NCBI RefSeq assembly: GCF_002549775.1 | Contig: NZ_NMTR01000016.1 | Coordinates: 1-64,000, forward strand | DNA: 64,000 bases | Source: Faecalibacterium langellae | GTDB lineage: Bacteria; Bacillota; Clostridia; Oscillospirales; Ruminococcaceae | Reading direction: 5' to 3' | Part shown: one piece after another, positions 1-64,000 of the stretch | Numbering within the stretch: the first letter of the stretch is position 1 | Layout of the letters: every line of letters starts with the position of its first letter | Position numbers and translations under genes: made by a program | The notes under the pieces: model-generated | Databases searched by the model: none | The model's input: the letters and a program-made list of their open reading frames with translations, nothing else | Told to the model about the DNA's origin: nothing

Positions 1-3
1 TCG

Positions 4-120
<117 letters not shown>

Positions 121-128
121 TAACAAAG

Positions 129-159
129 AGCTCTGAGATGAAAGTCTCAGGGCTTTTTT
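129..159 (+). terminator. rRNA operon terminator
   Basis: A 10-bp stem (AGCTCTGAGA pairing with TCTCAGGGCT) closes a six-base loop and runs into a T tract at 153-159, directly after the 5S gene. It is a classical intrinsic terminator. Confidence 0.9.
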
Positions 160-160
160 G

Positions 161-189
161 TTGCGTTTCGGGGCAGAAAATAGTATCAT
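161..189 (+). promoter_or_regulatory. putative sigma-A promoter for the traX-like gene
   Basis: TTGCGT and TATCAT are separated by 17 bases, about 70 bases upstream of the start codon and just after the rRNA terminator. The match is moderate. Confidence 0.4.
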
Positions 190-258
190 AAAGGCAGAAC
201 CTTATACTTTCTACAGATTCTCCTGTTACACTGTTTGCACAACGAAAGGAGAATCTCT

Positions 259-1122
259 ATGGAAAAATTAACGAAAAAGGGGCTGGACGGTACCCAGCTC
301 AAGACCATCGCGCTGGTGCTGATGGTGCTGGACCACATTCATTATTTTTTTGAGTTCACCGGCTGCATCCCGACGGTGTTCAGTATGCTGGGGCGGCTCA
401 GTGCACCGCTGTTTCTGTTCTGCACGGTGGAGGGCTTTGCCCACACCCATGACCGCAAGCGGTATTTTATCCGCATCTGGGCTATCGGCGCGGCTATGGC
501 GGCGCTGGAATTCTTTATGATCTACGCCAAAGCCTTCCGGCGCGGGGACGGCTTCTACCCGCTGAACGCTATTTTTCAGGATCTTGCGCTGCTGTGCATC
601 GTCTGGCAGGGCATCGACTGGCTGCGGGAGAAAAAATTCGCCAAGGGCATTGCTGCCATTGCCGCCGTTTTGTGCTGGCCGTATGTGGTAGTGGTTTTTC
701 TGCTGCTCTTTCCCGGGGTACAGGAGATGCCCATTGCCTCGACAATCGTGGCGTTTGTCATCACCAGCCCGCTGCCCATGTGGACGACCATCACGGATGG
801 CGGCTGGAGCTTTTTGCTGGGCGGCGTGCTGCTGTATGCCCTGCGAGGTCATCGCCGCGTGCAGCTGACGGTATGGGCACTGCTCATTTTCCTGTGTGAC
901 TTTGCCCTGAACTTCCGGGCGGTTTGCGGGCAGGAGGGCTTTGTGTGGACGCAGATGTTCACCGACTACTACGAGTGGTTCGGGGTGCTGGCGGTGCTGC
1001 TGATGCTGCTGTACAACGGGCAGCGCGGCAGCGGGCACAAGCGGCTGTTCTACTGGTTCTACCCCGCCCATGTGTACCTGCTGTACGGGGCATCCTGCCT
1101 TGTTTATAACGTGTTGAGGTGA
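259..1122 (+). CDS. TraX-family integral membrane protein
   Basis: A 287-residue polytopic membrane protein. The N-terminal LKTIALVLMVLDHIHYFF stretch and the C-terminal LFYWFYPAHVYLL stretch are the hallmark regions of the TraX family. That family was named for F-pilin acetylation, and it is common in Firmicutes chromosomes with no conjugation genes nearby. The family resembles membrane acyltransferases, so modification of a surface molecule is plausible but unproven. The ATG at 259 is chosen over the in-frame TTG at 235 because AAAGGAGA lies at 245-252. The next gene, a response regulator, starts within a few bases of the stop, so the three genes to 2746 look like one operon. Confidence 0.8.
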   Translation: MEKLTKKGLDGTQLKTIALVLMVLDHIHYFFEFTGCIPTVFSMLGRLSAPLFLFCTVEGFAHTHDRKRYFIRIWAIGAAMAALEFFMIYAKAFRRGDGFYPLNAIFQDLALLCIVWQGIDWLREKKFAKGIAAIAAVLCWPYVVVVFLLLFPGVQEMPIASTIVAFVITSPLPMWTTITDGGWSFLLGGVLLYALRGHRRVQLTVWALLIFLCDFALNFRAVCGQEGFVWTQMFTDYYEWFGVLAVLLMLLYNGQRGSGHKRLFYWFYPAHVYLLYGASCLVYNVLR

Positions 1123-1127
1123 ATCTT

Positions 1128-1808
1128 GTGGCTAACATTCTGGCAGTGGATGACAATTTAGAGGTCTGCACGCTGATCCGCACCGCCTTGGAGCGGGACG
1201 GTCACCGGGTGGAAACGCGGCTTTCCGGCGCGGCGCTCACCGAGGCGCTCTGCCGCTGGGCAGACTGCATCCTGCTGGATGTGATGATGCCCGGCGAGGA
1301 TGGTTTTGCGGTGTGCCGCCGCATCCGCAGCCTGACCGAAGCGCCCATCCTGTTCCTGAGCGCCCGGACGGACGAGCCCGCCGTGCTGGAAGGACTGGGC
1401 ATCGGGGCAGACGACTACCTGCAAAAGCCCTTCCGGGTGGCCGAACTGCGGGCCCGGGTGGCGGCGCACCTGCGGCGGCAGAACCGCACACCGGCGCACC
1501 GGCTGGTGCGCGGCGGTGTGGCGTTTGACCTGTCGGCCAAGAGCGCGGCCGTGGGCGAAACGCCGCTTCCGCTGACCCGGTCGGAATATGCCATCTGCGA
1601 ATATCTGGCGCTCTACGCCGGGCAGACCTTTACCAAAGAGCAAATTTACGAAGCGGTTTTTGGCATTGATGGCACTGCGGACGACACCGCCGTGACACAG
1701 CACATCAAAAATATCCGGGCAAAGCTGCGGGCAGCGGGTGTGCCGGAGCCGGAAAAGCTGCTCAATACCGTATGGGGTGTGGGATACCGATGGAAAAGCG
1801 AAGACTGA
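1128..1808 (+). CDS. OmpR/PhoB-type response regulator
   Basis: A 226-residue two-component response regulator. The receiver domain has the acidic pair D8/D9, the phospho-acceptor D51 (in ILLDVMMPGEDG), S78 and K100 (LQKPF). The C-terminal winged helix (about 130-226) includes LTRSEYAICEYL and VWGVGYRWK. I prefer the GTG at 1128, because GAGGTG at 1116-1121 is correctly spaced from it. The GTG at 1119 overlaps the traX stop and has no ribosome binding site. The kinase gene begins inside the 3' end of this gene. Its target is unknown, but its neighbour traX is an obvious candidate. Confidence 0.9.
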   Translation: MANILAVDDNLEVCTLIRTALERDGHRVETRLSGAALTEALCRWADCILLDVMMPGEDGFAVCRRIRSLTEAPILFLSARTDEPAVLEGLGIGADDYLQKPFRVAELRARVAAHLRRQNRTPAHRLVRGGVAFDLSAKSAAVGETPLPLTRSEYAICEYLALYAGQTFTKEQIYEAVFGIDGTADDTAVTQHIKNIRAKLRAAGVPEPEKLLNTVWGVGYRWKSED

Positions 1809-2746
1809 CCTCTCTGCGCAGCGTGCTGCTGCAATATCTGGTGCGCACGGCGCTGGCCTGCCTGCTGGTCGCGGTGGGGTGGCTGCTGGTGCTGATGCTG
1901 TGGATCCAGAACGGCGGGCTGTTTCTTCCCGCGAATCAAGCTGCACAGGCCTGCCAGAAAGCCGCACAGGACGTTTTACCGGGCATGACCGCCGCTACTT
2001 TTGACGAGACGCAGCTGGACTCCTTGTGCCGGTACGCCCTGTTTGCCGCGCCGGACAGCAGCGAGGTGCTGGCCACCAACATGGATGCCGGGCACTTGCA
2101 GCGGGCAATGGAGAACCGGCAGGGGAAAACCCGCTGGCATTTTGGCTACACGCAGTATTATATGACGTCAAAATTGCAGGACGGAACGGTCTGTCTGCTG
2201 CAATTTGACTATGCCGTGCCCTACGCCGACCCTGCGCTGCGGGGCGTGCTGCCGGATATGCAGACCGTGCACTGCATTCTGGGCATTCTGCTGCTGATAG
2301 GGGCAGTGGTGTGGAGCACCCACAGGACCGGGCGCTTCCTGACCCGGGAGACCGAAAAGCTGACTGCGGCGGCGCAGGCGGTGGCACGGAAGGAGCTGGA
2401 CAGCGCGGTGTTTTCCGGCGCGAAGGTGCGGGAGTACGAGAGCACTTTGCAGGCATTGCAGACCATGGGTGACGCCCTGACCGGCAGCTTACAGAAGCAG
2501 TGGGCGATGGAACAGCGGCAGCGGGAGCAGATCATCCAGCTTTCCCACAAGCTGAAAACACCGCTGACCATCATCGAGGGCAACGCTGAACTGCTGGCCG
2601 AGGACGCGCTGACGCCGGAACAGAAAGCGCAGGTGGAAGCCATTCTGCAGGGCGCCGAGCAGACCCGCACTTATCTGGGAAAAATCCGCGCCGAGGTGCA
2701 GACGCCGCTGAAGTACAAGACGAAAAAGAGTAGCATGCCGCAGTAA
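1790..2746 (+). CDS. sensor histidine kinase lacking the ATPase domain
   Basis: A 318-residue sensor kinase. There are two membrane segments (about 23-40 and 161-175) around an extracytoplasmic domain of roughly 120 residues, then a HAMP-like linker and a HisKA dimerisation helix with the phospho-acceptor H253 in QLSHKLKTPLT. The protein stops about 65 residues after that histidine with KKSSMPQ. The N, G1, F and G2 boxes of a HATPase domain are absent, and none of the three forward frames downstream of 2746 restores them. The ATG at 1790 is chosen because GGGGTGTGGGA lies upstream and the gene overlaps the regulator end. It may be a truncated kinase served by another kinase, or a phosphatase or decoy form. 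Confidence 0.85.
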   Translation: MEKRRLTSLRSVLLQYLVRTALACLLVAVGWLLVLMLWIQNGGLFLPANQAAQACQKAAQDVLPGMTAATFDETQLDSLCRYALFAAPDSSEVLATNMDAGHLQRAMENRQGKTRWHFGYTQYYMTSKLQDGTVCLLQFDYAVPYADPALRGVLPDMQTVHCILGILLLIGAVVWSTHRTGRFLTRETEKLTAAAQAVARKELDSAVFSGAKVREYESTLQALQTMGDALTGSLQKQWAMEQRQREQIIQLSHKLKTPLTIIEGNAELLAEDALTPEQKAQVEAILQGAEQTRTYLGKIRAEVQTPLKYKTKKSSMPQ

Positions 2747-2878
2747 AACCGGCACCGTTCGGGGAAAGCGCTCTACGGTGCCTGCATGAGGATTGCGAAA
2801 AACGGAAAAAGATGGTATATTCAAAGAAAACTGCACCAAAATGCCGTCCCGGATCGTATTCTTTATGAGGTGGGGAAG

Positions 2879-3352
2879 ATGAAACTGCTTTTTAAACAGC
2901 GCGCATTTACCTGGTTTGACAGCTACGACATCTACGATGAAAACGAGAACACCGTCTATGTGGTCAAGGGGCAGCTTTCCTGGGGGCACTGCCTGAAAAT
3001 TTTTGATGCGAACGAGGCCCACGAGCTGGGCACCGTGAAGCAGGAAGTGCTGACTTGGCGGCCCCGGTTCGAGCTGTACGAGGGGGAAGCGTGCATCGGC
3101 CACCTGGAAAAGGAGTGGAGCTGGTTCAAACCCAAGTACAACATCGACTTCAACGGCTGGCACGTGGAGGGCGACTTTGCTGAGTGGGACTATACCATCA
3201 CCGGCCCGGACGGCCGCACCGTGGCCACCGTGTCCAAAGAGATCTTCCACTGGACAGACACCTACATTCTGGACATTGCCGACCCGGACGACGCGCTCTA
3301 TGTGCTGATGTTCGTGCTGGCCATCGACGCGGAGAAGTGTTCTCGGAACTGA
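2879..3352 (+). CDS. LURP-one-related (Tubby C-terminal-like) protein
   Basis: A 157-residue soluble protein built from short beta-strand repeats, beginning LLFKQRAFTWFDSYDIYDE. The pattern of alternating strands, with repeated Trp and a late ILDIADPDDALYVLMFVLAID helix, matches the LURP-one-related family (for example YxjI of Bacillus subtilis). Those proteins resemble the Tubby lipid-binding barrel; their bacterial role is not established. The start at 2879 follows GAGGTGGGGAAG at a good distance; an upstream in-frame ATG at 2786 lacks a ribosome binding site. It ends just before a bidirectional terminator, so it may be co-transcribed with the two-component genes. Confidence 0.8.
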   Translation: MKLLFKQRAFTWFDSYDIYDENENTVYVVKGQLSWGHCLKIFDANEAHELGTVKQEVLTWRPRFELYEGEACIGHLEKEWSWFKPKYNIDFNGWHVEGDFAEWDYTITGPDGRTVATVSKEIFHWTDTYILDIADPDDALYVLMFVLAIDAEKCSRN

Positions 3353-3365
3353 TATAATAAACAAA

Positions 3366-3399
3366 AAACGAGGAACGGCCATTCGGTCGTTCCTCGTTT
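3366..3399. terminator. bidirectional terminator between the LURP-one-like gene and murC
   Basis: AAACGAGGAACG pairs with CGTTCCTCGTTT across a short loop, with A-rich flank on the left and T-rich flank on the right. It sits between convergent genes. Confidence 0.85.
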
Positions 3400-3415
3400 G
3401 CGTATCAGGGAAAAG

Positions 3416-4798
3416 TTACTGTGCGTCGGCCACCATCATCTTGCCGGCCTTGTAGATATCGCCGCAGCCCAGGGTGAGCACCAGGTCGCCCGGCTGTGCG
3501 TTCTGCTTGACCCAGTCGGCCGCTTCCTTCAGGCCGTCCACGAGGACAGCGCCGGGGATCTGCGCGGCCAGCTTTGCGCTGGTAATGGTGGGGTCGTTGG
3601 GCTCACGGCTGCCCATGATGGGGGTCAGCACGGTGATATCGGGGATCTTGAGCACATCCACGAAGTCGTTGAACAGCATCTTGGTGCGGCTGTATGTAAA
3701 CGGCTGGTGGACAACGATCAGGCGCTTGTAGCCCATTTCCTTTGCGGTGGTGATGGTGGCACGCAGCTCGGTGGGATGGTGTGCATAATCGTCCACCACC
3801 AGCGCACCGTTGCACTCGCCGTACACCTCAAAGCGGCGGCCTGCGCCCTTGAAGTTCAGAGCAGCCTCGGCGCACTGCTCCACGGTCAGGCCCACAAAGC
3901 GGCACACCGCGCACATGGCCAGAGCATTGTAGATGTTGTGGTAGCCGGGCACGGCCAGACGGATGTGGCCGGTGATCTTGCTCCACTCCTTCAGGTCGAA
4001 CTCGAAGAAGCCGGGCTTGTATTCGTTCACGTTCAGGGCCTGGTAGTCGCCGTCGTTCTTGATGCCGAAGGTGCGTACGCGGCGGTCCAGCGTGTACATG
4101 ACGTCCATGGTGTTCTTGTCGTCGGCGTTGGCAAAGATCATGAACTGGGTCATCAGGGCAAAGCGCTTGAAGGCGAACTTCAGCTCGCCCATGCTGCCGT
4201 AGTAGTCCAGATGGTCGTTGTCGATGTTCAGCACCACGGACAGGTACGGGGTGAGCTTTAAGAAGGTCTCGGCGAACTCGCAGGACTCGATGACGATGTC
4301 ATCGCCCTTGCCGGCCTTGCCGTAGCCGTTGATGAGGGGCAGCTTGCCGCCGATGACGGCGGAGGGGTCGCGGCCGGCCAGCTCCAGTGCGGTGGTGATC
4401 ATGGAGGTGGTGGTGGTCTTGCCGTGGGTGCCGGACACGCAGATGCTCTGCTTGTACAGGCGGCTCACATAGCCCAGCAGCACGCTGCGCTCGATGGTGG
4501 GGATGCCGTAGGAGGAAGCGGCATTCAGCTCCACGTTGTCCTTGGAGATGGCTGCCGAGTAGACCACCAGATCCACGCCAATGACGTTGTCGGCGCTGTG
4601 GCCCAGGCTGACCTTCACGCCCATCTCCCGCTCATAGCGGATGATGCTGCCATCCAGCACATCGCTGCCGGAGATCTCGTAGCCTTTTGCCGCAAGGATC
4701 TGGATCAGCGGGTACATGCCGCTGCCGCCGCAGCCGATGAAGTGGATCTTTTTTACATTGTCCAGCAGGTGCTGGTTGTAATCGGTGTACATGAACAT
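3416..4798 (-). CDS. murC: UDP-N-acetylmuramate--L-alanine ligase
   Basis: A 460-residue cytoplasmic ligase that adds L-alanine to UDP-MurNAc using ATP, the first amino-acid step of peptidoglycan stem-peptide synthesis. Visible motifs are the N-terminal UDP-binding IGCGGSGM (about residue 21-28), the ATP loop SGTHGKTTTT (about 122-131), IDNDHLDYYG in the central domain and DDYAHHPTEL in the C-terminal domain. The length is typical of MurC. The ATG at 4798 lies nine bases after GGAGG on the minus strand; the in-frame TTG three codons upstream overlaps that ribosome binding site. It is transcribed alone and ends at the 3366-3399 terminator. Confidence 0.96.
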   Translation of the reverse strand: MFMYTDYNQHLLDNVKKIHFIGCGGSGMYPLIQILAAKGYEISGSDVLDGSIIRYEREMGVKVSLGHSADNVIGVDLVVYSAAISKDNVELNAASSYGIPTIERSVLLGYVSRLYKQSICVSGTHGKTTTTSMITTALELAGRDPSAVIGGKLPLINGYGKAGKGDDIVIESCEFAETFLKLTPYLSVVLNIDNDHLDYYGSMGELKFAFKRFALMTQFMIFANADDKNTMDVMYTLDRRVRTFGIKNDGDYQALNVNEYKPGFFEFDLKEWSKITGHIRLAVPGYHNIYNALAMCAVCRFVGLTVEQCAEAALNFKGAGRRFEVYGECNGALVVDDYAHHPTELRATITTAKEMGYKRLIVVHQPFTYSRTKMLFNDFVDVLKIPDITVLTPIMGSREPNDPTITSAKLAAQIPGAVLVDGLKEAADWVKQNAQPGDLVLTLGCGDIYKAGKMMVADAQ

Positions 4799-4869
4799 AT
4801 AAGGCAACCTCCAAATAATTAACGGCTGCAGAGCAGGCCGATTCCATCCATTCGTTTGGGATACATCTT

Positions 4870-4898
4870 ATTATATAATTTTTGGCGCACAAAATAAA
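4870..4898 (-). promoter_or_regulatory. putative murC promoter
   Basis: On the minus strand TTTATT and TATAAT are separated by 17 bases, about 75 bases before the murC start. The -10 box is perfect and the -35 box is weak. The rest of the AT-rich 4799-5075 gap holds the divergent degV promoter and no other recognisable feature. Confidence 0.5.
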
Positions 4899-5008
4899 CA
4901 GGAAAAATCGAATTTTCGGAAAGAACCATATTTCCTTTTCTGATTTTGTGATATGTGTACAAGAAAACCGGGATTCATAAAAGATTTACATTTGCGAGAA
5001 GGAAATAC

Positions 5009-5038
5009 TTCACAATTTTGAAGCATCTGTGCTAAAAT
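5009..5038 (+). promoter_or_regulatory. putative promoter of the first degV gene
   Basis: TTCACA and TAAAAT are separated by 18 bases, about 40 bases upstream of the GTG start. The match is modest. Confidence 0.35.
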
Positions 5039-5075
5039 AAAAGGGAACGAAACCATCTGAAAAAGGAGCAGCAAC

Positions 5076-5924
5076 GTGAAGATCAAGATCACTGCGGACA
5101 GCACCTGCGATCTGTCTGCCGAACTTTTGCAAAAATGGGACATCACCCTGATGCCCATGCACATCCTGATGGGCGAGGACAGCTATCTGGACGGCGTCAC
5201 CATCCACCCGGCGGATGTGTTCACCTATGTGAACGGCGGCGGCAAGATGCCGAAATCCGCCGCGGCGAATCTGGTGGAGTACGCCGAATTCTTTGGCAAT
5301 TACACGGGGGACTACGACGCGGTCATCCACATCTCGGTCAGCAGCAAGCTTTCGTCCTGCTACCAGAACGCAAAGCTGGCCGCAGAGGACTTTGCAAACG
5401 TCTATGTGGTGGACAGCCAGAACATCTGCACCGGGCAGGGCTATCTTGTGCTGAAGGCGGCCAAGTGGGCAGCCGACGGCCTGCCGCCCCGCAACATCGC
5501 CATGCGGCTGCAGAGCCTGGCCAGGCGGGTGGAGCTGAGCTTTGTGCTGGACCGGCTGGACTTCATGGCCAAAAGCGGCCGCTGCTCCGGTGTGCTGGCC
5601 TTCGGGGCCAACCTGCTGGGCATCAAACCGGCGCTGGAAGTCATTGACGGCGAGCTGAAGGTGGTCAAAAAGTACCGCGGCAGCCTGCCCATCTGCGTGG
5701 GCAAGTACATCACCGACCGTCTGGCAGACCGGGACGACATCGAGGACGGGCTGGTGTTCATCTCCTCCTGCCAGCCGAAGCCCGGCTGCATGGACGCCGT
5801 GAAGGCAGGCCTGAAAAAATACGGCAATTTTGCCGAGTGCTATGAGACCGACATCGGCACCACCATCGGCGGCTACTCCGGCCCGGGCACCATCGGCATC
5901 GTGTTTGCACGGAAAGAGAAGTAA
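5076..5924 (+). CDS. DegV family fatty-acid-binding protein (first copy)
   Basis: A 282-residue DegV/FakB-type protein. It opens with the family signature ITADSTCDLSAELL and later has HISVSSKLSSCYQNA, which lines the carboxylate pocket. A second conserved block follows (LDFMAKSGRCSG, NLLGIKPAL). Family members bind a single fatty acid, and some present it to the FakA kinase for phosphorylation; no fakA is seen here. The start is a GTG preceded by AAAAGGAG. A perfect long palindrome follows the stop and separates it from the convergent coaBC. A second DegV gene lies at 27801-28703. Confidence 0.9.
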   Translation: MKIKITADSTCDLSAELLQKWDITLMPMHILMGEDSYLDGVTIHPADVFTYVNGGGKMPKSAAANLVEYAEFFGNYTGDYDAVIHISVSSKLSSCYQNAKLAAEDFANVYVVDSQNICTGQGYLVLKAAKWAADGLPPRNIAMRLQSLARRVELSFVLDRLDFMAKSGRCSGVLAFGANLLGIKPALEVIDGELKVVKKYRGSLPICVGKYITDRLADRDDIEDGLVFISSCQPKPGCMDAVKAGLKKYGNFAECYETDIGTTIGGYSGPGTIGIVFARKEK

Positions 5925-5963
5925 GAAAAATGGCTGTTGCATCGCAACAGCCATTTTTCTTAC
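5921..5963. terminator. bidirectional terminator between degV and coaBC
   Basis: A perfect 20-bp inverted repeat around an ATC loop (GTAAGAAAAATGGCTGTTGC and its complement) provides T tracts on both strands. It overlaps the last codons of both convergent genes. Confidence 0.9.
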
Positions 5964-7156
5964 GTTGTGCGCCGTTTCAGGATCTCATCCAGAATGGCGT
6001 CTGCCACGTCGGCTTTGCTCATCAGCGGCAGCTCCCGGGCACCGTCCGGGGTGATGAGGGTGACGACATTGGTGTCCACGCCGAAGCCGGCCCCGGCCAC
6101 TTTCAGGTTGTTGGCCACCACCATGTCCAGATTCTTTTTGGTGAGCTTTGCAGAGGAGTTTTCCACAAGGTCGCGGGTCTCCATGGAAAAACCGCACAGG
6201 AACTGGTGGGTCTTCTGCGGGCCGATGGTGCCCAGGATGTCCGGCGTGCGCTCCAGCGGAATGGACATGTCGCCGTCCTTTTTCTTGATCTTGTCATTGG
6301 CCACAACGGCGGGACGGTAGTCGGCCACGGCAGCGGCCATGATGAGCACATCCGTCTGGGCAAAGTGGCTGGTGACGGCCTCGTACATCTGCTGGGCGGT
6401 GGTCACCGGCACGTCGGTGGTGAACTTGACCGGCTGCAGGGCAGTTTCGCCGTGGATGAGGGTCACCTCGGCACCGCGCATGGCGGCGGCACGGGCGAGG
6501 GCGTAGCCCATCTTGCCGGTGGAGTGGTTGGTCAGGTAGCGCACCGGGTCGAGCGACTCCTGGGTGGGCCCGGCGGTGACGGCCACCCGCACCCCAGCCA
6601 GGTCTTTGGGCCGGGCGATGGTGTGCAGGATGTACTCGAGCAGCACGTCTTCCTTCGGCAGGCGGCCGCTGCCCACATCCTTGCAGGCCAGCACGCCGCT
6701 CTCGGACGGGATGACCGTAAAGCCATAGCGCTGCAGCGTGGCGATGTTGTCCTGCGTGATGGGATTTTCCAGCATGCCGGTGTTCATGGCCGGGGAGACC
6801 AGCTTCGGGCACTTGGCGGCCAGCACCACGGTGGTGAGCATATCGTCGGCGATGCCGTGGGCCATTTTAGCGATGACGTTGGCGGTGGCCGGTGCCACCA
6901 GGATCACATCTGCCTTCTTGGCCAGCGAGATGTGGGTGACCTCGAACTTGAAGTCGCGGTCAAAGGTATCCACCATGCACTTGTGGCCGGTGAGGGTCTC
7001 GAAGGTGAGCGGGGTGATGAACTGGGTGGCATTTTTGGTCATGATGACCTCCACGTCGGCCCCCAGCTTGCGCAGTGCACTGGCCACATTGGCCATTTTA
7101 TAAGCGGCGATGCCGCCGGTGACGCCCAGAAGGACGCATTTGCCTTTCAGATCCAT
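5960..7156 (-). CDS. coaBC: bifunctional phosphopantothenoylcysteine decarboxylase / phosphopantothenate--cysteine ligase
   Basis: A 398-residue fusion enzyme for two consecutive steps of coenzyme A synthesis: CTP-dependent joining of cysteine to phosphopantothenate, then FMN-dependent decarboxylation. The N-terminal CoaC domain shows GVTGGIAAYK, the active-site His in VTHISLAKKAD, the PAMNTGMLENP substrate clamp and the Cys in GVLACKDVGSGRL. The C-terminal CoaB domain (from about 185) shows VTAGPTQESLDPVR, NHSTGKMG and the NDKIKK lysines. The ATG at 7156 follows AGGAGG at the usual distance; an upstream in-frame start at 7174 does not. It is divergent from coaX, which acts two steps earlier in the pathway. 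Confidence 0.95.
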   Translation of the reverse strand: MDLKGKCVLLGVTGGIAAYKMANVASALRKLGADVEVIMTKNATQFITPLTFETLTGHKCMVDTFDRDFKFEVTHISLAKKADVILVAPATANVIAKMAHGIADDMLTTVVLAAKCPKLVSPAMNTGMLENPITQDNIATLQRYGFTVIPSESGVLACKDVGSGRLPKEDVLLEYILHTIARPKDLAGVRVAVTAGPTQESLDPVRYLTNHSTGKMGYALARAAAMRGAEVTLIHGETALQPVKFTTDVPVTTAQQMYEAVTSHFAQTDVLIMAAAVADYRPAVVANDKIKKKDGDMSIPLERTPDILGTIGPQKTHQFLCGFSMETRDLVENSSAKLTKKNLDMVVANNLKVAGAGFGVDTNVVTLITPDGARELPLMSKADVADAILDEILKRRTT

Positions 7157-7307
7157 TGGTCTAACCTCCTGCAAAAACGTGCTGTTTCCACATATCTTCC
7201 CTTAGTATAATGCAAAAGTTCCGCCAGCACAACAAAATCTTTCGGCGGGGTTGTATCCTGGGTCAAAATGCGGTAAAATACGGATTGATAAAGAATAGAC
7301 AGGCTCC

Positions 7308-7431
7308 AGCGGCGGACCGGAAGTTTCTCCGAAGACCGTCCGCTGGGGTGGGACCCTGTTGCCGTAGGCAATAGGGCGGGCGATGGAATGGCCCGAATCG
7401 TGTCTGAGGAGAAAGCTCCCGGCACACCGCT
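7308..7431 (+). ncRNA. structured repeat element, copy A
   Basis: A 124-nt element that can fold into a long rod with side hairpins. The outer stem is AGCGG/CCGCT, then CCGG/CCGG, TTTCTCC/GGAGAAA (7324-7330 with 7408-7414), AGAC/GTCT, and an internal hairpin CCCTGTTGCC-GTA-GGCAATAGGG. A second copy with compensatory changes lies on the minus strand at 24983-25108, and a diverged third copy at 25126-25246. Copy A ends 29 bases before the coaX start. Together with the A-rich spacer it fills most of the 7157-7460 gap. Orientation is assigned from the asymmetric inner sequence and could be wrong. Function unknown; no Rfam family is recognised from memory. Confidence 0.6.
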
Positions 7432-7460
7432 AAACCGCACTGTAAAAGGAAAACAGAATT

Positions 7461-8357
7461 ATGATCTTAGCCATTGATATAGGCAACACCACCGTCGCCC
7501 TGGGGGGCATTCGGGACGGACGTGTATGCTTTGTGGCGCGCATGGACACGGTGCGCACCCGTACGGCTGCTGAATATCGTGCCGAAATGGATAAAATTTT
7601 TGCGCATCGCCGCCACCCGGAACGGCCCATGCGCTTTGAGGGCGCTGTGCTCACCAGCGTGGTGCCCCAGATCACCGGTGCACTGGCCGAGTGCGCCCGT
7701 CACTACACCGGCAAAAAGCCGGTCATCGTGTCGCCGGACATCCGCACCGGCCTGACCATGGGGGTGGATGAACCCGGCTCTGTGGGCAAGGACCGCCTTG
7801 TGGATGCGGCCTATGCGGCGGCGAACTTTCCGCTGCCGGTGGTCACGGTAGACCTTGGCACCGCCACCACCTTCAACGTGGTGGATGAGGACCGGGTGTT
7901 CCGGGGCGGCGTCATCTGTCCGGGGCTTTCCACCGGGCTGCGGGCTCTGGGCGAACGCTGTGCCCAGCTGCCGCAGGTGCATCTCGGCTCGCCCAAAAGT
8001 GCCATCGGCACCAATACCGAAAAGTGCATGCTGTCCGGCTCGGTGATGGGCACGGCCGTGCTCATTGACGGCATGGTGCAGCGCATCGAAGAAGAACTGG
8101 GCCGCCCGGCTACGCTGGTGGTCACTGGGGGCCTGGCAAAGTATGTCACGCCGCTGTGCCGCCACCCGCTGACCTATGACCCGGAACTGCTCATGAAGGG
8201 TCTGGCATTGCTGTATCAGCTCAACGCTCAGCAGCCCCAGCACCACAGTGCGGGCGGCAGGCATTATGGCCCGCAGAACCAGCATGGCCGCGCCAGACAG
8301 CGCTACCCCAGAAAGCGCACCCGCTGCGAGCGGGCCGACGAAGCACGGACGGGCTGA
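7461..8357 (+). CDS. coaX: type III pantothenate kinase with a C-terminal extension
   Basis: A 298-residue protein. Residues 1 to about 257 are a CoaX-type kinase that phosphorylates pantothenate, the first committed step to coenzyme A. Visible are AIDIGNTTVALG (phosphate loop with catalytic Asp), VGKDRLVDAAYA, VDLGTATTFNVVD, GGVICPGLSTG and VVTGGLAKYV. CoaX proteins usually end near the LMKGLALLYQLN seen here at about 257. About 40 further residues, rich in Gln, His and Arg, have no recognisable fold and may come from a lost stop codon. AAAAGGAAAACAG precedes the ATG. The oxidoreductase gene follows after 28 bases. Confidence 0.93.
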   Translation: MILAIDIGNTTVALGGIRDGRVCFVARMDTVRTRTAAEYRAEMDKIFAHRRHPERPMRFEGAVLTSVVPQITGALAECARHYTGKKPVIVSPDIRTGLTMGVDEPGSVGKDRLVDAAYAAANFPLPVVTVDLGTATTFNVVDEDRVFRGGVICPGLSTGLRALGERCAQLPQVHLGSPKSAIGTNTEKCMLSGSVMGTAVLIDGMVQRIEEELGRPATLVVTGGLAKYVTPLCRHPLTYDPELLMKGLALLYQLNAQQPQHHSAGGRHYGPQNQHGRARQRYPRKRTRCERADEARTG

Positions 8358-8385
8358 CGAGAGACGATAGGATAGGGAGAACAAC

Positions 8386-9366
8386 ATGAAATTAGGCATT
8401 CTTGGCACGGGCAAGATCGTGCAGGAATTTTTGCCGTGGCTCGTGGAGCATACGCCCTTCACGGTGCAGGCCATCTGCTCGACGCCCCGCAGCGCCGAGC
8501 TGGCCCAGAGCCTGTGCGGGCAGTACGGCGTGCCCCAGCACACAACCAATTTTCTGGAGCTGCTGCAGTGGGTGGATGTGGTGTACATCGCGGTGCCGAA
8601 CCTGCAGCATGTGCGATACGCCCGCGTGGCACTGGAGGCAGGCAAACATGTCATTGTGGAAAAGCCCATGGCCCCCACGGCGGCACAGACCGAAGAACTG
8701 GTGAACCTGGCCCGGCACAAAAAGGTGTTTTTGTTTGAGGCCGTCACCACCCAGTACCTTGAAAACTATGCAAAGATCCGGGAGCTGCTGCCCCGCATCG
8801 GCACGGTGAAGCTGGTGCAGTGCAATTTCAGCCAGTATTCCAGCCGGTACGACGCCTTCTGCAAGGGCGAGACCCCGCCGGTGTTCGACCCGAACTGCGC
8901 CGGCGGTGCTCTGATGGATCTGGGCGTGTACAATGTCAGCTACATCGTGGGCCTGTTCGGTGAGCCGAATCAGGTGAAGTACACCGCCAACATTGAGCGC
9001 AGCATCGACACCAGCGGCATCCTGACCATGGAGTACAGCGGCTTCCGTGCGGTGAGCATCGCCGCCAAGGACTGCGCCGCCCCGGCCCGGTATGTCATTC
9101 AGGGTACGAAGGGCTATATTCTGCAGAAATCCACTGCCAACTTCTGCGGCGGCGTTACCTTCCACCCCAACGAGGGCAAGGAGGAGCACTACAACCTGAA
9201 CGGTGGCAGGCCCCGGCAGGCGGCCGAGTTCGAAGCATTTGCCCGTGCGCTGGAAGGCGGCGACCAGGAGCTTTGCACCCGGATGCAGGACACTTCCATT
9301 GCGGTCAGCCGGGTGCTGACCGTGGCGCGCCGGAATGCGGGCATCCGCTTCCCCGGCGACAACTGA
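8386..9366 (+). CDS. Gfo/Idh/MocA family oxidoreductase
   Basis: A 326-residue NAD(P)-dependent dehydrogenase-like protein. The N-terminal Rossmann domain begins LGILGTGKIVQEF, has VVYIAVPNLQH, and carries the family signature EAGKHVIVEKPMAP with its catalytic Lys. The C-terminal domain includes GGALMDLGVYN, where family members place substrate-binding residues. Substrates are usually sugars, inositols or dihydrodiols and cannot be deduced here. GGGAGAACAAC precedes the ATG. It lies between coaX and an ECF S component and is likely co-transcribed with coaX, though no functional link to coenzyme A is known. Confidence 0.9.
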   Translation: MKLGILGTGKIVQEFLPWLVEHTPFTVQAICSTPRSAELAQSLCGQYGVPQHTTNFLELLQWVDVVYIAVPNLQHVRYARVALEAGKHVIVEKPMAPTAAQTEELVNLARHKKVFLFEAVTTQYLENYAKIRELLPRIGTVKLVQCNFSQYSSRYDAFCKGETPPVFDPNCAGGALMDLGVYNVSYIVGLFGEPNQVKYTANIERSIDTSGILTMEYSGFRAVSIAAKDCAAPARYVIQGTKGYILQKSTANFCGGVTFHPNEGKEEHYNLNGGRPRQAAEFEAFARALEGGDQELCTRMQDTSIAVSRVLTVARRNAGIRFPGDN

Positions 9367-9502
9367 GCTTTCCCCATTTGGAACACGCCCTGACAACACG
9401 CGCTCCATTGTTTGAATATCAACCCAAAACCCGCATAGAGCGGGCAGGTTTGCGCCGTATCCGACGTATCGGGCGGAACGGCAGCAGGAGGAAAATTGAA
9501 TT
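9367..9502 (+). other. untranslated spacer before the ECF S-component gene, with hairpins
   Basis: This 136-base gap holds a nested hairpin around CCCGC-ATAGA-GCGGG (about 9430-9445) followed by a second GC-rich hairpin (about 9452-9476), then AGGAGG. Such an arrangement could be a regulatory leader, but I could not match it to a known riboswitch consensus, including preQ1, THF and TPP classes. Confidence 0.3.
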
Positions 9503-10096
9503 ATGAAAAACACCAAGACTCTTACCCGCGTGGCGCTGCTTGTCGCCATTGAACTGGTCATGAAACTGGTCGGCCTCGGCAGTGTGCCGGTGGGCCCGCT
9601 GTACATGAGCTTTCTCACCCTTCCCATCGCGGTGGGTGCCATCACCATGGGCCCGGCCGTGGGCGCGCTGCTGGGCGGTGTGTTCGGCGCGGTGAGCTTC
9701 TATGACGCCATCACCGGTGCTTCGGCCATGACGGGTGCCCTGTTCCAGGTGAGCCCGGTCAACACCTTCATCCTGTGCGTGGGCATGCGCGTGCTGATGG
9801 GCCTGTGCGTGGGCCTGATCTTCAACGCCATCAAGCGCTTCGACAAGCCCGGCACCTGGAGCTACATCGTCAGCGCCATGTGCGCCCCGGCCCTGAACAC
9901 CCTGTTCTTCATGGGCTACATCGTGCTGGCCTTCTACGGCTGCGACTATGTGCAGAACCTCGTTTCCGTCAAGGGCGCTGCGAACCCCTTCATGTTCGTG
10001 GTGCTGCTGGTCGGCGTGCAGGGCGTGGCCGAGTTCCTCGTCTCCGGCATTCTGGGCGGCATCGTGGCCCGCGCCGTGGCGAAGTTCGTAAAATAA
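9503..10096 (+). CDS. ECF transporter S component, possibly for pantothenate
   Basis: A 197-residue membrane protein with about six helices and the ECF S-component pattern: an N-terminal TLTRVALLVAIE helix with an AxxxA-like face, then FLTLPIAVGAITMGP and GALLGGVFGAVSF. S components give substrate specificity to energy-coupling-factor ABC importers and share a common EcfA/EcfT module, not present here. Proximity to coaX and coaBC suggests a PanT-like pantothenate importer; that is inference from context. The ribosome binding site is AGGAGG, 11 bases upstream. It is followed by a strong terminator. Confidence 0.8.
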   Translation: MKNTKTLTRVALLVAIELVMKLVGLGSVPVGPLYMSFLTLPIAVGAITMGPAVGALLGGVFGAVSFYDAITGASAMTGALFQVSPVNTFILCVGMRVLMGLCVGLIFNAIKRFDKPGTWSYIVSAMCAPALNTLFFMGYIVLAFYGCDYVQNLVSVKGAANPFMFVVLLVGVQGVAEFLVSGILGGIVARAVAKFVK

Positions 10097-10143
10097 AGAT
10101 GTGCCGAATGTCAGGGCGGCGCATTCCGTAAAAATATTTTTTC

Positions 10144-10182
10144 AAAGGGACTGCTGTGCATCATGCATGGCAGTCCTTTTTT
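10144..10182 (+). terminator. terminator after the ECF S-component gene
   Basis: AAAGGGACTGC pairs with GCAGTCCTTT, with an inner GCAT/ATGC stem and a T tract. Confidence 0.85.
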
Positions 10183-10245
10183 GTTGTCACGCAAAAATCA
10201 TCCGTTGCATAGGATGGCCCACAACACAGCGGGGAGGATGGCAGT

Positions 10246-11040
10246 ATGAAAGCGGGAAAACGGTTTGCGGTGGTGGGCAGCGACGCCCGGCAGGCGGCGG
10301 CAGGCCGGGCGCTGGAACGGGCGGGCTATGCGGTGAGCGGGGCCGAGCAGGTGGCGCTGGCAGATTACATCCTGCTGCCGCTCCCGCTGGACGAGAGCCG
10401 CACCCCGCTGGCGGAACTGCTGCGGGCCGCAAAGCCCGGGGCACTGGCGCTGGGCGGCAGGCTTTCCGTGCAGGCAAAGGTCATCGCGCGGGAAGCGGGC
10501 GTGGAACTCATCGACTACTTTGCCCGGCCGGAGCTGACCGTCTACAATGCCATCCCCACTGCCGAGGGCTGCATCGGCATTTTGCTGCGCGAGCGCACCC
10601 GCACCCTGTGGGGCGAGAACCTTCTGCTGCTGGGCTTTGGGCCGGTGGGGCAGGCGCTGGGGGTGCGGCTGGCGGCGCTGGGCATGAACGTCACCGTCTG
10701 CGCCCGCCGCGCGGAACAGCGGGCGGTGGCCGAGAGCTTTGGTCTGCGGGGGGCCGCACTTTCCCGGTTGGATGCACTGGCCCCGGCCTTTGACACGGTG
10801 GTGAACACCGTCCCGGCCCGGGTGCTGACGGCCCCGGTTCTGGCGGCGCTGCGGCCCGGCAGCCTGATCGTCGATCTGGCGTCGAAGCCCGGCGGCACCG
10901 ACTTTGACGCGGCCCGGCGGCTGGGGCATAAGGTCATCCATGCGCTGAGCCTGCCGGCGGTCTGTGCGCCGGAGACCGCGGGCGAAGCCGTGGCCCACAC
11001 GGTGCTGACCATTTTGCGGGAGCGGGAGGAACGAGCATGA
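10246..11040 (+). CDS. dpaA: dipicolinate synthase subunit A
   Basis: A 264-residue protein resembling SpoVFA/DpaA. With DpaB it converts dihydrodipicolinate to dipicolinic acid, the calcium-chelating compound of endospore cores. The N-terminal domain starts FAVVGSDARQAAAGRAL. A central block IDYFARPELTVYNAIPTAEG and a Rossmann loop LLLGFGPVGQALGVRLAALG mark the family, and a late VIDLASKPGGTDF block is also typical. It is a little shorter than the roughly 290-residue Bacillus protein. GGGGAGG precedes the ATG, and the stop overlaps the dpaB start by four bases (ATGA), so the two subunits are translationally coupled. Confidence 0.9.
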   Translation: MKAGKRFAVVGSDARQAAAGRALERAGYAVSGAEQVALADYILLPLPLDESRTPLAELLRAAKPGALALGGRLSVQAKVIAREAGVELIDYFARPELTVYNAIPTAEGCIGILLRERTRTLWGENLLLLGFGPVGQALGVRLAALGMNVTVCARRAEQRAVAESFGLRGAALSRLDALAPAFDTVVNTVPARVLTAPVLAALRPGSLIVDLASKPGGTDFDAARRLGHKVIHALSLPAVCAPETAGEAVAHTVLTILREREERA

Positions 11041-11630
11041 ACACACAAAAACGGGGGACCATCGCGTTTGCGGTGTGCGGCAGCTTCTGCACACTGGACG
11101 CGGCACTGGCGGCAGCAGAAACGCTGAACCGGCAGGGCTGGGAGCTTTTACCCATCATGAGCTTTGCGGCGGGGCAGGACACCCGCTTTGGCACCGGGCA
11201 ACACTGGAAAGACCGGCTGGAAGCGCTGACCGGCCACGCCGTTCGGGACACTTTGCAGGCTGTGGAGCCGCTGGGCCCGCAGCGGCTGGCACGGGCGCTG
11301 GTCATCGCGCCCTGCACCGGGGCCACGCTGGCGCGGCTGGCGGCGGGCCTTTCGGATACACCGGTGACGCTGGCAGCCAAGAGCCTTTTGCGGGTGGGGT
11401 GCCCGGTGGTGGTGGGCATTTCCACCAACGACGGGCTGGGCGCATCGGGTGAGAATCTTGCCCGGCTGTTCCAGCGCAAGCACTATTTCTTCGTGCCCTA
11501 CGGGCAGGATGACCCCATCCAGAAGCCCAGCAGCCTGAAGGCAGACCTTTCCAGCCTGCCCGCTGCACTGGAAGCGGCCCTGCAGGGCCGCCAGCTGCAG
11601 CCGGTGCTGCTGGGGCAAAGGGGCGCGTGA
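11037..11630 (+). CDS. dpaB: dipicolinate synthase subunit B
   Basis: A 197-residue flavoprotein-like partner of DpaA. It shows IAFAVCGSFCTL at the N-terminus (the family usually reads GFALTGSFCT), a central LVIAPCTGATLARLA loop, and PVVVGISTNDGLGASGENL, where the family has TNDGLG and a C-terminal NIG-type motif. The fold is that of HFCD flavoproteins. It completes the dipicolinate synthase, yet no other spore gene is seen nearby except the adjacent carboxypeptidase, whose relatives include the forespore-expressed DacF. Confidence 0.9.
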   Translation: MNTQKRGTIAFAVCGSFCTLDAALAAAETLNRQGWELLPIMSFAAGQDTRFGTGQHWKDRLEALTGHAVRDTLQAVEPLGPQRLARALVIAPCTGATLARLAAGLSDTPVTLAAKSLLRVGCPVVVGISTNDGLGASGENLARLFQRKHYFFVPYGQDDPIQKPSSLKADLSSLPAALEAALQGRQLQPVLLGQRGA

Positions 11631-11635
11631 ATGTC

Positions 11636-11664
11636 TTTTCAGCGGGCTCAAAATGTGGTATACT
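11636..11664 (+). promoter_or_regulatory. putative promoter of the carboxypeptidase gene
   Basis: TTTTCA and TATACT are separated by 17 bases, about 60 bases before the ATG at 11727. It begins immediately after the dpaB stop. Confidence 0.4.
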
Positions 11665-11726
11665 GACTTTGATGCTTTGCCGGTGCGGTACGACGGGCAG
11701 AAAAACTTGCGACGGAGAAAAACCAG

Positions 11727-13055
11727 ATGAAAAAACTGACAGCGGCGCTCTGCGCTGTGCTGCTTGTGCTTTGCGTGTGCCTGCCGGGCGCTTCGGCGGC
11801 CAGGCCCGCCCTCAGCGCCACCCGCGCCTACTGCATCGTGGATGCTGACACCGGCCTTGTGCTGGCCCAGCAGAATATGAACGAAGAACTGCACCCGGCG
11901 TCCATCACCAAGGTGATGACGCTGGGCCTTGCCTGTGAAAAGGCCCAGGGGAACTGGGACGGCGTGAAGCTGACCGTGACCCACGAGGACGTCTACTCGC
12001 TGGCGGGCACGGACTCCAGCCATATCGCCCTGCGGGAAGGGGAAGAAGTGCCGCTGGTTGATGCCCTTTATGCCACCCAGATGGCCAGCGCCAACGACGG
12101 CGCGAACCTGCTGGCGGAATATTTCGGCGGCGGCACCATCGAAGGCGGCGTGGCAAAGATGAACGAGCAGGTGGAGGAACTGGGCCTTGCCCACACCCAC
12201 TTTGCGAACCCCCACGGCATCAGCGATGAGGACCACTACACCAGCTGCTACGACATGGCGCAGATCCTGCGCTGGGCGCTGGAGCAGCCGGGCTTTGAAG
12301 ATGTGTTCACCCGTAGCGAGATGTACACCATGCAGCCCACCAACGTCCAGCCCGTGACCCGCTACTTCTCCCAGCAGGACAAAATGCGCATCGGCTCCAG
12401 CCGGTACCACGTTTCGTCCATTCTGGGGTCCAAAATTGGCTACACCAACACGGCCCGCTACAGCTACGCCTGCCTTGCCGAACAGAACGGCGTGCGCCTG
12501 ATCTGCGTGACCATGCAGAGCGAGCTGAGCACCGATAAATACAATGATGTGCGCACTTTGCTGGACTACGCCTTCAGCACCTTTACCGGCTACACCGATC
12601 TGCCCGCCCAGGGCGTGACGGCGCAGCTGCCGGTGACAGGCGGCGGCGAGAGCCTTGGCACGGTCACTGTCTCCGACCCCGGTGTGCGGCTGCTGCTGGC
12701 CGACGGCTTGTCCGCAAAAGATGTGACCGTCTCGCTGGAACTGCCCGAGACGTATGTGCTGGGCACCGAGCCGGAGGTGTACGCGGTGTACACCATCCGG
12801 GGCGGCACAAAGCAGGAGAGCACCAGCGTGCGGGTGAAAGCGGAAATTTCCGGCCTGACCGAGCTGCTGGAAAACAGCACCGGCACCGAACTGGAAGCCG
12901 CCAAAGCCGTGCAGCCCAAGGGCCGGGCGCTCTGGCTGCTGGGCATCTCGCTGGGGTCCACCGTGGCAGCGGCGGCCGTGACCTTTTTCATCGTGCGGCT
13001 GCTGGCAAAGCGCAAAAAACGCCGCGCCCGCAGTGCATCCCGCCATGGCAAATAA
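11727..13055 (+). CDS. D-alanyl-D-alanine carboxypeptidase (peptidase S11, PBP5/DacF type)
   Basis: A 442-residue exported, membrane-anchored enzyme that removes the terminal D-alanine from peptidoglycan stem peptides. A signal peptide ends near GASA-A (residue 24). The catalytic S59-xx-K62 lies in HPASITKVMTLG and the SxN motif in ASANDGAN. The third motif reads SKIGYTNTA, with Ile where KTG is usual. A beta-sandwich domain follows (about 290-390), then a C-terminal membrane helix (about 405-427) and a basic tail. CGGAG precedes the ATG. The dpaAB genes next door make a spore-linked DacF-like role possible. Confidence 0.92.
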   Translation: MKKLTAALCAVLLVLCVCLPGASAARPALSATRAYCIVDADTGLVLAQQNMNEELHPASITKVMTLGLACEKAQGNWDGVKLTVTHEDVYSLAGTDSSHIALREGEEVPLVDALYATQMASANDGANLLAEYFGGGTIEGGVAKMNEQVEELGLAHTHFANPHGISDEDHYTSCYDMAQILRWALEQPGFEDVFTRSEMYTMQPTNVQPVTRYFSQQDKMRIGSSRYHVSSILGSKIGYTNTARYSYACLAEQNGVRLICVTMQSELSTDKYNDVRTLLDYAFSTFTGYTDLPAQGVTAQLPVTGGGESLGTVTVSDPGVRLLLADGLSAKDVTVSLELPETYVLGTEPEVYAVYTIRGGTKQESTSVRVKAEISGLTELLENSTGTELEAAKAVQPKGRALWLLGISLGSTVAAAAVTFFIVRLLAKRKKRRARSASRHGK

Positions 13056-13129
13056 GCGCAAAAGCCTGCACAAAACCAGACTTTTCCAGATAAAATAAAA
13101 TGCTTCACAAAAAAGAGAGGTACAAAAAT

Positions 13130-13696
13130 ATGGGCAAGTTTACGTTTACTCAGACCGAGATCCCCGGTGTCGTGGTCATTGAGCCGCAGGTGTTCGGCGA
13201 TGACCGCGGCTATTTTATGGAGACCTACCAGAAGGACCAGTTTGCTGAAGCCGGCATTGATAAGGAATTCGTGCAGGACAACCAGAGCCGCTCCACCCGC
13301 GGCGTGCTGCGCGGCCTGCACTTCCAGAAGAACCACACCCAGGGCAAGCTGGTGCGTGTGACCAAGGGCGAAGTGTTCGATGTGGCCGTGGACTGCCGCC
13401 CCAACAGCGCCACCTTCGGCAAGTGGGTCGGCGTGACCCTGTCCGAGGAGAACAAGAAGATGTTCTATATCCCGGAGGGTTTTGCCCACGGCTTCCTCGT
13501 GCTGAGCGATGTAGCAGAGTTCTGCTACAAGTGCACCGATGTCTACGACCCCACCAGCGAGGGCGGCATCCCCTACGACGACCCCACTGTCAACGTGCAG
13601 TGGCCGGACTGCGGCTGCGAGCACAAGACCAGCGCAAAGGACAAGCTGCATGAGCCCTTTGCCGCCCAGAAGTTCGAATATTTTGAAAAGTGGTGA
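13130..13696 (+). CDS. rfbC: dTDP-4-dehydrorhamnose 3,5-epimerase
   Basis: A 188-residue cupin enzyme of dTDP-L-rhamnose synthesis. It shows GDDRGYFMETY, then SRSTRGVLRGLHFQ (containing the catalytic His) and FYIPEGFAHGFLVLSD, where the family carries its conserved FVP/IPxGFAHGF. The length fits RfbC. The start at 13130 follows GAGAGG; an upstream in-frame start at 13100 has no ribosome binding site. The other rhamnose genes (rfbA, rfbB, rfbD) are not in the window. It leads a surface-polysaccharide group, with the ABC permease starting six bases after its stop. Confidence 0.95.
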   Translation: MGKFTFTQTEIPGVVVIEPQVFGDDRGYFMETYQKDQFAEAGIDKEFVQDNQSRSTRGVLRGLHFQKNHTQGKLVRVTKGEVFDVAVDCRPNSATFGKWVGVTLSEENKKMFYIPEGFAHGFLVLSDVAEFCYKCTDVYDPTSEGGIPYDDPTVNVQWPDCGCEHKTSAKDKLHEPFAAQKFEYFEKW

Positions 13697-13702
13697 TCGC
13701 CC

Positions 13703-14512
13703 GTGGCAAAACTCAAAGCAATGTGGAACGGCTTCTGGCGCTACCGCTATCTGCTGTGGAACCTCGTCAGCCGTGACTTCAAGCTCAAATACCGCCGCAG
13801 CGTGCTGGGCGTGGTGTGGAGCGTACTGAACCCGCTGCTCATGTGCCTTGTGTACTGGGCGGTGTTCAGCAGTCTGATGGACATGCGCGGCAGCGGCATC
13901 GACAACTTTGCCGTCTTCCTGATGTGCGGCCAGCTGCTGTTCAACTTCTTCAACGAGGCCACTTCCACCAGCATGAGCAGCGTGCTCAGCGCGGCGCCTC
14001 TGCTGAAAAAGGTGTATATCCCCAAGTATATCTTCCCGCTGGAAAAGTGCTGCTTTGCCATGGTGAACTGCGTGTTCAGCTTTGTGGCGCTGCTGCTGGT
14101 GATGATCTTCACCGGGGCACCTTTCCACCTGACCCTGATCGAGGCCATCTACCCGCTGGCGACGCTGTTCTTCTTCAGTCTGGGCGTTGGCCTGTTCCTT
14201 GCGGCAGCAACGGTGTTCTTCCGGGACATCATGCACATCTGGAGCGTGTTCATCACCGCCCTGCTGTATTTTTCCGCCATCTTCTACGACCCCACCCAGA
14301 TGACCTTTTCCATCGGCGGCTTCAACATGCAGCAGATCATCAAGCTGAACCCCATGTACTGGTATATCACGGGCTTCCGCCGTACTGTGATGTGGGGCAT
14401 CCCGCTGGACTTCAACATGTTCGCGGTGTGCGGCATCTGCGCGGTGCTGTCCATGCTGGTGGGCGTAGGCGTGTTCCGCAAAACGCAGGACCGCTTCGTT
14501 CTGCATATTTAA
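13703..14512 (+). CDS. ABC-2 type polysaccharide export permease
   Basis: A 269-residue membrane protein with six predicted helices, of the Wzm/TagG family that moves lipid-linked polysaccharide or teichoic acid across the membrane. The cytoplasmic N-terminus with RDFKLKYRRSVLGVVWSVLNPL is the classical family signature, and the C-terminal MYWYITGFRRTVMWG is also typical. The start is a GTG with only a weak ribosome binding site; close spacing to rfbC suggests coupling. The next gene encodes the cognate ATPase. Confidence 0.92.
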   Translation: MAKLKAMWNGFWRYRYLLWNLVSRDFKLKYRRSVLGVVWSVLNPLLMCLVYWAVFSSLMDMRGSGIDNFAVFLMCGQLLFNFFNEATSTSMSSVLSAAPLLKKVYIPKYIFPLEKCCFAMVNCVFSFVALLLVMIFTGAPFHLTLIEAIYPLATLFFFSLGVGLFLAAATVFFRDIMHIWSVFITALLYFSAIFYDPTQMTFSIGGFNMQQIIKLNPMYWYITGFRRTVMWGIPLDFNMFAVCGICAVLSMLVGVGVFRKTQDRFVLHI

Positions 14513-14525
14513 AGGAGGGAGAACA

Positions 14526-15269
<744 letters not shown>

Positions 15270-15272
15270 ACC

Positions 15273-17153
15273 ATGAATCTGCGATTGAAACGTGCCAAAG
15301 AGCTGGCGGGCTATGCCGTGCAGCTGACCAAAGACGAGGGCCTGCCCACCATGCTCAAACGGGGCGCGGGCTTTGTCAAGCGCCGCTGCTTTGGCAAAAG
15401 GGCCCGCTATCTGCCCGCCAAAAAGGTGCTGGAAGCCCAAAGGGCAGAAATGGCCGGAAAGACGGCAGAGACCTGTGGCCTGCCCACTATCAGCATCCTC
15501 ACCCCGCTGTATAATACGCCGGAAAAATATCTGCGGGAATTTCTGGATTCCTTCGTGAACCAGACGGCCCCAAACGGCCAGCTCTGCCTTGCCGATGCTT
15601 CCGACGCGGAACATGCCGATGTAAAACGTATCGTTGAGGAATATCAGACGAAATATCAACGCATCGTATACAAAAAAGTCGAAAACAGGGGCATTGCAGC
15701 CAACACCAACGCGGCTGCCGCGTTGGCCGACGGCGAATATCTGGCCCTTGCCGACCACGACGACATCCTTGCGCCCCACGCCATGTACACCATGGGCAAG
15801 GCCATTCTGCAGCTGCGGGCGCAGGGAAAGCCGGACGGCTTCCTCTACAGCGACGAAGCGCTTTTCTCCAAAAGCATCCAGCGGCCCATCGTGGCCCACT
15901 TCAAGCCAGACTATGCGCCGGATTATCTGCTGTGCTGCAACTACATCTGCCATCTGGCGGTGTTTCAAAAAGCACTGTGGGACGAAATTGGCGGCGAGAG
16001 GCCGGAGTGCGACGGCAGTCAGGACCATGACCTGTTCCTGCGGCTGGCGGAAAAGACCGGCGGCGCGGCCCATGTGCCCCAGGTGCTGTACTACTGGCGG
16101 GTGCATGAGGGTTCCACCTCCGGCGGTGCTGACGCCAAGCCCTATGTGGCGGCGGCGGCCAAAAAGGCGCTGGCGGATCATCTGGCCCGCACCGGCCGCA
16201 CCGGCACCGTGGAAGATGGTCTGTATCCCAGCACCTACCGGGTGAAGTGGGACATCGTGGGGGACCCGAAGGTGAGCATCCTTATCCCCAATAAAGACCA
16301 CACCGACGATCTGGAAAAGTGCCTGCACGGCCTCTGGGCAAAGACCAGCTGGGAGAACTTCGAGGTCATCGTCATCGAGAACAACTCCACCGACCCGGCC
16401 ACCTTTTCCTATTATGAGCAGGCAAAGCAGCGCTACGACGGCCTGCAGGTGGTCGTCTGGCCGCAGAAGGGCTTCAACTTCTCGGCCATCAACAACTTTG
16501 GCCGCAGGTACGCCAGCGGGGATTATCTGCTGCTGCTGAACAACGACGTGGAAGTGCGCAATGCCGACTGGCTCACCGAGCTTCTGCGGCAGTGCGCCCA
16601 CCCCGGCGGGGCGGCCATCTGCGGCGCAGAGCTGCTCTACCCGGATGAGACCCTGCAGCATGCAGGCGTCGTGACCGGCCTTGGCGGTTACGCGGGCCAC
16701 AGCCACAAGTACCGCAAGGCGGGCGGCAGCGGCTACATGTTCCGTGCCGCCACTGTGCAGGACTTTTCCGCCGTGACCGGTGCCTGCCTGCTGGTGAAGA
16801 CCAGTGTGTGGGACGAAGTGCACGGTCTGGACGAAGCCTTCGCCGTGGCCTTCAACGACGTGGACTTCTGCCTGCGGGTGCGGGATGCGGGCTACCGCAT
16901 TGCCTGGACGCCCTACGCGCAGCTGACCCACTACGAGAGCAAGAGCCGCGGCGGGGACGAAAAAGACCCCGTGAAGGCGGCCCGCTTTGCCGCCGAGCAG
17001 CAGCGGCTCTACACCGTGCACGGGAAGGAAAACATTCTGGACGATCCCTATTATAACCCGAACCTCACCCGCGACCGGGAAGATTTTTCTGAGAGCGACG
17101 ACCTGCGCGGCCTGAAAGAGGGAAGGATCACGGTGCGCTATCGGGGAGCATAA
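15273..17153 (+). CDS. large glycosyltransferase with two GT2 domains
   Basis: A 626-residue cytoplasmic protein. After about 70 residues of basic N-terminus a first GT-A domain starts at TISILTPLYNTPEKYL, with nucleotide-binding LALADHDDILAP. A second starts near KVSILIPNKDHTDDL, with VIVIENNSTD, then LLLLNNDVEV as its DxD-like metal site, followed by VTGACLLVKTSVW and FNDVDFCLRVRDAGYRIAWTP. Such double-domain GT2 enzymes build rhamnan or other heteropolysaccharide backbones. With rfbC and the exporter upstream, a rhamnose-containing wall polysaccharide is a reasonable guess. It ends the operon. Confidence 0.9.
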   Translation: MNLRLKRAKELAGYAVQLTKDEGLPTMLKRGAGFVKRRCFGKRARYLPAKKVLEAQRAEMAGKTAETCGLPTISILTPLYNTPEKYLREFLDSFVNQTAPNGQLCLADASDAEHADVKRIVEEYQTKYQRIVYKKVENRGIAANTNAAAALADGEYLALADHDDILAPHAMYTMGKAILQLRAQGKPDGFLYSDEALFSKSIQRPIVAHFKPDYAPDYLLCCNYICHLAVFQKALWDEIGGERPECDGSQDHDLFLRLAEKTGGAAHVPQVLYYWRVHEGSTSGGADAKPYVAAAAKKALADHLARTGRTGTVEDGLYPSTYRVKWDIVGDPKVSILIPNKDHTDDLEKCLHGLWAKTSWENFEVIVIENNSTDPATFSYYEQAKQRYDGLQVVVWPQKGFNFSAINNFGRRYASGDYLLLLNNDVEVRNADWLTELLRQCAHPGGAAICGAELLYPDETLQHAGVVTGLGGYAGHSHKYRKAGGSGYMFRAATVQDFSAVTGACLLVKTSVWDEVHGLDEAFAVAFNDVDFCLRVRDAGYRIAWTPYAQLTHYESKSRGGDEKDPVKAARFAAEQQRLYTVHGKENILDDPYYNPNLTRDREDFSESDDLRGLKEGRITVRYRGA

Positions 17154-17154
17154 A

Positions 17155-17290
17155 GCCTTCCCCCGGACGGGGGAAGGTGCTGAACGAAGTGAAGCGGATG
17201 AGGGCGCAGAATGGAGAGCGCTGAAAACACACCCTCATCAGTCACCTGCGGTGACAGCTTCCCCCGACTGGGGGAAGCCTTTGCAGAAGC
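17155..17290. repeat. dispersed palindromic repeat after the glycosyltransferase gene
   Basis: The gap is filled by GC-rich inverted repeats: CCTTCCCCCGGACGGGGGAAGG (an arm of eleven bases), a GATGAGGG/CCCTCATC pair about 45 bases apart, CACC-TGCGGTGA and TTCCCCCGACTGGGGGAA. This arrangement is typical of dispersed intergenic elements in Faecalibacterium-like genomes. Related blocks are at 25921-25972 and 49559-49699. Confidence 0.6.
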
Positions 17291-17302
17291 GGAGGAACAC
17301 CA

Positions 17303-17839
17303 ATGAACATCAAAGGCCATTTTGAGACCATCACCCGGCACAAGCTGCTGGTGATGAAATACTGCTTTGCCTGCGGGCTCTACGAGCAGGGCCTTGCCCA
17401 CGACCTGAGCAAGTACAGCCCCACCGAGTTCATCCCGGGGTGCATCTACTATCAGGGCGACCACAGCCCCAACGAGGCTGAGCGCGCGGCGCGGGGCTAC
17501 TCCTCCGCGTGGCTGCACCACAAGGGCCGCAACAAGCACCATCTGGAATACTGGATCGACTACACCACCAACAAATCCGGCATGGGCGGCATGAAGATGC
17601 CCCTGCGCTATGTGTGCGAGATGGTGTGCGACCGGGTGGCGGCCAGCCAGATCTATCTGGGCGACAAGTACACCGATGCTTCTCCGTGGGAGTACTACGA
17701 GCGCAGCAAGGACCACTACCTGATGCACCCGGAGACCCGCGTCCTGCTGGAAAAGCTGCTGACCATGGTGAAGGACTTGGGCCATGACCGCACCTTCCAG
17801 TACATGAAGTTTCTGCTGGGCTGCGAAAAAGATTACTGA
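17303..17839 (+). CDS. DUF5662 family protein
   Basis: A 178-residue soluble protein rich in His and aromatic residues. The sequence HKLLVMKYCFACGLYEQGLAHDLSKYSP and the block AWLHHKGRNKHHLEYWIDY match the DUF5662 family from memory. The many conserved His and Asp residues resemble a metal-dependent HD-like phosphohydrolase, but this is speculation; no activity is known. GCGGAGGAACACC precedes the ATG. It stands alone between a repeat block and a strong terminator. Confidence 0.8.
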   Translation: MNIKGHFETITRHKLLVMKYCFACGLYEQGLAHDLSKYSPTEFIPGCIYYQGDHSPNEAERAARGYSSAWLHHKGRNKHHLEYWIDYTTNKSGMGGMKMPLRYVCEMVCDRVAASQIYLGDKYTDASPWEYYERSKDHYLMHPETRVLLEKLLTMVKDLGHDRTFQYMKFLLGCEKDY

Positions 17840-17857
17840 GAGTGATATTTTGACAAA

Positions 17858-17888
17858 AAACACCGCTGACGAACGGTCAGCGGTGTTT
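17858..17888. terminator. bidirectional terminator after the DUF5662 gene
   Basis: AAACACCGCTGAC pairs with GTCAGCGGTGTTT around GAACG, with T tracts on both strands. On the minus strand it can also serve the 41-residue gene at 17991-18116. Confidence 0.88.
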
Positions 17889-17920
17889 TTCTGCCCGGGG
17901 CGCACCGCCCCGCAGACCAC

Positions 17921-17970
17921 AACTCCCCCAGCCCGGGCGGCAAGACCGTTCAGGCTGGGGGAGCTTTTTG
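17921..17970 (+). terminator. second GC-rich hairpin with T tract
   Basis: CTCCCCCAGCC pairs with GGCTGGGGGAG and is followed by CTTTTTG on the plus strand. It lies 20 bases before the end of the small minus-strand gene. Confidence 0.6.
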
Positions 17971-17990
17971 TCGTTTATCGGGAACGGGGC

Positions 17991-18116
17991 TTATTCCTCG
18001 TTTTCGTAGATCTGGATATAGCGCGGAGCGGCTTTGTCCTGCCAGAACAGCAGCATACCGGTCAGCACCACGGCAAGGGTGGTCAGGACAGCGAGCAGGG
18101 CTTTGAGTACTTTCAT
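17991..18116 (-). CDS. 41-residue single-pass membrane protein
   Basis: A 41-codon gene with a perfect ribosome binding site (AAGGAGG, nine bases before the ATG) and its own promoter at 18185-18213. The product begins MKVLKALLAVLTTLAVVLTG, continues with a hydrophobic MLLFW segment, and ends in a charged tail with Tyr-Glu-Asn-Glu-Glu. It could be a small membrane protein or an exported peptide with an uncleaved signal. No homologue is known to me. It stands divergent from the rnf operon and convergent with the DUF5662 gene. Confidence 0.65.
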   Translation of the reverse strand: MKVLKALLAVLTTLAVVLTGMLLFWQDKAAPRYIQIYENEE

Positions 18117-18184
18117 GGCTTGGAGCCTCCTTGGAAAAAAGTCTTGGGCGGAGCGGGGGGATGTTCCGCAGTTTGGGTGGTTCT

Positions 18185-18213
18185 AGTATATCATATTCCG
18201 CCCGCAAAGGCAA
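18185..18213 (-). promoter_or_regulatory. promoter of the 41-residue gene
   Basis: On the minus strand TTGCCT and TATACT are separated by 17 bases, about 70 bases before the start codon. Confidence 0.55.
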
Positions 18214-18255
18214 ACACCGGCGGCGCATGGGCGTAAAAGCAAAAAAATGCGCTGA

Positions 18256-18313
18256 TTAGTCTAAACTAACCGCCGAAAAAGGAGAAGAAAGTTCAGGAAA
18301 ATGCATCATTTTC
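18256..18313. promoter_or_regulatory. two inverted repeats upstream of the rnf promoter
   Basis: TTAGT-CTAA-ACTAA (18256-18269) and the perfect dyad GAAAATG-CAT-CATTTTC (18297-18313) lie 13 to 70 bases before the rnf -35 box. They look like regulator-binding sites; the factor is unknown. Confidence 0.45.
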
Positions 18314-18325
18314 GCTCCATTGTCG

Positions 18326-18353
18326 TTGACTTCCCGCGCCAAAATGATACAAT
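18326..18353 (+). promoter_or_regulatory. putative rnf operon promoter
   Basis: TTGACT and TACAAT are separated by 16 bases, about 90 bases before the chosen rnfC start. Confidence 0.5.
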
Positions 18354-18442
18354 AAGTGTGTTAAGCAGCTGCTGTCCCTGTACCAGTGCGCCTGCATGGG
18401 CGAGGGGATGGCAATTCAAGCAGAATGGGGGATTTGAAATCC

Positions 18443-19765
18443 ATGTTGAACAAGCTGAAACGTGCGGCGCTTGGCGCGCATACGCCGCATGACAAGGCAA
18501 CTGCTGCAAGCAAACCTGTCCCGATGCCTCTGCCCGCGCAGGTACGCATCCTTATGAGCCAGCATATCGGCGCACCTGCCAAAGCTCTTGTCAAGAAGGG
18601 CGATGAGGTGTTCGTCGGCACCAAGATCGGTGAGGCTGGCGGCTTTGTCTCCGCAAATATTCATTCCAGTGTTTCCGGCACCGTTGCTGCCGTGGAGCCG
18701 TTCCGTCTGTCCAATGGCCGTATGTGCGACTCTGTCGTCATCAAGACCGACGGCAAGCAGACGGTGGACCCGGCCGTGAAGGCACCGGAAGTCACCGATA
18801 AAGCCAGCTTCCTCAAGGCCGTGCGCGACTGCGGCCTGGTGGGTCTGGGCGGCGCAGGCTTCCCGACCGACGTGAAGCTGCAGCCCAAGCAGCAGGTGGA
18901 TACCCTGCTGATCAATGCTTCCGAGTGCGAAGTGTGGCTGACCAGCGACACCCAGGAGATGCTGAACTGCAGCGATGACATCATCCGCGGCATCAAGGCC
19001 GTGCTGCAGTACACCGGCATCCCGAAGTGCGTCATCGGCATTGAGAACAACAAGCCTGAGTGCATCGACCTGCTGTGCAAGAAGACCAGTGGCGATTCCG
19101 CCATCGAGGTCAAGCCCCTGCCCAGTGTCTACGGCACCGGCGCTGAGCTGATCCTCATCGAGAAGTGCCTGGGCCGCGAAGTGCCCCATGGCGGTCTGCC
19201 CGCCGATGCAGGCGCCATCGTCATGAACGTGACCAGCGTCTCCACCCTGGGCAAGTATCTGGCCACCGGTATGCCGGTGGTCGAGCGCACCATCACCGTG
19301 GACGGCGATGCCTGCGCAAAGCCCCAGAACATCGTGGTGCCCGTGGGTACTTCTTACCAGGACATCATCGACTTCGCCGGCGTCAAGGGCGGCGTGACTC
19401 TGGGCAAGGTGGTGGCAGGCGGTGCCATGATGGGCCCCGCTGTGCAGGATACCAGCTATCCCACCACCAAGACCACTTCCGGCCTGATCCTGCTGAGCGA
19501 CACCGCCGCACAGCCCGCTCCCGTCAGCCCCTGCATCCGCTGCGGCCGCTGCGTGGAGTATTGCCCCATGGGCCTGGAGCCCGTGGAAGTGAACCAGGCA
19601 TATGCTGCCCGTGACGTGCAGGAGCTGGGCAAGCTCCATGCAGACTACTGCTTCAACTGCGGCAGCTGCTCCTTCGTCTGCCCGGCAAAGCGCCCGGTGA
19701 CCCAGATGATGAGCCTGGCAAAGGCATTCTACCTCGGTGAAATCAAAAAAGGAGGCAATAAGTAA
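18443..19765 (+). CDS. rnfC: Rnf complex subunit C (NADH-binding, two 4Fe-4S clusters)
   Basis: A 440-residue peripheral subunit of the ferredoxin:NAD+ oxidoreductase that couples electron transfer to ion export. The protein has a barrel-sandwich N-terminus (IHSSVSGTVAAVEP), an NADH/FMN region GLVGLGGAGFPTDVK, a SLBB-like part and two cluster motifs, CIRCGRCVEYCP from residue 364 and CFNCGSCSFVCP from residue 403. The start at 18443 is preceded by GGGGGAT; longer in-frame starts at 18386 and 18425 have poorer signals. The stop overlaps the rnfD start by one base. Confidence 0.96.
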   Translation: MLNKLKRAALGAHTPHDKATAASKPVPMPLPAQVRILMSQHIGAPAKALVKKGDEVFVGTKIGEAGGFVSANIHSSVSGTVAAVEPFRLSNGRMCDSVVIKTDGKQTVDPAVKAPEVTDKASFLKAVRDCGLVGLGGAGFPTDVKLQPKQQVDTLLINASECEVWLTSDTQEMLNCSDDIIRGIKAVLQYTGIPKCVIGIENNKPECIDLLCKKTSGDSAIEVKPLPSVYGTGAELILIEKCLGREVPHGGLPADAGAIVMNVTSVSTLGKYLATGMPVVERTITVDGDACAKPQNIVVPVGTSYQDIIDFAGVKGGVTLGKVVAGGAMMGPAVQDTSYPTTKTTSGLILLSDTAAQPAPVSPCIRCGRCVEYCPMGLEPVEVNQAYAARDVQELGKLHADYCFNCGSCSFVCPAKRPVTQMMSLAKAFYLGEIKKGGNK

Positions 19766-20724
19766 TGGATACGAAGCTTATTGTTTCGGCTTCCCCGCAT
19801 GTGCGCAGCGAGGAGACGACCGCGGGCCTGATGGCCAACGTGATCGTTGCCCTGTGCCCCTGCGTGGTGGCCTCTGCGATCATTTTCGGCATGCGCGCCC
19901 TGCTGGTCACGGCAGTGTCTGTCGTTGCCTGCGTGGCATTTGAGTGGCTGTACTGCAAGCTGCTGAAGCGCCCCAACCCCATCAGTGACCTGTCTGCCGT
20001 CGTCACCGGCATCATCCTGGCCATGAACGTGCCTGTGGGCATGCCTCTGGGCCAGCTGATCATTGGCGACCTGGTGGCCATCGTCATCGTCAAGCAGCTG
20101 TTCGGCGGCATCGGCATGAACTTTGCAAACCCCGCTCTGGTGGGCCGTATCGTGCTGTTCATCAGCTTTGCAAGCTCCATGAACAAGTGGGTCTTCCCGG
20201 ATGCAGCAGTGGACCAGCTGTCCAGCGCTACCCCGCTGGCTGTGGCCGATACCTCCAAGCTGAGCCTGCTGGATCTGTTCATGGGCATCCACGGCGGCGT
20301 GCTGGGCGAGACCTGCGCGCTGGCCATCGTGCTGGGCCTGATCTACCTGGTTGCCACCAAGACCATCAGCATTGCCATCCCGGCTTCTTATGTCGGCAGC
20401 ATGTTCATTTTCTATCTGATCGCTACCCACAGTGTGCACGCTGCTCTGGCAGCTGTGCTGAGCGGCGGCCTGCTGTTTGGTGCCGTGTTCATGGCCACGG
20501 ACTACGTCACCAGCCCCTTCACCCTGAAGGGCAAGCTGGTGTACGGCGTAGCCTTGGGCATCGTGACCTTCGCCATCCGTTACTGGGGCAGCTACACCGA
20601 GGGCGTGTCCTTCGCACTGCTGTTCATGAACCTGTGGGTCCCCTACATCAATGATCTGACCCGTCAGACCCCGTATGGCTACATCAAGCCTGCAAAGAAA
20701 GCAAAGGAGGGTGCTGGCAAATGA
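19765..20724 (+). CDS. rnfD: Rnf complex subunit D
   Basis: A 319-residue integral membrane subunit with about nine helices and a covalent-FMN site. SSATPLAVADTSK carries the Thr expected to hold FMN by phosphoester linkage. The N-terminal ASPHVRSEETTAGLMANVIVAL and C-terminal ATDYVTSPFTLKGK blocks are conserved in RnfD/NqrB. GGAGG lies before the ATG, which overlaps the rnfC stop, and the stop overlaps rnfG by four bases. Its covalent flavin is thought to carry electrons within the membrane arm. Confidence 0.96.
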   Translation: MDTKLIVSASPHVRSEETTAGLMANVIVALCPCVVASAIIFGMRALLVTAVSVVACVAFEWLYCKLLKRPNPISDLSAVVTGIILAMNVPVGMPLGQLIIGDLVAIVIVKQLFGGIGMNFANPALVGRIVLFISFASSMNKWVFPDAAVDQLSSATPLAVADTSKLSLLDLFMGIHGGVLGETCALAIVLGLIYLVATKTISIAIPASYVGSMFIFYLIATHSVHAALAAVLSGGLLFGAVFMATDYVTSPFTLKGKLVYGVALGIVTFAIRYWGSYTEGVSFALLFMNLWVPYINDLTRQTPYGYIKPAKKAKEGAGK

Positions 20725-21272
20725 GTAAGTCTTCCAACTGGGAGAGCACCATCAAGCCCATCGTTGTGCTGAGCGTTATCTCCCTGATCGTCAGCCTTCT
20801 GCTGGCACTGGTGAACAGCATGACCGCCCCGGTCATTGCCGAGAACACCAAGCGCACCACTCTGGCCGCCTATGTCGGCGTGCTGCCGTCTGTTTCGGAT
20901 GCCAGCGAGCTGGAAGAAGTGACCGACTATACCACCGCCGGCGTTACCGGTGTGGTCAAGGCCCCGGATGGCAGCATGGCCATCAAGGCTGAGGAGTCCG
21001 GCTTCGACGGCGGCATCGTTACCGTCATCGTTGGTCTGGACGCCAACGGCACCGAGACCGGCATCTGGGTGGATGCGTCTACCCAGACCAAGGGCATCGG
21101 CAGTGCCGTGGCCGAGGATGATTTCCTGAAGCAGTTCGATGGTCTGGATTGCACCCAGAGCGTTGTGATGGGCCAGAACGGCGTGGACGGCAAGTCCGGC
21201 GCTACCTTCTCCTCCAAGGCACTATTTGCCGCTCTGAACGACATCGTGAACTGCTACAACGAGCTGGCATAA
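20721..21272 (+). CDS. rnfG: Rnf complex subunit G
   Basis: A 183-residue subunit with one N-terminal membrane helix (about 14-32) and an extracytoplasmic FMN-binding domain. The covalent FMN motif is SGATFSSKAL near the C-terminus (SGATxTS in the family), and the IWVDASTQTKGIG segment is also conserved. It is coupled to rnfD by an ATGA overlap, with AAAGGAGGG as ribosome binding site. It is expected to pass electrons between the RnfD flavin and the Rnf A/E pair. Confidence 0.95.
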   Translation: MSKSSNWESTIKPIVVLSVISLIVSLLLALVNSMTAPVIAENTKRTTLAAYVGVLPSVSDASELEEVTDYTTAGVTGVVKAPDGSMAIKAEESGFDGGIVTVIVGLDANGTETGIWVDASTQTKGIGSAVAEDDFLKQFDGLDCTQSVVMGQNGVDGKSGATFSSKALFAALNDIVNCYNELA

Positions 21273-21288
21273 AGGAGGTTGGTAAGAA

Positions 21289-21954
21289 ATGGCACAAGAA
21301 AAGAAGTCCAAGGTAAGCATCCTTACCAACGGCATCATCAAAGAGAACCCCGTTCTGCGTCTGGTTCTGGGCACCTGCTCCACGCTGGCTGTCACCACTG
21401 CCGTGTCCAGTGCACTGGGCATGGGCGCTGCGTTCACCTTCGTTCTGGTGTGCGCCAACATCATAATCTCCCTGCTGCGCAAGGTGATCCCCGGCAAGGT
21501 GCATCTGCCCTGCTACATCGTCATCATTGCAGGCTTCGTGACCATCGTGCAGATGTTCATGCAGGCCTACATGGAAAGCCTGTACAACGCTCTGGGCGTG
21601 TTCCTGCCCCTGATCGTCGTCAACTGCATCATCCTGGGTCGTGCCGAGATGTTCGCCTGCAAGAACAGCGTGGTGGACAGTGCACTGGACGGCATCGGCA
21701 TGGGCATCGGCTACACCCTGACCGTTGTGCTGATGGCCTCCATCCGTGAGATCCTGGGCAGCGGCACCTGGCTGGGCTTCAAGGTCCTGCCGGACAGCAT
21801 GGCCAAGATCGGCATCATGACCCAGGCCCCCGGCGCATTCTTCTGCTTCGGCCTGCTGATGGCCGGCTGTGTGTGGCTGGAGACCAAGCTGGATGCCCGC
21901 ATCGAGCGCAAGAGCTGCTGCGACATCGACAACCTGAAGAAGGAGGCAGAATAA
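21289..21954 (+). CDS. rnfE: Rnf complex subunit E
   Basis: A 221-residue polytopic membrane subunit, homologous to RnfA and NqrD. It opens with ILTNGIIKENPVLRLVLGTCSTLAVT, has LGVFLPLIVVNCIILGRAE and ends with a basic tail. The Cys in VLRLVLGTC and in VVNCIILG correspond to the pair that, with RnfA, holds an intramembrane iron-sulfur cluster in known complexes. AAAGGAGG precedes the ATG. It sits two bases before rnfA, in the usual C-D-G-E-A-B order of Firmicutes. Confidence 0.95.
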   Translation: MAQEKKSKVSILTNGIIKENPVLRLVLGTCSTLAVTTAVSSALGMGAAFTFVLVCANIIISLLRKVIPGKVHLPCYIVIIAGFVTIVQMFMQAYMESLYNALGVFLPLIVVNCIILGRAEMFACKNSVVDSALDGIGMGIGYTLTVVLMASIREILGSGTWLGFKVLPDSMAKIGIMTQAPGAFFCFGLLMAGCVWLETKLDARIERKSCCDIDNLKKEAE

Positions 21955-21955
21955 G

Positions 21956-22588
21956 ATGTTAGTCAAACTCGCTGCGATCTTCTTCAGCATGATCCTTGTC
22001 AACAACTACGTGCTGGTGAAGTTCTATGGTATCTGCCCGTTCCTGGGCGTTTCCAAAAAGCTGGACTCCTCCGTTGGTATGTCCGGCGCTGTTATCTTCG
22101 TCATGTTCATGGCAACTGCTGTGACCTTCCCCATCCAGATCTTCATTCTGGACCCGGCTGGCCTGGGCTATCTGCAGACCATCGTGTTCATTCTGGTCAT
22201 CGCCGTGCTGGTGCAGTTCATCGAGATCTTCCTCAAGAAGTATGTCGTTGCCCTGTATAACTCGCTGGGCGTTTACCTGCCCCTGATCACCACCAACTGC
22301 TGCGTGCTGGCCGTGACCATTCTGGTCGTGGACGACTACGGCGCAGACGTGGCTGCTCTGGGCTTTGGCGCTGCCTACATTGAGGCTCTGGTCTGCTCCA
22401 TCGGTGCAGGCGTCGGCTTCATGCTGGCCATGGTCATGTTCAGCGGCGTGCGCAAGCGCGTGGAAGCCTGCGATCCCCCGGCACCCTTCAAGGGCCTGCC
22501 CATCACCCTGATCGCAGCCGCAATCACCAGCCTGTCCTTCATGGGCTTCGGCGGCATCGTCGAAAACCTGTTCAATGTCACGCTGTAA
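21956..22588 (+). CDS. rnfA: Rnf complex subunit A
   Basis: A 210-residue membrane subunit, homologous to RnfE but inverted in topology. Conserved VNNYVLVKFYGICPFLGVSKK and LGVYLPLITTNCCVLAVTI blocks provide the cysteines of the intramembrane cluster. A C-terminal FKGLPITLIAAAITSLSFMGF segment matches the family. AGGAGG stands nine bases before the ATG at the rnfE end. Together RnfA and RnfE form the ion-translocating core. Confidence 0.96.
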   Translation: MLVKLAAIFFSMILVNNYVLVKFYGICPFLGVSKKLDSSVGMSGAVIFVMFMATAVTFPIQIFILDPAGLGYLQTIVFILVIAVLVQFIEIFLKKYVVALYNSLGVYLPLITTNCCVLAVTILVVDDYGADVAALGFGAAYIEALVCSIGAGVGFMLAMVMFSGVRKRVEACDPPAPFKGLPITLIAAAITSLSFMGFGGIVENLFNVTL

Positions 22589-22603
22589 GGGAGGAACAGG
22601 AAA

Positions 22604-23569
22604 ATGAGTATTGTATCTGCTGTTATCCTGTGTACCGTCGTGGGCGCGATCGGTGCGATCGTTCTGGTCGCAGCGGCCAAGTTCATGGCTGTTGAGGAAG
22701 ACCCCCGCATTGAAGAAGTCGCCGGCTGCCTGGCCGGTGCAAACTGCGGCGGCTGCGGCTACGCAGGCTGTGCCGACTACGCAAAGGCTGTCGTCATGGA
22801 CGGCGTCCCCTGCGACAAGTGCGCACCCGGCGGCCCCAAGGCTGCTGCTGCCATCGCCAAGATCATGGGCGGCGAGGCAAGTGCTGTGGAGAAGAAGGCC
22901 GTGGTCCAGTGCCAGGGCAGCACCGAGCACTGTAAGCCCGCTTACGACTACAAGGGCATCCAGACCTGTGCTGCTGCGGCAGCCCTGTACGGCGGCCCCA
23001 AGACCTGCTCCTTCGCCTGCGTCGGCCTGGGCGACTGCACCAAGGTGTGTAAGTTCGACGCCATCCACATCGTGGACGGTGTGGCCAAGGTGGACAAGGA
23101 CAAGTGCACCGGCTGCGGTGCCTGCGCCAATATCTGCCCGAAGAAGGTCATCATGATCGACGCAGCAGGCCCGCGCAAGCCCGTTGTCATGTGCTCCAAC
23201 CAGGATAAGGGCCCTGTGGCCATGAAGGCCTGCACCACCTCCTGCATTGCCTGCGGCATGTGCGAACGCACCTGTAAGTTCGACGCCATCCACGTTGTGG
23301 ACGGTGTGGCCCGCGTGGATTACGACAAGTGCAAGGGCTGCGGCATGTGCGCCCAGAAGTGCCCGAAGAAGATCATCCTGTTCCCGCTGAAGGACGATCC
23401 CAATCCCCCGAAGCCGGTGGTGAAGCAGGCCCCGAAGCCCGCTGCACCCGCCGCACAGGCCCCGAAGGCAGAAGTGCCCGCTTCTCAGGCTCCCGCTGCA
23501 AAGCCTGCACAGGCTGCTGCACAGCCGGAAGCCAAGGCTGAGGCAAAGCCCGAGACCAAGGCGGAATAA
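22604..23569 (+). CDS. rnfB: Rnf complex subunit B (ferredoxin-accepting, multiple 4Fe-4S clusters)
   Basis: A 321-residue subunit. One N-terminal membrane helix is followed by the Fe-S domain LAGANCGGCGYAGCADYAKA, then ferredoxin-type motifs CTGCGACANICPKK, CIACGMCERTCK and CKGCGMCAQKCPKK. The last 60 residues are a low-complexity Ala/Pro/Lys/Glu tail (PKPAAPAAQAPKAE and so on), probably a flexible linker. RnfB is the entry point for electrons from reduced ferredoxin. GGGAGGAACAGG precedes the ATG. A strong terminator ends the operon. In butyrate producers Rnf uses ferredoxin reduced by the butyryl-CoA dehydrogenase/Etf complex. Confidence 0.96.
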   Translation: MSIVSAVILCTVVGAIGAIVLVAAAKFMAVEEDPRIEEVAGCLAGANCGGCGYAGCADYAKAVVMDGVPCDKCAPGGPKAAAAIAKIMGGEASAVEKKAVVQCQGSTEHCKPAYDYKGIQTCAAAAALYGGPKTCSFACVGLGDCTKVCKFDAIHIVDGVAKVDKDKCTGCGACANICPKKVIMIDAAGPRKPVVMCSNQDKGPVAMKACTTSCIACGMCERTCKFDAIHVVDGVARVDYDKCKGCGMCAQKCPKKIILFPLKDDPNPPKPVVKQAPKPAAPAAQAPKAEVPASQAPAAKPAQAAAQPEAKAEAKPETKAE

Positions 23570-23583
23570 GCAAGCAAACGAAA

Positions 23584-23618
23584 AAGAAGGGATGGACACT
23601 TCGTCCATCCCTTCTTTT
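23584..23618 (+). terminator. rnf operon terminator
   Basis: AAGAAGGGATGGAC pairs with GTCCATCCCTTCTT around a 5-base loop and is followed by TTTTTG. Confidence 0.9.
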
Positions 23619-23687
23619 TGCGCCTTTATAAGAAAATCCGGTTGAAATAGCGTGAAAATATGGTTTATCGCAAGTCAAGAAATTAGC

Positions 23688-23758
23688 GCAACATCAAAAT
23701 AGCATCTCTGCGATATGCAATTCAACGATGTTGCTGTTGCATTAAAAAGTTGAATTGC
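23688..23758. promoter_or_regulatory. nested inverted repeats at the MFS gene promoter
   Basis: GCAACATC (23688-23695) is inverted as GATGTTGC (23727-23734), and GCAATTCAAC (23717-23726) is inverted as GTTGAATTGC (23749-23758). The last arm lies in the spacer of the promoter at 23737-23764, a good position for a repressor. Confidence 0.5.
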
Positions 23759-23764
23759 TATAAT
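23737..23764 (+). promoter_or_regulatory. promoter of the MFS transporter gene
   Basis: TTGCAT and TATAAT are separated by 16 bases, 65 bases before the ATG. Confidence 0.55.
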
Positions 23765-23828
23765 AGAACAAGCGGCCTTCTGCTTTGGCCTGGTATATTG
23801 CAACATAAGAAGTGAGGAACATCCCATC

Positions 23829-24971
23829 ATGAATCAACAACAGAACGCGCGCCTGCGCAACGCGGGTTTCGCCACCTTCTTTTTCAGCGGCATCTGCGCC
23901 ATCAGCGCGGGCGTTGTGGTCAGCCTTTTGCAGGAAGAATACGGCTTTGCCTACGGCATGACCGGCACCCTGCTCTCGCTCATGAGCGTGGGCAACCTGC
24001 TGGCAGGTCTGCTTATCGGCATGCTGCCCAGTGTGCTGGGGATGAAGCCCAGTGTGCTGCTGCTCACCATCGGCTATGCGGCGGGCTATGCCATCATGGG
24101 CCTGACCGGCGCAGAGATCCTGCTGGCACTGGCTTTTTTCATGGTGGGCATTGCCAAGGGCAGCGTCATCAACACCTGCACCATTCTGGTCAGCGACAAC
24201 TCCGCCGACCGCACCCGCGGCATGAATCTGATGCACAGCTGCTATGCCTGCGGCGCACTGCTGTGCCCCTTTGTCATTGCAGCGGCGGCAAAGGTGAGCA
24301 CCGCGCTGGCAGTGTTCCTGTTGGCGGCGCTGGGCCTTGTGCTGTGGCTGGTGTATGCCTTCACCCCGCTGACGGGCGGCAAGGCAAAGAACGCGCAGGA
24401 AAAGCAGGCCATTGACTGGAGCTTTCTGCGCTCGGCGCGGTTCTGGCTGCTGACCGGCCTGCTGTTCTTCCAGAACGCGGCGGAGCAGAGCGTCAACGGC
24501 TGGATGGTGACCTATTTTAAAGGCAGCGGCATCATTTCCGGCGCGCTGGCCGCCTACACCGTCACGGTGATGTGGGGTGCCACGCTGGTGGCCCGCCTGC
24601 TCATTGCCTTCGTGTTCCCCTTCAAGAACCCGCGCAAGGCCATGGTGGGCATGAGCGTGCTGTGCACCTTCTTCTATGTGCTGCTGGTCATGGCCCACAC
24701 CCAGGGTGCGGCCATCGTGCTGCTGTTCGCCTTTGCCTTCTCCATGGCAGGCCTGAACCCCACCGCAGTTGCCAGCGCAGGCCGCATGACCAGCGTCACC
24801 AGCATGGGCATCATGCTGCCGGTGGCATCCAGCGGTGCCATCCTCATGCCGTGGATCATCGGCATCGTGGCCGAAAAGGCGGGCCTTGCCGCCGGTATGG
24901 CTTCCAACATCGTGCCCTGCGTGGGCCTGATCATCTTCACTCTGCTGGTGGCAAAGCTGCCGGAGGAGTAA
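23829..24971 (+). CDS. major facilitator superfamily transporter
   Basis: A 380-residue protein with twelve predicted membrane helices. It begins ARLRNAGFATFFFSGICAIS, has the loop 2-3 region SLMSVGNLLAGLLIGMLPS and a DRTRGMNLMHSCYACG segment after helix 5, reminiscent of sugar or oligosaccharide MFS carriers. The substrate cannot be deduced. GTGAGGAAC lies upstream of the ATG. It is a single gene under a promoter with operator-like inverted repeats, so its expression is probably controlled by a local or distant repressor. Confidence 0.85.
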   Translation: MNQQQNARLRNAGFATFFFSGICAISAGVVVSLLQEEYGFAYGMTGTLLSLMSVGNLLAGLLIGMLPSVLGMKPSVLLLTIGYAAGYAIMGLTGAEILLALAFFMVGIAKGSVINTCTILVSDNSADRTRGMNLMHSCYACGALLCPFVIAAAAKVSTALAVFLLAALGLVLWLVYAFTPLTGGKAKNAQEKQAIDWSFLRSARFWLLTGLLFFQNAAEQSVNGWMVTYFKGSGIISGALAAYTVTVMWGATLVARLLIAFVFPFKNPRKAMVGMSVLCTFFYVLLVMAHTQGAAIVLLFAFAFSMAGLNPTAVASAGRMTSVTSMGIMLPVASSGAILMPWIIGIVAEKAGLAAGMASNIVPCVGLIIFTLLVAKLPEE

Positions 24972-24982
24972 AAGGTGATAAG

Positions 24983-25108
24983 GGCCGACGTACCGGAAGC
25001 TTTCTCCTCGGACACGACTCGGGCCATTCCATCGCCCGCCCTACCGCCTGCGGCGGCAGGGTCCCACCCCAGCGGACGGTCCTCGGAGAAACTCCCGGCA
25101 CGTCGGCC
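24983..25108 (-). ncRNA. structured repeat element, copy B
   Basis: A 126-nt copy of the element at 7308-7431, on the opposite strand. The core is nearly identical in sequence, while the helices differ by compensating pairs. The outer stem is GGCCGACGT/ACGTCGGCC where copy A has AGCGG/CCGCT. GGAC/GTCC replaces AGAC/GTCT, and the inner hairpin is CCGCC-GCA-GGCGG instead of TTGCC-GTA-GGCAA. It starts 12 bases after the MFS stop, in a convergent gap. Confidence 0.6.
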
Positions 25109-25125
25109 GGGACAGATGCGGTTGT

Positions 25126-25246
25126 CCAGCAGGACGGCGGGATGTTTCTCCAGCGAATGTCCTGGAGGTGGGGCCCCGGTGCGCCAGCACTGGGGCGGGA
25201 CAGTGTCTAGGGCTGTTCGCGGAGAAATACCTCGCTGGCCTGCTGG
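25126..25246 (+). ncRNA. structured repeat element, copy C (diverged)
   Basis: A 121-nt relative of copies A and B in the opposite orientation to B, 18 bases away. The outer stem is CCAGCAGG/CCTGCTGG, the shared inner stem TTTCTCC/GGAGAAA (25145-25151 with 25221-25227), then GCGAA/TTCGC and a hairpin CCCCGGTGC/GCACTGGGG. The unpaired GGTGGG before the hairpin and GGGCGGG after it are shared with A and B. Its primary sequence is much more diverged than its structure. Confidence 0.5.
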
Positions 25247-25257
25247 GAGGTTGCATT

Positions 25258-25878
25258 TTACTTTTCAATTCCCCGTGCTTTCGCGCTGAACTCGCAGCCG
25301 CAGTAGTCCTGCCGGTACAGGCCGTATTCTTCCGAGAGCTGCAAACTGCGCAGGTAGCCGTTGTGCTTTTTGAAGTCCGAGGGCAGATGTTTCACGCCGA
25401 ACTCTGCTTCCAGCTCCTGCCCGATGGCGTTGATGCGCTTGGCGTCCTTGTGCGGGCTGATGGACAGGGTGGTGGTGAACCAGTCGAAGCCGTTTTCCTT
25501 CGCGTACTGGGCCGCCCGGCGCATCCGCAACCGGTAACACACGGTGCACCGATTGCCGCGCTCCGGCTCGTTTTCAAGGCCGGTGACGGCAGAATAGAAC
25601 TCCTGCGGGTCGTAGTGGTCTTCCACCACGGTCACGCCCAGCGGGTGGGCGGCCGCCACGAACTTTTTCAGTTCTTCGCCGCGGCGGTGGTATTCTGCGG
25701 CAGGCCAGGTGTTGGGGTTATAATAGAGCACCGTGATGTCGAAGTACTGGCACAGCTGCTCCAGCACCGCGCTGGAGCAGGGCCCGCAGCAGGCGTGGAG
25801 CAAAAGGCGCGGCCGTGTGCCGTCCAGATTTTTGAGCACCAGATCCATCTGCTGGGCAAAATTGAGTTGAGTTGCCAT
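25258..25878 (-). CDS. queH: epoxyqueuosine reductase QueH
   Basis: A 206-residue enzyme of the last step of queuosine synthesis, reducing epoxyqueuosine in tRNA; it is a non-homologous replacement of QueG. The Cys-rich hallmarks are LLLHACCGPCSSAVLE near the N-terminus, GNRCTVCYRLRM in the middle and YCGCEFS near the C-terminus, which hold the 4Fe-4S cluster and a second metal site. IPHKD-like SISPHKDAKRIN is also conserved. The ATG at 25878 is preferred to that at 25887, because AAGGATG upstream is then properly spaced. It ends 11 bases from copy C. Confidence 0.93.
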   Translation of the reverse strand: MATQLNFAQQMDLVLKNLDGTRPRLLLHACCGPCSSAVLEQLCQYFDITVLYYNPNTWPAAEYHRRGEELKKFVAAAHPLGVTVVEDHYDPQEFYSAVTGLENEPERGNRCTVCYRLRMRRAAQYAKENGFDWFTTTLSISPHKDAKRINAIGQELEAEFGVKHLPSDFKKHNGYLRSLQLSEEYGLYRQDYCGCEFSAKARGIEK

Positions 25879-25920
25879 TTTTATCATCCTTTGTTATACT
25901 GATTGCAAGCAATTCCTTAA

Positions 25921-25972
25921 AAAGGCTCGCCCCTTCGGGGGGAGCCGGCGCGTCAGCGCCTGAGAGGGTTTA
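25921..25972. repeat. short palindromic repeat upstream of queH
   Basis: GGCTCGCCCCTTCGGGGGGAGCC and GGCGCGTCAGCGCC are adjacent hairpins ending in CTGAGAGGG. The same theme (GGGGAGC...CTGA-GAGGG) recurs in dispersed repeats of Faecalibacterium-like genomes. Confidence 0.5.
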
Positions 25973-26019
25973 TTTTTTACTATTATAGCATATTCTTATT
26001 TAAAATACAGGAGGTCCCC

Positions 26020-26244
26020 ATGACCCAGGAAAAGATTGCCCGCATCAACGAGCTGGCAAAAAAGAGCAAGACCACCGGCCTGACCGAGGCCGAAAAGGCA
26101 GAGCAGCAGGCCCTGCGCCGCGAATACATCGACGACATGAAGGCCAGCCTGCGCGCGCAGCTGGCCAACACCTCCATTCAGGAGCCGGACGGCACCATCC
26201 ACAAGGTGACCCGCCGTGCCGAACTTGAGAACCCCCGCAGCTGA
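26020..26244 (+). CDS. DUF896 domain protein (YnzC-like)
   Basis: A 74-residue helical protein matching the DUF896/YnzC family: IARINELAKKSKTTGLTEAEKAEQ followed by LRREYIDDMKASLRAQL. The known structure is a three-helix hairpin; members are small, SOS- or growth-associated proteins of unknown role in Firmicutes. ACAGGAGG stands eight bases before the ATG. It has its own terminator just downstream and lies upstream of purA. Confidence 0.9.
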   Translation: MTQEKIARINELAKKSKTTGLTEAEKAEQQALRREYIDDMKASLRAQLANTSIQEPDGTIHKVTRRAELENPRS

Positions 26245-26271
26245 ACGCACAATTTTGCGCACACTTTTTTG

Positions 26272-26311
26272 GAGGAAAACGCAGCCCAAAGCTGTGTTTT
26301 CCTCTTTTTTT
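26272..26311 (+). terminator. terminator after the DUF896 gene
   Basis: GAGGAAAACGCAGC pairs with GCTGTGTTTTCCTC around CCAAA-type loop bases and runs into seven T residues. Confidence 0.88.
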
Positions 26312-26338
26312 GCACGGCGATCTGTGCTATACTATACT
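26310..26338 (+). promoter_or_regulatory. purA promoter
   Basis: TTGCAC and TATACT are separated by 17 bases, directly after the preceding terminator. The transcript would have a leader of about 110 bases; I see no known riboswitch in it. Confidence 0.6.
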
Positions 26339-26454
26339 TGCATTGGTATGTGCTTTGTGTATGCCTGCTGATGTGGTTTCCCAAGGTGGCGTATCCCGGG
26401 CAAGGTGCACGGAAAAGGCTGTCTTTTGAAAAAATGATAAAGAGGTCATTTATT

Positions 26455-27747
26455 ATGCTTACTGCAATTACGGGTATCAACTGGGGCGATGAAGGCAAGG
26501 GCCGCATGGTCGACCTCATCAGCCAGGAGTACGACATCGTTGCACGCTATCAGGGCGGCAACAATGCAGGCCACACCGTCAAGAACGAGCGCGGCAAGTT
26601 CGTGCTGAACCTGCTGCCTTCCGGCATCCTGCGCCCGGACGTTGTCTGCGTCATGGGCAACGGCATGGTCATCGACCCGCATCATCTGGACGGCGAGATC
26701 AACAAGCTGCGCGAGCAGGGCATTGAGATCACCCCGGCAAACCTGAAGATCTCCGACCGTGCGACCATCACCATGCCCTACCATGTGGAGCAGGATGGTC
26801 TGGAGGAGGCACGCCTGTCCAAGACCGGCGCACAGTTCGGCTCCACCAAGCGCGGCATCGCCTACGCTTACGGCGACAAATACATGAAGAAGACCCTGCG
26901 CATGGGCGACCTGCTGCATCTGGACGATGCCGTGAAGAAGCGCCTGATCACCATGGTGGACTCCAAGAATCTGGTCATGGAGGGCAGCTACAACGCCGCT
27001 CCCATCAGCGTAGACGAGATGTGGAACTGGCTCGAAAAGTATGCCGCCATCTTCAAGGACTACATCTGCGATGTGGGTCAGTATCTGGCGGATGCCGACG
27101 CCGCCGGCAAGAAGGTGCTGTTTGAGGCACAGCTGGGCGCACTGCGCGACATCGACTTTGGCATCTACCCCTACACCACCTCCTCCAACGTCATCGGTGC
27201 CTATGCCCCCATCGGCGCGGGCATCCCGGGCCACAAGCTGCACAACTCCATCGGTGTGATGAAGGCTTACTCCTCCTGCGTGGGCGACGGCCCCTTCACC
27301 GCTGAGCTGGCCATGACCGAGGAAGAAAAGCACGACCTGCGTGAGGCTGGCCACGAGTATGGTGCAGCCACCGGCCGTCCCCGCCGCGTGGGCCCCATCG
27401 ACCTGGTGGCAAGCCGCTACGGTGTGTTCTGCCAGGGCTGCGATGAAGTGGCTCTGACCCTGCTGGACGTGCTGGACTACATGGAGAAGATCCCCATGGT
27501 CACTGCTTACAAGCTGACCGACGGCAGCACCACCACCCGTTTCCCCATGGGTGAGGCACTGGATACCGCACAGCCCGTGGTGGAGTACCTGCCCGGCTGG
27601 CACTGCGATATCACCGCAGCCCGCAAGTGGGAGGACCTGCCCAAGGAAGCACAGGCCTATGTGGAATATCTGGAAAAGGCCGTTGGCTGCAAGATCACCT
27701 ACATCTCTGTGGGTGCTGAGCGCGAGGCCTACATCCACCGCGTCTGA
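26455..27747 (+). CDS. purA: adenylosuccinate synthase
   Basis: A 430-residue enzyme joining IMP and aspartate with GTP, the first committed step to AMP. Motifs are GINWGDEGKGRMVDLI (GTP loop with catalytic Asp and His partner), GGNNAGHTV, YPYTTSSNVIGAYAPIGAG, GRPRRVGPIDLVASRYG and the C-terminal YLPGW region. The length is standard. The ATG at 26455 follows AGAGGT; a long upstream frame open from 26269 crosses the promoter and is not translated. The degV gene follows after 53 bases and is probably co-transcribed. Confidence 0.97.
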   Translation: MLTAITGINWGDEGKGRMVDLISQEYDIVARYQGGNNAGHTVKNERGKFVLNLLPSGILRPDVVCVMGNGMVIDPHHLDGEINKLREQGIEITPANLKISDRATITMPYHVEQDGLEEARLSKTGAQFGSTKRGIAYAYGDKYMKKTLRMGDLLHLDDAVKKRLITMVDSKNLVMEGSYNAAPISVDEMWNWLEKYAAIFKDYICDVGQYLADADAAGKKVLFEAQLGALRDIDFGIYPYTTSSNVIGAYAPIGAGIPGHKLHNSIGVMKAYSSCVGDGPFTAELAMTEEEKHDLREAGHEYGAATGRPRRVGPIDLVASRYGVFCQGCDEVALTLLDVLDYMEKIPMVTAYKLTDGSTTTRFPMGEALDTAQPVVEYLPGWHCDITAARKWEDLPKEAQAYVEYLEKAVGCKITYISVGAEREAYIHRV

Positions 27748-27800
27748 TTTTTCCCGCCGGGCCAAAGCTCCCGAATCTTTCAGAAAAGGAAGCGTCACAG

Positions 27801-28703
27801 ATGTTTGATATCATTACCGACAGCGCCTGCGACCTGACGCCGGAAACGGCCAGGCAGCTGGGCATTGAGGTCATCCCGTTTTATGTTTCGCTGGACGGCG
27901 AACACTACCGCAAGGAAGGCAAGGAGATCGCTGTGCGGGATTTCTACCAGTTCATGGTGGACAACCCTTCGGCCTACCCCAAAACCAGCCTTGCTTCCAT
28001 TGAGGACTTTGAGCAGGCATTCCGTGCCCATGCTGCTGCTGGCCGGGATGTGCTGTGTCTGGTGTTCACCAGCAAGATGAGCGGCTGTGTGGGCAGCGCC
28101 CGCAATGCCCGGGATCTGGTGCTGGAAGATTTCCCCGATGCCCGCATTGAGGTCATTGACAGCGCGGCGGCTACCGTTACCGAGTCCACCATGGTGGAAA
28201 ACGCCGTGGCCATGCGGGATGCAGGCTGCACCCTGGACGAGACCGTGACCTGGCTGGAAGCCGAAAAGGTCACCAACCAGATCTTCTTCACGGTGGGCAA
28301 CCTGGATTACCTCATCAAGGGCGGACGCATCGGCAAAGTGACCGGGCGCGCGGCCAACATGCTGGGCATCAAGCCGATGATCCTGTTCAAGGACGGCGAG
28401 ATCTTCTCCGGCGGCGTGGCTCGTGGCCGCCAGAAAAGCTTTGAGAAGGCGCTGGATCAGCTGATGAACTATCTGGAAGCCCACGGCGGCACCCCGGACG
28501 ACTACCGCATCACGGTGGGCTACGGTTACGACGCCGACGAGGGCAAGCGTCTGTGGATGCAGACCCGTGCGGCGCTGCGCGCCAAGTACCCCGGCGCACA
28601 ATGTGAAGTGGGCCTGCTGCAGATCGGCTGCACCATTGCGGTGCACACCGGCCCCTATGCGCTGGGCATGGGCGTCATGCGCCGCTGGAAAAAGCAGGGC
28701 TGA
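27801..28703 (+). CDS. DegV family fatty-acid-binding protein (second copy)
   Basis: A 300-residue DegV/FakB-like protein distinct from that at 5076-5924. It begins FDIITDSACDLTPETARQ and contains YPKTSLASIEDFEQAF, VFTSKMSGCVGSARNA and LDYLIKGGRIGKVTGRAANMLGIKP, the classical LxGGRI/N-LxIKP block. It is expected to bind a fatty acid, though no kinase partner is visible. AAAAGGAAGCG precedes the ATG. A terminator follows its stop by 17 bases. Two DegV genes in one window suggests different acyl-chain preferences, as seen for FakB1/FakB2. Confidence 0.9.
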   Translation: MFDIITDSACDLTPETARQLGIEVIPFYVSLDGEHYRKEGKEIAVRDFYQFMVDNPSAYPKTSLASIEDFEQAFRAHAAAGRDVLCLVFTSKMSGCVGSARNARDLVLEDFPDARIEVIDSAAATVTESTMVENAVAMRDAGCTLDETVTWLEAEKVTNQIFFTVGNLDYLIKGGRIGKVTGRAANMLGIKPMILFKDGEIFSGGVARGRQKSFEKALDQLMNYLEAHGGTPDDYRITVGYGYDADEGKRLWMQTRAALRAKYPGAQCEVGLLQIGCTIAVHTGPYALGMGVMRRWKKQG

Positions 28704-28719
28704 GAAAGAACTCTATTTG

Positions 28720-28758
28720 GAACTCCAGAAGATCTGCGGATCTTCTGGAGTTCTTTTT
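28720..28758 (+). terminator. terminator after purA-degV
   Basis: GAACTCCAGAAGATC pairs perfectly with GATCTTCTGGAGTTC around TGCG and continues into TTTTTG. Confidence 0.9.
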
Positions 28759-28806
28759 GTGTGCGGCTGGCAAAAACTGTAAATTGCAAACTTTTTATGA
28801 ACCCTA

Positions 28807-28835
28807 TTGACAAAGCGAATGAATAAGAGTATATT
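28807..28835 (+). promoter_or_regulatory. clpB promoter
   Basis: A perfect TTGACA and TATATT are separated by 17 bases, immediately upstream of the CIRCE element. Confidence 0.75.
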
Positions 28836-28836
28836 T

Positions 28837-28863
28837 TTAGCAGTCGAATGAATAGAGTGCTAA
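28837..28863. promoter_or_regulatory. CIRCE element (HrcA operator)
   Basis: TTAGCAGTC, nine bases, then GAGTGCTAA matches the CIRCE consensus (TTAGCACTC-N9-GAGTGCTAA) with a single mismatch. It sits at the transcription start region of clpB, so HrcA should repress this promoter. Confidence 0.85.
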
Positions 28864-28902
28864 ATCGAAAATGAGACTGTTCGGCAGGAGGTGCACAAAA
28901 TC

Positions 28903-28965
28903 ATGAAACATAAATCAAAAGTGAGATGCTTCCGGTTCTGCAGCCTCTGTGCGCAGAGCGGTTAG
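28903..28965 (+). CDS. 20-codon Cys-rich leader reading frame
   Basis: MKHKSKVRCFRFCSLCAQSG is encoded 60 bases before the CIRCE-like second dyad, behind a strong AGGAGGTGCACAAAATC ribosome binding site. It holds three Cys and six Lys/Arg/His. A leader peptide of this sort could couple translation to expression of clpB 60 bases downstream, or be an unrelated microprotein. I know no homologue. The frame ends at TAG within the second dyad. Confidence 0.45.
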   Translation: MKHKSKVRCFRFCSLCAQSG

Positions 28966-28988
28966 CACTTGACTGATTCGTCCGCTAA
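28962..28988. promoter_or_regulatory. second CIRCE-like dyad in the clpB leader
   Basis: TTAGCACTT, nine bases, then GTCCGCTAA keeps the CIRCE geometry. The left half has eight of nine consensus bases, the right half six of nine. It lies in the transcribed leader, 37 bases before the clpB ATG. Confidence 0.4.
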
Positions 28989-29024
28989 CACAAAACCTTC
29001 CGGTATGAATGGAGGCTTGACTTT

Positions 29025-31637
29025 ATGAATACCAATCAATATACACAGAAGACCCTTGAAGCTCTGCAGGCGGCCCAGCAGCTGGCTGTGGAGTACCAGC
29101 ACAATGCATTGGAGCCTGAGCACCTGCTGCACGCCCTCGCTTCGCAGGAGCAGGGACTGATCCCCCAGCTGCTGCAGAAATTGAACGTGGACCCCGGCAG
29201 CTTTGCCGCCGCTGTGGCCGAAAAGCTTTCGGCCCTGCCGCGCGTTTCCGGCTCCGGCCGTGACCCGGACAAGGTCTATATCTCGCAGGCCACCGATAAG
29301 GTGCTGAGTGCCGCCGCCCGCGAAGCCAAGGCCATGAAGGATGACTATATCAGCGTGGAGCACCTGTTCCTCGGCCTGCTGGACGAGCAGACCCAGAACA
29401 CCACCGAGCTGTTCCGCGCGTTCAGCATTAAGAAGGATGCCTTCCTGCAGCAGCTGACGGCCGTGCGCGGCAACCAGCGCGTGACCACCGATAACCCCGA
29501 GGAGACCTACAACGCCCTGCAGAAGTACGGTCAGGATCTGGTAGACCTTGCCCGCAAGCAGAAGCTGGACCCCGTCATCGGCCGCGATCAGGAGATCCGC
29601 AACGTGATCCGCATCCTGTCCCGTAAGACCAAGAACAACCCCTGCCTGATCGGTGAGCCCGGCGTCGGCAAGACTGCCATCGCCGAGGGCCTTGCCCAGC
29701 GTATCGTGCGCGGCGATGTGCCCGAAAACCTGAAAGACCGCACCGTGTTCAGCCTGGACATGGGCGCTCTGGTGGCCGGTGCAAAGTACCGCGGCGAGTT
29801 CGAGGAACGCTTAAAGAGCGTGCTGAACGAGGTGAAAAAGAGCGAGGGCAAGATCATCCTGTTCATTGATGAGCTGCACACCATCGTGGGTGCCGGCAAG
29901 ACCGACGGTGCCATGGACGCCGGCAACCTGCTCAAGCCCATGCTGGCCCGCGGCGAGCTGCACTGCATCGGTGCTACCACGCTGGACGAGTACCGCCAGT
30001 ATATCGAGAAAGACCCTGCTCTGGAGCGCCGCTTCCAGCCCGTTCAGGTGGATGAGCCCACGGTGGAAGACACCATCTCCATCCTGCGCGGCCTGAAGGA
30101 ACGGTACGAAGTGTTCCACGGCGTCAAGATCAACGACAGTGCCCTCATCGCTGCCGCCACCCTGTCCGACCGCTATATCACCGACCGCTTCCTGCCCGAT
30201 AAGGCCATCGACCTTGTGGATGAAGCCTGCGCCATGATCAAGACCGAGATGGACAGTATGCCCAGCGAGATGGACGATCTGGCCCACCGCATCACCCAGC
30301 TGCAGATCGAGCAGGTGAGCCTGAAAAAGGAGACCGACGCCCTGAGCCAGAGCCGCCTGAAGGACCTCGAAAAAGAGCTGGCCGAGCTGCAGGACAAGTT
30401 CCGCAGCATGAAGGCAAAGTGGGAAAACGAGAAAAACGCCATCGGCAAGGTGCAATCCCTGCGTGAGCAGATCGAGCAGACCAACGCCGATATCGAGAAG
30501 GCCCAGCGCGAGTACGACCTGAACAAGGCCGCTGAGCTGAAATACGGCAAGCTGCCCCAGCTGCAGAAACAGCTGGAGGAGGAAGAAAAGATCGCTGCCG
30601 CCAAGAAGGAAGACAGCCTGCTGCGTGACCGCGTGACTGACGAGGAGATCGCCCGCATCGTGGCCCGCTGGACCGGCATCCCGGTGGAAAAGCTGGTGGA
30701 AGGTGAGCGCGAGAAGCTGCTGCATCTGGACGATGTGCTGCACCGCCGTGTCATTGGTCAGGACGAGGCCGTCACCAAGGTGAGCGAAGCCATCCTGCGC
30801 AGCCGCGCGGGCATCGCCAACCCCAACCGTCCCATCGGCAGCTTCCTGTTCCTGGGCCCCACGGGCGTGGGCAAGACCGAACTTGCCAAGGCACTGGCAC
30901 AGGCCCTGTTTGACGACGAGCGCAACATGGTGCGTATCGATATGACCGAGTATATGGAGAAGTTCAGCGTCAGCCGCCTGATCGGTGCGCCTCCGGGATA
31001 CGTCGGTTATGAGGAGGGCGGCCAGCTGACCGAGGCCGTGCGCCGCAAACCCTACAGCGTGGTGCTGTTCGACGAGGTGGAAAAGGCCCACCCCGATGTG
31101 TTCAACATCCTGCTGCAGGTGCTGGACGATGGCCGCATCACCGACAGTCAGGGCCGCACTGTGGACTTCAAGAACACGGTCATCATCCTGACCTCCAACC
31201 TTGGCAGCGACATCATCCTGAACGATCTGGAGCAGCGCCGTGCAAACGGCTCCAACGAGCTCAGCGAGGATGCCCGCAGGCAGATCGACCTGCTGCTGAA
31301 ATCCAAGTTCCGCCCCGAATTCCTCAATCGTCTGGACGAGATCGTCTACTACAAGAGCCTGACGAAGGACGAGACCCGCAAGATCGTGGACCTGCAGCTG
31401 GAAGACCTGCGCAAGCGCATGGACGAGGGCAAGCACCTCAAGCTGGATGTTACCACGGCTGCCAAGGACTTCATCATTGATTCGGCCTACGACAGCGTGT
31501 ATGGTGCACGTCCCATCAAACGGTTCATCCAGAGCCGCGTGGAGACCCTCATTGCGAAGGCCATCATTCAGGGCAGCTACGCCGAGGGCAATACCCTCAC
31601 CGTGGACTGCGAGAACGGCGCGCTGGTGCTCCGTTGA
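29025..31637 (+). CDS. clpB: ATP-dependent disaggregase ClpB
   Basis: An 870-residue Hsp100 AAA+ protein that threads and resolubilises aggregated proteins with DnaK. The N-terminal Clp repeats are followed by a first AAA+ module with Walker [14 protein letters not shown] (about 209) and [10 protein letters not shown], a long coiled-coil middle domain (about 400-535) and a second AAA+ module with [12 protein letters not shown] (about 611) and [13 protein letters not shown]. The pore loop GAKYRGEFE is present. The length matches ClpB and the middle domain excludes ClpA/ClpC. GGAGG precedes the ATG. The upstream promoter with CIRCE places it in the HrcA regulon. Confidence 0.97.
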
Positions 31638-31742
31638 GAACTTGTCGGGGCGAGGCCCCTCCGTCTCGCTTGCGCGAGACCGCTCTGCCGCTTAAAGTCC
31701 CCACTGGGGACTTCATTGCTCCGCAAACGCGGATTTTCCCTG
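31638..31742. repeat. palindromic intergenic sequence after clpB
   Basis: Successive small palindromes are seen: GTCTCGCTTGCGCGAGAC, then AAGTCCCCACTGGGGACTT. No T tract follows either, so they are poor terminators and look more like a dispersed repeat. Confidence 0.4.
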
Positions 31743-31770
31743 TTTTGTACACAGTCTGCGGGCAGAATGC

Positions 31771-31799
31771 TTGCACCACCGTACAGAATATGGTATTAT
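31771..31799 (+). promoter_or_regulatory. promoter of the CBS/CorC protein gene
   Basis: TTGCAC and TATTAT are separated by 17 bases. Confidence 0.55.
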
Positions 31800-31813
31800 A
31801 ACAAATAACATTG

Positions 31814-31858
31814 ATGTGCTTTTCATCGCAGAATGGCAACGATGGAAAGCACATTTTT
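31814..31858 (+). terminator. hairpin with T tract in the leader of the CBS/CorC gene
   Basis: ATGTGCTTTTCATCG pairs with CGATGGAAAGCACAT (one G-T pair) and is followed by TTTTTG. It starts within about 10 bases of the predicted transcription start, so it could be an attenuator, or end a very short RNA. A second hairpin (CTCTCAG/CTGAGAG, about 31886-31914) follows. Confidence 0.55.
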
Positions 31859-31934
31859 GTATGCACGAAAGTTTATTCTAAAAAACTCTCAGGCCCACAG
31901 CGATGACTGAGAGGGTCCAAATCAAAACAGAAAG

Positions 31935-33260
31935 TTGAGTGTGATTTCCCTTTTTATGGACGATGGCAGTATGACGCTTCTCGTGGCGCTGGTGATCTTG
32001 GTGGCATGTTCCGCCTTTTTCTCCGCCTCCGAGACCGCTTTTTCTTCCCTGAATCAGATCCGCCTGAAAAGCCGCGCCGAGGACGGCGACGCAGCGGCCG
32101 CCCGGGTGCTGGCCATGGCCGGAAAGTATGATAAGCTGCTTTCCACCATCCTCATCGGCAACAACATTGTGAACATTGCCGCCGCTTCCATTGGCACCAT
32201 CCTGTTCACCAAGGCGCTGGGTGCCGAGCGTGGTGCCACGGTGTCCACCATGGTGCTGACCATCGTGGTGCTGATCTTCGGCGAGGTGACCCCCAAGAGC
32301 CTGGCCAAGGAGATGCCGGAAACGGTGGCCACCATGGTGTCGCCGGTGCTGAACCTGCTGATGCTGCTGTTCACCCCGCTGACCTGGCTGTTCACCCAGT
32401 GGAAGCGCCTGCTGGGGCACTTTATCCGCAGCAGTGAGGAAGACACCATCACCGAGGGCGAGCTGATGACCATGGTGAGCGAGGCCGAGAACGACGGCGA
32501 ACTGACCGACCGGGAAAGTGAGCTGATCCGCAGCGCCATCGAGTTTGACGATGTGGAAGTGGAGGAGATCCTCACCCCCCGTGTGGATGTGATCGCGGTG
32601 GAGGACGACCTCCCGCTGGACGAAGTGGCCCAGACCTTTGCGGAATCCGGCTATTCGCGCCTGCCCGTCTACCACGGCACCATTGATAACATCATCGGCG
32701 TCGTGCATGAAAAGGACTTTTATCTGGCCCGCCTGAAAAAGGAAGCCACGCTGGAAGAACTGGTCAAGCCTACGCTCTACACCACCGGTTCCACCCAGAT
32801 CTCTCAGCTGCTGCGCACCCTGCGGGAGCAGCATCACCACATGGCGGTGGTGGTGGACGAGTACGGCGGCACCGAGGGCATCATCACGCTGGAAGACATT
32901 CTGGAGGAGCTTGTGGGCGAGATCTGGGATGAACACGACGAGGTGACCGAGGACTTCCGCAAGCAGTCGGACGGCAGCTGGGTCGTGCTGGGCAGCGCCA
33001 GCGTGGACGATCTGTACGAGACGCTGGGCCTGCCGGAGGATGACGACATCGACTCCAACACCGTGAACGGCCTGGTGCAGGAAAAGACCTGCCGCCTGCC
33101 GAAAGTGGGCGACAAGTTCACGCTGGGCGAATACGACGGTGTGGTGACCCGCACCGCCAAGCGCCGCGTCACCGAAGTGCGCCTGACCCCGGCCGAGAAG
33201 CCAGAGCTGAAAAAGGACGAAGAGGAAAAAGGCCATTTTGGTCGCATGACTTCTAAATAA
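31935..33260 (+). CDS. DUF21/CBS/CorC-domain membrane protein (hemolysin C or CNNM type)
   Basis: A 441-residue membrane protein. An N-terminal DUF21 (CNNM) domain with three to four helices contains FSASETAFSSLNQIRLKSRAE and LIGNNIVNIAAASIGT. Two CBS domains (about 205-330) begin at ILTPRVDVIAVEDD and contain VVVDEYGGTEGIITLEDILEELVGEI. A C-terminal CorC/HlyC domain follows with an acidic tail. Relatives are magnesium or cobalt efflux proteins. The start is unclear: TTG at 31935, GTG at 31941 and ATG at 31956 are all possible and none has a strong ribosome binding site. Confidence 0.88.
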   Translation: MSVISLFMDDGSMTLLVALVILVACSAFFSASETAFSSLNQIRLKSRAEDGDAAAARVLAMAGKYDKLLSTILIGNNIVNIAAASIGTILFTKALGAERGATVSTMVLTIVVLIFGEVTPKSLAKEMPETVATMVSPVLNLLMLLFTPLTWLFTQWKRLLGHFIRSSEEDTITEGELMTMVSEAENDGELTDRESELIRSAIEFDDVEVEEILTPRVDVIAVEDDLPLDEVAQTFAESGYSRLPVYHGTIDNIIGVVHEKDFYLARLKKEATLEELVKPTLYTTGSTQISQLLRTLREQHHHMAVVVDEYGGTEGIITLEDILEELVGEIWDEHDEVTEDFRKQSDGSWVVLGSASVDDLYETLGLPEDDDIDSNTVNGLVQEKTCRLPKVGDKFTLGEYDGVVTRTAKRRVTEVRLTPAEKPELKKDEEEKGHFGRMTSK

Positions 33261-33261
33261 A

Positions 33262-33300
33262 CACAAGAGCCGCTGCATATCAGGTGCAGCGGCTCTTGTG
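33262..33300. terminator. bidirectional terminator between the CBS/CorC gene and asnA
   Basis: CACAAGAGCCGCTGCA pairs perfectly with TGCAGCGGCTCTTGTG around a seven-base loop between convergent genes. Confidence 0.85.
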
Positions 33301-33342
33301 CTTATTGGGCTTACAAGGCCCTTTGTTCTTATCTTCAGGGGA

Positions 33343-34356
33343 TCACAGCAGCGGGATGCCAGCCTTTGCGCAGGCTTCGCGGGTGGCGGCGTCCCAGACG
33401 CTGGCCTGCACTTCGCCAATGTGGGCGCTGCCCAGCAGCAGCATGCACAGGCGGCTCTGGCCGATGCCGCCGCCGATGGAGTAGGGCAGCTCGCCGTTCA
33501 GCACGGCCTTGTGGAAGGGCAGGGCGCGGCGGTCGTCGCAGCCAGCCATGGTCAGCTGCTTGTCCATGCTCTCGGGGCTGACGCGGATGCCCATGCTGCT
33601 CAGCTCGTAGCTACACTGCAGCGGGTCGTTCCAGAACAGCAGGTCGCCGTTCAGGTCCCAGTCGTCGTAGTCCGGGGCGCGGCCGTCGTGGGGTTTGCCG
33701 CTCTTGAGCGGGGCACCGATCTTCATCAGGAAGGTGGTGCCGTTCTCCTTCACGAAGGCGTTCTCGCGCTCCTTCGGGGTCAGGTCGGGGTATTTATCTT
33801 CCAGCTCCTGGGTGGTGATGAAGGTCACGTTGGGGCTGTGCAGGGGCAGCTCCTGCAGCTGGGGGAACATGGCGTGCAGGTTCATCTCGGTGGCGCACAC
33901 GGCGGACACGATGGAGCGCACCACGCTCTTGAGGTAGGCTTCGTTGCGGTCCTCGAGACGGATGACCTTTTCCCAGTCCCACTGGTCCACATAGATGGAG
34001 TGGAGGTTGTCCAGGTCCTCGTCGCGGCGGATGGCGTTCATGTCGCAGTACAGGCCCTTGCCCACGCGGAAGTCGTAGTCCTTCAGGGCCTTGCGCTTCC
34101 ACTTTGCCAGCGACTGCACCACCTGTGCCTCAATGCCGCTGTCCTTGATGTCGAAGGTGACCTTGCGCTCCACGCCGTTCAAATCGTCGTTCAGGCCGGT
34201 GGAAGCCTCCAGAAACAGCGGTGCAGACACACGGTACAGGTTCAGGGTGGCGCACAGCGTGTCGGCGAACAGGCGCTTCACGGTGCCAATGGCGCGCTGG
34301 GTATCGTACAGGTTCAGCGCGGGCTGATAGTTCTCCGGAATGATGGTCTTGCTCAT
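33343..34356 (-). CDS. asnA: aspartate--ammonia ligase (asparagine synthetase A)
   Basis: A 337-residue enzyme making asparagine from aspartate, ammonia and ATP, related to class II aminoacyl-tRNA synthetases. Conserved stretches are [19 protein letters not shown], the metal-binding [26 protein letters not shown] and the C-terminal [14 protein letters not shown], which is class II motif 3. The length is that of AsnA. A poor GGGGGTTTTTGTT precedes the ATG. It is monocistronic, between terminators. Confidence 0.97.
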
Positions 34357-34440
34357 AACAAAAACCCCCTCTTATGTTTGGTTCTGCCCCGCTTTCCCGA
34401 GCCGGGGCGCGGCGCTTCAGGCCGAAAAAATACTAGTTTA

Positions 34441-34469
34441 ATTATCGCACATTCTTTTACGAAAGTAAA
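34441..34469 (-). promoter_or_regulatory. asnA promoter
   Basis: On the minus strand TTTACT and GATAAT are separated by 17 bases, about 85 bases before the start. The transcribed leader carries a GCCCC/GGGGC hairpin, but no T-box signature was found. Confidence 0.5.
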
Positions 34470-34482
34470 GTGAAAGAAGCAA

Positions 34483-34518
34483 AAAAGAGGCTGTATCCCA
34501 CCGGATACAGCCCCTTTT
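34483..34518 (-). terminator. liv operon terminator
   Basis: On the minus strand AAAAGGGGCTGTATCC pairs with GGATACAGCCTCTTTT and runs into a T tract, 11 bases after the livF stop. Confidence 0.88.
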
Positions 34519-34528
34519 CAAAATCAAC

Positions 34529-35242
34529 TCAGCCGCCCAGATAGGCGCTGCGCACGCGCTCATTGGTCAGCAGCTCAGCACCAGTGCCCTCCATGACCAC
34601 ACGGCCGGTCTCCAGAACGTAGGCACGGTCGGCCACGGACAGGGCCATCTGTGCGTTCTGCTCCACCAGCAGGATGGTCATGCCCTCCTTGTGGATGTTC
34701 TTGATGATGTCGAAGATCTCCTGCACCAGCAGGGGAGACAGGCCCATGGAAGGTTCGTCCAGCATCAGCATGGAAGCGTTGCTCATCAGGGCGCGGCCCA
34801 TGGCCAACATCTGCTGCTCGCCGCCGGACATGGTGCCGGCCAGCTGCTTGCGGCGCTCCTTCAGGCGGGGAAACAGCTCAAAGACCTTCTCCTTGTTGGG
34901 GGCGATGGTGGAAGCGGGCTGGGTGTAGGCACCCATGTCCAGGTTCTCTTCCACGGTCATGTGCAGGAACACATGGCGTCCCTCGGGAACATGGGCCAGA
35001 CCGGATTCCACGATCTTGTGGGCGCGCACACCCTTGATGCTCTTGCCCTTGTACAGGATGTCGCCCGTCTTGGGGTGCAGCAGACCGGAAATGGTCTTCA
35101 GGGTGGTGGACTTGCCGGCACCGTTGGCACCGATCAGGGTGACGATCTCGCCCTGGTCCACCTCAAAGGAAATGTCCTTGACAGCGTGGATGTTGCCGTA
35201 AAAGACGTTGATGTTGTCGACTTTCAGTAAGGTATCTGCCAT
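34529..35242 (-). CDS. livF: branched-chain amino-acid ABC transporter ATPase LivF
   Basis: A 237-residue ATPase. Walker A GANGAGKSTTLK, the LSGGEQ-type signature MSGGEQQMLAMGRAL and Walker B MLMLDEPSMGLSP are present. The Q-loop region AHVPEGRHVFLHMTVEENL is specific for LivF, with the EGR-xxF pattern. It is the last gene of the five-gene livKHMGF operon, three bases after livG and just before the terminator. Confidence 0.95.
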   Translation of the reverse strand: MADTLLKVDNINVFYGNIHAVKDISFEVDQGEIVTLIGANGAGKSTTLKTISGLLHPKTGDILYKGKSIKGVRAHKIVESGLAHVPEGRHVFLHMTVEENLDMGAYTQPASTIAPNKEKVFELFPRLKERRKQLAGTMSGGEQQMLAMGRALMSNASMLMLDEPSMGLSPLLVQEIFDIIKNIHKEGMTILLVEQNAQMALSVADRAYVLETGRVVMEGTGAELLTNERVRSAYLGG

Positions 35243-35245
35243 CGC

Positions 35246-36085
35246 TCAGCCCTCCTTTTTGCCCAGGTAGGCTTCGATGACCTGGGGGTTGTTGCGGATC
35301 TCGTCCGGGGTGCCCTTGGCGATGATGCGGCCAAAGTTCAGCACCGCGATGCCCTCGCAGATGCCCATGACCAGGCTCATATCATGCTCGATCAGCAGCA
35401 CAGCGATGTTGAATTCATCACGGATGCGGCGGATGGTCTCGGTCAGCTCGGCGGTCTCGGAGGGGTTCATACCGGCAGCAGGCTCGTCCAGCAGCAGCAG
35501 CTTCGGGCTGGTGGCCAGCGCACGCATGATCTCCAGACGGCGCTGTGCACCGTAGGGCAGGCTGCCGGCGGGCACATCGGCCAGGTCGGCCATGTGGAAG
35601 ATGTCCAGCAGCTCGTAGGCACGCTCGGTGCACTTCTTTTCCTCTTTCCAGTAGTTGGGCAGACGAATCAGCGAGGAGGCCAGATTGTACTTCATGGACT
35701 CATGCAGGCCCACCTTGATGTTGTCGATGACGCTCAGTTCCTTGAACAGGCGGATGTTCTGGAAGGTACGGGCCACGCCCATGCGGTTGACCTGGTAGGT
35801 CTTTTTGCCGGCGGTGGGCATCCCGTCGATCAGGATGGAGCCGCGGGTGGGCTGATACACGTTGGTCAGCAGGTTGAACACGGTGGTCTTACCGGCACCG
35901 TTGGGGCCGATCAGGCCGGTGATCTCGTTGCGGCCGATCATCAGGTTGAAGCCGTCCACAGCGGTCAGGCCGCCGAAGTCGATGCCCAGTTCACGCACGT
36001 CCAGAATGGGCTTTTTGTCCTTGTCGCGGTCGGTCAGAAAACCGCCGGAGGGCACACTGTGTAACTTGGTCTGGAACTCATTCAT
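35246..36085 (-). CDS. livG: branched-chain amino-acid ABC transporter ATPase LivG
   Basis: A 279-residue ATPase. After a 25-residue N-terminal extension it shows ELGIDFGGLTAVDG, Walker A GPNGAGKTTVFN, the LivG-specific RMGVARTFQNIRLF Q-loop, signature SLPYGAQRRLEIMRAL and Walker B LLLDEPAAGMNPSE, with the family's C-terminal VIEAYLG. The ATG at 36085 lies eight bases after AAGGAGGG; an in-frame upstream start at 36106 does not. It overlaps the end of livM by eight bases. Confidence 0.95.
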   Translation of the reverse strand: MNEFQTKLHSVPSGGFLTDRDKDKKPILDVRELGIDFGGLTAVDGFNLMIGRNEITGLIGPNGAGKTTVFNLLTNVYQPTRGSILIDGMPTAGKKTYQVNRMGVARTFQNIRLFKELSVIDNIKVGLHESMKYNLASSLIRLPNYWKEEKKCTERAYELLDIFHMADLADVPAGSLPYGAQRRLEIMRALATSPKLLLLDEPAAGMNPSETAELTETIRRIRDEFNIAVLLIEHDMSLVMGICEGIAVLNFGRIIAKGTPDEIRNNPQVIEAYLGKKEG

Positions 36086-37106
36086 GGTCCGCACCCTCCT
36101 TTGCATTCTTCTTGCGGAACAGCTCGCCGTTCAGGACCTTTTCCACGATGCGGCTCATGGAGAAGTCGTAGCTGCCCAGCAGTCCGCCCGGGCGGAAGAT
36201 CATCATCAGGATCAGCACCAGCGAGTAGATGACCATGCGGTAGCTGTCGAAGCTGCGGGTCGCCTCGGGCAGGACGGTCAGCACGGTAGCAGACAGGATG
36301 GAGCCCAGCATGGAACCCATGCCGCCCAGGACCACCATGACCAGGATCTCGATGGACTTCATGAAGCCGAAGGTGGAGGGAGTCAGCACGCCGATGTAGC
36401 AGGCGTACAGACCGCCGGCCATGCCGGCAAAGGCAGCCGAGAAGGCAAAGGCCATGACCTTGTAATAAGTGGTCTGGATGCCGCAGCTCTCGGCGGCGAT
36501 CTCATTGTCGCGGATGGCCAGCACAGCGCGGCCATGGCGGCTCTTCATCATGGTATGAATCAGGAAACAGGTGATGACCACACAGATAAACACGTTGGTA
36601 AAATTGGAGTACTTGGGGATGTTCTTCAGGCCCTTGGAGCCGTAGAACAGTTTGAAGCCCAGCACATCGTCGATGTTGTTCAGGGTGATGCGGATGATCT
36701 CGCCGAAGCCCAGGGTCAGGATAGCCAGATAGTCACCGGTCAGACGCAGGGCGGGAATGCCGATGAGCACACCGAACAGACCGGCTACGATGCAGGCCAG
36801 CACCAGGCCGATGGCAAAGGAAATGCCGCGCGGCAGGGTGCTGTACTTGGTGAACAGAGCGCAGGCGTAGGCACCTACCGCCATGAAACCGGCGTGGCCC
36901 AGCGGCAGCTGGCCCAGATAACCGGTGGCAACGTTCAGGGAGACAGCCAGGATGATGTTGATGCCCACGGTAAGCAGGACCTTGTTCTGGTAGGTGGAGA
37001 GCACATTGCCGGTCACATAGGACAGCACCACGAACAGCAGGACCACCAGAATGGCGTTCATCAGATAGCGCACGGGCATTTTCAAAGTTTTGCGTTTGGT
37101 ATTCAT
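36078..37106 (-). CDS. livM: branched-chain amino-acid ABC transporter permease LivM
   Basis: A 342-residue membrane protein with about nine helices. The family signature NVATGYLGQLPLGHAGFMAVGAYA is followed by GIPALRLTGDYLAILTLGFGEI, and the ATPase-docking loop is GRAVLAIRDNEIAAESCGIQTTYYKV. The start MNTKRKTLKM at 37106 follows GGAGGGG; an upstream frame open to 37244 overlaps livH and is not real. It pairs with LivH to form the translocation channel. Confidence 0.94.
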   Translation of the reverse strand: MNTKRKTLKMPVRYLMNAILVVLLFVVLSYVTGNVLSTYQNKVLLTVGINIILAVSLNVATGYLGQLPLGHAGFMAVGAYACALFTKYSTLPRGISFAIGLVLACIVAGLFGVLIGIPALRLTGDYLAILTLGFGEIIRITLNNIDDVLGFKLFYGSKGLKNIPKYSNFTNVFICVVITCFLIHTMMKSRHGRAVLAIRDNEIAAESCGIQTTYYKVMAFAFSAAFAGMAGGLYACYIGVLTPSTFGFMKSIEILVMVVLGGMGSMLGSILSATVLTVLPEATRSFDSYRMVIYSLVLILMMIFRPGGLLGSYDFSMSRIVEKVLNGELFRKKNAKEGADHE

Positions 37107-37120
37107 CTTTCTGCCCCTCC

Positions 37121-37999
37121 TTACACCTTTTCCTGTACCTTGCGGCCGAGGAAGCCGGTGGGCTTGACCAGCAGCACGATGATCAGGATCGCAAACGTCA
37201 CAGCGTCTTTCCAGGCAGACAGACCGATGGCGGAGACAAAACATTCACACAGGCCGATGGCAATGCCGCCGATCATGGCACCCGGAATGGAACCGATGCC
37301 GCCCAGGACTGCAGCAACAAAGGCTTTCAGGCCCAGCATGGAACCCATGGTGGGCGTAGCCTGCGGATAGGAACAGCAGTACAGCACCGAGCCGATGCCG
37401 GCCAGAGCGGAGCCAACAGCAAAGGTAAAGGAGATGGTGCTGTTGACATTGATGCCCATCAGGCGGGCGGCGTCCATATCCTCGGACACGGCACGCATGG
37501 CCTTGCCCAGCTTGGTCTTCTGCACCAGGAAGGTCAGCACCAGCATGGACAGCACGGTGACCACCAGGGTGATGATGGAGGTCAGGCCCAGAGGGACTTT
37601 GCCGATCATAAAGGTCTTGCTGTCATAGTAGGCCGGGATGACCTTGGCGCCGGATCCCATGACCAGCTCGGCGGTGTACTCCAGGAAGAAGGACACGCCG
37701 ATGGCGGTGATCAGCAGCGAGATGCGGGGGGCGCTGCGCAGGGGGGTGTAGGCGATCTTTTCGATCACGACACCCAGCAGCGTACAGGTGATGATGGTGG
37801 CGCACACGGCAGCGACCGGGCCAAGGCCCAGCTGATTCATGACGAACCAGGACATATATGCGCCCACCATGATGATATCGCCGTGGGCAAAGTTCAGCAG
37901 CAGAATGATGCCGTACACCATGCTGTAGCCCAGTGCGATCAGTGCATAGATGCTGCCAAGGGACAAGCCATTGATCAGCTGGCTAAAGAACACTGTCAT
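37121..37999 (-). CDS. livH: branched-chain amino-acid ABC transporter permease LivH
   Basis: A 292-residue permease with eight or so helices. It starts FFSQLINGLSLGSIYALIALGYSMVYGIILLLNFAHGD, the LivH hallmark, and has the cytoplasmic loop KLGKAMRAVSEDMDAARLMGI that contacts the ATPases. GGIGSIPGAMIGG is also conserved. The ATG at 37999 follows AAGGAAG. LivM follows after 14 bases. A gap of about 170 bases separates it from livK. Confidence 0.94.
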   Translation of the reverse strand: MTVFFSQLINGLSLGSIYALIALGYSMVYGIILLLNFAHGDIIMVGAYMSWFVMNQLGLGPVAAVCATIITCTLLGVVIEKIAYTPLRSAPRISLLITAIGVSFFLEYTAELVMGSGAKVIPAYYDSKTFMIGKVPLGLTSIITLVVTVLSMLVLTFLVQKTKLGKAMRAVSEDMDAARLMGINVNSTISFTFAVGSALAGIGSVLYCCSYPQATPTMGSMLGLKAFVAAVLGGIGSIPGAMIGGIAIGLCECFVSAIGLSAWKDAVTFAILIIVLLVKPTGFLGRKVQEKV

Positions 38000-38171
38000 G
38001 GATGGATACTTCCTTTCTTTGCGGCGTTTGCACGCCTTTTGGGGGATGCACTTTTTTACCAAAAAAGCGGAGACAGCCGAGCAAAACCTGTTCCGGCGGT
38101 CTCCGCAATGGTTCATTTCCTTCTGGCTCCAGCCCTTATGCCGCGCACCGGTGTGCGGTGGAGAAGCGGGA
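38000..38171 (-). other. spacer between livK and livH
   Basis: This gap holds a GC-rich inverted repeat on the minus strand (CCGCACACCGGTGCGCGG, about 38143-38160). It also holds CGGAGACCGCCGGAACAGG paired loosely with CCGCTTTTTTGG. It may reduce transcription into the permease genes relative to the binding protein, as often seen after solute-binding protein genes. Confidence 0.35.
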
Positions 38172-39389
38172 TCAGAACATTTCCTTCAGCACAGGGGTCT
38201 CACCGTCGAAGCACAGGATAGCAGTCTGCTTGACGGGATCGTGGTGCTCATCGAAGGTGAAGGTGCCGGTGATGCCGTCGATGGTGCCGGAGGCAATGGC
38301 ATCGATGACAGCCTGCTTGTAGTCGTCATCGCCAGCAGCCAGACCGGCATCCTCAGCAGCCTGAATGCCGTAGACAACGGTCATGGCAGCATCGTAGCCC
38401 AGAGGTGCGAAACCGTTGGGGTACTCCTCGCCGTACTCTTCCTTGTAGGCGTTCTCAAAGTCGGAGTTGGAACCCTTTGCATAGTTGGCGCAGAAGTAGG
38501 CATCCTTCAGCTGATCGGCGGTAGCGTAGCCTTCCAGGCCGTCCCAGCCATCGCCGCCCAGGAACGGGCAGGTCATGCCGATATCGCGGGCCTGCTTCAG
38601 GATCTTGCTCACGTCCTCATAGTAGTTGGGGCAGAACACCACCTGCGGATTCTTGCCCATGATGGTGGTCAGCTGAGTTTTGAAGTCCACATCGCCCTTG
38701 GAGTAGCTCTCATCGTCCACGATGGTGCCGCCCTTTGCTTCGAACTCGTTGATGAAGTTCTCAGCCAGGCCTTCGTTGTAATCGGCACCCTTCTCAAAGA
38801 TGACAGCTGCTTCGGTGTAGCCCAGCTTCTCGTAAGCATAGTCTGCCATATGGACGCCCTGATACGGGTCGGTGAAGGTGGCACGGAAGACGTTTGCATT
38901 CACGGTGTCGGTCTCGGCATCGTAGGTGACAGCCTCAGCGGTAGCAGAAGCGGTGACCATGGGCATATTGTAGTCGGCGCTCTCGGCAGCCACAGCCAGG
39001 GTGGGAGCGGTGGTGACATCGCCCACCAGAGCGGTGATGCCCTCATCCACCAGCTTGGTGAAGCAGTTCACGGCCTGGGTCTCATCGCCCTGTTCATCCT
39101 CGGTCAGAATCTCGATCTGCTTGCCGTTGATGCCGCCGTTGGCGTTGACCTGCTTCAGATACAGGGTAGCACCGTTGACAACAGCCTTGCCGTAAACGGA
39201 AACATCACCGGTCAGGGGTCCCATGACACCGACCTTGATGGTGTCGCCGGAAGCAGCGGCACCAGAAGCTGCGGTAGAGGCGGAAGCAGCAGTGCTGTTG
39301 GAAGAACCGCCGCATGCAGTCAGAACGCCAGCTGCAGCAACAACACCTGCAGCGGCCAGGAAATTACGACGAGAAATCATCTTTTTCAT
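38172..39389 (-). CDS. livK: branched-chain amino-acid ABC transporter substrate-binding lipoprotein LivK
   Basis: A 405-residue exported binding protein. The signal sequence ends with a lipobox LTAC-GG (Cys about 25) and also carries SRRNFLAA, a twin-arginine-like motif. A Ser/Ala-rich linker precedes the mature domain, which starts IKVGVMGPLTGDVSVYGKA. The Periplasmic-binding-protein type I fold includes VNANGGINGKQIEILTEDEQGD and ALVGDVTTAPTLAVA. The ATG at 39389 is nine bases after AGGAGG; longer upstream frames are unsupported. It leads the operon and captures leucine, isoleucine, valine or a related amino acid. Confidence 0.95.
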   Translation of the reverse strand: MKKMISRRNFLAAAGVVAAAGVLTACGGSSNSTAASASTAASGAAASGDTIKVGVMGPLTGDVSVYGKAVVNGATLYLKQVNANGGINGKQIEILTEDEQGDETQAVNCFTKLVDEGITALVGDVTTAPTLAVAAESADYNMPMVTASATAEAVTYDAETDTVNANVFRATFTDPYQGVHMADYAYEKLGYTEAAVIFEKGADYNEGLAENFINEFEAKGGTIVDDESYSKGDVDFKTQLTTIMGKNPQVVFCPNYYEDVSKILKQARDIGMTCPFLGGDGWDGLEGYATADQLKDAYFCANYAKGSNSDFENAYKEEYGEEYPNGFAPLGYDAAMTVVYGIQAAEDAGLAAGDDDYKQAVIDAIASGTIDGITGTFTFDEHHDPVKQTAILCFDGETPVLKEMF

Positions 39390-39427
39390 AGTGAATATCC
39401 TCCTTAGGAGCATTCGCGCTTCAGTAT

Positions 39428-39475
39428 AAAAACGGAAGCAAGGCCCTCTTTCCCTCAAAGCGACCTTGCTTCGTT
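39428..39475 (-). terminator. hairpin with T tract in the livK leader
   Basis: On the minus strand AACGAAGCAAGGTC pairs with GGCCTTGCTTCCGTT and runs into TTTTTAT. It begins within ten bases of the predicted transcription start. It could be an attenuator for livKHMGF or terminate a short RNA. Confidence 0.55.
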
Positions 39476-39481
39476 ATCAAT

Positions 39482-39510
39482 ATTATAGACCTGTGAGCCA
39501 AAATCCGCAA
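39482..39510 (-). promoter_or_regulatory. livK operon promoter
   Basis: On the minus strand TTGCGG and TATAAT are separated by 17 bases. The -35 box overlaps one of two direct repeats of CGCAATTCACAA (39506-39517 and 39632-39643, plus-strand reading), a possible operator pair. Confidence 0.55.
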
Positions 39511-39655
39511 TTCACAAACCGTCCATACTTTCAGGGACATTTTGTGGACTTTGTTGCCAAAATAGCCAAAAGCAATAGGCCTATTTTGTGCACTATTTCA
39601 ATTGCTTCATTTTGTTTGTGTGTCAGGTGAACGCAATTCACAAGTTGCAAAAGGG

Positions 39656-41077
39656 TTACAGGGTCTCCATTTCGGCATCTGCGGCGAACTCGGCCTCTGC
39701 ACGTGCCTCGGCAGCTTCGCCCTCTGCTTCCGCTTTGGCCGGAGACTCTGCAAGGACCTTGCGGATGGCGGTGAAGTAGAACACCAGCGACAGGCCGGTG
39801 CCGATGCACCAGCCCACGGGCCATGCCATCCAGATGCCCGTGCTGCCCAGAGCAGTGCTGCTCAGCACAATGGCGATGCCCACGCGCAGGATCAGGTCGG
39901 AGAAGGTAGCGATCATAAAGCGCACCATCATGCCGCAGCCGCGCAGGATGCCGTCAGTGACCAGCTTGAGCGACACCACAAAATAGAAGGGAGACAGGAT
40001 GCGCAGGAACAGCATACCGGTGTCGATGGCCGGACCCTGCGGGTCATTCATGAACAGCAGCAGCAGGAAGCGGCCGAAGAAGAAGTACAGGAGCACGATG
40101 GGCACGCAGATGATCCACACCAGATTGCGGCCTGCGCCAAAGCCCTTGTGCACACGGTCCATTTTGCCTGCGCCCATGTTCTGGGAGGTGTAGTTGGAGA
40201 TGCCGTTGCCCAGCGTGGTAAAGGAAGTGATGACCATGTTGTTCAGCTTGACGGCTGCTGAGTAGCCCGCGATGACGCTGGCACCAAAGGTGTTGATGAC
40301 GCTTTGCAGGATGATGTTGCCCACCGAGACGAAGCTCTGCTGCAGGATGCTGGGGATAGCCACCACAGCCACCTTGCCCAGCATGTTCCAGGAGAACAGC
40401 ACGACCTTGTTCTTGGATTTGAAGGCGCTGATGCGGCGGAACACCACCACCATGGCCAGCACACAGCTGACGCCCTGGCACAGGAAGGTGGCCCAGGCCA
40501 CACCGGCCACGCCCATCTTGAAACCGGCCACGAACAGGATGTCCACACCGATGTTGGACAGGGACGAGACGGCCAGGAAGTAGAACGGCGTCTTGCTGTC
40601 GCCCAGCGCGGAGAAGATGCCGGTGGCGATGTTATAGAAGAACATGAAAGGCAGGCCCAGCACGTAGATGTCCAGATACAGCGAGGAATCTGCCAGAATT
40701 TCGTCCGGGGTGTTGATGAGCTCCAGCAGGCCGTGGCAGCCCACCAGACCAATGAGCATCAGCACGGCGCACAGCACGGCGGAACCGATCAGGGAAGTGT
40801 AGACCGAAGTCTTCATCTCATCGTAGTCCTTCGCGCCGAAGTAGCGGGACACGATGACCGAGCAGCCGATGTTGCAGCCGAAGGCGAAGGCGATGAAGAT
40901 CAGGGTGATCTCGTAGCTGTTGCCCACGGCAGCCAGCGCGTTCTCGCCGATGAACTTGCCTGCCACAAGGCTGTCGGCGATGTTATACAGCTGCTGGAAG
41001 ATGATGCTGCCGAACATGGGCAGGCAGAACTGCCACAATACCTGTGACGGCTTGCCCACCGTCAGATCCTTATTCAT
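39656..41077 (-). CDS. MATE family efflux transporter
   Basis: A 473-residue protein with twelve membrane helices and the MATE pattern: VLWQFCLPMFGSIIFQQLYNIADSLVAGKFIGENALAAVGNS, then a second half starting near VVAIPSILQQSFVSVGNIILQSVIN. MATE proteins export drugs or metabolites in exchange for sodium or protons; the substrate is unknown. The last 35 residues are a highly acidic Ala/Glu tail. AGAGGAGG lies before the ATG. No clear terminator follows before the livK promoter region. Confidence 0.92.
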   Translation of the reverse strand: MNKDLTVGKPSQVLWQFCLPMFGSIIFQQLYNIADSLVAGKFIGENALAAVGNSYEITLIFIAFAFGCNIGCSVIVSRYFGAKDYDEMKTSVYTSLIGSAVLCAVLMLIGLVGCHGLLELINTPDEILADSSLYLDIYVLGLPFMFFYNIATGIFSALGDSKTPFYFLAVSSLSNIGVDILFVAGFKMGVAGVAWATFLCQGVSCVLAMVVVFRRISAFKSKNKVVLFSWNMLGKVAVVAIPSILQQSFVSVGNIILQSVINTFGASVIAGYSAAVKLNNMVITSFTTLGNGISNYTSQNMGAGKMDRVHKGFGAGRNLVWIICVPIVLLYFFFGRFLLLLFMNDPQGPAIDTGMLFLRILSPFYFVVSLKLVTDGILRGCGMMVRFMIATFSDLILRVGIAIVLSSTALGSTGIWMAWPVGWCIGTGLSLVFYFTAIRKVLAESPAKAEAEGEAAEARAEAEFAADAEMETL

Positions 41078-41146
41078 ATCAATATCCTCCTCTATGAAGT
41101 CTTATGAAGTCTGATCCAATCATGAAGAATTTGTTAACCAAAAGAT

Positions 41147-41175
41147 AGTATAGGACGGACCTGCCAAAAAGTAAA
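41147..41175 (-). promoter_or_regulatory. MATE gene promoter
   Basis: On the minus strand TTTACT and TATACT are separated by 17 bases, about 70 bases before the start. Confidence 0.5.
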
Positions 41176-41353
41176 GAAAAATTTTAGTATATCTGCCATA
41201 TGAAATTTACATGGCAGGCAGGCCCGCATACCGGGCCGGAAAAACGGGCAGGCTGTAAGCAAATACCTGCGCGCTGCCCGGCGGCTTGCACCGGCTGCGG
41301 GCGGTTTGCAATGAGACAAAAAAGTTTATGCCGGCAAACATTGCGGGCGGCTC

Positions 41354-41412
41354 TTGCACTGGGAAGCAAAGCGTGGTAGGATAAACGTGGTTAGTTAGCA
41401 ATAACTATCCAC
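41354..41412 (+). promoter_or_regulatory. eno promoter and 5' end hairpin
   Basis: TTGCAC (41354-41359) and TAGGAT (41377-41382) are separated by 17 bases. The transcript would start near 41389, inside the hairpin GTGGTTAGTTA-GCAA-TAACTATCCAC (41387-41412), a likely 5' stabiliser. Confidence 0.5.
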
Positions 41413-41459
41413 AAGAATGCCCGGACAAGCCCGCAAGGACGGTGCCGGGCCGGAAATGA

Positions 41460-42776
<1,317 letters not shown>

Positions 42777-42800
42777 ACTTGTTGAAAATTTGAATTGATT

Positions 42801-42841
42801 TGGGCACCCATACTGCTTTCCGGCGGTATGGGTGCCTTTTT
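42801..42841 (+). terminator. eno terminator
   Basis: GGCACCCATAC pairs with GTATGGGTGCC around a loop of about a dozen bases, followed by six T residues. Confidence 0.88.
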
Positions 42842-42980
42842 GTTTTCAATGCTGTTGGCCGCCGCGGCCAAATTTGTGAAAATAAATTCCCAATATTTCC
42901 CTGCAATCGAAAAGGCTGTTCGATCGTATCCATAATAGAACGGCGCAAAGGCCGGAAAACTGGAAAAGGAGCAAACATCC

Positions 42981-43076
42981 ATGTCTCTGTCTACTCTGAT
43001 GGCACTGTACAAACTTCTCGGCGGGGGCGGCTTTGCAAAGCTGCTGCTGCTCATCCTGAAAGGCATTCTGGCATGA
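42981..43076 (+). CDS. 31-residue hydrophobic cationic peptide
   Basis: A 31-codon gene behind AAAAGGAG nine bases before the ATG. The product starts MSLSTLMALYKLLGGGG and continues with a Leu/Ile-rich segment; it has three Lys, no acidic residue and a run of four Gly in the middle. That pattern could be a membrane-inserting toxin, a bacteriocin-like peptide, or a small membrane protein. The stop overlaps the next start (ATGA), showing translational coupling. It is the first of three such genes between the eno terminator and a bidirectional terminator at 43286. Confidence 0.6.
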   Translation: MSLSTLMALYKLLGGGGFAKLLLLILKGILA

Positions 43077-43168
43077 GCCGGTGGTCTGTTCTGCTGGCGG
43101 TGTGCACGCTGGCCGGGAGCCTGTTCATCCTGCTGGGCCTGCCTGCACTGCTGCGGCTGGCACTCTGA
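43073..43168 (+). CDS. 31-residue membrane peptide, second of three
   Basis: A 31-codon gene coupled to the preceding one by a four-base ATGA overlap, with GAAAGG nine bases upstream. The product starts MSRWSVLLAVCTLAGSLFIL and ends LLRLAL. It is one continuous hydrophobic segment with an Arg near each end and no acidic residue, suited to a single membrane span. No homologue is known to me. Confidence 0.6.
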   Translation: MSRWSVLLAVCTLAGSLFILLGLPALLRLAL

Positions 43169-43186
43169 CACAAAAGGGAGAAAAAC

Positions 43187-43270
43187 ATGATCTTATCCAT
43201 GCTGTATCAGCTGTTCCGTCAGATCAACCTGCCGGGCATCTGGTGGATCCTTTCAGAACGGTTTTTCTGA
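43187..43270 (+). CDS. 27-residue aromatic amphipathic peptide, third of three
   Basis: A 27-codon gene preceded by AAGGGAG six bases before the ATG and 18 bases after the second peptide gene. The product starts MILSMLYQLFRQINLPG, followed by a Trp-Trp pair and a C-terminal Phe-Phe. It is less hydrophobic than the other two and could sit in the membrane interface. A strong terminator begins 15 bases later, closing the three-gene set. Confidence 0.55.
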   Translation: MILSMLYQLFRQINLPGIWWILSERFF

Positions 43271-43285
43271 AAATCAAAAATGCAA

Positions 43286-43326
43286 AAAGAGAGGGGCTTG
43301 CCGGTTCACGGAAAGCCCCTCTCTTT
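43286..43326. terminator. bidirectional terminator between the small peptide genes and the ROK gene
   Basis: AAAGAGAGGGGCTT pairs with AAGCCCCTCTCTTT around a 13-base loop between convergent genes. Confidence 0.88.
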
Positions 43327-43336
43327 GGCTGTTTGT

Positions 43337-44251
43337 TCAGGAATGGAACGCCTGCAGGTAGGCGTACAGGGCACCCACCTGGTTGGCTTCGCTGCTGAAG
43401 GCGCAGGGCACGATCTGGCAGCGGGGCAGGCCCTTCATGTAGGGGGAATCTCCCCGGGACGCAAACAGCCCGTCGTACACCCGGCGCAGCGTTTCCAGCA
43501 GCAGCGGCTGCTTGCTGATGCCGCCGCCGATGGCCACCTTTTCCACATCCAGCAGGACGGTCAGATTATAAATTTGTACGGTCACCGCGTGGCAGAAGCG
43601 CTCCAGCACATCCAGCGCTTCCGGTTCCCCGGCATTGGCGGCTTCAAAGAACCGGCGGCCGTCCATGGGGGCGTCGGCGGGCAGGCCCTTGCGGGCGCGG
43701 TACCATTCCAGCAGCGCGGTAGTGCTGCACTGGCAGGCCATGTTGTTGCGCTCATCGTCCCACCCGGCGGCATTGGTGTTCACAAAGCTGTATTCCCCGG
43801 CGGTAAAGTGCACGCCCCGCACCAGCTGGCCGTTGGCGATGATGCCGCCGCCCACGCCGGTGCCGATGAGGAACACCGCCGCATTGCTGCAGCCCTGCAG
43901 GGCCCCGGCCTGCAGCTCGGCCATGGCGGCGGCCTTGCCGTCGTTTTCCAGCAGCACGCGGCAGCCGCATTTCTCGGCCAGCAGCTGGCCCAGCGGCGTG
44001 TCCGTATTGTAGAGCAAAGCGCCGCCGTTGGTCAGATAGCCGGTCCGGGTATTCACGAAGCCCGGCACGGCCATGGCGATGCCTTCCACCTCGTCCTTAT
44101 GGGGCAGATACAGCTGGTATAAAGCATCCAGAAAATGCGCCTGCGTATCCTGCGGCGTGGGCACAGAGCCGGTGTGCATGCGCCGCATTGCTTCATCCAT
44201 CACCGAATACTTGATCTCGGTGCCGCCTACATCAAAAACCATGACCTTCAT
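43337..44251 (-). CDS. ROK family sugar kinase or regulator-like protein
   Basis: A 304-residue protein of the ROK family. It has the phosphate-binding FDVGGTEIKYSVMD at the N-terminus, GIAMAVPGFVNTRTGYL, catalytic-type LLENDGKAAAMAE, and VFLIGTGVGGGIIANGQLVRGVHFTAGEYS. The usual zinc-binding CxCGxxGC motif is only partly present (MACQCSTTALLEW), so zinc binding may be weak. No helix-turn-helix is seen, so it is a kinase (glucose, N-acetylmannosamine or fructose) rather than a repressor. The ATG at 44251 is chosen because GGAGGG is seven bases upstream. Confidence 0.88.
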   Translation of the reverse strand: MKVMVFDVGGTEIKYSVMDEAMRRMHTGSVPTPQDTQAHFLDALYQLYLPHKDEVEGIAMAVPGFVNTRTGYLTNGGALLYNTDTPLGQLLAEKCGCRVLLENDGKAAAMAELQAGALQGCSNAAVFLIGTGVGGGIIANGQLVRGVHFTAGEYSFVNTNAAGWDDERNNMACQCSTTALLEWYRARKGLPADAPMDGRRFFEAANAGEPEALDVLERFCHAVTVQIYNLTVLLDVEKVAIGGGISKQPLLLETLRRVYDGLFASRGDSPYMKGLPRCQIVPCAFSSEANQVGALYAYLQAFHS

Positions 44252-44284
44252 GGACATTCCCTCCGCAACGCTGTATTTTCTTTT

Positions 44285-44313
44285 ATTATGGCAAATTGCA
44301 TTTGGAATGTAAA
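44285..44313 (-). promoter_or_regulatory. ROK gene promoter
   Basis: On the minus strand TTTACA and CATAAT are separated by 17 bases, about 35 bases before the start. Confidence 0.5.
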
Positions 44314-44368
44314 GTGAAAACGCAAAAACGGCACGGCTTTGCAAAGAAAGGCTCTTTTTGTGAAAAAC

Positions 44369-44400
44369 AACCCGGAAAAATCCGCAGATTTTTCCGGGTT
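44369..44400 (-). terminator. cysS terminator
   Basis: AACCCGGAAAAATC pairs perfectly with GATTTTTCCGGGTT around four bases, and the minus strand continues into GTTTTTC. It follows the cysS stop by 14 bases. Confidence 0.85.
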
Positions 44401-44414
44401 GCAAATTCAAAAGA

Positions 44415-45812
44415 TTACAGTTTGCTCAGCTGCGGGCCCTGTGCGGTGTCCTTCACGGCCCAGCCCATCTCGGTCAGCTGAGCGCGGATGGCATCGGCGG
44501 TGGCCCAGTCTTTGGCCTTTTTGGCGGCGGCACGCTTCTCCACCAGTTCGGTCACTTCGGCGGGCACCTCGTCCTTCTTGCGGTTGTACAGCAGGCCCAG
44601 CACGCCGGTGATCTCGTCGAACGCAGCGGCGGCGGTCTGCAGGGCGTCCTTGCTGGAAACAGCCGACAGGGTGTTGATCTCCTTGACCAGATCGAACACG
44701 GCAGCCAGAGCGTCCGGGGTGTTCAGGTCGTCGTCCATGGCGGTGCAGAATTTCTGCTTTGCCTCGGCGGCTTTTTCCTTCAGGCTCTCGTCGGTGCCGA
44801 AGTTGCCCTTGCTCAGGGCAAAGTCCAGATTCTCGCGGCAGGTGTACAGGCGCTCCAGACTGTTCTTGCAGCTCTCGATGAGGTCCACAGTGTAGTTCAG
44901 GGGCATGCGGTAGCCGGCCGTCAGCATGAAGTAGCGGATGGGTTCATAGCCGTAGATATTGGCCACGTCACGCACGGTGAAGAAGTTGTGCAGGCTCTTG
45001 GACATCTTCTGATTGTCCACATTGATGAAGCCGTTGTGCATCCAGTAGCGGGCAAAGGTGCAGCCGTTGGCGCACTCGCTCTGCGCAATCTCGTTCTCGT
45101 GGTGCGGGAAGATCAGGTCCTGACCGCCGCAGTGCAGGTCGATGGTCTTGCCCAGATGGGTGCGGCTCATGGCGCTGCACTCGATGTGCCAGCCCGGGCG
45201 GCCCATGCCGTAGGGGCTCTCCCATGCAGGCTCACCGGGCTTTGCGGCCTTCCAGACGGCAAAGTCGGCGGGGTCTTCCTTCAGGTCGTCGTCCATCTGG
45301 CTGCGCAGCTCACGGTTGCCGCTCTCGAGGTCGTCCAGCTTCAGGTGGCTCAGCTTGCCGTATTCAGGGTCGCTCTTGACGCGGAAGTACACATCGCCGT
45401 TCTTGGCAACGTAGGCGTGGCCGGAGTCGATCAGGTCCTTCACGATGTCCAAAATCTGCTGGATGTGCTCGGTGGCGCGGGGCTGCACGGTGGGCTTTTT
45501 GCAGTTCAGGCCGGCGGCGTCCTTGAGGTACTCGGCCTCAAAGCGCTGGGCCACTTCCTTCATGGAGGTGCCCTCCTCCTGGCCCTTCTTGATGAGCTTA
45601 TCGTCGATATCGGTGATGTTGGAAACATAGATCACCTTGTTGCCGCGGTACTCGAGGTAGCGGCGCAGGGTGTCGAACACGATCAGCGGGCGGGCGTTGC
45701 CGATGTGGATATAGTTATAAACGGTCGGGCCGCAGACGTAGATGCGGTATTCACCGGGCACCTGCGGCACGAATTCTTCTTTCTGGCGGGTCAGCGTGTT
45801 GAAAATCTGCAT
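44415..45812 (-). CDS. cysS: cysteinyl-tRNA synthetase
   Basis: A 465-residue class I aminoacyl-tRNA synthetase charging tRNA-Cys. It has the YVCGPTVYNYIHIGNARPLI block (containing the HIGH-like HIGN), zinc-ligating Cys and His residues in GWHIECSAM and CGGQDLIFPHHENEIAQSE, and KMSKS in VDNQKMSKSLHNF. The C-terminal helical domain ends in an ADAIRAQLTEMGWAVKDTAQG segment typical of CysS. AAAGGAG lies upstream of the ATG at 45812; an upstream frame open to 45971 crosses the pflA terminator and is excluded. No T-box leader is present. Confidence 0.97.
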   Translation of the reverse strand: MQIFNTLTRQKEEFVPQVPGEYRIYVCGPTVYNYIHIGNARPLIVFDTLRRYLEYRGNKVIYVSNITDIDDKLIKKGQEEGTSMKEVAQRFEAEYLKDAAGLNCKKPTVQPRATEHIQQILDIVKDLIDSGHAYVAKNGDVYFRVKSDPEYGKLSHLKLDDLESGNRELRSQMDDDLKEDPADFAVWKAAKPGEPAWESPYGMGRPGWHIECSAMSRTHLGKTIDLHCGGQDLIFPHHENEIAQSECANGCTFARYWMHNGFINVDNQKMSKSLHNFFTVRDVANIYGYEPIRYFMLTAGYRMPLNYTVDLIESCKNSLERLYTCRENLDFALSKGNFGTDESLKEKAAEAKQKFCTAMDDDLNTPDALAAVFDLVKEINTLSAVSSKDALQTAAAAFDEITGVLGLLYNRKKDEVPAEVTELVEKRAAAKKAKDWATADAIRAQLTEMGWAVKDTAQGPQLSKL

Positions 45813-45840
45813 GGCTGTTTCTCCTTTACTGTGATTTTCA

Positions 45841-45869
45841 TTATAACGGTGCAGTGCAGGGAAGTCAAG
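45841..45869 (-). promoter_or_regulatory. cysS promoter
   Basis: On the minus strand TTGACT and a perfect TATAAT are separated by 17 bases, about 30 bases before the start. Confidence 0.7.
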
Positions 45870-45919
45870 AAAAAACGACCGTTCCCGGCGCTTTCTGCGC
45901 ACCGGAAACGGTCGTCTTG
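45868..45919 (-). terminator. pflBA terminator
   Basis: On the minus strand AAGACGACCGTTTCCGG pairs with CCGGGAACGGTCGTTTT and continues into a T tract; it lies 12 bases after the pflA stop. Confidence 0.85.
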
Positions 45920-45930
45920 CCAATTGGAAA

Positions 45931-46686
45931 TCAGCCGGGGTAATTCTGCACTTCCAGCAGTTCTTCTGCACGCTTCACCTGCTCCGCGGTGGGCGGCACG
46001 GCATCCGGCAGCGGATAAGGGATGCCCAGCTTCTGCCACTTGAACAGGCCCAGCGTGTGGTAGGGCAGTACCTCCACCCGCTGCACCGTTTTCAGGCTGC
46101 GGATAAAGTCTGCGGTCCTGCGCAGGCCCTCCTCGTCGTCGGTCAGGCCGGGCACCAGCACATGCCGGATCCATAGCGGGATGCCGAGGTCCGAGATGTG
46201 CCGCGCCATGGCAAGGATGTTGGCGTTGTCTTTGCCGGTGAGCTGCCGGTGGCGTTCCGGATCGATCTCCTTCAGGTCGAGAATGACCAGACTGGTGGAC
46301 TTCATCAGCCGGTCGAAACCGGCCAGGTAATCCGGGTCATCGGGCCGGAAGGGCTGCCCGGCGGTATCCAGAGCCGTGTGCACGCCTTTGGAGCGGGCCA
46401 GCTCGAAGAATGCCGTCAGGAACTCCATCTGGCGCAGCGGCTCGCCGCCGCTGACCGTGATGCCTCCCTTTTTGCCCCAGTAGTTGCGGTAGCGGTAGAC
46501 CCGCTGGAACAGCTTTTCTGCCGTCCATTCCTCGCCGCCCTCCGCAGCCCACGTTTCCGGGTTGTGGCAGTATTTGCACCGCAGGGCACACCCCTGCAAA
46601 AACACCACAAAGCGCACACCGGGGCCGTCCACAGAGCCGAAGGATTCCAGCGAGTGGACATAGCCGATGGGGTTACAGGGCTGCAT
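45931..46686 (-). CDS. pflA: pyruvate formate-lyase activating enzyme
   Basis: A 251-residue radical SAM enzyme that installs the glycyl radical on PflB. The CxxxCxxC motif is [14 protein letters not shown] (about residue 31), preceded by [30 protein letters not shown] and the C-terminal [19 protein letters not shown] are family landmarks. The ATG overlaps the last 14 bases of pflB and lacks a strong ribosome binding site, so it is probably translationally coupled. It reads S-adenosylmethionine and a flavodoxin or ferredoxin as cosubstrates. Confidence 0.96.
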
Positions 46687-48925
46687 GGCAGGTGCGGGAG
46701 ATAACGTCCATCTGCTGCTCGCGGGTCAGGTCGATGAACTTGACGGCGTAGCCGGAGACGCGGATGGTGAAGTTGGCGTACTCCTCCTTTTCGGGGTGCT
46801 CCATGGCATCCAGCAGCTTCTCCTTGCCAAAGACGTTCACGTTCAGGTGGTGTGCGCCCTGATCGAAGTAGCCGTCCATGACCTGTACCAGATTCTCTAC
46901 CCGCTCGCCTTCGCTGTGGCCCAGAGCGTCCGGGTTGATGGTCTGGGTGTTGGAGATGCCGTCCAGTGCCCAGTGGTAGGGCAGCTTTGCCACCGAGTTC
47001 AGGGAAGCCAGCAGGCCGTTCTGCTCTGCGCCGTAGCTGGGGTTTGCACCGGGAGCAAACGGGGTGAATGCGGCACGGCCGTCGGGCAGCGCGCCGGTGT
47101 ACTTGCCGTACACCACGTTGGAGGTGATGGTCAGGATAGAGGTGGTAGCCTCAGAGTTGCGGTAGGTGTGGCGCTTCTTGATCATCTCCAGGAAGGTGCG
47201 CAGCAGCCACACGCCGATCTCGTCGGCGCGGTCATCATCGTTGCCGTACTTGGGGAAGTCGCCCTCGGTCTCAAAGCCGGTGGCAAGGCCGCACTCGTCA
47301 CGCACTACCTTCACCTTGGCGTACTTGATGGCGCTCAGGGAGTCGATGACGTGGGAGAAGCCTGCAATGCCGGTGGCAAAGGTGCGGCGCACGTCGGTGT
47401 CGATGAGGGCCATCTCGGCTTCCTCATAGTAGTATTTGTCGTGCATATACTGGATCAGGTTCAGCACATTGACGTACAGGCCAGCCAGCCAGTCCAGCAT
47501 CTGGACATACTTGGGCAGCACCTCGTCGTAGTTCAGGTACTCGCTGGTGATGGGGGCATAGTTGGGGCCGCACTGCTCGTGGCTCTTCTCGTCCACACCG
47601 CCGTTGATGGCGTACAGCAGGCACTTGGCAAGGTTGGCGCGGGCACCGAAGAACTGCATCTCCTTGCCGGTCTGGGTGGCAGACACGCAGCAGCAGATGG
47701 AGTAATCATCGCCCCACACGGGCTTCATCACGTCGTCGTTCTCGTACTGGACAGAGCTGGTATCGATGGACACCTTGGCGGCATATTTCTTGAAGCTCTC
47801 CGGCAGGGCGGAGGAGTACAGAACGGTCAGGTTCGGCTCCGGTGCGGGGCCCATGTTTTCCAGCGTGTGCAGGAAGCGGTAGCAGTTCTTGGTGACCATG
47901 CTGCGGCCATCCATGCCGATGCCGCCCACTTCCAGCGTTGCCCACACGGGGTCGCCGGAGAACAGCTGGTTGTAGCTGGGGATGCGGGCAAACTTGACCA
48001 TGCGGAACTTCATGACCATGTGGTCGATCAGCTCCTGAGCCTGGGTCTCGGTCAGGATGCCGTTGTCCAGATCGCGCTGGATATAGATATCCAGGAAGGT
48101 GGAGATGCGGCCCACGCTCATGGCAGCGCCGTTTTGGGTCTTGATGGCGGCAAGATACCCGAAGTACAGCCACTGGCAGGCCTCCTTGGCGTTCTTTGCG
48201 GGCTGAGAGATATCATAGCCGTAGGCCTCGGCCATCTTCTTCATGCCCTTCAGGGCGCTGATCTGGCGGGCGATCTCCTCGCGCAGGCGGATCACGTCGT
48301 CGGTCATGGTGCCGTCGCCGCAGTTGGCAAAGTCCTCCTGCTTGAACTTGATCAGTGCATCGATGCCGTACAGGGCCACGCGGCGGTAGTCGCCCACGAT
48401 GCGGCCGCGGCCGTAGGTGTCCGGCAGGCCGGTGATGATGTGGGTGTGGCGGGCCGCCTTCATCTCAGGGGTGTAGGCATCAAACACAGCCTGATTGTGG
48501 GTGCGGGTGTAGTCGGTAAAGATCTTGTGCAGCTCCTCGCTGGGCTGGTAGCCGTAGGTGGTGCAGGCCTGCTCTGCCATCTTGATGCCGCCGTAGGGCA
48601 TGAAGGCGCGCTTGAGGGGCTTGTCGGTCTGCAGACCCACGATCTGCTCCAGATCCCTCAGGCTTTCATCGATATAGCCGGGGCCGTAAGCAGTCAGGCT
48701 GCTGACCACTTCGGTCTCCATATCCAGCACGCCGCCCTTGGCGCGCTCGGCCTTCTGCAGCTTCTGCAGGGCACCCCACAGCTTGTCGGTCGCCTCGGTG
48801 GGGCCGGCCAGAAAGCTTTCGTCGCCGTCATACGGGGTGTAGTTCTTCTGGATGAAGTCGCGCACATTGACTTCTTCTTTCCAGATGCGGCCCTCAAAGC
48901 CTTCCCACTGTTCAAAATTGATCAT
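46673..48925 (-). CDS. pflB: formate C-acetyltransferase (pyruvate formate-lyase)
   Basis: A 750-residue glycyl-radical enzyme converting pyruvate and coenzyme A to acetyl-CoA and formate. The catalytic cysteine pair lies in [12 protein letters not shown] (about residue 410) and the radical Gly in [11 protein letters not shown] (about 725), with the ending near the usual terminus. The length fits PflB and not the diol dehydratase or choline branches. AAGGAGG precedes the ATG. It is the first gene of pflBA with a leader of about 165 bases. Formate production fits a Faecalibacterium-like fermenter. Confidence 0.97.
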
Positions 48926-48938
48926 TGGAACCTCCTTG

Positions 48939-49004
48939 CTCCATCACGCAGTTAGCGTTTTCTAACTAATGAGCCTTTGAAAAACCGCTCTGCATGGCGG
49001 CTTT
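48939..49004 (-). promoter_or_regulatory. pflB leader hairpins, possible attenuator
   Basis: On the minus strand AAAGCCGC pairs with GCGGTTTT (loop CATGCAGA) and continues into TTTC at 48979-49004. A second hairpin, GTTAG-AAAACG-CTAAC, follows 20 bases later at about 48950-48966. Both lie in the transcribed leader, so the first could cause premature termination. Confidence 0.4.
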
Positions 49005-49099
49005 CTGGGGGCAAAACGGTCTTGAACTGCCGATTGTGGCAGCCCCGACTACAAGGTGTAGACAAAAATGAAAACCTGCCCACAAAATCTTGCGTTATT

Positions 49100-49128
49100 A
49101 TAATAGCAAGAACCACTTTAAAATGCAA
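49100..49128 (-). promoter_or_regulatory. pflB promoter
   Basis: On the minus strand TTGCAT and TATTAT are separated by 17 bases, giving a leader of about 165 bases. Confidence 0.5.
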
Positions 49129-49243
49129 TAGAAAACAAGTGGGTTTTCTTCCAAAGCAAAGGGCTTTCTTTGGGCAGAATGTAGAAAAAGCGCCGAAATC
49201 CCGGCGGTGCACCTATTTTGCGAAAAAAATCGCAAAATAAGGG

Positions 49244-49272
49244 TTGACAAGACTAACCGGCTATGGTATTCT
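49244..49272 (+). promoter_or_regulatory. promoter of the candidate RNA divergent from pflB
   Basis: A perfect TTGACA and TATTCT are separated by 17 bases. No protein gene lies downstream on this strand. Confidence 0.65.
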
Positions 49273-49278
49273 GTTCTC

Positions 49279-49555
49279 GCAACGAGGTTAGACAAATCTA
49301 ACCACGTTGCACCAGAAAAGCGGAAGCCTCTGCAAGGGCTTCTGCGAAAACCGGATCCGCCATGGCAGAGCTGCGGAGCTGTGTCAGGTGATCCCCAATT
49401 CCTCCATTCCATTCTCTTTTTTCAAGTGAGCTGTGGTTTTAGTTTGCTCCCACGGCTCGATGCGCGGCATTCGGTGTGATTGGTACCGCACCAAGTGCAA
49501 AAGAAAAACAAAAACGGGACATGCAGCTTGACCACCTGCGTGCCCCGTTTTTTGT
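49279..49555 (+). ncRNA. candidate structured non-coding RNA
   Basis: A stretch of about 275 bases between a strong promoter (49244-49272) and a terminator (49513-49555), with no credible reading frame. It starts with a near-perfect hairpin, GCAACG and GGTTAGA pairing with TCTAACC and CGTTGC around CAAA (49279-49310). Then come GCGGAAGCC/GGCTTCTGC (about 49319-49344) and a GGTGTG/CGCACC hairpin near 49472-49491. It does not show the signatures of RNase P, tmRNA, SRP or 6S RNA that I can recall. Part of the region might be antisense-acting, but no complementarity was established. Confidence 0.5.
49513..49555 (+). terminator. terminator of the candidate RNA
   Basis: AACGGGACATGCAG pairs with CTGCGTGCCCCGTT (one mismatch, one G-T pair) and is followed by TTTTTGTTTTT. 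Confidence 0.8.
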
Positions 49556-49558
49556 TTT

Positions 49559-49699
49559 TAACTCCTTCAGTCATGGCTGACACCATGCCAGCTCCCTCAA
49601 AGAGGGAGCCCTTGGCAGTGCGGAAAACTTTACGGTTTTGCCAAAGCCCCCCTCATTGAGGGAGGTGGATGCGAGTGCAGCGAGCAGACGGAAGGAGTT
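49559..49699. repeat. dispersed palindromic repeat before a minus-strand membrane gene
   Basis: AACTCCTTC at the left is inverted as GAAGGAGTT at the right, enclosing GCTCCCTCAAAGAGGGAGC, TTGGCA...GCCAA and CCCTCATTGAGGG hairpins. This is the layout of intergenic elements common in Faecalibacterium-like genomes; it directly abuts the stop of the 49700-50158 gene. Confidence 0.6.
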
Positions 49700-50158
49700 T
49701 TATTTCACGATCTCCGCCAGCTTTTGATACACTTCCTCCGCACCGCCCTTGGGCGTTTTGATCTTCACGAACTGGCTGTTCACGATGGCGGTGCCATCGG
49801 AGTAGACGGTGAACAGGAGGTTATTGTTCTCGGCATCATCGTAGTAGCTCACAGTGACGGAATCCACCGGGTATTCGTGGCTGTAGGAGGAATACTGCTG
49901 GTTGAACCGCTTGACACAGGTAAGGCCGGAAAGCACGTTTGCAATCTGCTGATAGGCAGGGTCGTCGGCAGAAAGCAGCTGAACATCCATCTCTGCGGAG
50001 CGGGCAAAGTTCTGAATGTGCTCCACCCGGACACTGGCCTGTGTGCTGGCCTCGATGCTGGATGCAAGGTCGATCTTTGCGGAAGGAAAGATCAGCACCA
50101 GTGCAAGCAGCACTAAAATGACAATGCCGAACCGGGACAGAATGCCTTTTTTCTTCAT
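49700..50158 (-). CDS. small exported or membrane-anchored protein of unknown function
   Basis: A 152-residue protein. An N-terminal helix (GIVILVLLALVLIFPSA, about 10-26) precedes a soluble domain of about 120 residues, probably extracytoplasmic, with an IQNFARSAEMDVQLLSADDPAYQQI segment and beta strands such as VTVSYYDDAENNNLLFTVYSD. I do not recognise a family. The ATG at 50158 is preferred to that at 50167, which is one base from the GGAGG ribosome binding site. It is five bases after the flippase-like gene and presumably works with it at the membrane. Confidence 0.75.
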   Translation of the reverse strand: MKKKGILSRFGIVILVLLALVLIFPSAKIDLASSIEASTQASVRVEHIQNFARSAEMDVQLLSADDPAYQQIANVLSGLTCVKRFNQQYSSYSHEYPVDSVTVSYYDDAENNNLLFTVYSDGTAIVNSQFVKIKTPKGGAEEVYQKLAEIVK

Positions 50159-50163
50159 AAGAG

Positions 50164-51207
50164 TCATGCCTCCTTTGGCAGCTCCGCTCCCATTTGGCCC
50201 AGATGCCGCTGAGCGATGAAGAAGCCCACGGCGCTGGCGGCGAACACCACATAATAGCTGGCGATGCGGTAAAGCATCATCACGCTCATCACCTCGCCGC
50301 GCTCCAGAAAGCTGCCGAACACCAGCAGGAATGCCGTCTCGATGGAGCCCATGCCGGCCACATTGGGCAGGGCGTTGGACAAAAACAGCATCAAGCTGGT
50401 GAGCAGCTGCACCTGCAAAAAGCTCAGAGGGGAAAGCCCCATGAACCGGATGCACAGGTAGGGCAGGCAGAACAGCCCGAACAGCTTGACCGCCTGCAAT
50501 GCCAGAATTTCAGCGCAGCGGGGCTTATCTGCCAGCAGACGGCGGCTCTCCTCGCCCAGAACATCCAGCTGCTGCTGCCAGTCGGCGCGGCGCTGCTGCC
50601 ATTTTTCCGTTTTGGGCAGCAGACGCATCAGCCAGCGGGCAAGGTCCTGCACCAGCGGCGATATGCACACCAACACCAGCACCACAATGATAGCCGCCAC
50701 TACAGCGTATGCCATGGGCAGATAATTCATCACACCGGTGGTGTTGGCGGCAAGCCATCTGTGCTGAAACAGCAGCATCACCGTGGCATACAGCAGCACG
50801 GTGGTTTTGTGGAACACGTACTGCAGGGTCATCAGGCCCACGCCCGGGCCAACCGGCAGGCTGCAGCGGTGCAGATACCATGTCTGCACCGGCACTGCAC
50901 CTGCGCCCAGCGTGACCACATTGCCAAAGGTGCCGCACCACGCGGTATCGATGCCCTGCCAGAGCCTGAAGCCCGGGATGCGGCTGCGCACGATGACCCA
51001 CGCCACGCACCCCTCCAGCAGCGGGTAGCTGAGGCCGATGGCCAGCACCACCAGCACCTGCCATGCGGACAGCTGCGAAAGCGCTGCGGTGATCTCGGCC
51101 CAGTTGTCCTTGAACAGCAGCACGATGATGCCGGTAAGTGCGGCGAGCACCAGCAGCGAGATCACTGTCTTTTTGCGGGAAGGTGCGGCAGAGGCGGGTT
51201 GGCTCAT
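50164..51207 (-). CDS. lysylphosphatidylglycerol synthase-type flippase domain protein
   Basis: A 347-residue protein with about eight membrane helices, matching the lysylphosphatidylglycerol-synthase transmembrane (MprF-like, UPF0104) family. Helix-rich segments such as YPLLEGCVAWVIVRSRI, GNVVTLGAGAVPVQTWYL and the late FLSNALPNVAGMGSIETAFLLVFGSFLE carry the family's conserved GGxGxxE-like region. It lacks the soluble aminoacyl-transferase domain of MprF, so a role in lipid or lipid-linked-glycan flipping is more likely than lysinylation. GAAAGGAG precedes the ATG. Its neighbours are envelope genes. Confidence 0.85.
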   Translation of the reverse strand: MSQPASAAPSRKKTVISLLVLAALTGIIVLLFKDNWAEITAALSQLSAWQVLVVLAIGLSYPLLEGCVAWVIVRSRIPGFRLWQGIDTAWCGTFGNVVTLGAGAVPVQTWYLHRCSLPVGPGVGLMTLQYVFHKTTVLLYATVMLLFQHRWLAANTTGVMNYLPMAYAVVAAIIVVLVLVCISPLVQDLARWLMRLLPKTEKWQQRRADWQQQLDVLGEESRRLLADKPRCAEILALQAVKLFGLFCLPYLCIRFMGLSPLSFLQVQLLTSLMLFLSNALPNVAGMGSIETAFLLVFGSFLERGEVMSVMMLYRIASYYVVFAASAVGFFIAQRHLGQMGAELPKEA

Positions 51208-51319
51208 AGAGAGAACAGGCTCCTTTCAGGCGGAATGATTTGATAAAAGTATAACACACGCGGCCTGTGTCTTTGTGAACGGAACTGGAATTTTCTTGTG
51301 CAATTTTGATGGAATGATA

Positions 51320-51359
51320 AAAAGGCAAGGGCAGATGCGCGCATCGACCCTTGCCTTTA
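51320..51359 (-). terminator. terminator after the glycosyltransferase operon
   Basis: On the minus strand AAAGGCAAGGGT pairs with GCCCTTGCCTTT, with inner GATGCGC/GCGCATC pairing, followed by TTATCA. It lies eight bases after the stop of the 51368-52966 gene. Confidence 0.8.
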
Positions 51360-51367
51360 TCTTGTTT

Positions 51368-52966
51368 TTAGTCTGTTGATTCGTTCACCAGCCGTGTCAG
51401 GGTGGCAACATAGGCTTCGTTGGAATAATATTTCTCGTACATTTTCCGGCAGTCAGCTTTCATGGCGGCCAGCTGTTCCGGATGCAGGATAGCATGCTCC
51501 AGCGCCTGCGCCAGCAGGTCCGGGTCGTCATCCTTGTAAACGAAGCCGTCCACGCCCTCGGTGACGAGCCCGGCGGTGCCGGTGTGCTCCGACACGATGG
51601 ACGGCTTGCCGAAGATCAGGCCTTCGGTGACGAAGGTGGGCATGGGGTCATCGCGGGAGGCGCACACCACGCAGGCGCACTGGTCCATCAGGGATTTGAT
51701 CTCCGGGCGCTCCAGCCGCTTGCGGTAGAACACGGTGTCCGGGTAGTCCTCCACGAGGGTGTCCACGGTGTTCTTGATGTCTTTATCGGCGGCCTTGCCC
51801 ACAAAGAGGAAGGCTGCTTTCTGCCGCACTTCGGGCTTCAGCAGGCGGATGGCGTTGCAGAAGATGTCCTGGCCCTTGCGGGGCTCGAAGGAGCCCACGG
51901 TGACGAACAGCGGCCGCCCGCCCGCATAGGAGATGTCATAGACGGGGAAGGACTCCTGCGCGTAGTCCGGCAGGCCGTAGATGAGCTGTTCGATGGCAAA
52001 ATCCGGCCGGACAGAGTGCATGGCGGCGGTGGCGTGGGAGCCGACGGCGCAGACCTGCACATTGTGTTCCAGTGTTTTCGGGATCTGGTGCGCGATGAAG
52101 GGGTAGCCTGCAAAGGCGTCGTGCAGCCACCACAGCACCGGCACGAAGGATCCGTTCAGGGTGCGCACGGCGGCGGCTTCCACCACCGTGTTGGCCAGCA
52201 CGAAGTCGGCACTGGTGGCAAGGCCCCACAGCGCCGAGTGCATCACGCAGTCGCTTCGGGTGACGACGGCGGCCCCGGCGTCCAGGAACAGCGGCAGTGA
52301 GCCCTCGTCCGAAGGGCCGAGCACCACCACTTCAAAGCCCATGCTGCGCAGCACGGGCACGGCGCTCACCAGCACGATGGGCGCACCGGTCATGGTCAGC
52401 TCGTGGCTGAGGATGACGGCGCGCTTTCCGCCGGCCGAGAACACATCGTCGGCGCACAGCTCCCGACGGAAATGCAGCAGCGCCTGCGGGATGCGCTGGC
52501 AGTTCTCCGCCATGGCGGTGGACAGGCGCAAAAGCTCCGTCACGCTGTCTTTGCCGCGGGCGGCGGCGCGGATGCGGTCCAGCAGCTGCCGCGACACCAT
52601 GGCGCACCGGCTGCAGGGGATGTGCTGGGTGCTCAGGTAAAGGGCGGTGGCCCCGTCAAAGCCGAAGACGGCGTCGCACACCGCAAGGTCGGCCCCGGCC
52701 TGCAAAGCGGCGGCAAAATAGGTCAGGGCGGTGGAGGTGCACTCCACATCCTCGCTGACCAGCAGCACGCCTGCCACAGAATCGGTCAGCTCGCCCTCCA
52801 GCGCCGTCACCAGCCGGAACTTGCGGTGCAGCTGGTTCGCCAGCGAATTTTCCAGCGCCAGATGGCGGCCGGGGGCGTAAACGAGCAGATAGCTGCTCTG
52901 GGTATCGGTGTACACCTGCTTCGTCAGCTGTCTGCGCTGCAGGGCACTGTAACTGCTGTACATCAT
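51368..52966 (-). CDS. glycosyltransferase, GT-B fold (family 4-like)
   Basis: A 532-residue protein. The C-terminal half is a GT4-type nucleotide-sugar domain: FVTVGSFEPRKGQDIFCNAI (GS-F-xxRKG), LFVGKAADKD, then DPMPTFVTEGLIFGKPSIVSEHTGTAGLV with the catalytic-type E in the TEGL segment. The N-terminal half (to about 190) is unusual and includes a region with GVLLVSEDVECTSTALTYFAAAL; the acceptor-side GT-B domain begins at VILSHELTMTGAPIVL. AGAGGAG precedes the ATG. A coiled-coil gene lies 22 bases upstream in the same operon, with an acyltransferase before it. Confidence 0.88.
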   Translation of the reverse strand: MMYSSYSALQRRQLTKQVYTDTQSSYLLVYAPGRHLALENSLANQLHRKFRLVTALEGELTDSVAGVLLVSEDVECTSTALTYFAAALQAGADLAVCDAVFGFDGATALYLSTQHIPCSRCAMVSRQLLDRIRAAARGKDSVTELLRLSTAMAENCQRIPQALLHFRRELCADDVFSAGGKRAVILSHELTMTGAPIVLVSAVPVLRSMGFEVVVLGPSDEGSLPLFLDAGAAVVTRSDCVMHSALWGLATSADFVLANTVVEAAAVRTLNGSFVPVLWWLHDAFAGYPFIAHQIPKTLEHNVQVCAVGSHATAAMHSVRPDFAIEQLIYGLPDYAQESFPVYDISYAGGRPLFVTVGSFEPRKGQDIFCNAIRLLKPEVRQKAAFLFVGKAADKDIKNTVDTLVEDYPDTVFYRKRLERPEIKSLMDQCACVVCASRDDPMPTFVTEGLIFGKPSIVSEHTGTAGLVTEGVDGFVYKDDDPDLLAQALEHAILHPEQLAAMKADCRKMYEKYYSNEAYVATLTRLVNESTD

Positions 52967-52988
52967 GCTACACTCCTCTGCGCTCAGA

Positions 52989-53780
52989 TCAGCCGTGGAA
53001 CAGCCTGCGCAAAGCGCGCAGCGGGGCGGTCAGCTTCCAGCTGCTGCTCTTGTACAGGTTTTCCAGCGAGGTCTCGTAGGCGGCGCGGCTGCTCTGCAGC
53101 TCAGCCAGCTGGTTGTTCAGCCGGGTGATCTCGGCCCGGGAGGCCTGCAGCTGCTCCAGCACATCGTTCTTTTCCGCTTCGGCCTGCAGCTTGATGGCGT
53201 TCAGCGCCTTCAGCAGGGCTTTGCCGGGCTGCTCGTGCTGGAAGCGGTCCAGCGGGTAGTAGTGATAGGTCACCGCGAACTTCAGCCCGGCGGCAAAGGG
53301 CACGCTGCTTTTCACGGTCAGGTTCGGGTCCACATCCAAAAACAGCAGGCAGTCGTCCTGCAAACGGATGCCGTTGGCGGCCCGCAGCTCCAGCCGGTCA
53401 TCCGAGATGCTCAGGTCGGTGACGCAGCAGGCCAGCTCGCCGGGGTCCAGCCGCAGGGCCCGGGCATCGGTGGGCAGGGTGAACACGGCCGACACCTCGT
53501 GGGTCAGCTCGTCGTAGGCGTCTTCGGTCGCGGTCAGGCATTCCCGCGGGGAAAAGCCGGAGCCGGAGTCATAGAACAGCTGCGGCAGGGTCAGGGCAGC
53601 GGATTCGGTCTCGCTGCTGTGCTTTGCCAGCGCAGCCTGATAGGTCAGGACCTGCTGCTCCAGCTCCAGGCACCGCTCGGCCAGCCGGGACACCCCCTCG
53701 TCGGAAAGCTTGAGCTGCTGCTCCAGGTCGGCGGCACGGCTGCGGGCCGCCGTAAGGGTCTCGGGAACATCGTGGTTCAT
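52989..53780 (-). CDS. coiled-coil protein with C-terminal SSSWKLTAPLR motif
   Basis: A 263-residue soluble protein. An N-terminal coiled coil (about 15-55), a beta-rich middle (about 85-190) and a second coiled coil (about 195-245) are followed by LYKSSSWKLTAPLRALRRL. That last motif recurs at the end of coiled-coil segments in glycosyltransferases and glycan-cluster proteins, where it may bind membrane or other enzymes. The operon places it between an acyltransferase and a GT4-like enzyme, so a scaffolding role in surface glycan synthesis is plausible. No enzyme motif is visible. Confidence 0.75.
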   Translation of the reverse strand: MNHDVPETLTAARSRAADLEQQLKLSDEGVSRLAERCLELEQQVLTYQAALAKHSSETESAALTLPQLFYDSGSGFSPRECLTATEDAYDELTHEVSAVFTLPTDARALRLDPGELACCVTDLSISDDRLELRAANGIRLQDDCLLFLDVDPNLTVKSSVPFAAGLKFAVTYHYYPLDRFQHEQPGKALLKALNAIKLQAEAEKNDVLEQLQASRAEITRLNNQLAELQSSRAAYETSLENLYKSSSWKLTAPLRALRRLFHG

Positions 53781-53839
53781 GGCAGGATCCTCCTCATGAT
53801 TTTATGGCATGGCTGCATCCGCAGCAGCCGGGAGTGCGT

Positions 53840-54958
53840 TCAGTGCCGGGCGGTGTAATGCTGCACGGCCGGGGTGCGGCGCCGGGCCGGAAACAGCTTG
53901 ATGACCAGGGCACGCCGGGCCTGCAGCAGCAGGCACACCAGCCAGATGGAGCCCATGGATACCGCATACTGCAGCCACATGCCGAGCAGCGGGCGTCCCT
54001 CGAACTTTGCCACGAACAGGTACCAGGGGATGGCGATGAGCTCGATGGTATGTACGCAGAAGATGTTCAGGCTGCGCCGGCCCACGGCCTCCAGAAAGCG
54101 CACCACAGGCCCGCGGCTCCGGCTCAGCCGCAAAAACAGCCGGATGAACAAAAGGCCCGCTGCGCCGTCCAGAAAGATGCTGACCGGCCCCAGCGACCAC
54201 TCGGCCAGCGAGATGCAGTCGGTGGTGCGGGTGGCAATGGAACCCACGGCGATGAGCGCAGCGGCGGCGATCAGCCCGGCCCGCAGCCGCGGGGAAAGGG
54301 GCTGGTCCAGCAGATGATGCTTTTTGGCGAGGAAGCCGAGGTAGAGGTACGGCACCACCACGGCCCCCTGCACAAGGCAGAAAGGCGGCTTCCACACAAG
54401 GCTGGTGCCCCAGCCCAGCAGGGCGCAGCCTGCCACGGCCCAGGGAACATACGGCTCCGGGAAGATGTTCAGGATCACATCCAGGAAGATCCAGCCCGTC
54501 AGCAGCGCCAGCAGGTACCACATGGGCCCGCAGGAGAAGAACTCCTGCCCGGAATAGATGGCCGTGTGGGGCAGCCCCAGCACAAAACCGCCCGTGACCT
54601 TGATGGACTCCCCAATGGTCCCGGGCAGGTACTGGAACGACTTATAATGAATAAAAAAGTGCAGCACGCAGGTGAAAAAGGCGGTGTAAAGATAGGGCTT
54701 GAGCAGGGTCTTCAGCTGCTGCTGGATGCACTTGCCGATGGAGCGCTTGCGGAAGCCGTAGCCGCTGGCGATGAAAAACGCGGCCATGAGCGCTTCCCGG
54801 TAAATGAACGGAAAAAAGGCGGTCAGTGACAGGCCGCCGGAGGTCGGGATCGAATAAAGCTCTGCGGTGTGCGCAAAGACGATGGTCAGCATACCGGCAC
54901 CCTTCAGCATGTCGAACATGCCGATGGAGCTGACGGTACGGGGTCTGGTACCTTCCAT
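53840..54958 (-). CDS. acyltransferase 3 family membrane protein
   Basis: A 372-residue protein with about ten membrane helices of the acyltransferase 3 (OafA/NodX-like) family. It begins GMFDMLKGAGMLTIVFAHTAELY, with the family's early conserved His, has REALMAAFFIASGYGFRKRS and later a CVHTIELIAIPWYLF segment. Such proteins O-acylate sugars on the outer face of the membrane. It is first in a minus-strand operon with a coiled-coil and a glycosyltransferase gene and has a strong promoter at 55053-55081. Confidence 0.88.
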   Translation of the reverse strand: MEGTRPRTVSSIGMFDMLKGAGMLTIVFAHTAELYSIPTSGGLSLTAFFPFIYREALMAAFFIASGYGFRKRSIGKCIQQQLKTLLKPYLYTAFFTCVLHFFIHYKSFQYLPGTIGESIKVTGGFVLGLPHTAIYSGQEFFSCGPMWYLLALLTGWIFLDVILNIFPEPYVPWAVAGCALLGWGTSLVWKPPFCLVQGAVVVPYLYLGFLAKKHHLLDQPLSPRLRAGLIAAAALIAVGSIATRTTDCISLAEWSLGPVSIFLDGAAGLLFIRLFLRLSRSRGPVVRFLEAVGRRSLNIFCVHTIELIAIPWYLFVAKFEGRPLLGMWLQYAVSMGSIWLVCLLLQARRALVIKLFPARRRTPAVQHYTARH

Positions 54959-55028
54959 GAACGTGGGTCCTTCCTTGCGCCGGGGGTGCCCCTTGAAGCC
55001 AATCGCAGCGCAATGTGTAAGAATTGAT

Positions 55029-55081
55029 CAAAAACCGGTGGTTTTTAAAGCTAGTATAATGCTTTTTGTGCAGGCTGTCAA
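55029..55081 (-). promoter_or_regulatory. promoter and leader hairpin of the acyltransferase operon
   Basis: On the minus strand TTGACA (55076-55081) and TATACT (55053-55058) are separated by 17 bases. A hairpin, AAAAACC-ACC-GGTTTTT, follows at about 55031-55047 near the transcript's 5' end. Confidence 0.7.
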
Positions 55082-55211
55082 TTTTGAATTGCACTGCACC
55101 GGGGGCGGACTGTTGTCTTTTCCCATAAAAAGAATACCACACGGCCGCATTTATCGCAACGAAAGGGAGAATTTGTAAGCAAAACGCCGAAAGATAGGCA
55201 AGAGAATATTG

Positions 55212-55271
55212 CCAATATTGGAAATTAAATGTTGCAAAAGCCTTGCATTGCCGAACACAGTATTGTATACT
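55212..55271 (+). promoter_or_regulatory. promoter of the ligase/carrier/acyltransferase operon with upstream palindrome
   Basis: TTGCAT (55243-55248) and TATACT (55266-55271) are separated by 17 bases. The palindrome CCAATATTGG (55212-55221) lies 21 bases before the -35 box and may bind a regulator. Confidence 0.6.
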
Positions 55272-55353
55272 GGGCACAGTTGGAAATGTCTGGAAAGGCC
55301 TGCGCAAGGTAACGCAGGCGCACCGGACGGGATGATAAATTATGGAGGCTGAA

Positions 55354-56805
55354 ATGATCACTTCACTGTATCAATCGCTTTGCAATATGGAAACCAACAT
55401 CGCAGACCGCGTGGCGCTGCGCTGGTATGATGAAAAGACTGGGAGCGTGGCAGTGGTGCACTACGCAAAGTATGCCCAGGACCTGCGCCGTTTCGTGGCC
55501 TTCCTGCGGGCCGAGTACGGCGACGTGCGCGGCAAGCGTGTGGCCATCCTGGCCCGCAACAGCTACCAGTATGTCATCTGCATGTACGGCATGGTCATTG
55601 CCGGGGCCGTGGCTGTGCCGCTGAACCTTGGCAAGGACTGGGACGGCATCTCCTACGAGCTGGGCCTCACCGAGCCTGTGTGCATCCTGCACGACGGCGA
55701 GTTCGCCGAGCGGGAGCCGGAGCTGGAAAAAGCTTACGGCAGCATCCTGCAGCCCATGGACGCTTTTTCTGCCTATGAGCCCGCCCAGGATGTGACCGAG
55801 GTGGAGGATCTCTCGGCTCTGGCCTTTATCATGTTCACCTCCGGCACCACCGGCCGCAGCAAGGGCGTCATGCTGAGCCAGAAGAACCTGTTCAGCGCCA
55901 TGCCGGCCTTCCTGGACCCCTTTGATGATGTGAAGAGGTACACGGGCTGGAACACCGACGAGTTCTCGTCCCTGTCCGCCCTGCCCATGTTCCACATCTC
56001 CGCCATGACCAGCCTTGTTTCGTGGAGCATCACCGGCCACTCCATCAACCTGTGCAACAACCTGAAGTATTTCTACCGTGATTTGGGTGCCATGCACAGC
56101 GAGGTGATGGCAGTGGTGCCGGTGCTGCTGAAGAGCATCTACAGCGACGTGATGAAGGGCCGCCGCGACCGCCTGAACGGTCTGTGCGTGCTGACCTGCG
56201 GCGCTGCCATGTTCGACCCCAAGATGCTGAGCGATATGATGGAGAAGGGCTTCTTTGTGGCCCAGATGTACGGCCTGACCGAGACCTGCGGCGACGGTGC
56301 ATGGAACTCCTCGCAGGAGGCAAAGTACCTGACCAGCGTGGGCCATGTGGACCTCAGCTGTGAATACAAGCTGGACGACGGCGAGCTGTGCATGCGGGGC
56401 GACCCCATCATGCTGGGCTACTACAAGGACCCGGAAGGCACTGCGGAAGTCATCGATGCAGACGGCTGGTTCCACACCGGCGACATTGCCCGGGTGGAAG
56501 AGGACGGCTACATGTACCTGACCGGCCGCAAGAAGAACGTGATCATTCTGGACAGCGGCGAGAACGTGAGCCCCGAGGAGCTGGAAGGCATCGTGGGCAA
56601 GTGCGAAGCCGTGAAGGAATGCATCGTGAAGGAGATGGGCCAGAAGATCGGCGTGGTGGTCTATTGCGACGAAGACAAGCAGCCTGCCGTGCGGGATTTC
56701 ATCACCGAAGCCAACCGCACCCTGCCGCTTTACAAGCGCATGAGCGCCGTGGAGTTCCGCACCGAGCCGCTGCCCCGCAACGCCATGGGCAAACTGCTGC
56801 GCTGA
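55354..56805 (+). CDS. stand-alone adenylate-forming ligase 1 (acyl-activating)
   Basis: A 483-residue AMP-binding enzyme. It has the phosphate loop FTSGTTGRSKGVML (about 161-174), YGLTETCGDG (A5), GYYKDPEGTAEV, DGWFHTGDIARVEEDGYMYLTGRKKN (A7/A8) and the C-terminal catalytic Lys in LPRNAMGKLLR. It should activate a carboxylate as acyl-adenylate; the second half-reaction could load coenzyme A or the carrier protein downstream. The ATG at 55354 is chosen because GGAGG is at 55344-55348; the ATG at 55342 overlaps it. It is first in a four-gene operon. Its 3' 250 bases are almost identical to those of the next gene. Confidence 0.88.
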   Translation: MITSLYQSLCNMETNIADRVALRWYDEKTGSVAVVHYAKYAQDLRRFVAFLRAEYGDVRGKRVAILARNSYQYVICMYGMVIAGAVAVPLNLGKDWDGISYELGLTEPVCILHDGEFAEREPELEKAYGSILQPMDAFSAYEPAQDVTEVEDLSALAFIMFTSGTTGRSKGVMLSQKNLFSAMPAFLDPFDDVKRYTGWNTDEFSSLSALPMFHISAMTSLVSWSITGHSINLCNNLKYFYRDLGAMHSEVMAVVPVLLKSIYSDVMKGRRDRLNGLCVLTCGAAMFDPKMLSDMMEKGFFVAQMYGLTETCGDGAWNSSQEAKYLTSVGHVDLSCEYKLDDGELCMRGDPIMLGYYKDPEGTAEVIDADGWFHTGDIARVEEDGYMYLTGRKKNVIILDSGENVSPEELEGIVGKCEAVKECIVKEMGQKIGVVVYCDEDKQPAVRDFITEANRTLPLYKRMSAVEFRTEPLPRNAMGKLLR

Positions 56806-56825
56806 ACACAGGAGAAAACAGAACA

Positions 56826-58298
56826 ATGAGCAAGATCAGAGTGCTGGATAACGTCTACGACCTTATCACCATCAACATGGAGGACCGCTTTAAGGATAAC
56901 GTGGCCTTCCGCTTCTACGACACCGCAAACGATGCCGTGACCACCATCCTCTATAAGGATTATGTGCAGGATATCCGCAAGGCGGTGAATTACTTCCAGT
57001 CTACCATCCCGGAGATCAAGGGCAAAAAGATCTGCCTGCTCACCAAGAACAGCTACGAGTATGCCGTGAACAGCTTTGGCGTGGTGGCAGCTGGTGCGGT
57101 GCTGGTGCTGCTGAACCAGCGCAAGAGCTGGGACGAGCTGAGCTATGAGCTGGGTCTTGTGGAGCCCGCCGCCATCCTGACCGACGGCGACGACTACGGC
57201 TTCAATGCCGAGCTGAAAGCGGCCTACGGCGATATCCTCCGCCCCATGGACGGCTTCCGCAGCTATGAGCCGGGCGAACTGATCCGCTGCATCGACCACG
57301 AAGCCCTGATGATCCTGATGTTCACCTCCGGCACCACGGGCCGCAGCAAGGGCGTGATGCTGAGCGAGAAGAATTTCTTCTCGGTGATGCGTGCCCACAC
57401 CCAGATCGGTGAGCACGTGATGGAGTATAAGCACGAGCCGGACCTCGTCATGAGCCAGTACACCGTGCTGCCCATGTTCCATCTGGGCGCTTTCATCTGC
57501 CTGTTCTCCTGGGCCCATGCGGGCTGGGCACTGAACGTCAGCAGCGACATCCGCAACTTCTATAAGAAAATGCAGCGGATGCCCAGCCAGGCCATGGCTG
57601 TGGTGCCCGTCATCATGAACTCGCTGCACCATGATGTGATGCGCGGCCGCAAGGAGCGGCTGGGCCAGCTGTGGGTGCCCATCTGCTCCTCGGCCATGTT
57701 CGACCCGCAGGTGATGCTGGACATGGCGAACAACGGCATGTTCGTGGTGCAGACCTACGGCAGCACCGAGACCTGCGGCGACGGCATCATCAACTACGCC
57801 CAGGACGCAAAGCACATCGGCGCAGTGGGCCAGGGCAACGACTATCTGGAGTATAAGCTGGAGCCGGACGGCGAGCTGTGCATGCGCGGCGACAGCATCA
57901 TGCTGGGCTATTATAAGAACCCGGAGGCCACCGCCGAGGTCATCGACGCCGACGGTTGGTTCCACACCGGCGACCTTGCCCGGCAGGACGCCGACGGCTA
58001 TGTGTTCCTGACCGGCCGCAAAAAGAACGTGATCATTCTGGACAGCGGCGAGAACGTGAGCCCCGAGGAGCTGGAAGGCATCGTGGGCAAGTGCGAAGCC
58101 GTGAAGGAATGCATCGTGAAGGAGATGGGCCAGAAGATCGGCGTGGTGGTCTATTGCGACGAAGACAAGCAGCAGGCCGTGCGGGATTTCATCACCGAAG
58201 CCAACCGCACCCTGCCGCTTTACAAGCGCATGAGCGCCGTGGAGTTCCGCACCGAGCCGCTGCCCCGCAACGGCGCAGGCAAGCTGGTGCGGCAGTAA
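56826..58298 (+). CDS. stand-alone adenylate-forming ligase 2 (paralogue)
   Basis: A 490-residue paralogue of the preceding enzyme with the same motifs: FTSGTTGRSKGVML (about 166-179), YGSTETCGDG, DGWFHTGDLARQDADGYVFLTGRKKN and LPRNGAGKLVRQ. The N-terminal substrate-binding domain differs much from that of ligase 1, so the two probably activate different acids. Bases 58023-58272 are 248 of 250 identical to 56533-56782, pointing to recent gene conversion of the C-terminal domain. It starts 20 bases after ligase 1, with CAGGAGA upstream. The carrier protein follows after about 150 bases. Confidence 0.88.
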   Translation: MSKIRVLDNVYDLITINMEDRFKDNVAFRFYDTANDAVTTILYKDYVQDIRKAVNYFQSTIPEIKGKKICLLTKNSYEYAVNSFGVVAAGAVLVLLNQRKSWDELSYELGLVEPAAILTDGDDYGFNAELKAAYGDILRPMDGFRSYEPGELIRCIDHEALMILMFTSGTTGRSKGVMLSEKNFFSVMRAHTQIGEHVMEYKHEPDLVMSQYTVLPMFHLGAFICLFSWAHAGWALNVSSDIRNFYKKMQRMPSQAMAVVPVIMNSLHHDVMRGRKERLGQLWVPICSSAMFDPQVMLDMANNGMFVVQTYGSTETCGDGIINYAQDAKHIGAVGQGNDYLEYKLEPDGELCMRGDSIMLGYYKNPEATAEVIDADGWFHTGDLARQDADGYVFLTGRKKNVIILDSGENVSPEELEGIVGKCEAVKECIVKEMGQKIGVVVYCDEDKQQAVRDFITEANRTLPLYKRMSAVEFRTEPLPRNGAGKLVRQ

Positions 58299-58449
58299 GC
58301 GGGCCATGCATAAGCGGGCAGGTTCTCTGCCATGCTAGAGATGTTTCTTTTGCCGCCCCCCTTGCGTATAAGGGCGAATCAGGGTATTATTAGAGAAAGG
58401 CGCAGCCTGCTGCACCTATCATCCGTCACGGAAAGGAAGAATAAGTTCT
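58299..58449 (+). other. spacer between ligase 2 and the carrier protein gene
   Basis: The 151-base gap has no terminator with a T tract and no clear hairpin. A weak promoter-like GGTATTATTAG occurs near 58382-58392. Expression of the downstream genes may be partly independent. Confidence 0.3.
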
Positions 58450-58692
58450 ATGGAACGAGCAGAAATCATTTCCCAGATCCTGGCGATCCTGGAAGACGTT
58501 GCAGAGGTGTCCCCCGAGGATGTGAGCGAGAGCAGCGTCCTGATGGACGATCTGGACCTGTCTTCGATGGAAATTTTGACCATCGTGGCCGACCTCGAGG
58601 AGACCTTCGGCCTGCGCATCCCGGAAAAGGAGCTGCGCAACTTCGTCACCATGGGTGATCTTGTGGATTATCTGGCGGCCAACGCAGGGTGA
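58450..58692 (+). CDS. acyl or peptidyl carrier protein
   Basis: An 80-residue four-helix carrier protein. The phosphopantetheine attachment Ser is S38 in MDDLDLSSMEIL; the usual DSL reads DLS. The acidic surface (EDVAEVSPEDVSE) and IPEKELRNFVTMGDLVDYL helices are typical of ACP. A single dedicated carrier between two ligases and a condensation-type enzyme suggests that it shuttles a thioester-bound intermediate. AAAGGAAG lies upstream of the ATG. Its stop is six bases before the start of the next gene. Confidence 0.92.
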   Translation: MERAEIISQILAILEDVAEVSPEDVSESSVLMDDLDLSSMEILTIVADLEETFGLRIPEKELRNFVTMGDLVDYLAANAG

Positions 58693-58697
58693 TCGCA

Positions 58698-59909
58698 ATG
58701 GAGCAAGCACAGCGCTCGGCGGAGTACATCTTCCAGGGGACGATGTACTTTTTCCGCCGGGAGAAGATTTTGTGCCGGTATCAGTTCGCGCTGAAAGACG
58801 CGGTGGACCCCGCCCTTTTGCAGCGCGCGCTGGATGCCGCACTTTCCGCTGCGCCCTACTACCGGGTGCAGCTGGTGCAGGAAAAGCGGGAAGCTTTTCT
58901 GGAGCCGAACCCGAACCCCTGCCTTGTCTATGCGGGCAGCGCACAGCGCAGTATCCCGGAGGAGACGAACGGATATCTTTTCAGCGTGAGCTGCGAAGGC
59001 GATACCGTCTATTTTGACTGGTACCACTTCCTCATGGACGGCCGGGGCGTCTCGCCCTTCCTCACCCGCATTCTGGAGCTGTACTGCAACCTGCGGTACG
59101 GCACCGCGTTTGCGAACACGCCCATCGTGTCCAGCCCGGCTTACGATATCGAAGCCATGATGGCAAAGTACCCGGCCACGGAGGCGAGCGAAAGCACCCT
59201 GCAGCGGGACGTGGTGCAGACCTGGGAGTGCAAAATGCGGCGCACCCGGGTGCGCCTGACCAAGCAGAGCCTTGTAGACAAAGCCGTGGCAAACGGGGTC
59301 AAGCCCTTCACCGCGCTGGCGGGCCTGCTGTGCCTGGCGCTGCGGGGGTACCTGGGCAAGGACGACATCCAGTATTCTTACTCGGCCGACACCCGTAAAG
59401 CGGCGGGCGTGCCGGACGCGCTGTATAACTGCGTGTGCTCCTTCCAGCACAGCGTGAAGCTGGGCGATGGCACCCGCCTGGCGGACATCGCGCCGGAGAT
59501 GGACGCCGCCGTGCGCCGCACCCTGCAGCCCGAAGCAATGCTGCGCCAGATGGCCCAGCAGATGAGCTGGGTGTACAAGGTGGACCAGCAGAAAGCGCCC
59601 CTGCGCATCAAGCAGCGCGTGTTCCAGATGGGCGAGTACATCAGCGGCGTGCCGGCGGATTTCTGGCTGAGCTACCTCGGCAACCCGCTTCTCCCGGCTA
59701 CGCCGGAAATTCAAACCTACACCAAAGACTTCAACGTCTGGGTGCCGCCGGATGGCGGTTCCATGGGCGTGGAAGCTTCCAGCCTGAACGGGGTCATTAC
59801 CCTGTGCATCGAGAACAAGGCCGAAATGTCCGGCCTTGCCGCAAGCCTGCGCACCGCCTTTGCAAAAGAGGGCATCGCGGTGCTGGAAGCCGTGGAGCTG
59901 GATACATAA
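58698..59909 (+). CDS. condensation-domain-like acyltransferase
   Basis: A 403-residue protein related to NRPS condensation domains and alcohol acyltransferases. The catalytic HxxxDG-type motif is YHFLMDGRGVSPF (His at about 109). C-terminal features include TPEIQTYTKDFNVWVPP and a late NGVITLCIENKAEMSGLA, as in PapA5-like and condensation enzymes that place a DFGW-like segment there. It would transfer the acyl group from the carrier to an amine or hydroxyl. I choose the ATG at 58698 with GGGTGA upstream; a GTG at 58689 is an alternative. It ends the operon at a strong terminator. Confidence 0.8.
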   Translation: MEQAQRSAEYIFQGTMYFFRREKILCRYQFALKDAVDPALLQRALDAALSAAPYYRVQLVQEKREAFLEPNPNPCLVYAGSAQRSIPEETNGYLFSVSCEGDTVYFDWYHFLMDGRGVSPFLTRILELYCNLRYGTAFANTPIVSSPAYDIEAMMAKYPATEASESTLQRDVVQTWECKMRRTRVRLTKQSLVDKAVANGVKPFTALAGLLCLALRGYLGKDDIQYSYSADTRKAAGVPDALYNCVCSFQHSVKLGDGTRLADIAPEMDAAVRRTLQPEAMLRQMAQQMSWVYKVDQQKAPLRIKQRVFQMGEYISGVPADFWLSYLGNPLLPATPEIQTYTKDFNVWVPPDGGSMGVEASSLNGVITLCIENKAEMSGLAASLRTAFAKEGIAVLEAVELDT

Positions 59910-59920
59910 GTGCAGAACAT

Positions 59921-59957
59921 AAAAAGCACTCTTTCCGGGCAGGAAAGGGTGCTTTTT
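59921..59957. terminator. bidirectional terminator between the acyltransferase and birA
   Basis: AAAAAGCACTCTTTCC pairs with GGAAAGGGTGCTTTTT around a short loop between convergent genes. Confidence 0.88.
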
Positions 59958-59963
59958 TGCGTC

Positions 59964-60926
59964 TTATTCGGTCCGTGCAGGCCGTGTGGTCACCTCGCCG
60001 CAGCGCAGGGCTTCCTCGCGGCCGTTCTCCCGCCGCACCACCAGCCGCCCTGCGTCGTCGATGGCAAGGGCCCTGGCCGCGTAGGTCTCGCTGCCGGTGC
60101 ACACCGTCACCCAGTGCCCGGGCACGAAGCACCGCGCGCGGTATTCGTCCAGGCAGTCTTCCCCGGGGCCGAGGGCCAGCAGCTCCCGGGCAATGGCCCC
60201 GGCCAGCGCGGCGCGGGGCACCGGGGCGGGCCCGCCGGGGTACAGGCTCCCGGCTTTGTCGGCCAGCTCCGGGGGCCAGTCGGCGGCGGTGGAGGTCAGG
60301 TTCAGCCCGATGCCCACCACCAGCCATTCCAGCCGCCCGCTCTCAAGGTCGGTGCCCGCTTCGGTCAAAATGCCGCACACCTTTTTGCCCTGATAATAAA
60401 GGTCGTTCACCCACTTGATGGCAAGCTCCAGCCCGCACAGGTCCTGCACCGCCCGGCAAACCGCCACGGCGGCGCGGATGGTGGCCGTCTGGGCGCTGGC
60501 GGCGGGTAGTTCCGGCCGCAGCAGGATGGAGCAGTAAACGCCCTTGCCCGCCGGGCTTTCGAATTTGCGGCCCAGCCGCCCGCGCCCGGCGCTCTGGTGG
60601 GCCGTGAGCACCAGTGTGCCGTGGGGGGCACCGTCCAGCGCCAGCAGCTTTGCCGTGCGGTTGGAGCTTTCCAGCGTGTCGTAGACATGCACCGGGGCGG
60701 GGTAAGGGCCCACGGCTTCGGCGCAGAAGGGGTCGCCGCCCGCCAGCCGGTAGCCCCGGCGGGAGACGGCTTCCAGCGCGTAGCCCTGGGCCGAGAGGGC
60801 GGCGGCGGCTTTGTGCACCGCCGCGCGGCTCACGCCCAGCGTGTCGGCCAGCTGCTGGCCGGAAACGTAATCGCCCCCTGCGGCGGAAAGGGCCTGCAGC
60901 AGGGCCTGACGGGTGCTTGTGGGCAT
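59964..60926 (-). CDS. birA: biotin--[acetyl-CoA-carboxylase] ligase / biotin repressor
   Basis: A 320-residue bifunctional BirA. An N-terminal winged helix (DYVSGQQLADTLGVSRAAVHKAAAAL) precedes the catalytic domain with SSNRTAKLLAL, the biotinyl-AMP loop SAGRGRLGRKFESP, WVNDLYYQGKKVCGILTEA and GIGLNLT. A C-terminal SH3-like domain follows. It attaches biotin to carboxylases and, with the DNA-binding domain present, probably represses biotin genes. A GGAGGTCCCACACC ribosome binding site precedes the ATG. It is convergent with the ligase operon and divergent from a sigma factor gene. Confidence 0.95.
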   Translation of the reverse strand: MPTSTRQALLQALSAAGGDYVSGQQLADTLGVSRAAVHKAAAALSAQGYALEAVSRRGYRLAGGDPFCAEAVGPYPAPVHVYDTLESSNRTAKLLALDGAPHGTLVLTAHQSAGRGRLGRKFESPAGKGVYCSILLRPELPAASAQTATIRAAVAVCRAVQDLCGLELAIKWVNDLYYQGKKVCGILTEAGTDLESGRLEWLVVGIGLNLTSTAADWPPELADKAGSLYPGGPAPVPRAALAGAIARELLALGPGEDCLDEYRARCFVPGHWVTVCTGSETYAARALAIDDAGRLVVRRENGREEALRCGEVTTRPARTE

Positions 60927-61086
60927 GGTGTGGGACCTCCGTTTGTGCTATAATGGCTCTATTGTACCATGAAGCAGAAAAAAGTTCTGCTTTTTTGCAG
61001 GAAAAAGTTCTCGTCGCTCGTATGAGTGTACAGAAGGGCGGCGCAAAGCGGCCTTTTCCAGAACGCGGCAGGGACCGGAAGGGAGG
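60927..61086. other. divergent spacer between birA and the ECF sigma gene
   Basis: It holds a perfect TATAAT on the plus strand (60951-60956) and TACAAT-like bases on the minus strand. AAGCAGAA-AAAAG-TTCTGCTT followed by a T tract (60971-60996) looks like an intrinsic terminator on the plus strand. AAAAAGTTCT occurs twice (about 60979 and 61002). No single promoter is convincing. Confidence 0.35.
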
Positions 61087-61641
61087 GTGTGCGGACCGTT
61101 GACGACCTTGGAATTCAGCGCGATGGTGCAGAAATATCAGGCGCTTGTGTACACGGTCTGCCACCAGCTGGTGCCGGATGCGGGCGATGCGCAGGACCTG
61201 ACCCAGGAGACCTTTCTGGCGGCGTGGCGGGCCATCGACCGCTGCCCGCCCGGGTACGAAAAGCAGTGGCTGGCGCGCATCGCATCCAACAAGGCGAAGG
61301 ACTACCTGCGCAGCGCCTGGGTGCGCCGGGTGAACACCCCCGGCGACGAGGTGCTGGCGCTGGAAGGCGCGCCGCCGGGCAGCCAGCCCGAACAGCAGGT
61401 GCTGGACACCCTGGGCGAAGAAGAACTCACCCAAATGATCCTGGACCTGCGGGAGCCCTACAAAACGCCCTGCCGTCTGGTACTGCTGGAACAGCACACG
61501 GCGGCGCAGGCTGCACAGCTGTGCGGCCGACCACCCAAAACGGTGGAAGCGCAGGTCTACCGGGGCAAAAAGATGCTGGCACAGCAAATTTTAGCCCAGC
61601 GCGAAAACGACGAGAGGAGGAGCGTACATGGAGCTGTTTAA
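61087..61641 (+). CDS. ECF-type RNA polymerase sigma factor
   Basis: A 184-residue sigma-70 family protein with region 2 (MVQKYQALVYTVCHQLVPDAGDAQDLTQETFLAAWRAIDR) and region 4 (CRLVLLEQHTAAQAAQLCGRPPKTVEAQVYRGKKMLAQQI) but no regions 1 or 3, as in extracytoplasmic-function sigmas. The next gene encodes a zinc-finger anti-sigma factor that overlaps its 3' end by 14 bases. The start is uncertain: GTG at 61087 follows GGAAGGGAGG closely, and TTG at 61099 is spaced further from GGGAGGG. The regulon is unknown. Confidence 0.85.
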   Translation: MCGPLTTLEFSAMVQKYQALVYTVCHQLVPDAGDAQDLTQETFLAAWRAIDRCPPGYEKQWLARIASNKAKDYLRSAWVRRVNTPGDEVLALEGAPPGSQPEQQVLDTLGEEELTQMILDLREPYKTPCRLVLLEQHTAAQAAQLCGRPPKTVEAQVYRGKKMLAQQILAQRENDERRSVHGAV

Positions 61642-62200
61642 CGAAAATGGCTGCCTGACCGACGAAGGCCTGCAGGCCCTTGTGAACGGGCAGCTGGATG
61701 AACTGGGGCGGCTGGAAGCAGCCGAACATCTTTCTTACTGCGACCACTGTCTGGACCGCTACACCGCCCTGCTGACGGCGGACGCGCTGGAAGAACCGCC
61801 CCGCTCGGTCCACAAGACCGTTATGGGCACCATCTGGGTGCGGCTGATGCAGAACACCTGGGGCCGTGCGGCGGTGGCCGGTGTGGCGGCGGTGCTGGCG
61901 CTGACCATGTGGCGCTCCGGCACGGTGGAACAGCTGATGGGCCTGCGCCAGCAGGTAAAGAGCTGGACTCCCGGCGTCTCTCAGAGCCAGCAGCAGGACG
62001 CGGAAGGACCCCTGCGGCTGGGCCGCCCGGTGAACGACGACTACCAGCCCGCCGATGAACAGCCGCTGGGCCAGCCGGTGGAGACTGCTGAGCCCCAAAA
62101 ACCGGCACGGTTCACCGATGCTTTGAACACGCTGCTGTTCGGCCGCCGCGATGCGGCAGACAGCACCCACAATACGACCACGGAAACCACGACGAAATGA
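61628..62200 (+). CDS. anti-sigma factor with zinc-finger (zf-HC2-like) domain
   Basis: A 190-residue membrane protein. The N-terminal zf-HC2-like segment contains LEAAEHLSYCDHCLDRY, a HxxxCxxC zinc motif typical of anti-sigma domains, followed by a single membrane helix (about 75-95, GRAAVAGVAAVLALTMW) and a Gln/Asp-rich extracytoplasmic tail. It should hold the sigma factor inactive at the membrane. AGGAGGAGC is its ribosome binding site. The gene overlaps the sigma gene by 14 bases. Confidence 0.88.
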   Translation: MELFNENGCLTDEGLQALVNGQLDELGRLEAAEHLSYCDHCLDRYTALLTADALEEPPRSVHKTVMGTIWVRLMQNTWGRAAVAGVAAVLALTMWRSGTVEQLMGLRQQVKSWTPGVSQSQQQDAEGPLRLGRPVNDDYQPADEQPLGQPVETAEPQKPARFTDALNTLLFGRRDAADSTHNTTTETTTK

Positions 62201-62211
62201 GGAGATGCACT

Positions 62212-62928
62212 ATGATGAAAAACGGGATCCTGACCTTTCTCTTTGCCTTCTGCCCGGGCGCAGGCCAGATGTATCAGGGCTACATGAAGCGGGGCCTTTC
62301 GCTGATCACGATGTTCTGCCTGTTCATTATGGCAGGCGCACTGACCGGCCTGGACCCGCTGATCGTGGGCTGCCTGATCGTGTGGATGTACAGCTTTTTT
62401 GACACCTTCAACCTCCGCGCCCAGATCGGCGCAGGTACCGCCCCGGCGGACGACTATCTGGTGCACATCAACTGGCAGGATAAGCGCATGGAGCAGTTCA
62501 TGATGGACAGCCACAAGCTGCTGGGCTGGGGCCTGATCGCCCTGGGTGCGCTGGTGGCCTACCAGAACATCATCATGCGGGTGCTGGGCGATGTGATGTG
62601 GCGCTGGGGCCAGAACAACCCCTTCTTCCGCGCAGTCTACCTGATGCTGGATGAGCTGCCGCAGATCGTGGCCTGCGTGGCGCTGGTCATCTGCGGCGTG
62701 TGGCTGGTGCGCGGCCCCAAGGGCAAAAAGCAGAAGCACGATGCGCCCGAAGACGAGGACTTCCGGGAGTATGCGGCGGCCCCGCAGGCAGCACCGGAAG
62801 ACACGGCCGACTTTGCCATGCCGGAGCTCAGCGCCCTGCTGGGCCAGCCCGTGACCCCGGAAGACGCGGAAGAACAGCCCGAGGATGCCGACAAACCGAC
62901 GGAGGACGACGATGGACGAGCAGAATAA
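62212..62928 (+). CDS. polytopic membrane protein with TM2-like N-terminus
   Basis: A 238-residue protein with about four to five helices. The start FAFCPGAGQMYQGYMKRGLSLI resembles the PGxGxxYxGxxxxG turn of TM2-domain proteins. There is an internal cytoplasmic stretch (LRAQIGAGTAPADDYLVHI) and a long acidic C-terminal tail (DAPEDEDFREY and on) of about 70 residues. GAGGAGATGCACT provides a ribosome binding site for the ATG at 62212. It is in one operon with the sigma and anti-sigma genes and may be a signal-sensing or envelope stress partner. Confidence 0.75.
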   Translation: MMKNGILTFLFAFCPGAGQMYQGYMKRGLSLITMFCLFIMAGALTGLDPLIVGCLIVWMYSFFDTFNLRAQIGAGTAPADDYLVHINWQDKRMEQFMMDSHKLLGWGLIALGALVAYQNIIMRVLGDVMWRWGQNNPFFRAVYLMLDELPQIVACVALVICGVWLVRGPKGKKQKHDAPEDEDFREYAAAPQAAPEDTADFAMPELSALLGQPVTPEDAEEQPEDADKPTEDDDGRAE

Positions 62929-63853
62929 GACCGTGCAGCCGGAAGCGGCCGCCGCACCGGAGAGCCGCCCGCTGAAAAAGCCGGCCCCGGCAAAGGACGA
63001 AGCGCCCCGCCGCCGGGTGGGCAGCTTCACGCTGGGCATCAGCCTGATCGCGGCAGGCATCCTGTTTTTGTGCTACTACTTTGTGCCGGGCTTTGACTGG
63101 CAGCTGGTGCTGAAAGTTGCCCCGGCGGCCGGGCTCGTGCTGCTGGGCGGCGAGGTGCTGTGGTTCGCCAGCCACCCGGGCCGCTGGAAGTACGATTTCG
63201 TGTCGGTGCTGGTGTGCCTGCTGCTGATGGGCGTGTGCCTGTGCATGGGCTTTGTGCCGCTGATCGCGGAGCAGTACGGCCCGGAACGCCAGCAGACGGC
63301 GAACCGCCTGAGCCAGACCTATACGGACACGCTGTATCAGGACCTCAAGGCAGAGGCACCGGATGTCCAGCTGGAGGACGTGTACACCGACCTGTACCTC
63401 TACACCAGCACGGTGCAGGACCTGGCTGATCTGGAGCCGGGCGATGGCAACCTGCGCCTGACCGTGACCCTGTTTGGCCCCTACGCCAGTGCCGACGATT
63501 TTGCCAAAGACTGCCGCACAGTGGCGGATGTGATCCAGAAGCAGGCCGTGCAGCCCAACGCCGTGACCTTCCGGTGTGACGCGCCGCTGCCTGCGGACAG
63601 CACGGTGCGGGAAAATCTGGATTCCGCCAGTGCGCCGCAGACGCAGGACTACCTGCTGGAAGTGTTCGGCACCACCCAGCTGGACTGGACGGCAGAGCAG
63701 ATGGCCCGCCAGACGGAAGTGAGCGGCCTGCTGGACGAGGAGAACACAGATTCGGACGAAGCCGAAGAAGCTGCAGAGACGGAAGATGCAGAGGAGACGG
63801 AAGCGCCTTCTTCGATGGACGGCTCCGGCCTGAGCGGAACAAGAAGCGATTGA
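62912..63853 (+). CDS. membrane protein with extracytoplasmic domain and acidic tail
   Basis: A 313-residue protein. About 45 charged residues precede three or four membrane helices (FTLGISLIAAGILFLCYYF, then LVLKVAPAAGLVLLGGEVLWF and VLVCLLLMGVCLCMGFV), followed by a soluble domain of about 130 residues and a Glu/Asp-rich tail of about 35. The N-terminal helices recall LiaF or DUF5668 type proteins that respond to envelope stress. The ATG at 62912 has GGAGG-type bases eight upstream, and the start overlaps the preceding gene by 17 bases. It ends the sigma operon at a strong terminator. Confidence 0.7.
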   Translation: MDEQNKTVQPEAAAAPESRPLKKPAPAKDEAPRRRVGSFTLGISLIAAGILFLCYYFVPGFDWQLVLKVAPAAGLVLLGGEVLWFASHPGRWKYDFVSVLVCLLLMGVCLCMGFVPLIAEQYGPERQQTANRLSQTYTDTLYQDLKAEAPDVQLEDVYTDLYLYTSTVQDLADLEPGDGNLRLTVTLFGPYASADDFAKDCRTVADVIQKQAVQPNAVTFRCDAPLPADSTVRENLDSASAPQTQDYLLEVFGTTQLDWTAEQMARQTEVSGLLDEENTDSDEAEEAAETEDAEETEAPSSMDGSGLSGTRSD

Positions 63854-63856
63854 GTA

Positions 63857-63894
63857 AAAACAGCTCCCGTGCAGACGCACGGGAGCTGTTTTTT
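63857..63894 (+). terminator. terminator of the sigma factor operon
   Basis: AAAACAGCTCCCGTGC pairs with GCACGGGAGCTGTTTT around AGAC-type loop bases and continues into TTTTTG. The minus strand can also use it for purC. Confidence 0.88.
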
Positions 63895-63913
63895 GTTTGT
63901 GTGAAAAAGCGGC

Positions 63914-64000
63914 TTACAGCTGTTTGCCGGTGAGCAGCTCGTAGGCTTCCAGATACTTGGCAATGGTCTTGTCAATGACATCCTGCGGCAGGTCGTAGTT
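63914..64000 (-). CDS. purC: phosphoribosylaminoimidazole-succinocarboxamide synthase, C-terminal fragment
   Basis: Only the last 28 codons of a minus-strand gene lie in the window. The end NYDLPQDVIDKTIAKYLEAY, then ELLTGKQL, matches the C-terminal helix of SAICAR synthetase (PurC), whose members end with an (I/L)A-x-Y-(I/L)EAYE-x-(L/I)TG segment. It cannot be checked further because the gene runs off the window. It is convergent with the sigma operon. Confidence 0.7.
   Translation of the reverse strand, partial: NYDLPQDVIDKTIAKYLEAYELLTGKQL

Follow-up and report, generated by a model that had tools for sequence, protein, structure and literature searches.

Three copies of a structured element in the window

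The DNA analysed here, referred to as the window, is a 64,000 nt stretch of Faecalibacterium langellae (GCF_002549775.1, contig NZ_NMTR01000016.1, positions 1 to 64,000, forward strand). Between the divergent genes coaBC (minus strand, about 5960-7159) and coaX (plus strand, 7461-8357), both assigned with Pfam, lies a copy of a structured element, and the coaX start is located 29 nt beyond the end of this copy. Two further copies, 17 nt apart and with their 5' ends face to face, share the gap where an MFS gene (23829-24971, plus strand) and queH (25258-25887, minus strand) converge. The window also carries a 5S rRNA gene at 4-120. The three copies are:

7308..7431, plus strand: element copy, type A, short form (from DNA and R1 matches and fold; neighbouring genes by Pfam)
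24983..25108, minus strand: element copy, type A, short form
25126..25246, plus strand: element copy, type B, short form

R1 is a covariance model built from ten type A copies. The original prediction had claimed three copies of one element, and all three were found in place. The copies at 7308-7431 and 24983-25108 are ~90% identical. The copy at 25126-25246 has a distinct core type, B, whose likeness to type A lies more in architecture and junction motifs than in sequence; R1, although a type A-only model, still reaches it with 32.9 bits. The compensatory helix changes named earlier are real in the three window copies. Core-sense folding of these copies against dinucleotide shuffles gave z scores of -4.6, -8.3 and -9.5, and for each copy 0 of 200 shuffles equalled the native sequence.

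Architecture and core types

The unit is ~110-125 nt long, and consists of a conserved core (P1b, P2, P4 and H3 around a GUGGG/GGGCGGG junction) enclosed by an outer stem that varies in sequence by locus while its pairing is largely kept. The parts of the copy beside coaX are:

7308..7323, plus strand: 5' outer arm, locus-specific, pairing with 7416-7431 with some mismatches
7324..7330, plus strand: TTTCTCC, pairing with 7408-7414 (GGAGAAA)
7333..7338, plus strand: P2 5' strand, pairing with 7399-7405 and replaced by other complementary sequences in other core types
7339..7353, plus strand: junction segment with conserved GGTGGG
7354..7376, plus strand: P4 hairpin CCCTGTTGCC/GGCAATAGGG, with a conserved G-U pair
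7377..7395, plus strand: H3 hairpin CGGGC/GCCCG
7408..7431, plus strand: GGAGAAAG and 3' outer arm

At least five core types share this one plan among 98 copies. P2 reads GGACCG/CGTGTCC in type A, GCGAA/TTCGC in type B and GCAAGTG/CACTTGC in another type. The TTTCTCC/GGAGAAA stem had been described as fixed, which holds for the three window copies but not elsewhere, where it varies and is mostly compensated (TTTCTTC/GAAGAAA in L010; columns 15-21 of an alignment of 32 diverse copies). L010 is a short copy that was flagged as long, and hence falls outside the short-form set of 76 of the 98 copies; left out of this set were the 19 flagged as long and three with deletions (L232, L237 and L241).

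Pairing and covariation

In the 32 diverse copies, 97.4% of 842 cells were paired in an alignment fitted to the structure of R1, which favours high pairing, compared with 41-56% in slid controls. Changes on both sides were observed at 18 of the 27 pairs. Since the copies share descent, these cells are not independent events. Covariation beyond phylogeny was examined with a home-made, R-scape-like test using its own tree-based null on a sequence-only alignment. It stands in for the second of the two refuting checks named in the original prediction. Three pairs reached E<=0.05, each of them within a proposed helix; P4 contributed two, and the outer stem the third, whose E value lies exactly at the 0.05 limit. 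A second covariation run with badly registered arms gave two pairs, both in P4. With default scoring on a plain MAFFT alignment, RNAalifold recovered no more than the outer stem, P4 and one short hairpin, and the whole plan emerged from the same alignment only with ribosum scoring. The outer arms were counted in 74 copies (L214 and L216 excluded), where 14 positions pair at 53-99%, with several pair types per variable position and up to four Watson-Crick types at a single position. Chance palindromes are ruled out by the fold relative to shuffles, together with the pairing and covariation in the 32 copies.

Distribution of the element

The element is dispersed. The genome of the window holds at least 24 copies, comprising 18 type A places and six from a type B search; the type A DNA search returned 23 matches at those 18 places, five of them being second halves of long copies. 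R1 matched 14 of 31 Faecalibacterium genomes (E<=0.01), and the covariance search, one of the two refuting checks named in the original prediction, thus yielded many more members. R1 was also run on 99 of 118 loci drawn by a short sequence pattern that gives mostly chance matches. In Faecalibacterium sp. I4-3-84 (NZ_CP094466.1) the element is present at loci L135 and L171, with strong R1 matches. The match at L178 was weak (28.7 bits, E 0.0019), and three further loci at E 0.39-0.86 were taken as chance.

DNA searches of 16 genomes from 16 other genera gave no match. A wider model, R2, matched two of 247 genomes of the family, namely the own genome and G007, another Faecalibacterium, in a search whose stricter filters lose weak matches; the genus genomes G014 and G043 within this sample gave no R2 match. 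The original prediction could not tie the element to a known Rfam family, and in Rfam 15 no family reached its gathering threshold at the element. Plasmids gave no match at E<=1e-5, and one exact 19-mer searched in IMG/VR was not found. No printed description of the element was found in a search that left most subscription journals and all of bioRxiv outside. Nine unannotated records named 'Bacteriophage sp.', MT836078.1 and MT835802.1 among them, derive from human faeces and match the element, three of them over at least 80% of its length; these records may be host DNA.

A nested structured module

The long form of the element consists of the element and a separate structured repeat of ~107 nt, located after H3 and before the P2 3' strand. 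Its entry point is fixed: in long forms elsewhere it follows the position that matches about 7393, and it was seen in type A, type B and other cores. BLAST of the module against the window gave no match. Matches at E<=1e-4 are present in at least 27 of the 31 genus genomes, and among the matches listed there are weaker ones in genomes that gave no match to the element. In some genomes the module outnumbers the element by far (G005 and G012, at least 28 places each). Of 20 module places away from known copies, 14 lie, as judged by eye, inside one of two other hairpin repeats. Because the module occurs inside other hairpin repeats too, the long form can be described as one structured repeat nested in another.

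A module copy at G000 C55:78564-78670 has GCAAC at both ends, and belongs to a repeat commoner in the genus than the element. A third dispersed repeat, the TCCGCT..GCGGA family, also hosts the 107-nt module, and a rough probe for it matches the window at 44377-44412. A glycine riboswitch aptamer is present at L024:344-441, near a long element copy.

Empty sites, inversion and exchange of core types

The element is present in some species and absent from others at the same site. At the locus of L046/L207, G006 has neither the element nor the outer stem. The sites of L056 in G000 and of L236 in G010 are likewise empty, the latter being a less clean case in which the left flank is repeated elsewhere. 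No target-site duplication was legible at the empty sites examined. These sites bear on a reading in which the core inserts into loops of pre-existing palindromes, so that the outer stems would be target DNA and their 'covariation' would not reflect evolution. This would account for locus-specific outer stems around near-identical cores, and it has a parallel in the 107-nt module, found within other hairpin repeats at the 14 of 20 places noted by eye. However, the empty L046 site in G006 has no outer-stem palindrome, nor is there one at the L236 site in G010, the less clean case, and we regard this reading as very unlikely.

Flank matches, some by one flank only, grouped 19 orthologous sites; L009/L197, a weak pair that would make a 20th, is not counted. 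Between species, the core is inverted at seven of the 19 sites, short and long forms differ at eight, and the core type differs at six, one of them a hybrid (L237). Inversion is clearest where cores run in opposite directions within the same or a near-same outer stem, as in L055/L066 compared with L220 and in L049 compared with L050. At several orthologous sites, other species hold an unrelated palindromic repeat in the element's stead.

The hybrid (L237:301-382) joins a type A 5' part to a type B 3' part, as from recombination of neighbouring copies. In G045, L236 and L239 are very similar B-like copies ~380 kb apart that share a 33-nt inverted flank, as if part of a rearrangement. A second palindromic family (CCTCTC..GTC / GAC..GAGAGG) was found at orthologous sites of the element elsewhere, and a probe for it matches the window at 25922-25968, 31898-31915 and 49567-49606.

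Both flanks of the coaX locus were located in 25 of 30 genus loci fetched. Among these 25, a full copy is present, besides the own genome, only in G046, where it is of type B and inverted. G010 and G045 carry a remnant in which 84 nt of a G046-like type B copy are missing, a hairpin-type deletion. An ordinary conserved RNA, such as a riboswitch or sRNA, regulating neighbours such as coaX would be in keeping with the structure, the covariation and the copy just upstream of coaX. This explanation is strongly disfavoured and in our estimation highly improbable: the neighbouring sequences differ widely from copy to copy, both orientations are found, some copies even sit inside a coding gene, and the 25 coaX loci yielded little beyond the single further full copy and the two remnants. 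A fixed coaX regulator was rejected, as the element is rarely present at coaX across the genus. The gene-orientation analysis favoured open frames reading towards the element, and we draw no conclusion from it.

No Y1_Tnp domain (PF01797) was detected at E<=1e-8 in the own genome, nor in eight of the 14 carrier genomes (G000, G005, G006, G007, G016, G021, G042 and G045); the other six have one each at this threshold. Identity with REP/RAYT was rejected because the own genome gave no such domain at this threshold.

An in-frame copy in the CCA tRNA nucleotidyltransferase gene

The open reading frame of the CCA tRNA nucleotidyltransferase holds a copy of the element in G003, G010, G016, G021, G023, G041, G045 and G046. 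The frame is open, with no stop, in all eight species, and the core is found in either orientation; the copy of G045 is a long form. PolyA_pol and tRNA_NucTran2_2 domains flank the element-encoded part of the protein in G010. The gene is without the element in relatives such as G005, G007, G012 and G042, and G006 has a remnant. In-frame residence is thus shown for one gene, with eight of the 98 copies, which probably derive from one ancestral insertion.

Stop codons in the cores were fewer than in shuffles, with a difference significant for no core type, and selection for stop-free frames was rejected on this ground. Because stops are not significantly depleted, high G+C may be what makes an in-frame copy tolerable.

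RNA or DNA as the selected form

A fold that matters in DNA alone should leave G-T and A-C mismatches at similar frequency. In the core helices we counted 57 G-U and 4 A-C cells, or 29 and 4 without one conserved wobble, in a count biased by a structure drawn from RNA rules with G-U counted as a pair, and by the shared descent of the sequences. This single wobble is conserved in 28 of 32 sequences. In all 76 short copies, the core-sense strand folded better than the complementary strand. For the outer arms, the raw count in 63 copies was 55 G-U to 16 A-C, and a strict count by context gave 32 to 16 (p 0.03), a modest excess over a chance expectation of 0.50-0.58 for the G-U share (random arm pairing gives a G-T share of 0.58). 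From these two outer-arm counts 13 orthologous duplicates were removed by hand, and some orthologues were kept (e.g. L047, L050, L054 and L057 of the CCA gene). The excess of G-U wobbles over A-C mismatches suggests that selection acts on the RNA of one strand. Such selection has good support in the core, and is only suggestive for the outer arms.

These counts bear on a reading in which the element is a DNA-level palindrome, kept paired through quasi-palindrome template switching, with RNA irrelevant. Strand switching at hairpins would explain compensated arms, inversions and hairpin deletions together. The in-place inversions, the 84-nt deletion at the coaX locus of G010 and G045 and the merely modest strict G-U excess in the outer arms all fit such a process, whereas the 29 to 4 asymmetry in the core helices (from the biased count), the wobble kept in 28 of the 32 sequences, the better sense fold in every short copy and the conservation of asymmetric junctions argue against it. 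On balance we consider this reading unlikely.

Interpretation and comparison with known systems

We conclude that the element is probably a genus-restricted, non-autonomous, RNA-structured palindromic mobile element of the Correia/ERIC/Rickettsia-palindrome kind. The original prediction, setting random palindromes aside, had proposed either a selected RNA or a mobile hairpin element. The evidence supports both, and the two are not mutually exclusive: covariation and the asymmetry of G-U over A-C back the RNA half, while dispersal, presence or absence at the same site and in-place inversion back the mobile half. In such an element the core-sense RNA fold would be the selected state, needed either for spread or for tolerability inside transcripts. 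Spread may be aided in trans by some host or IS enzyme, the inversions and well-paired arms may derive partly from strand switching at the hairpin, and cores could be homogenised by gene conversion or re-insertion. More speculatively, and in our view rather unlikely, the element could be selfish, its replicating unit being the folded core-sense RNA, which would be recognised and then converted to DNA again at hairpins; the genus would then house a nested community of structured modules that insert at each other's fixed points, flip, swap cores and occasionally join proteins.

The element makes it testable whether an RNA fold lets bacterial palindromic repeats spread or survive, and is a warning that covarying hairpins are not necessarily regulatory RNAs. 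Its copies also offer sequence landmarks by which strains of this important gut genus can be compared.

ERIC and BOX elements are dispersed, mostly intergenic short imperfect palindromes, with variants that carry an internal insertion or an optional module. In the present element the insertion is an independent structured repeat found elsewhere, and a conserved multi-branch fold and type switching are added. Correia elements have constant terminal repeats, whereas the outer arms described here differ per locus yet stay paired. Double-hairpin elements of fungal mitochondria are mobile hairpins with variable, compensated stems; the element here is bacterial, larger and multi-branched. It shares with MITEs of the Correia and ERIC type that it is short, non-autonomous and present or absent at orthologous sites. 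However, its outer arms are locus-specific where MITEs have constant terminal inverted repeats common to all copies, no duplicated target could be read, and no parent element turned up, Y1_Tnp being the one family searched. REP/REPIN sequences with RAYT are likewise dispersed intergenic palindromes, but the element is much larger, and the own genome is without a Y1 transposase (E<=1e-8).

Passages of one published account describe Correia repeat enclosed elements of Neisseria as short and dispersed, with reported inversion, and Rickettsia palindromic elements as short palindromic repeats tolerated in frame within protein genes (PMC10969869). The likeness to the former lies in these same three features, and that to the latter in an in-frame palindromic repeat of ~100-150 bp, a size matched here. 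Rickettsia palindromic elements are found in frame in many unrelated genes, whereas the element was seen so in the CCA gene alone; its core, in contrast, flips, swaps types and can host a second structured repeat, and the phylum is unrelated. We would not file it as either a Correia or a Rickettsia palindromic element. Covariation of the RNA type, inversion in place with exchange of cores, and an in-frame position within a housekeeping enzyme are usually separate; here they occur together.
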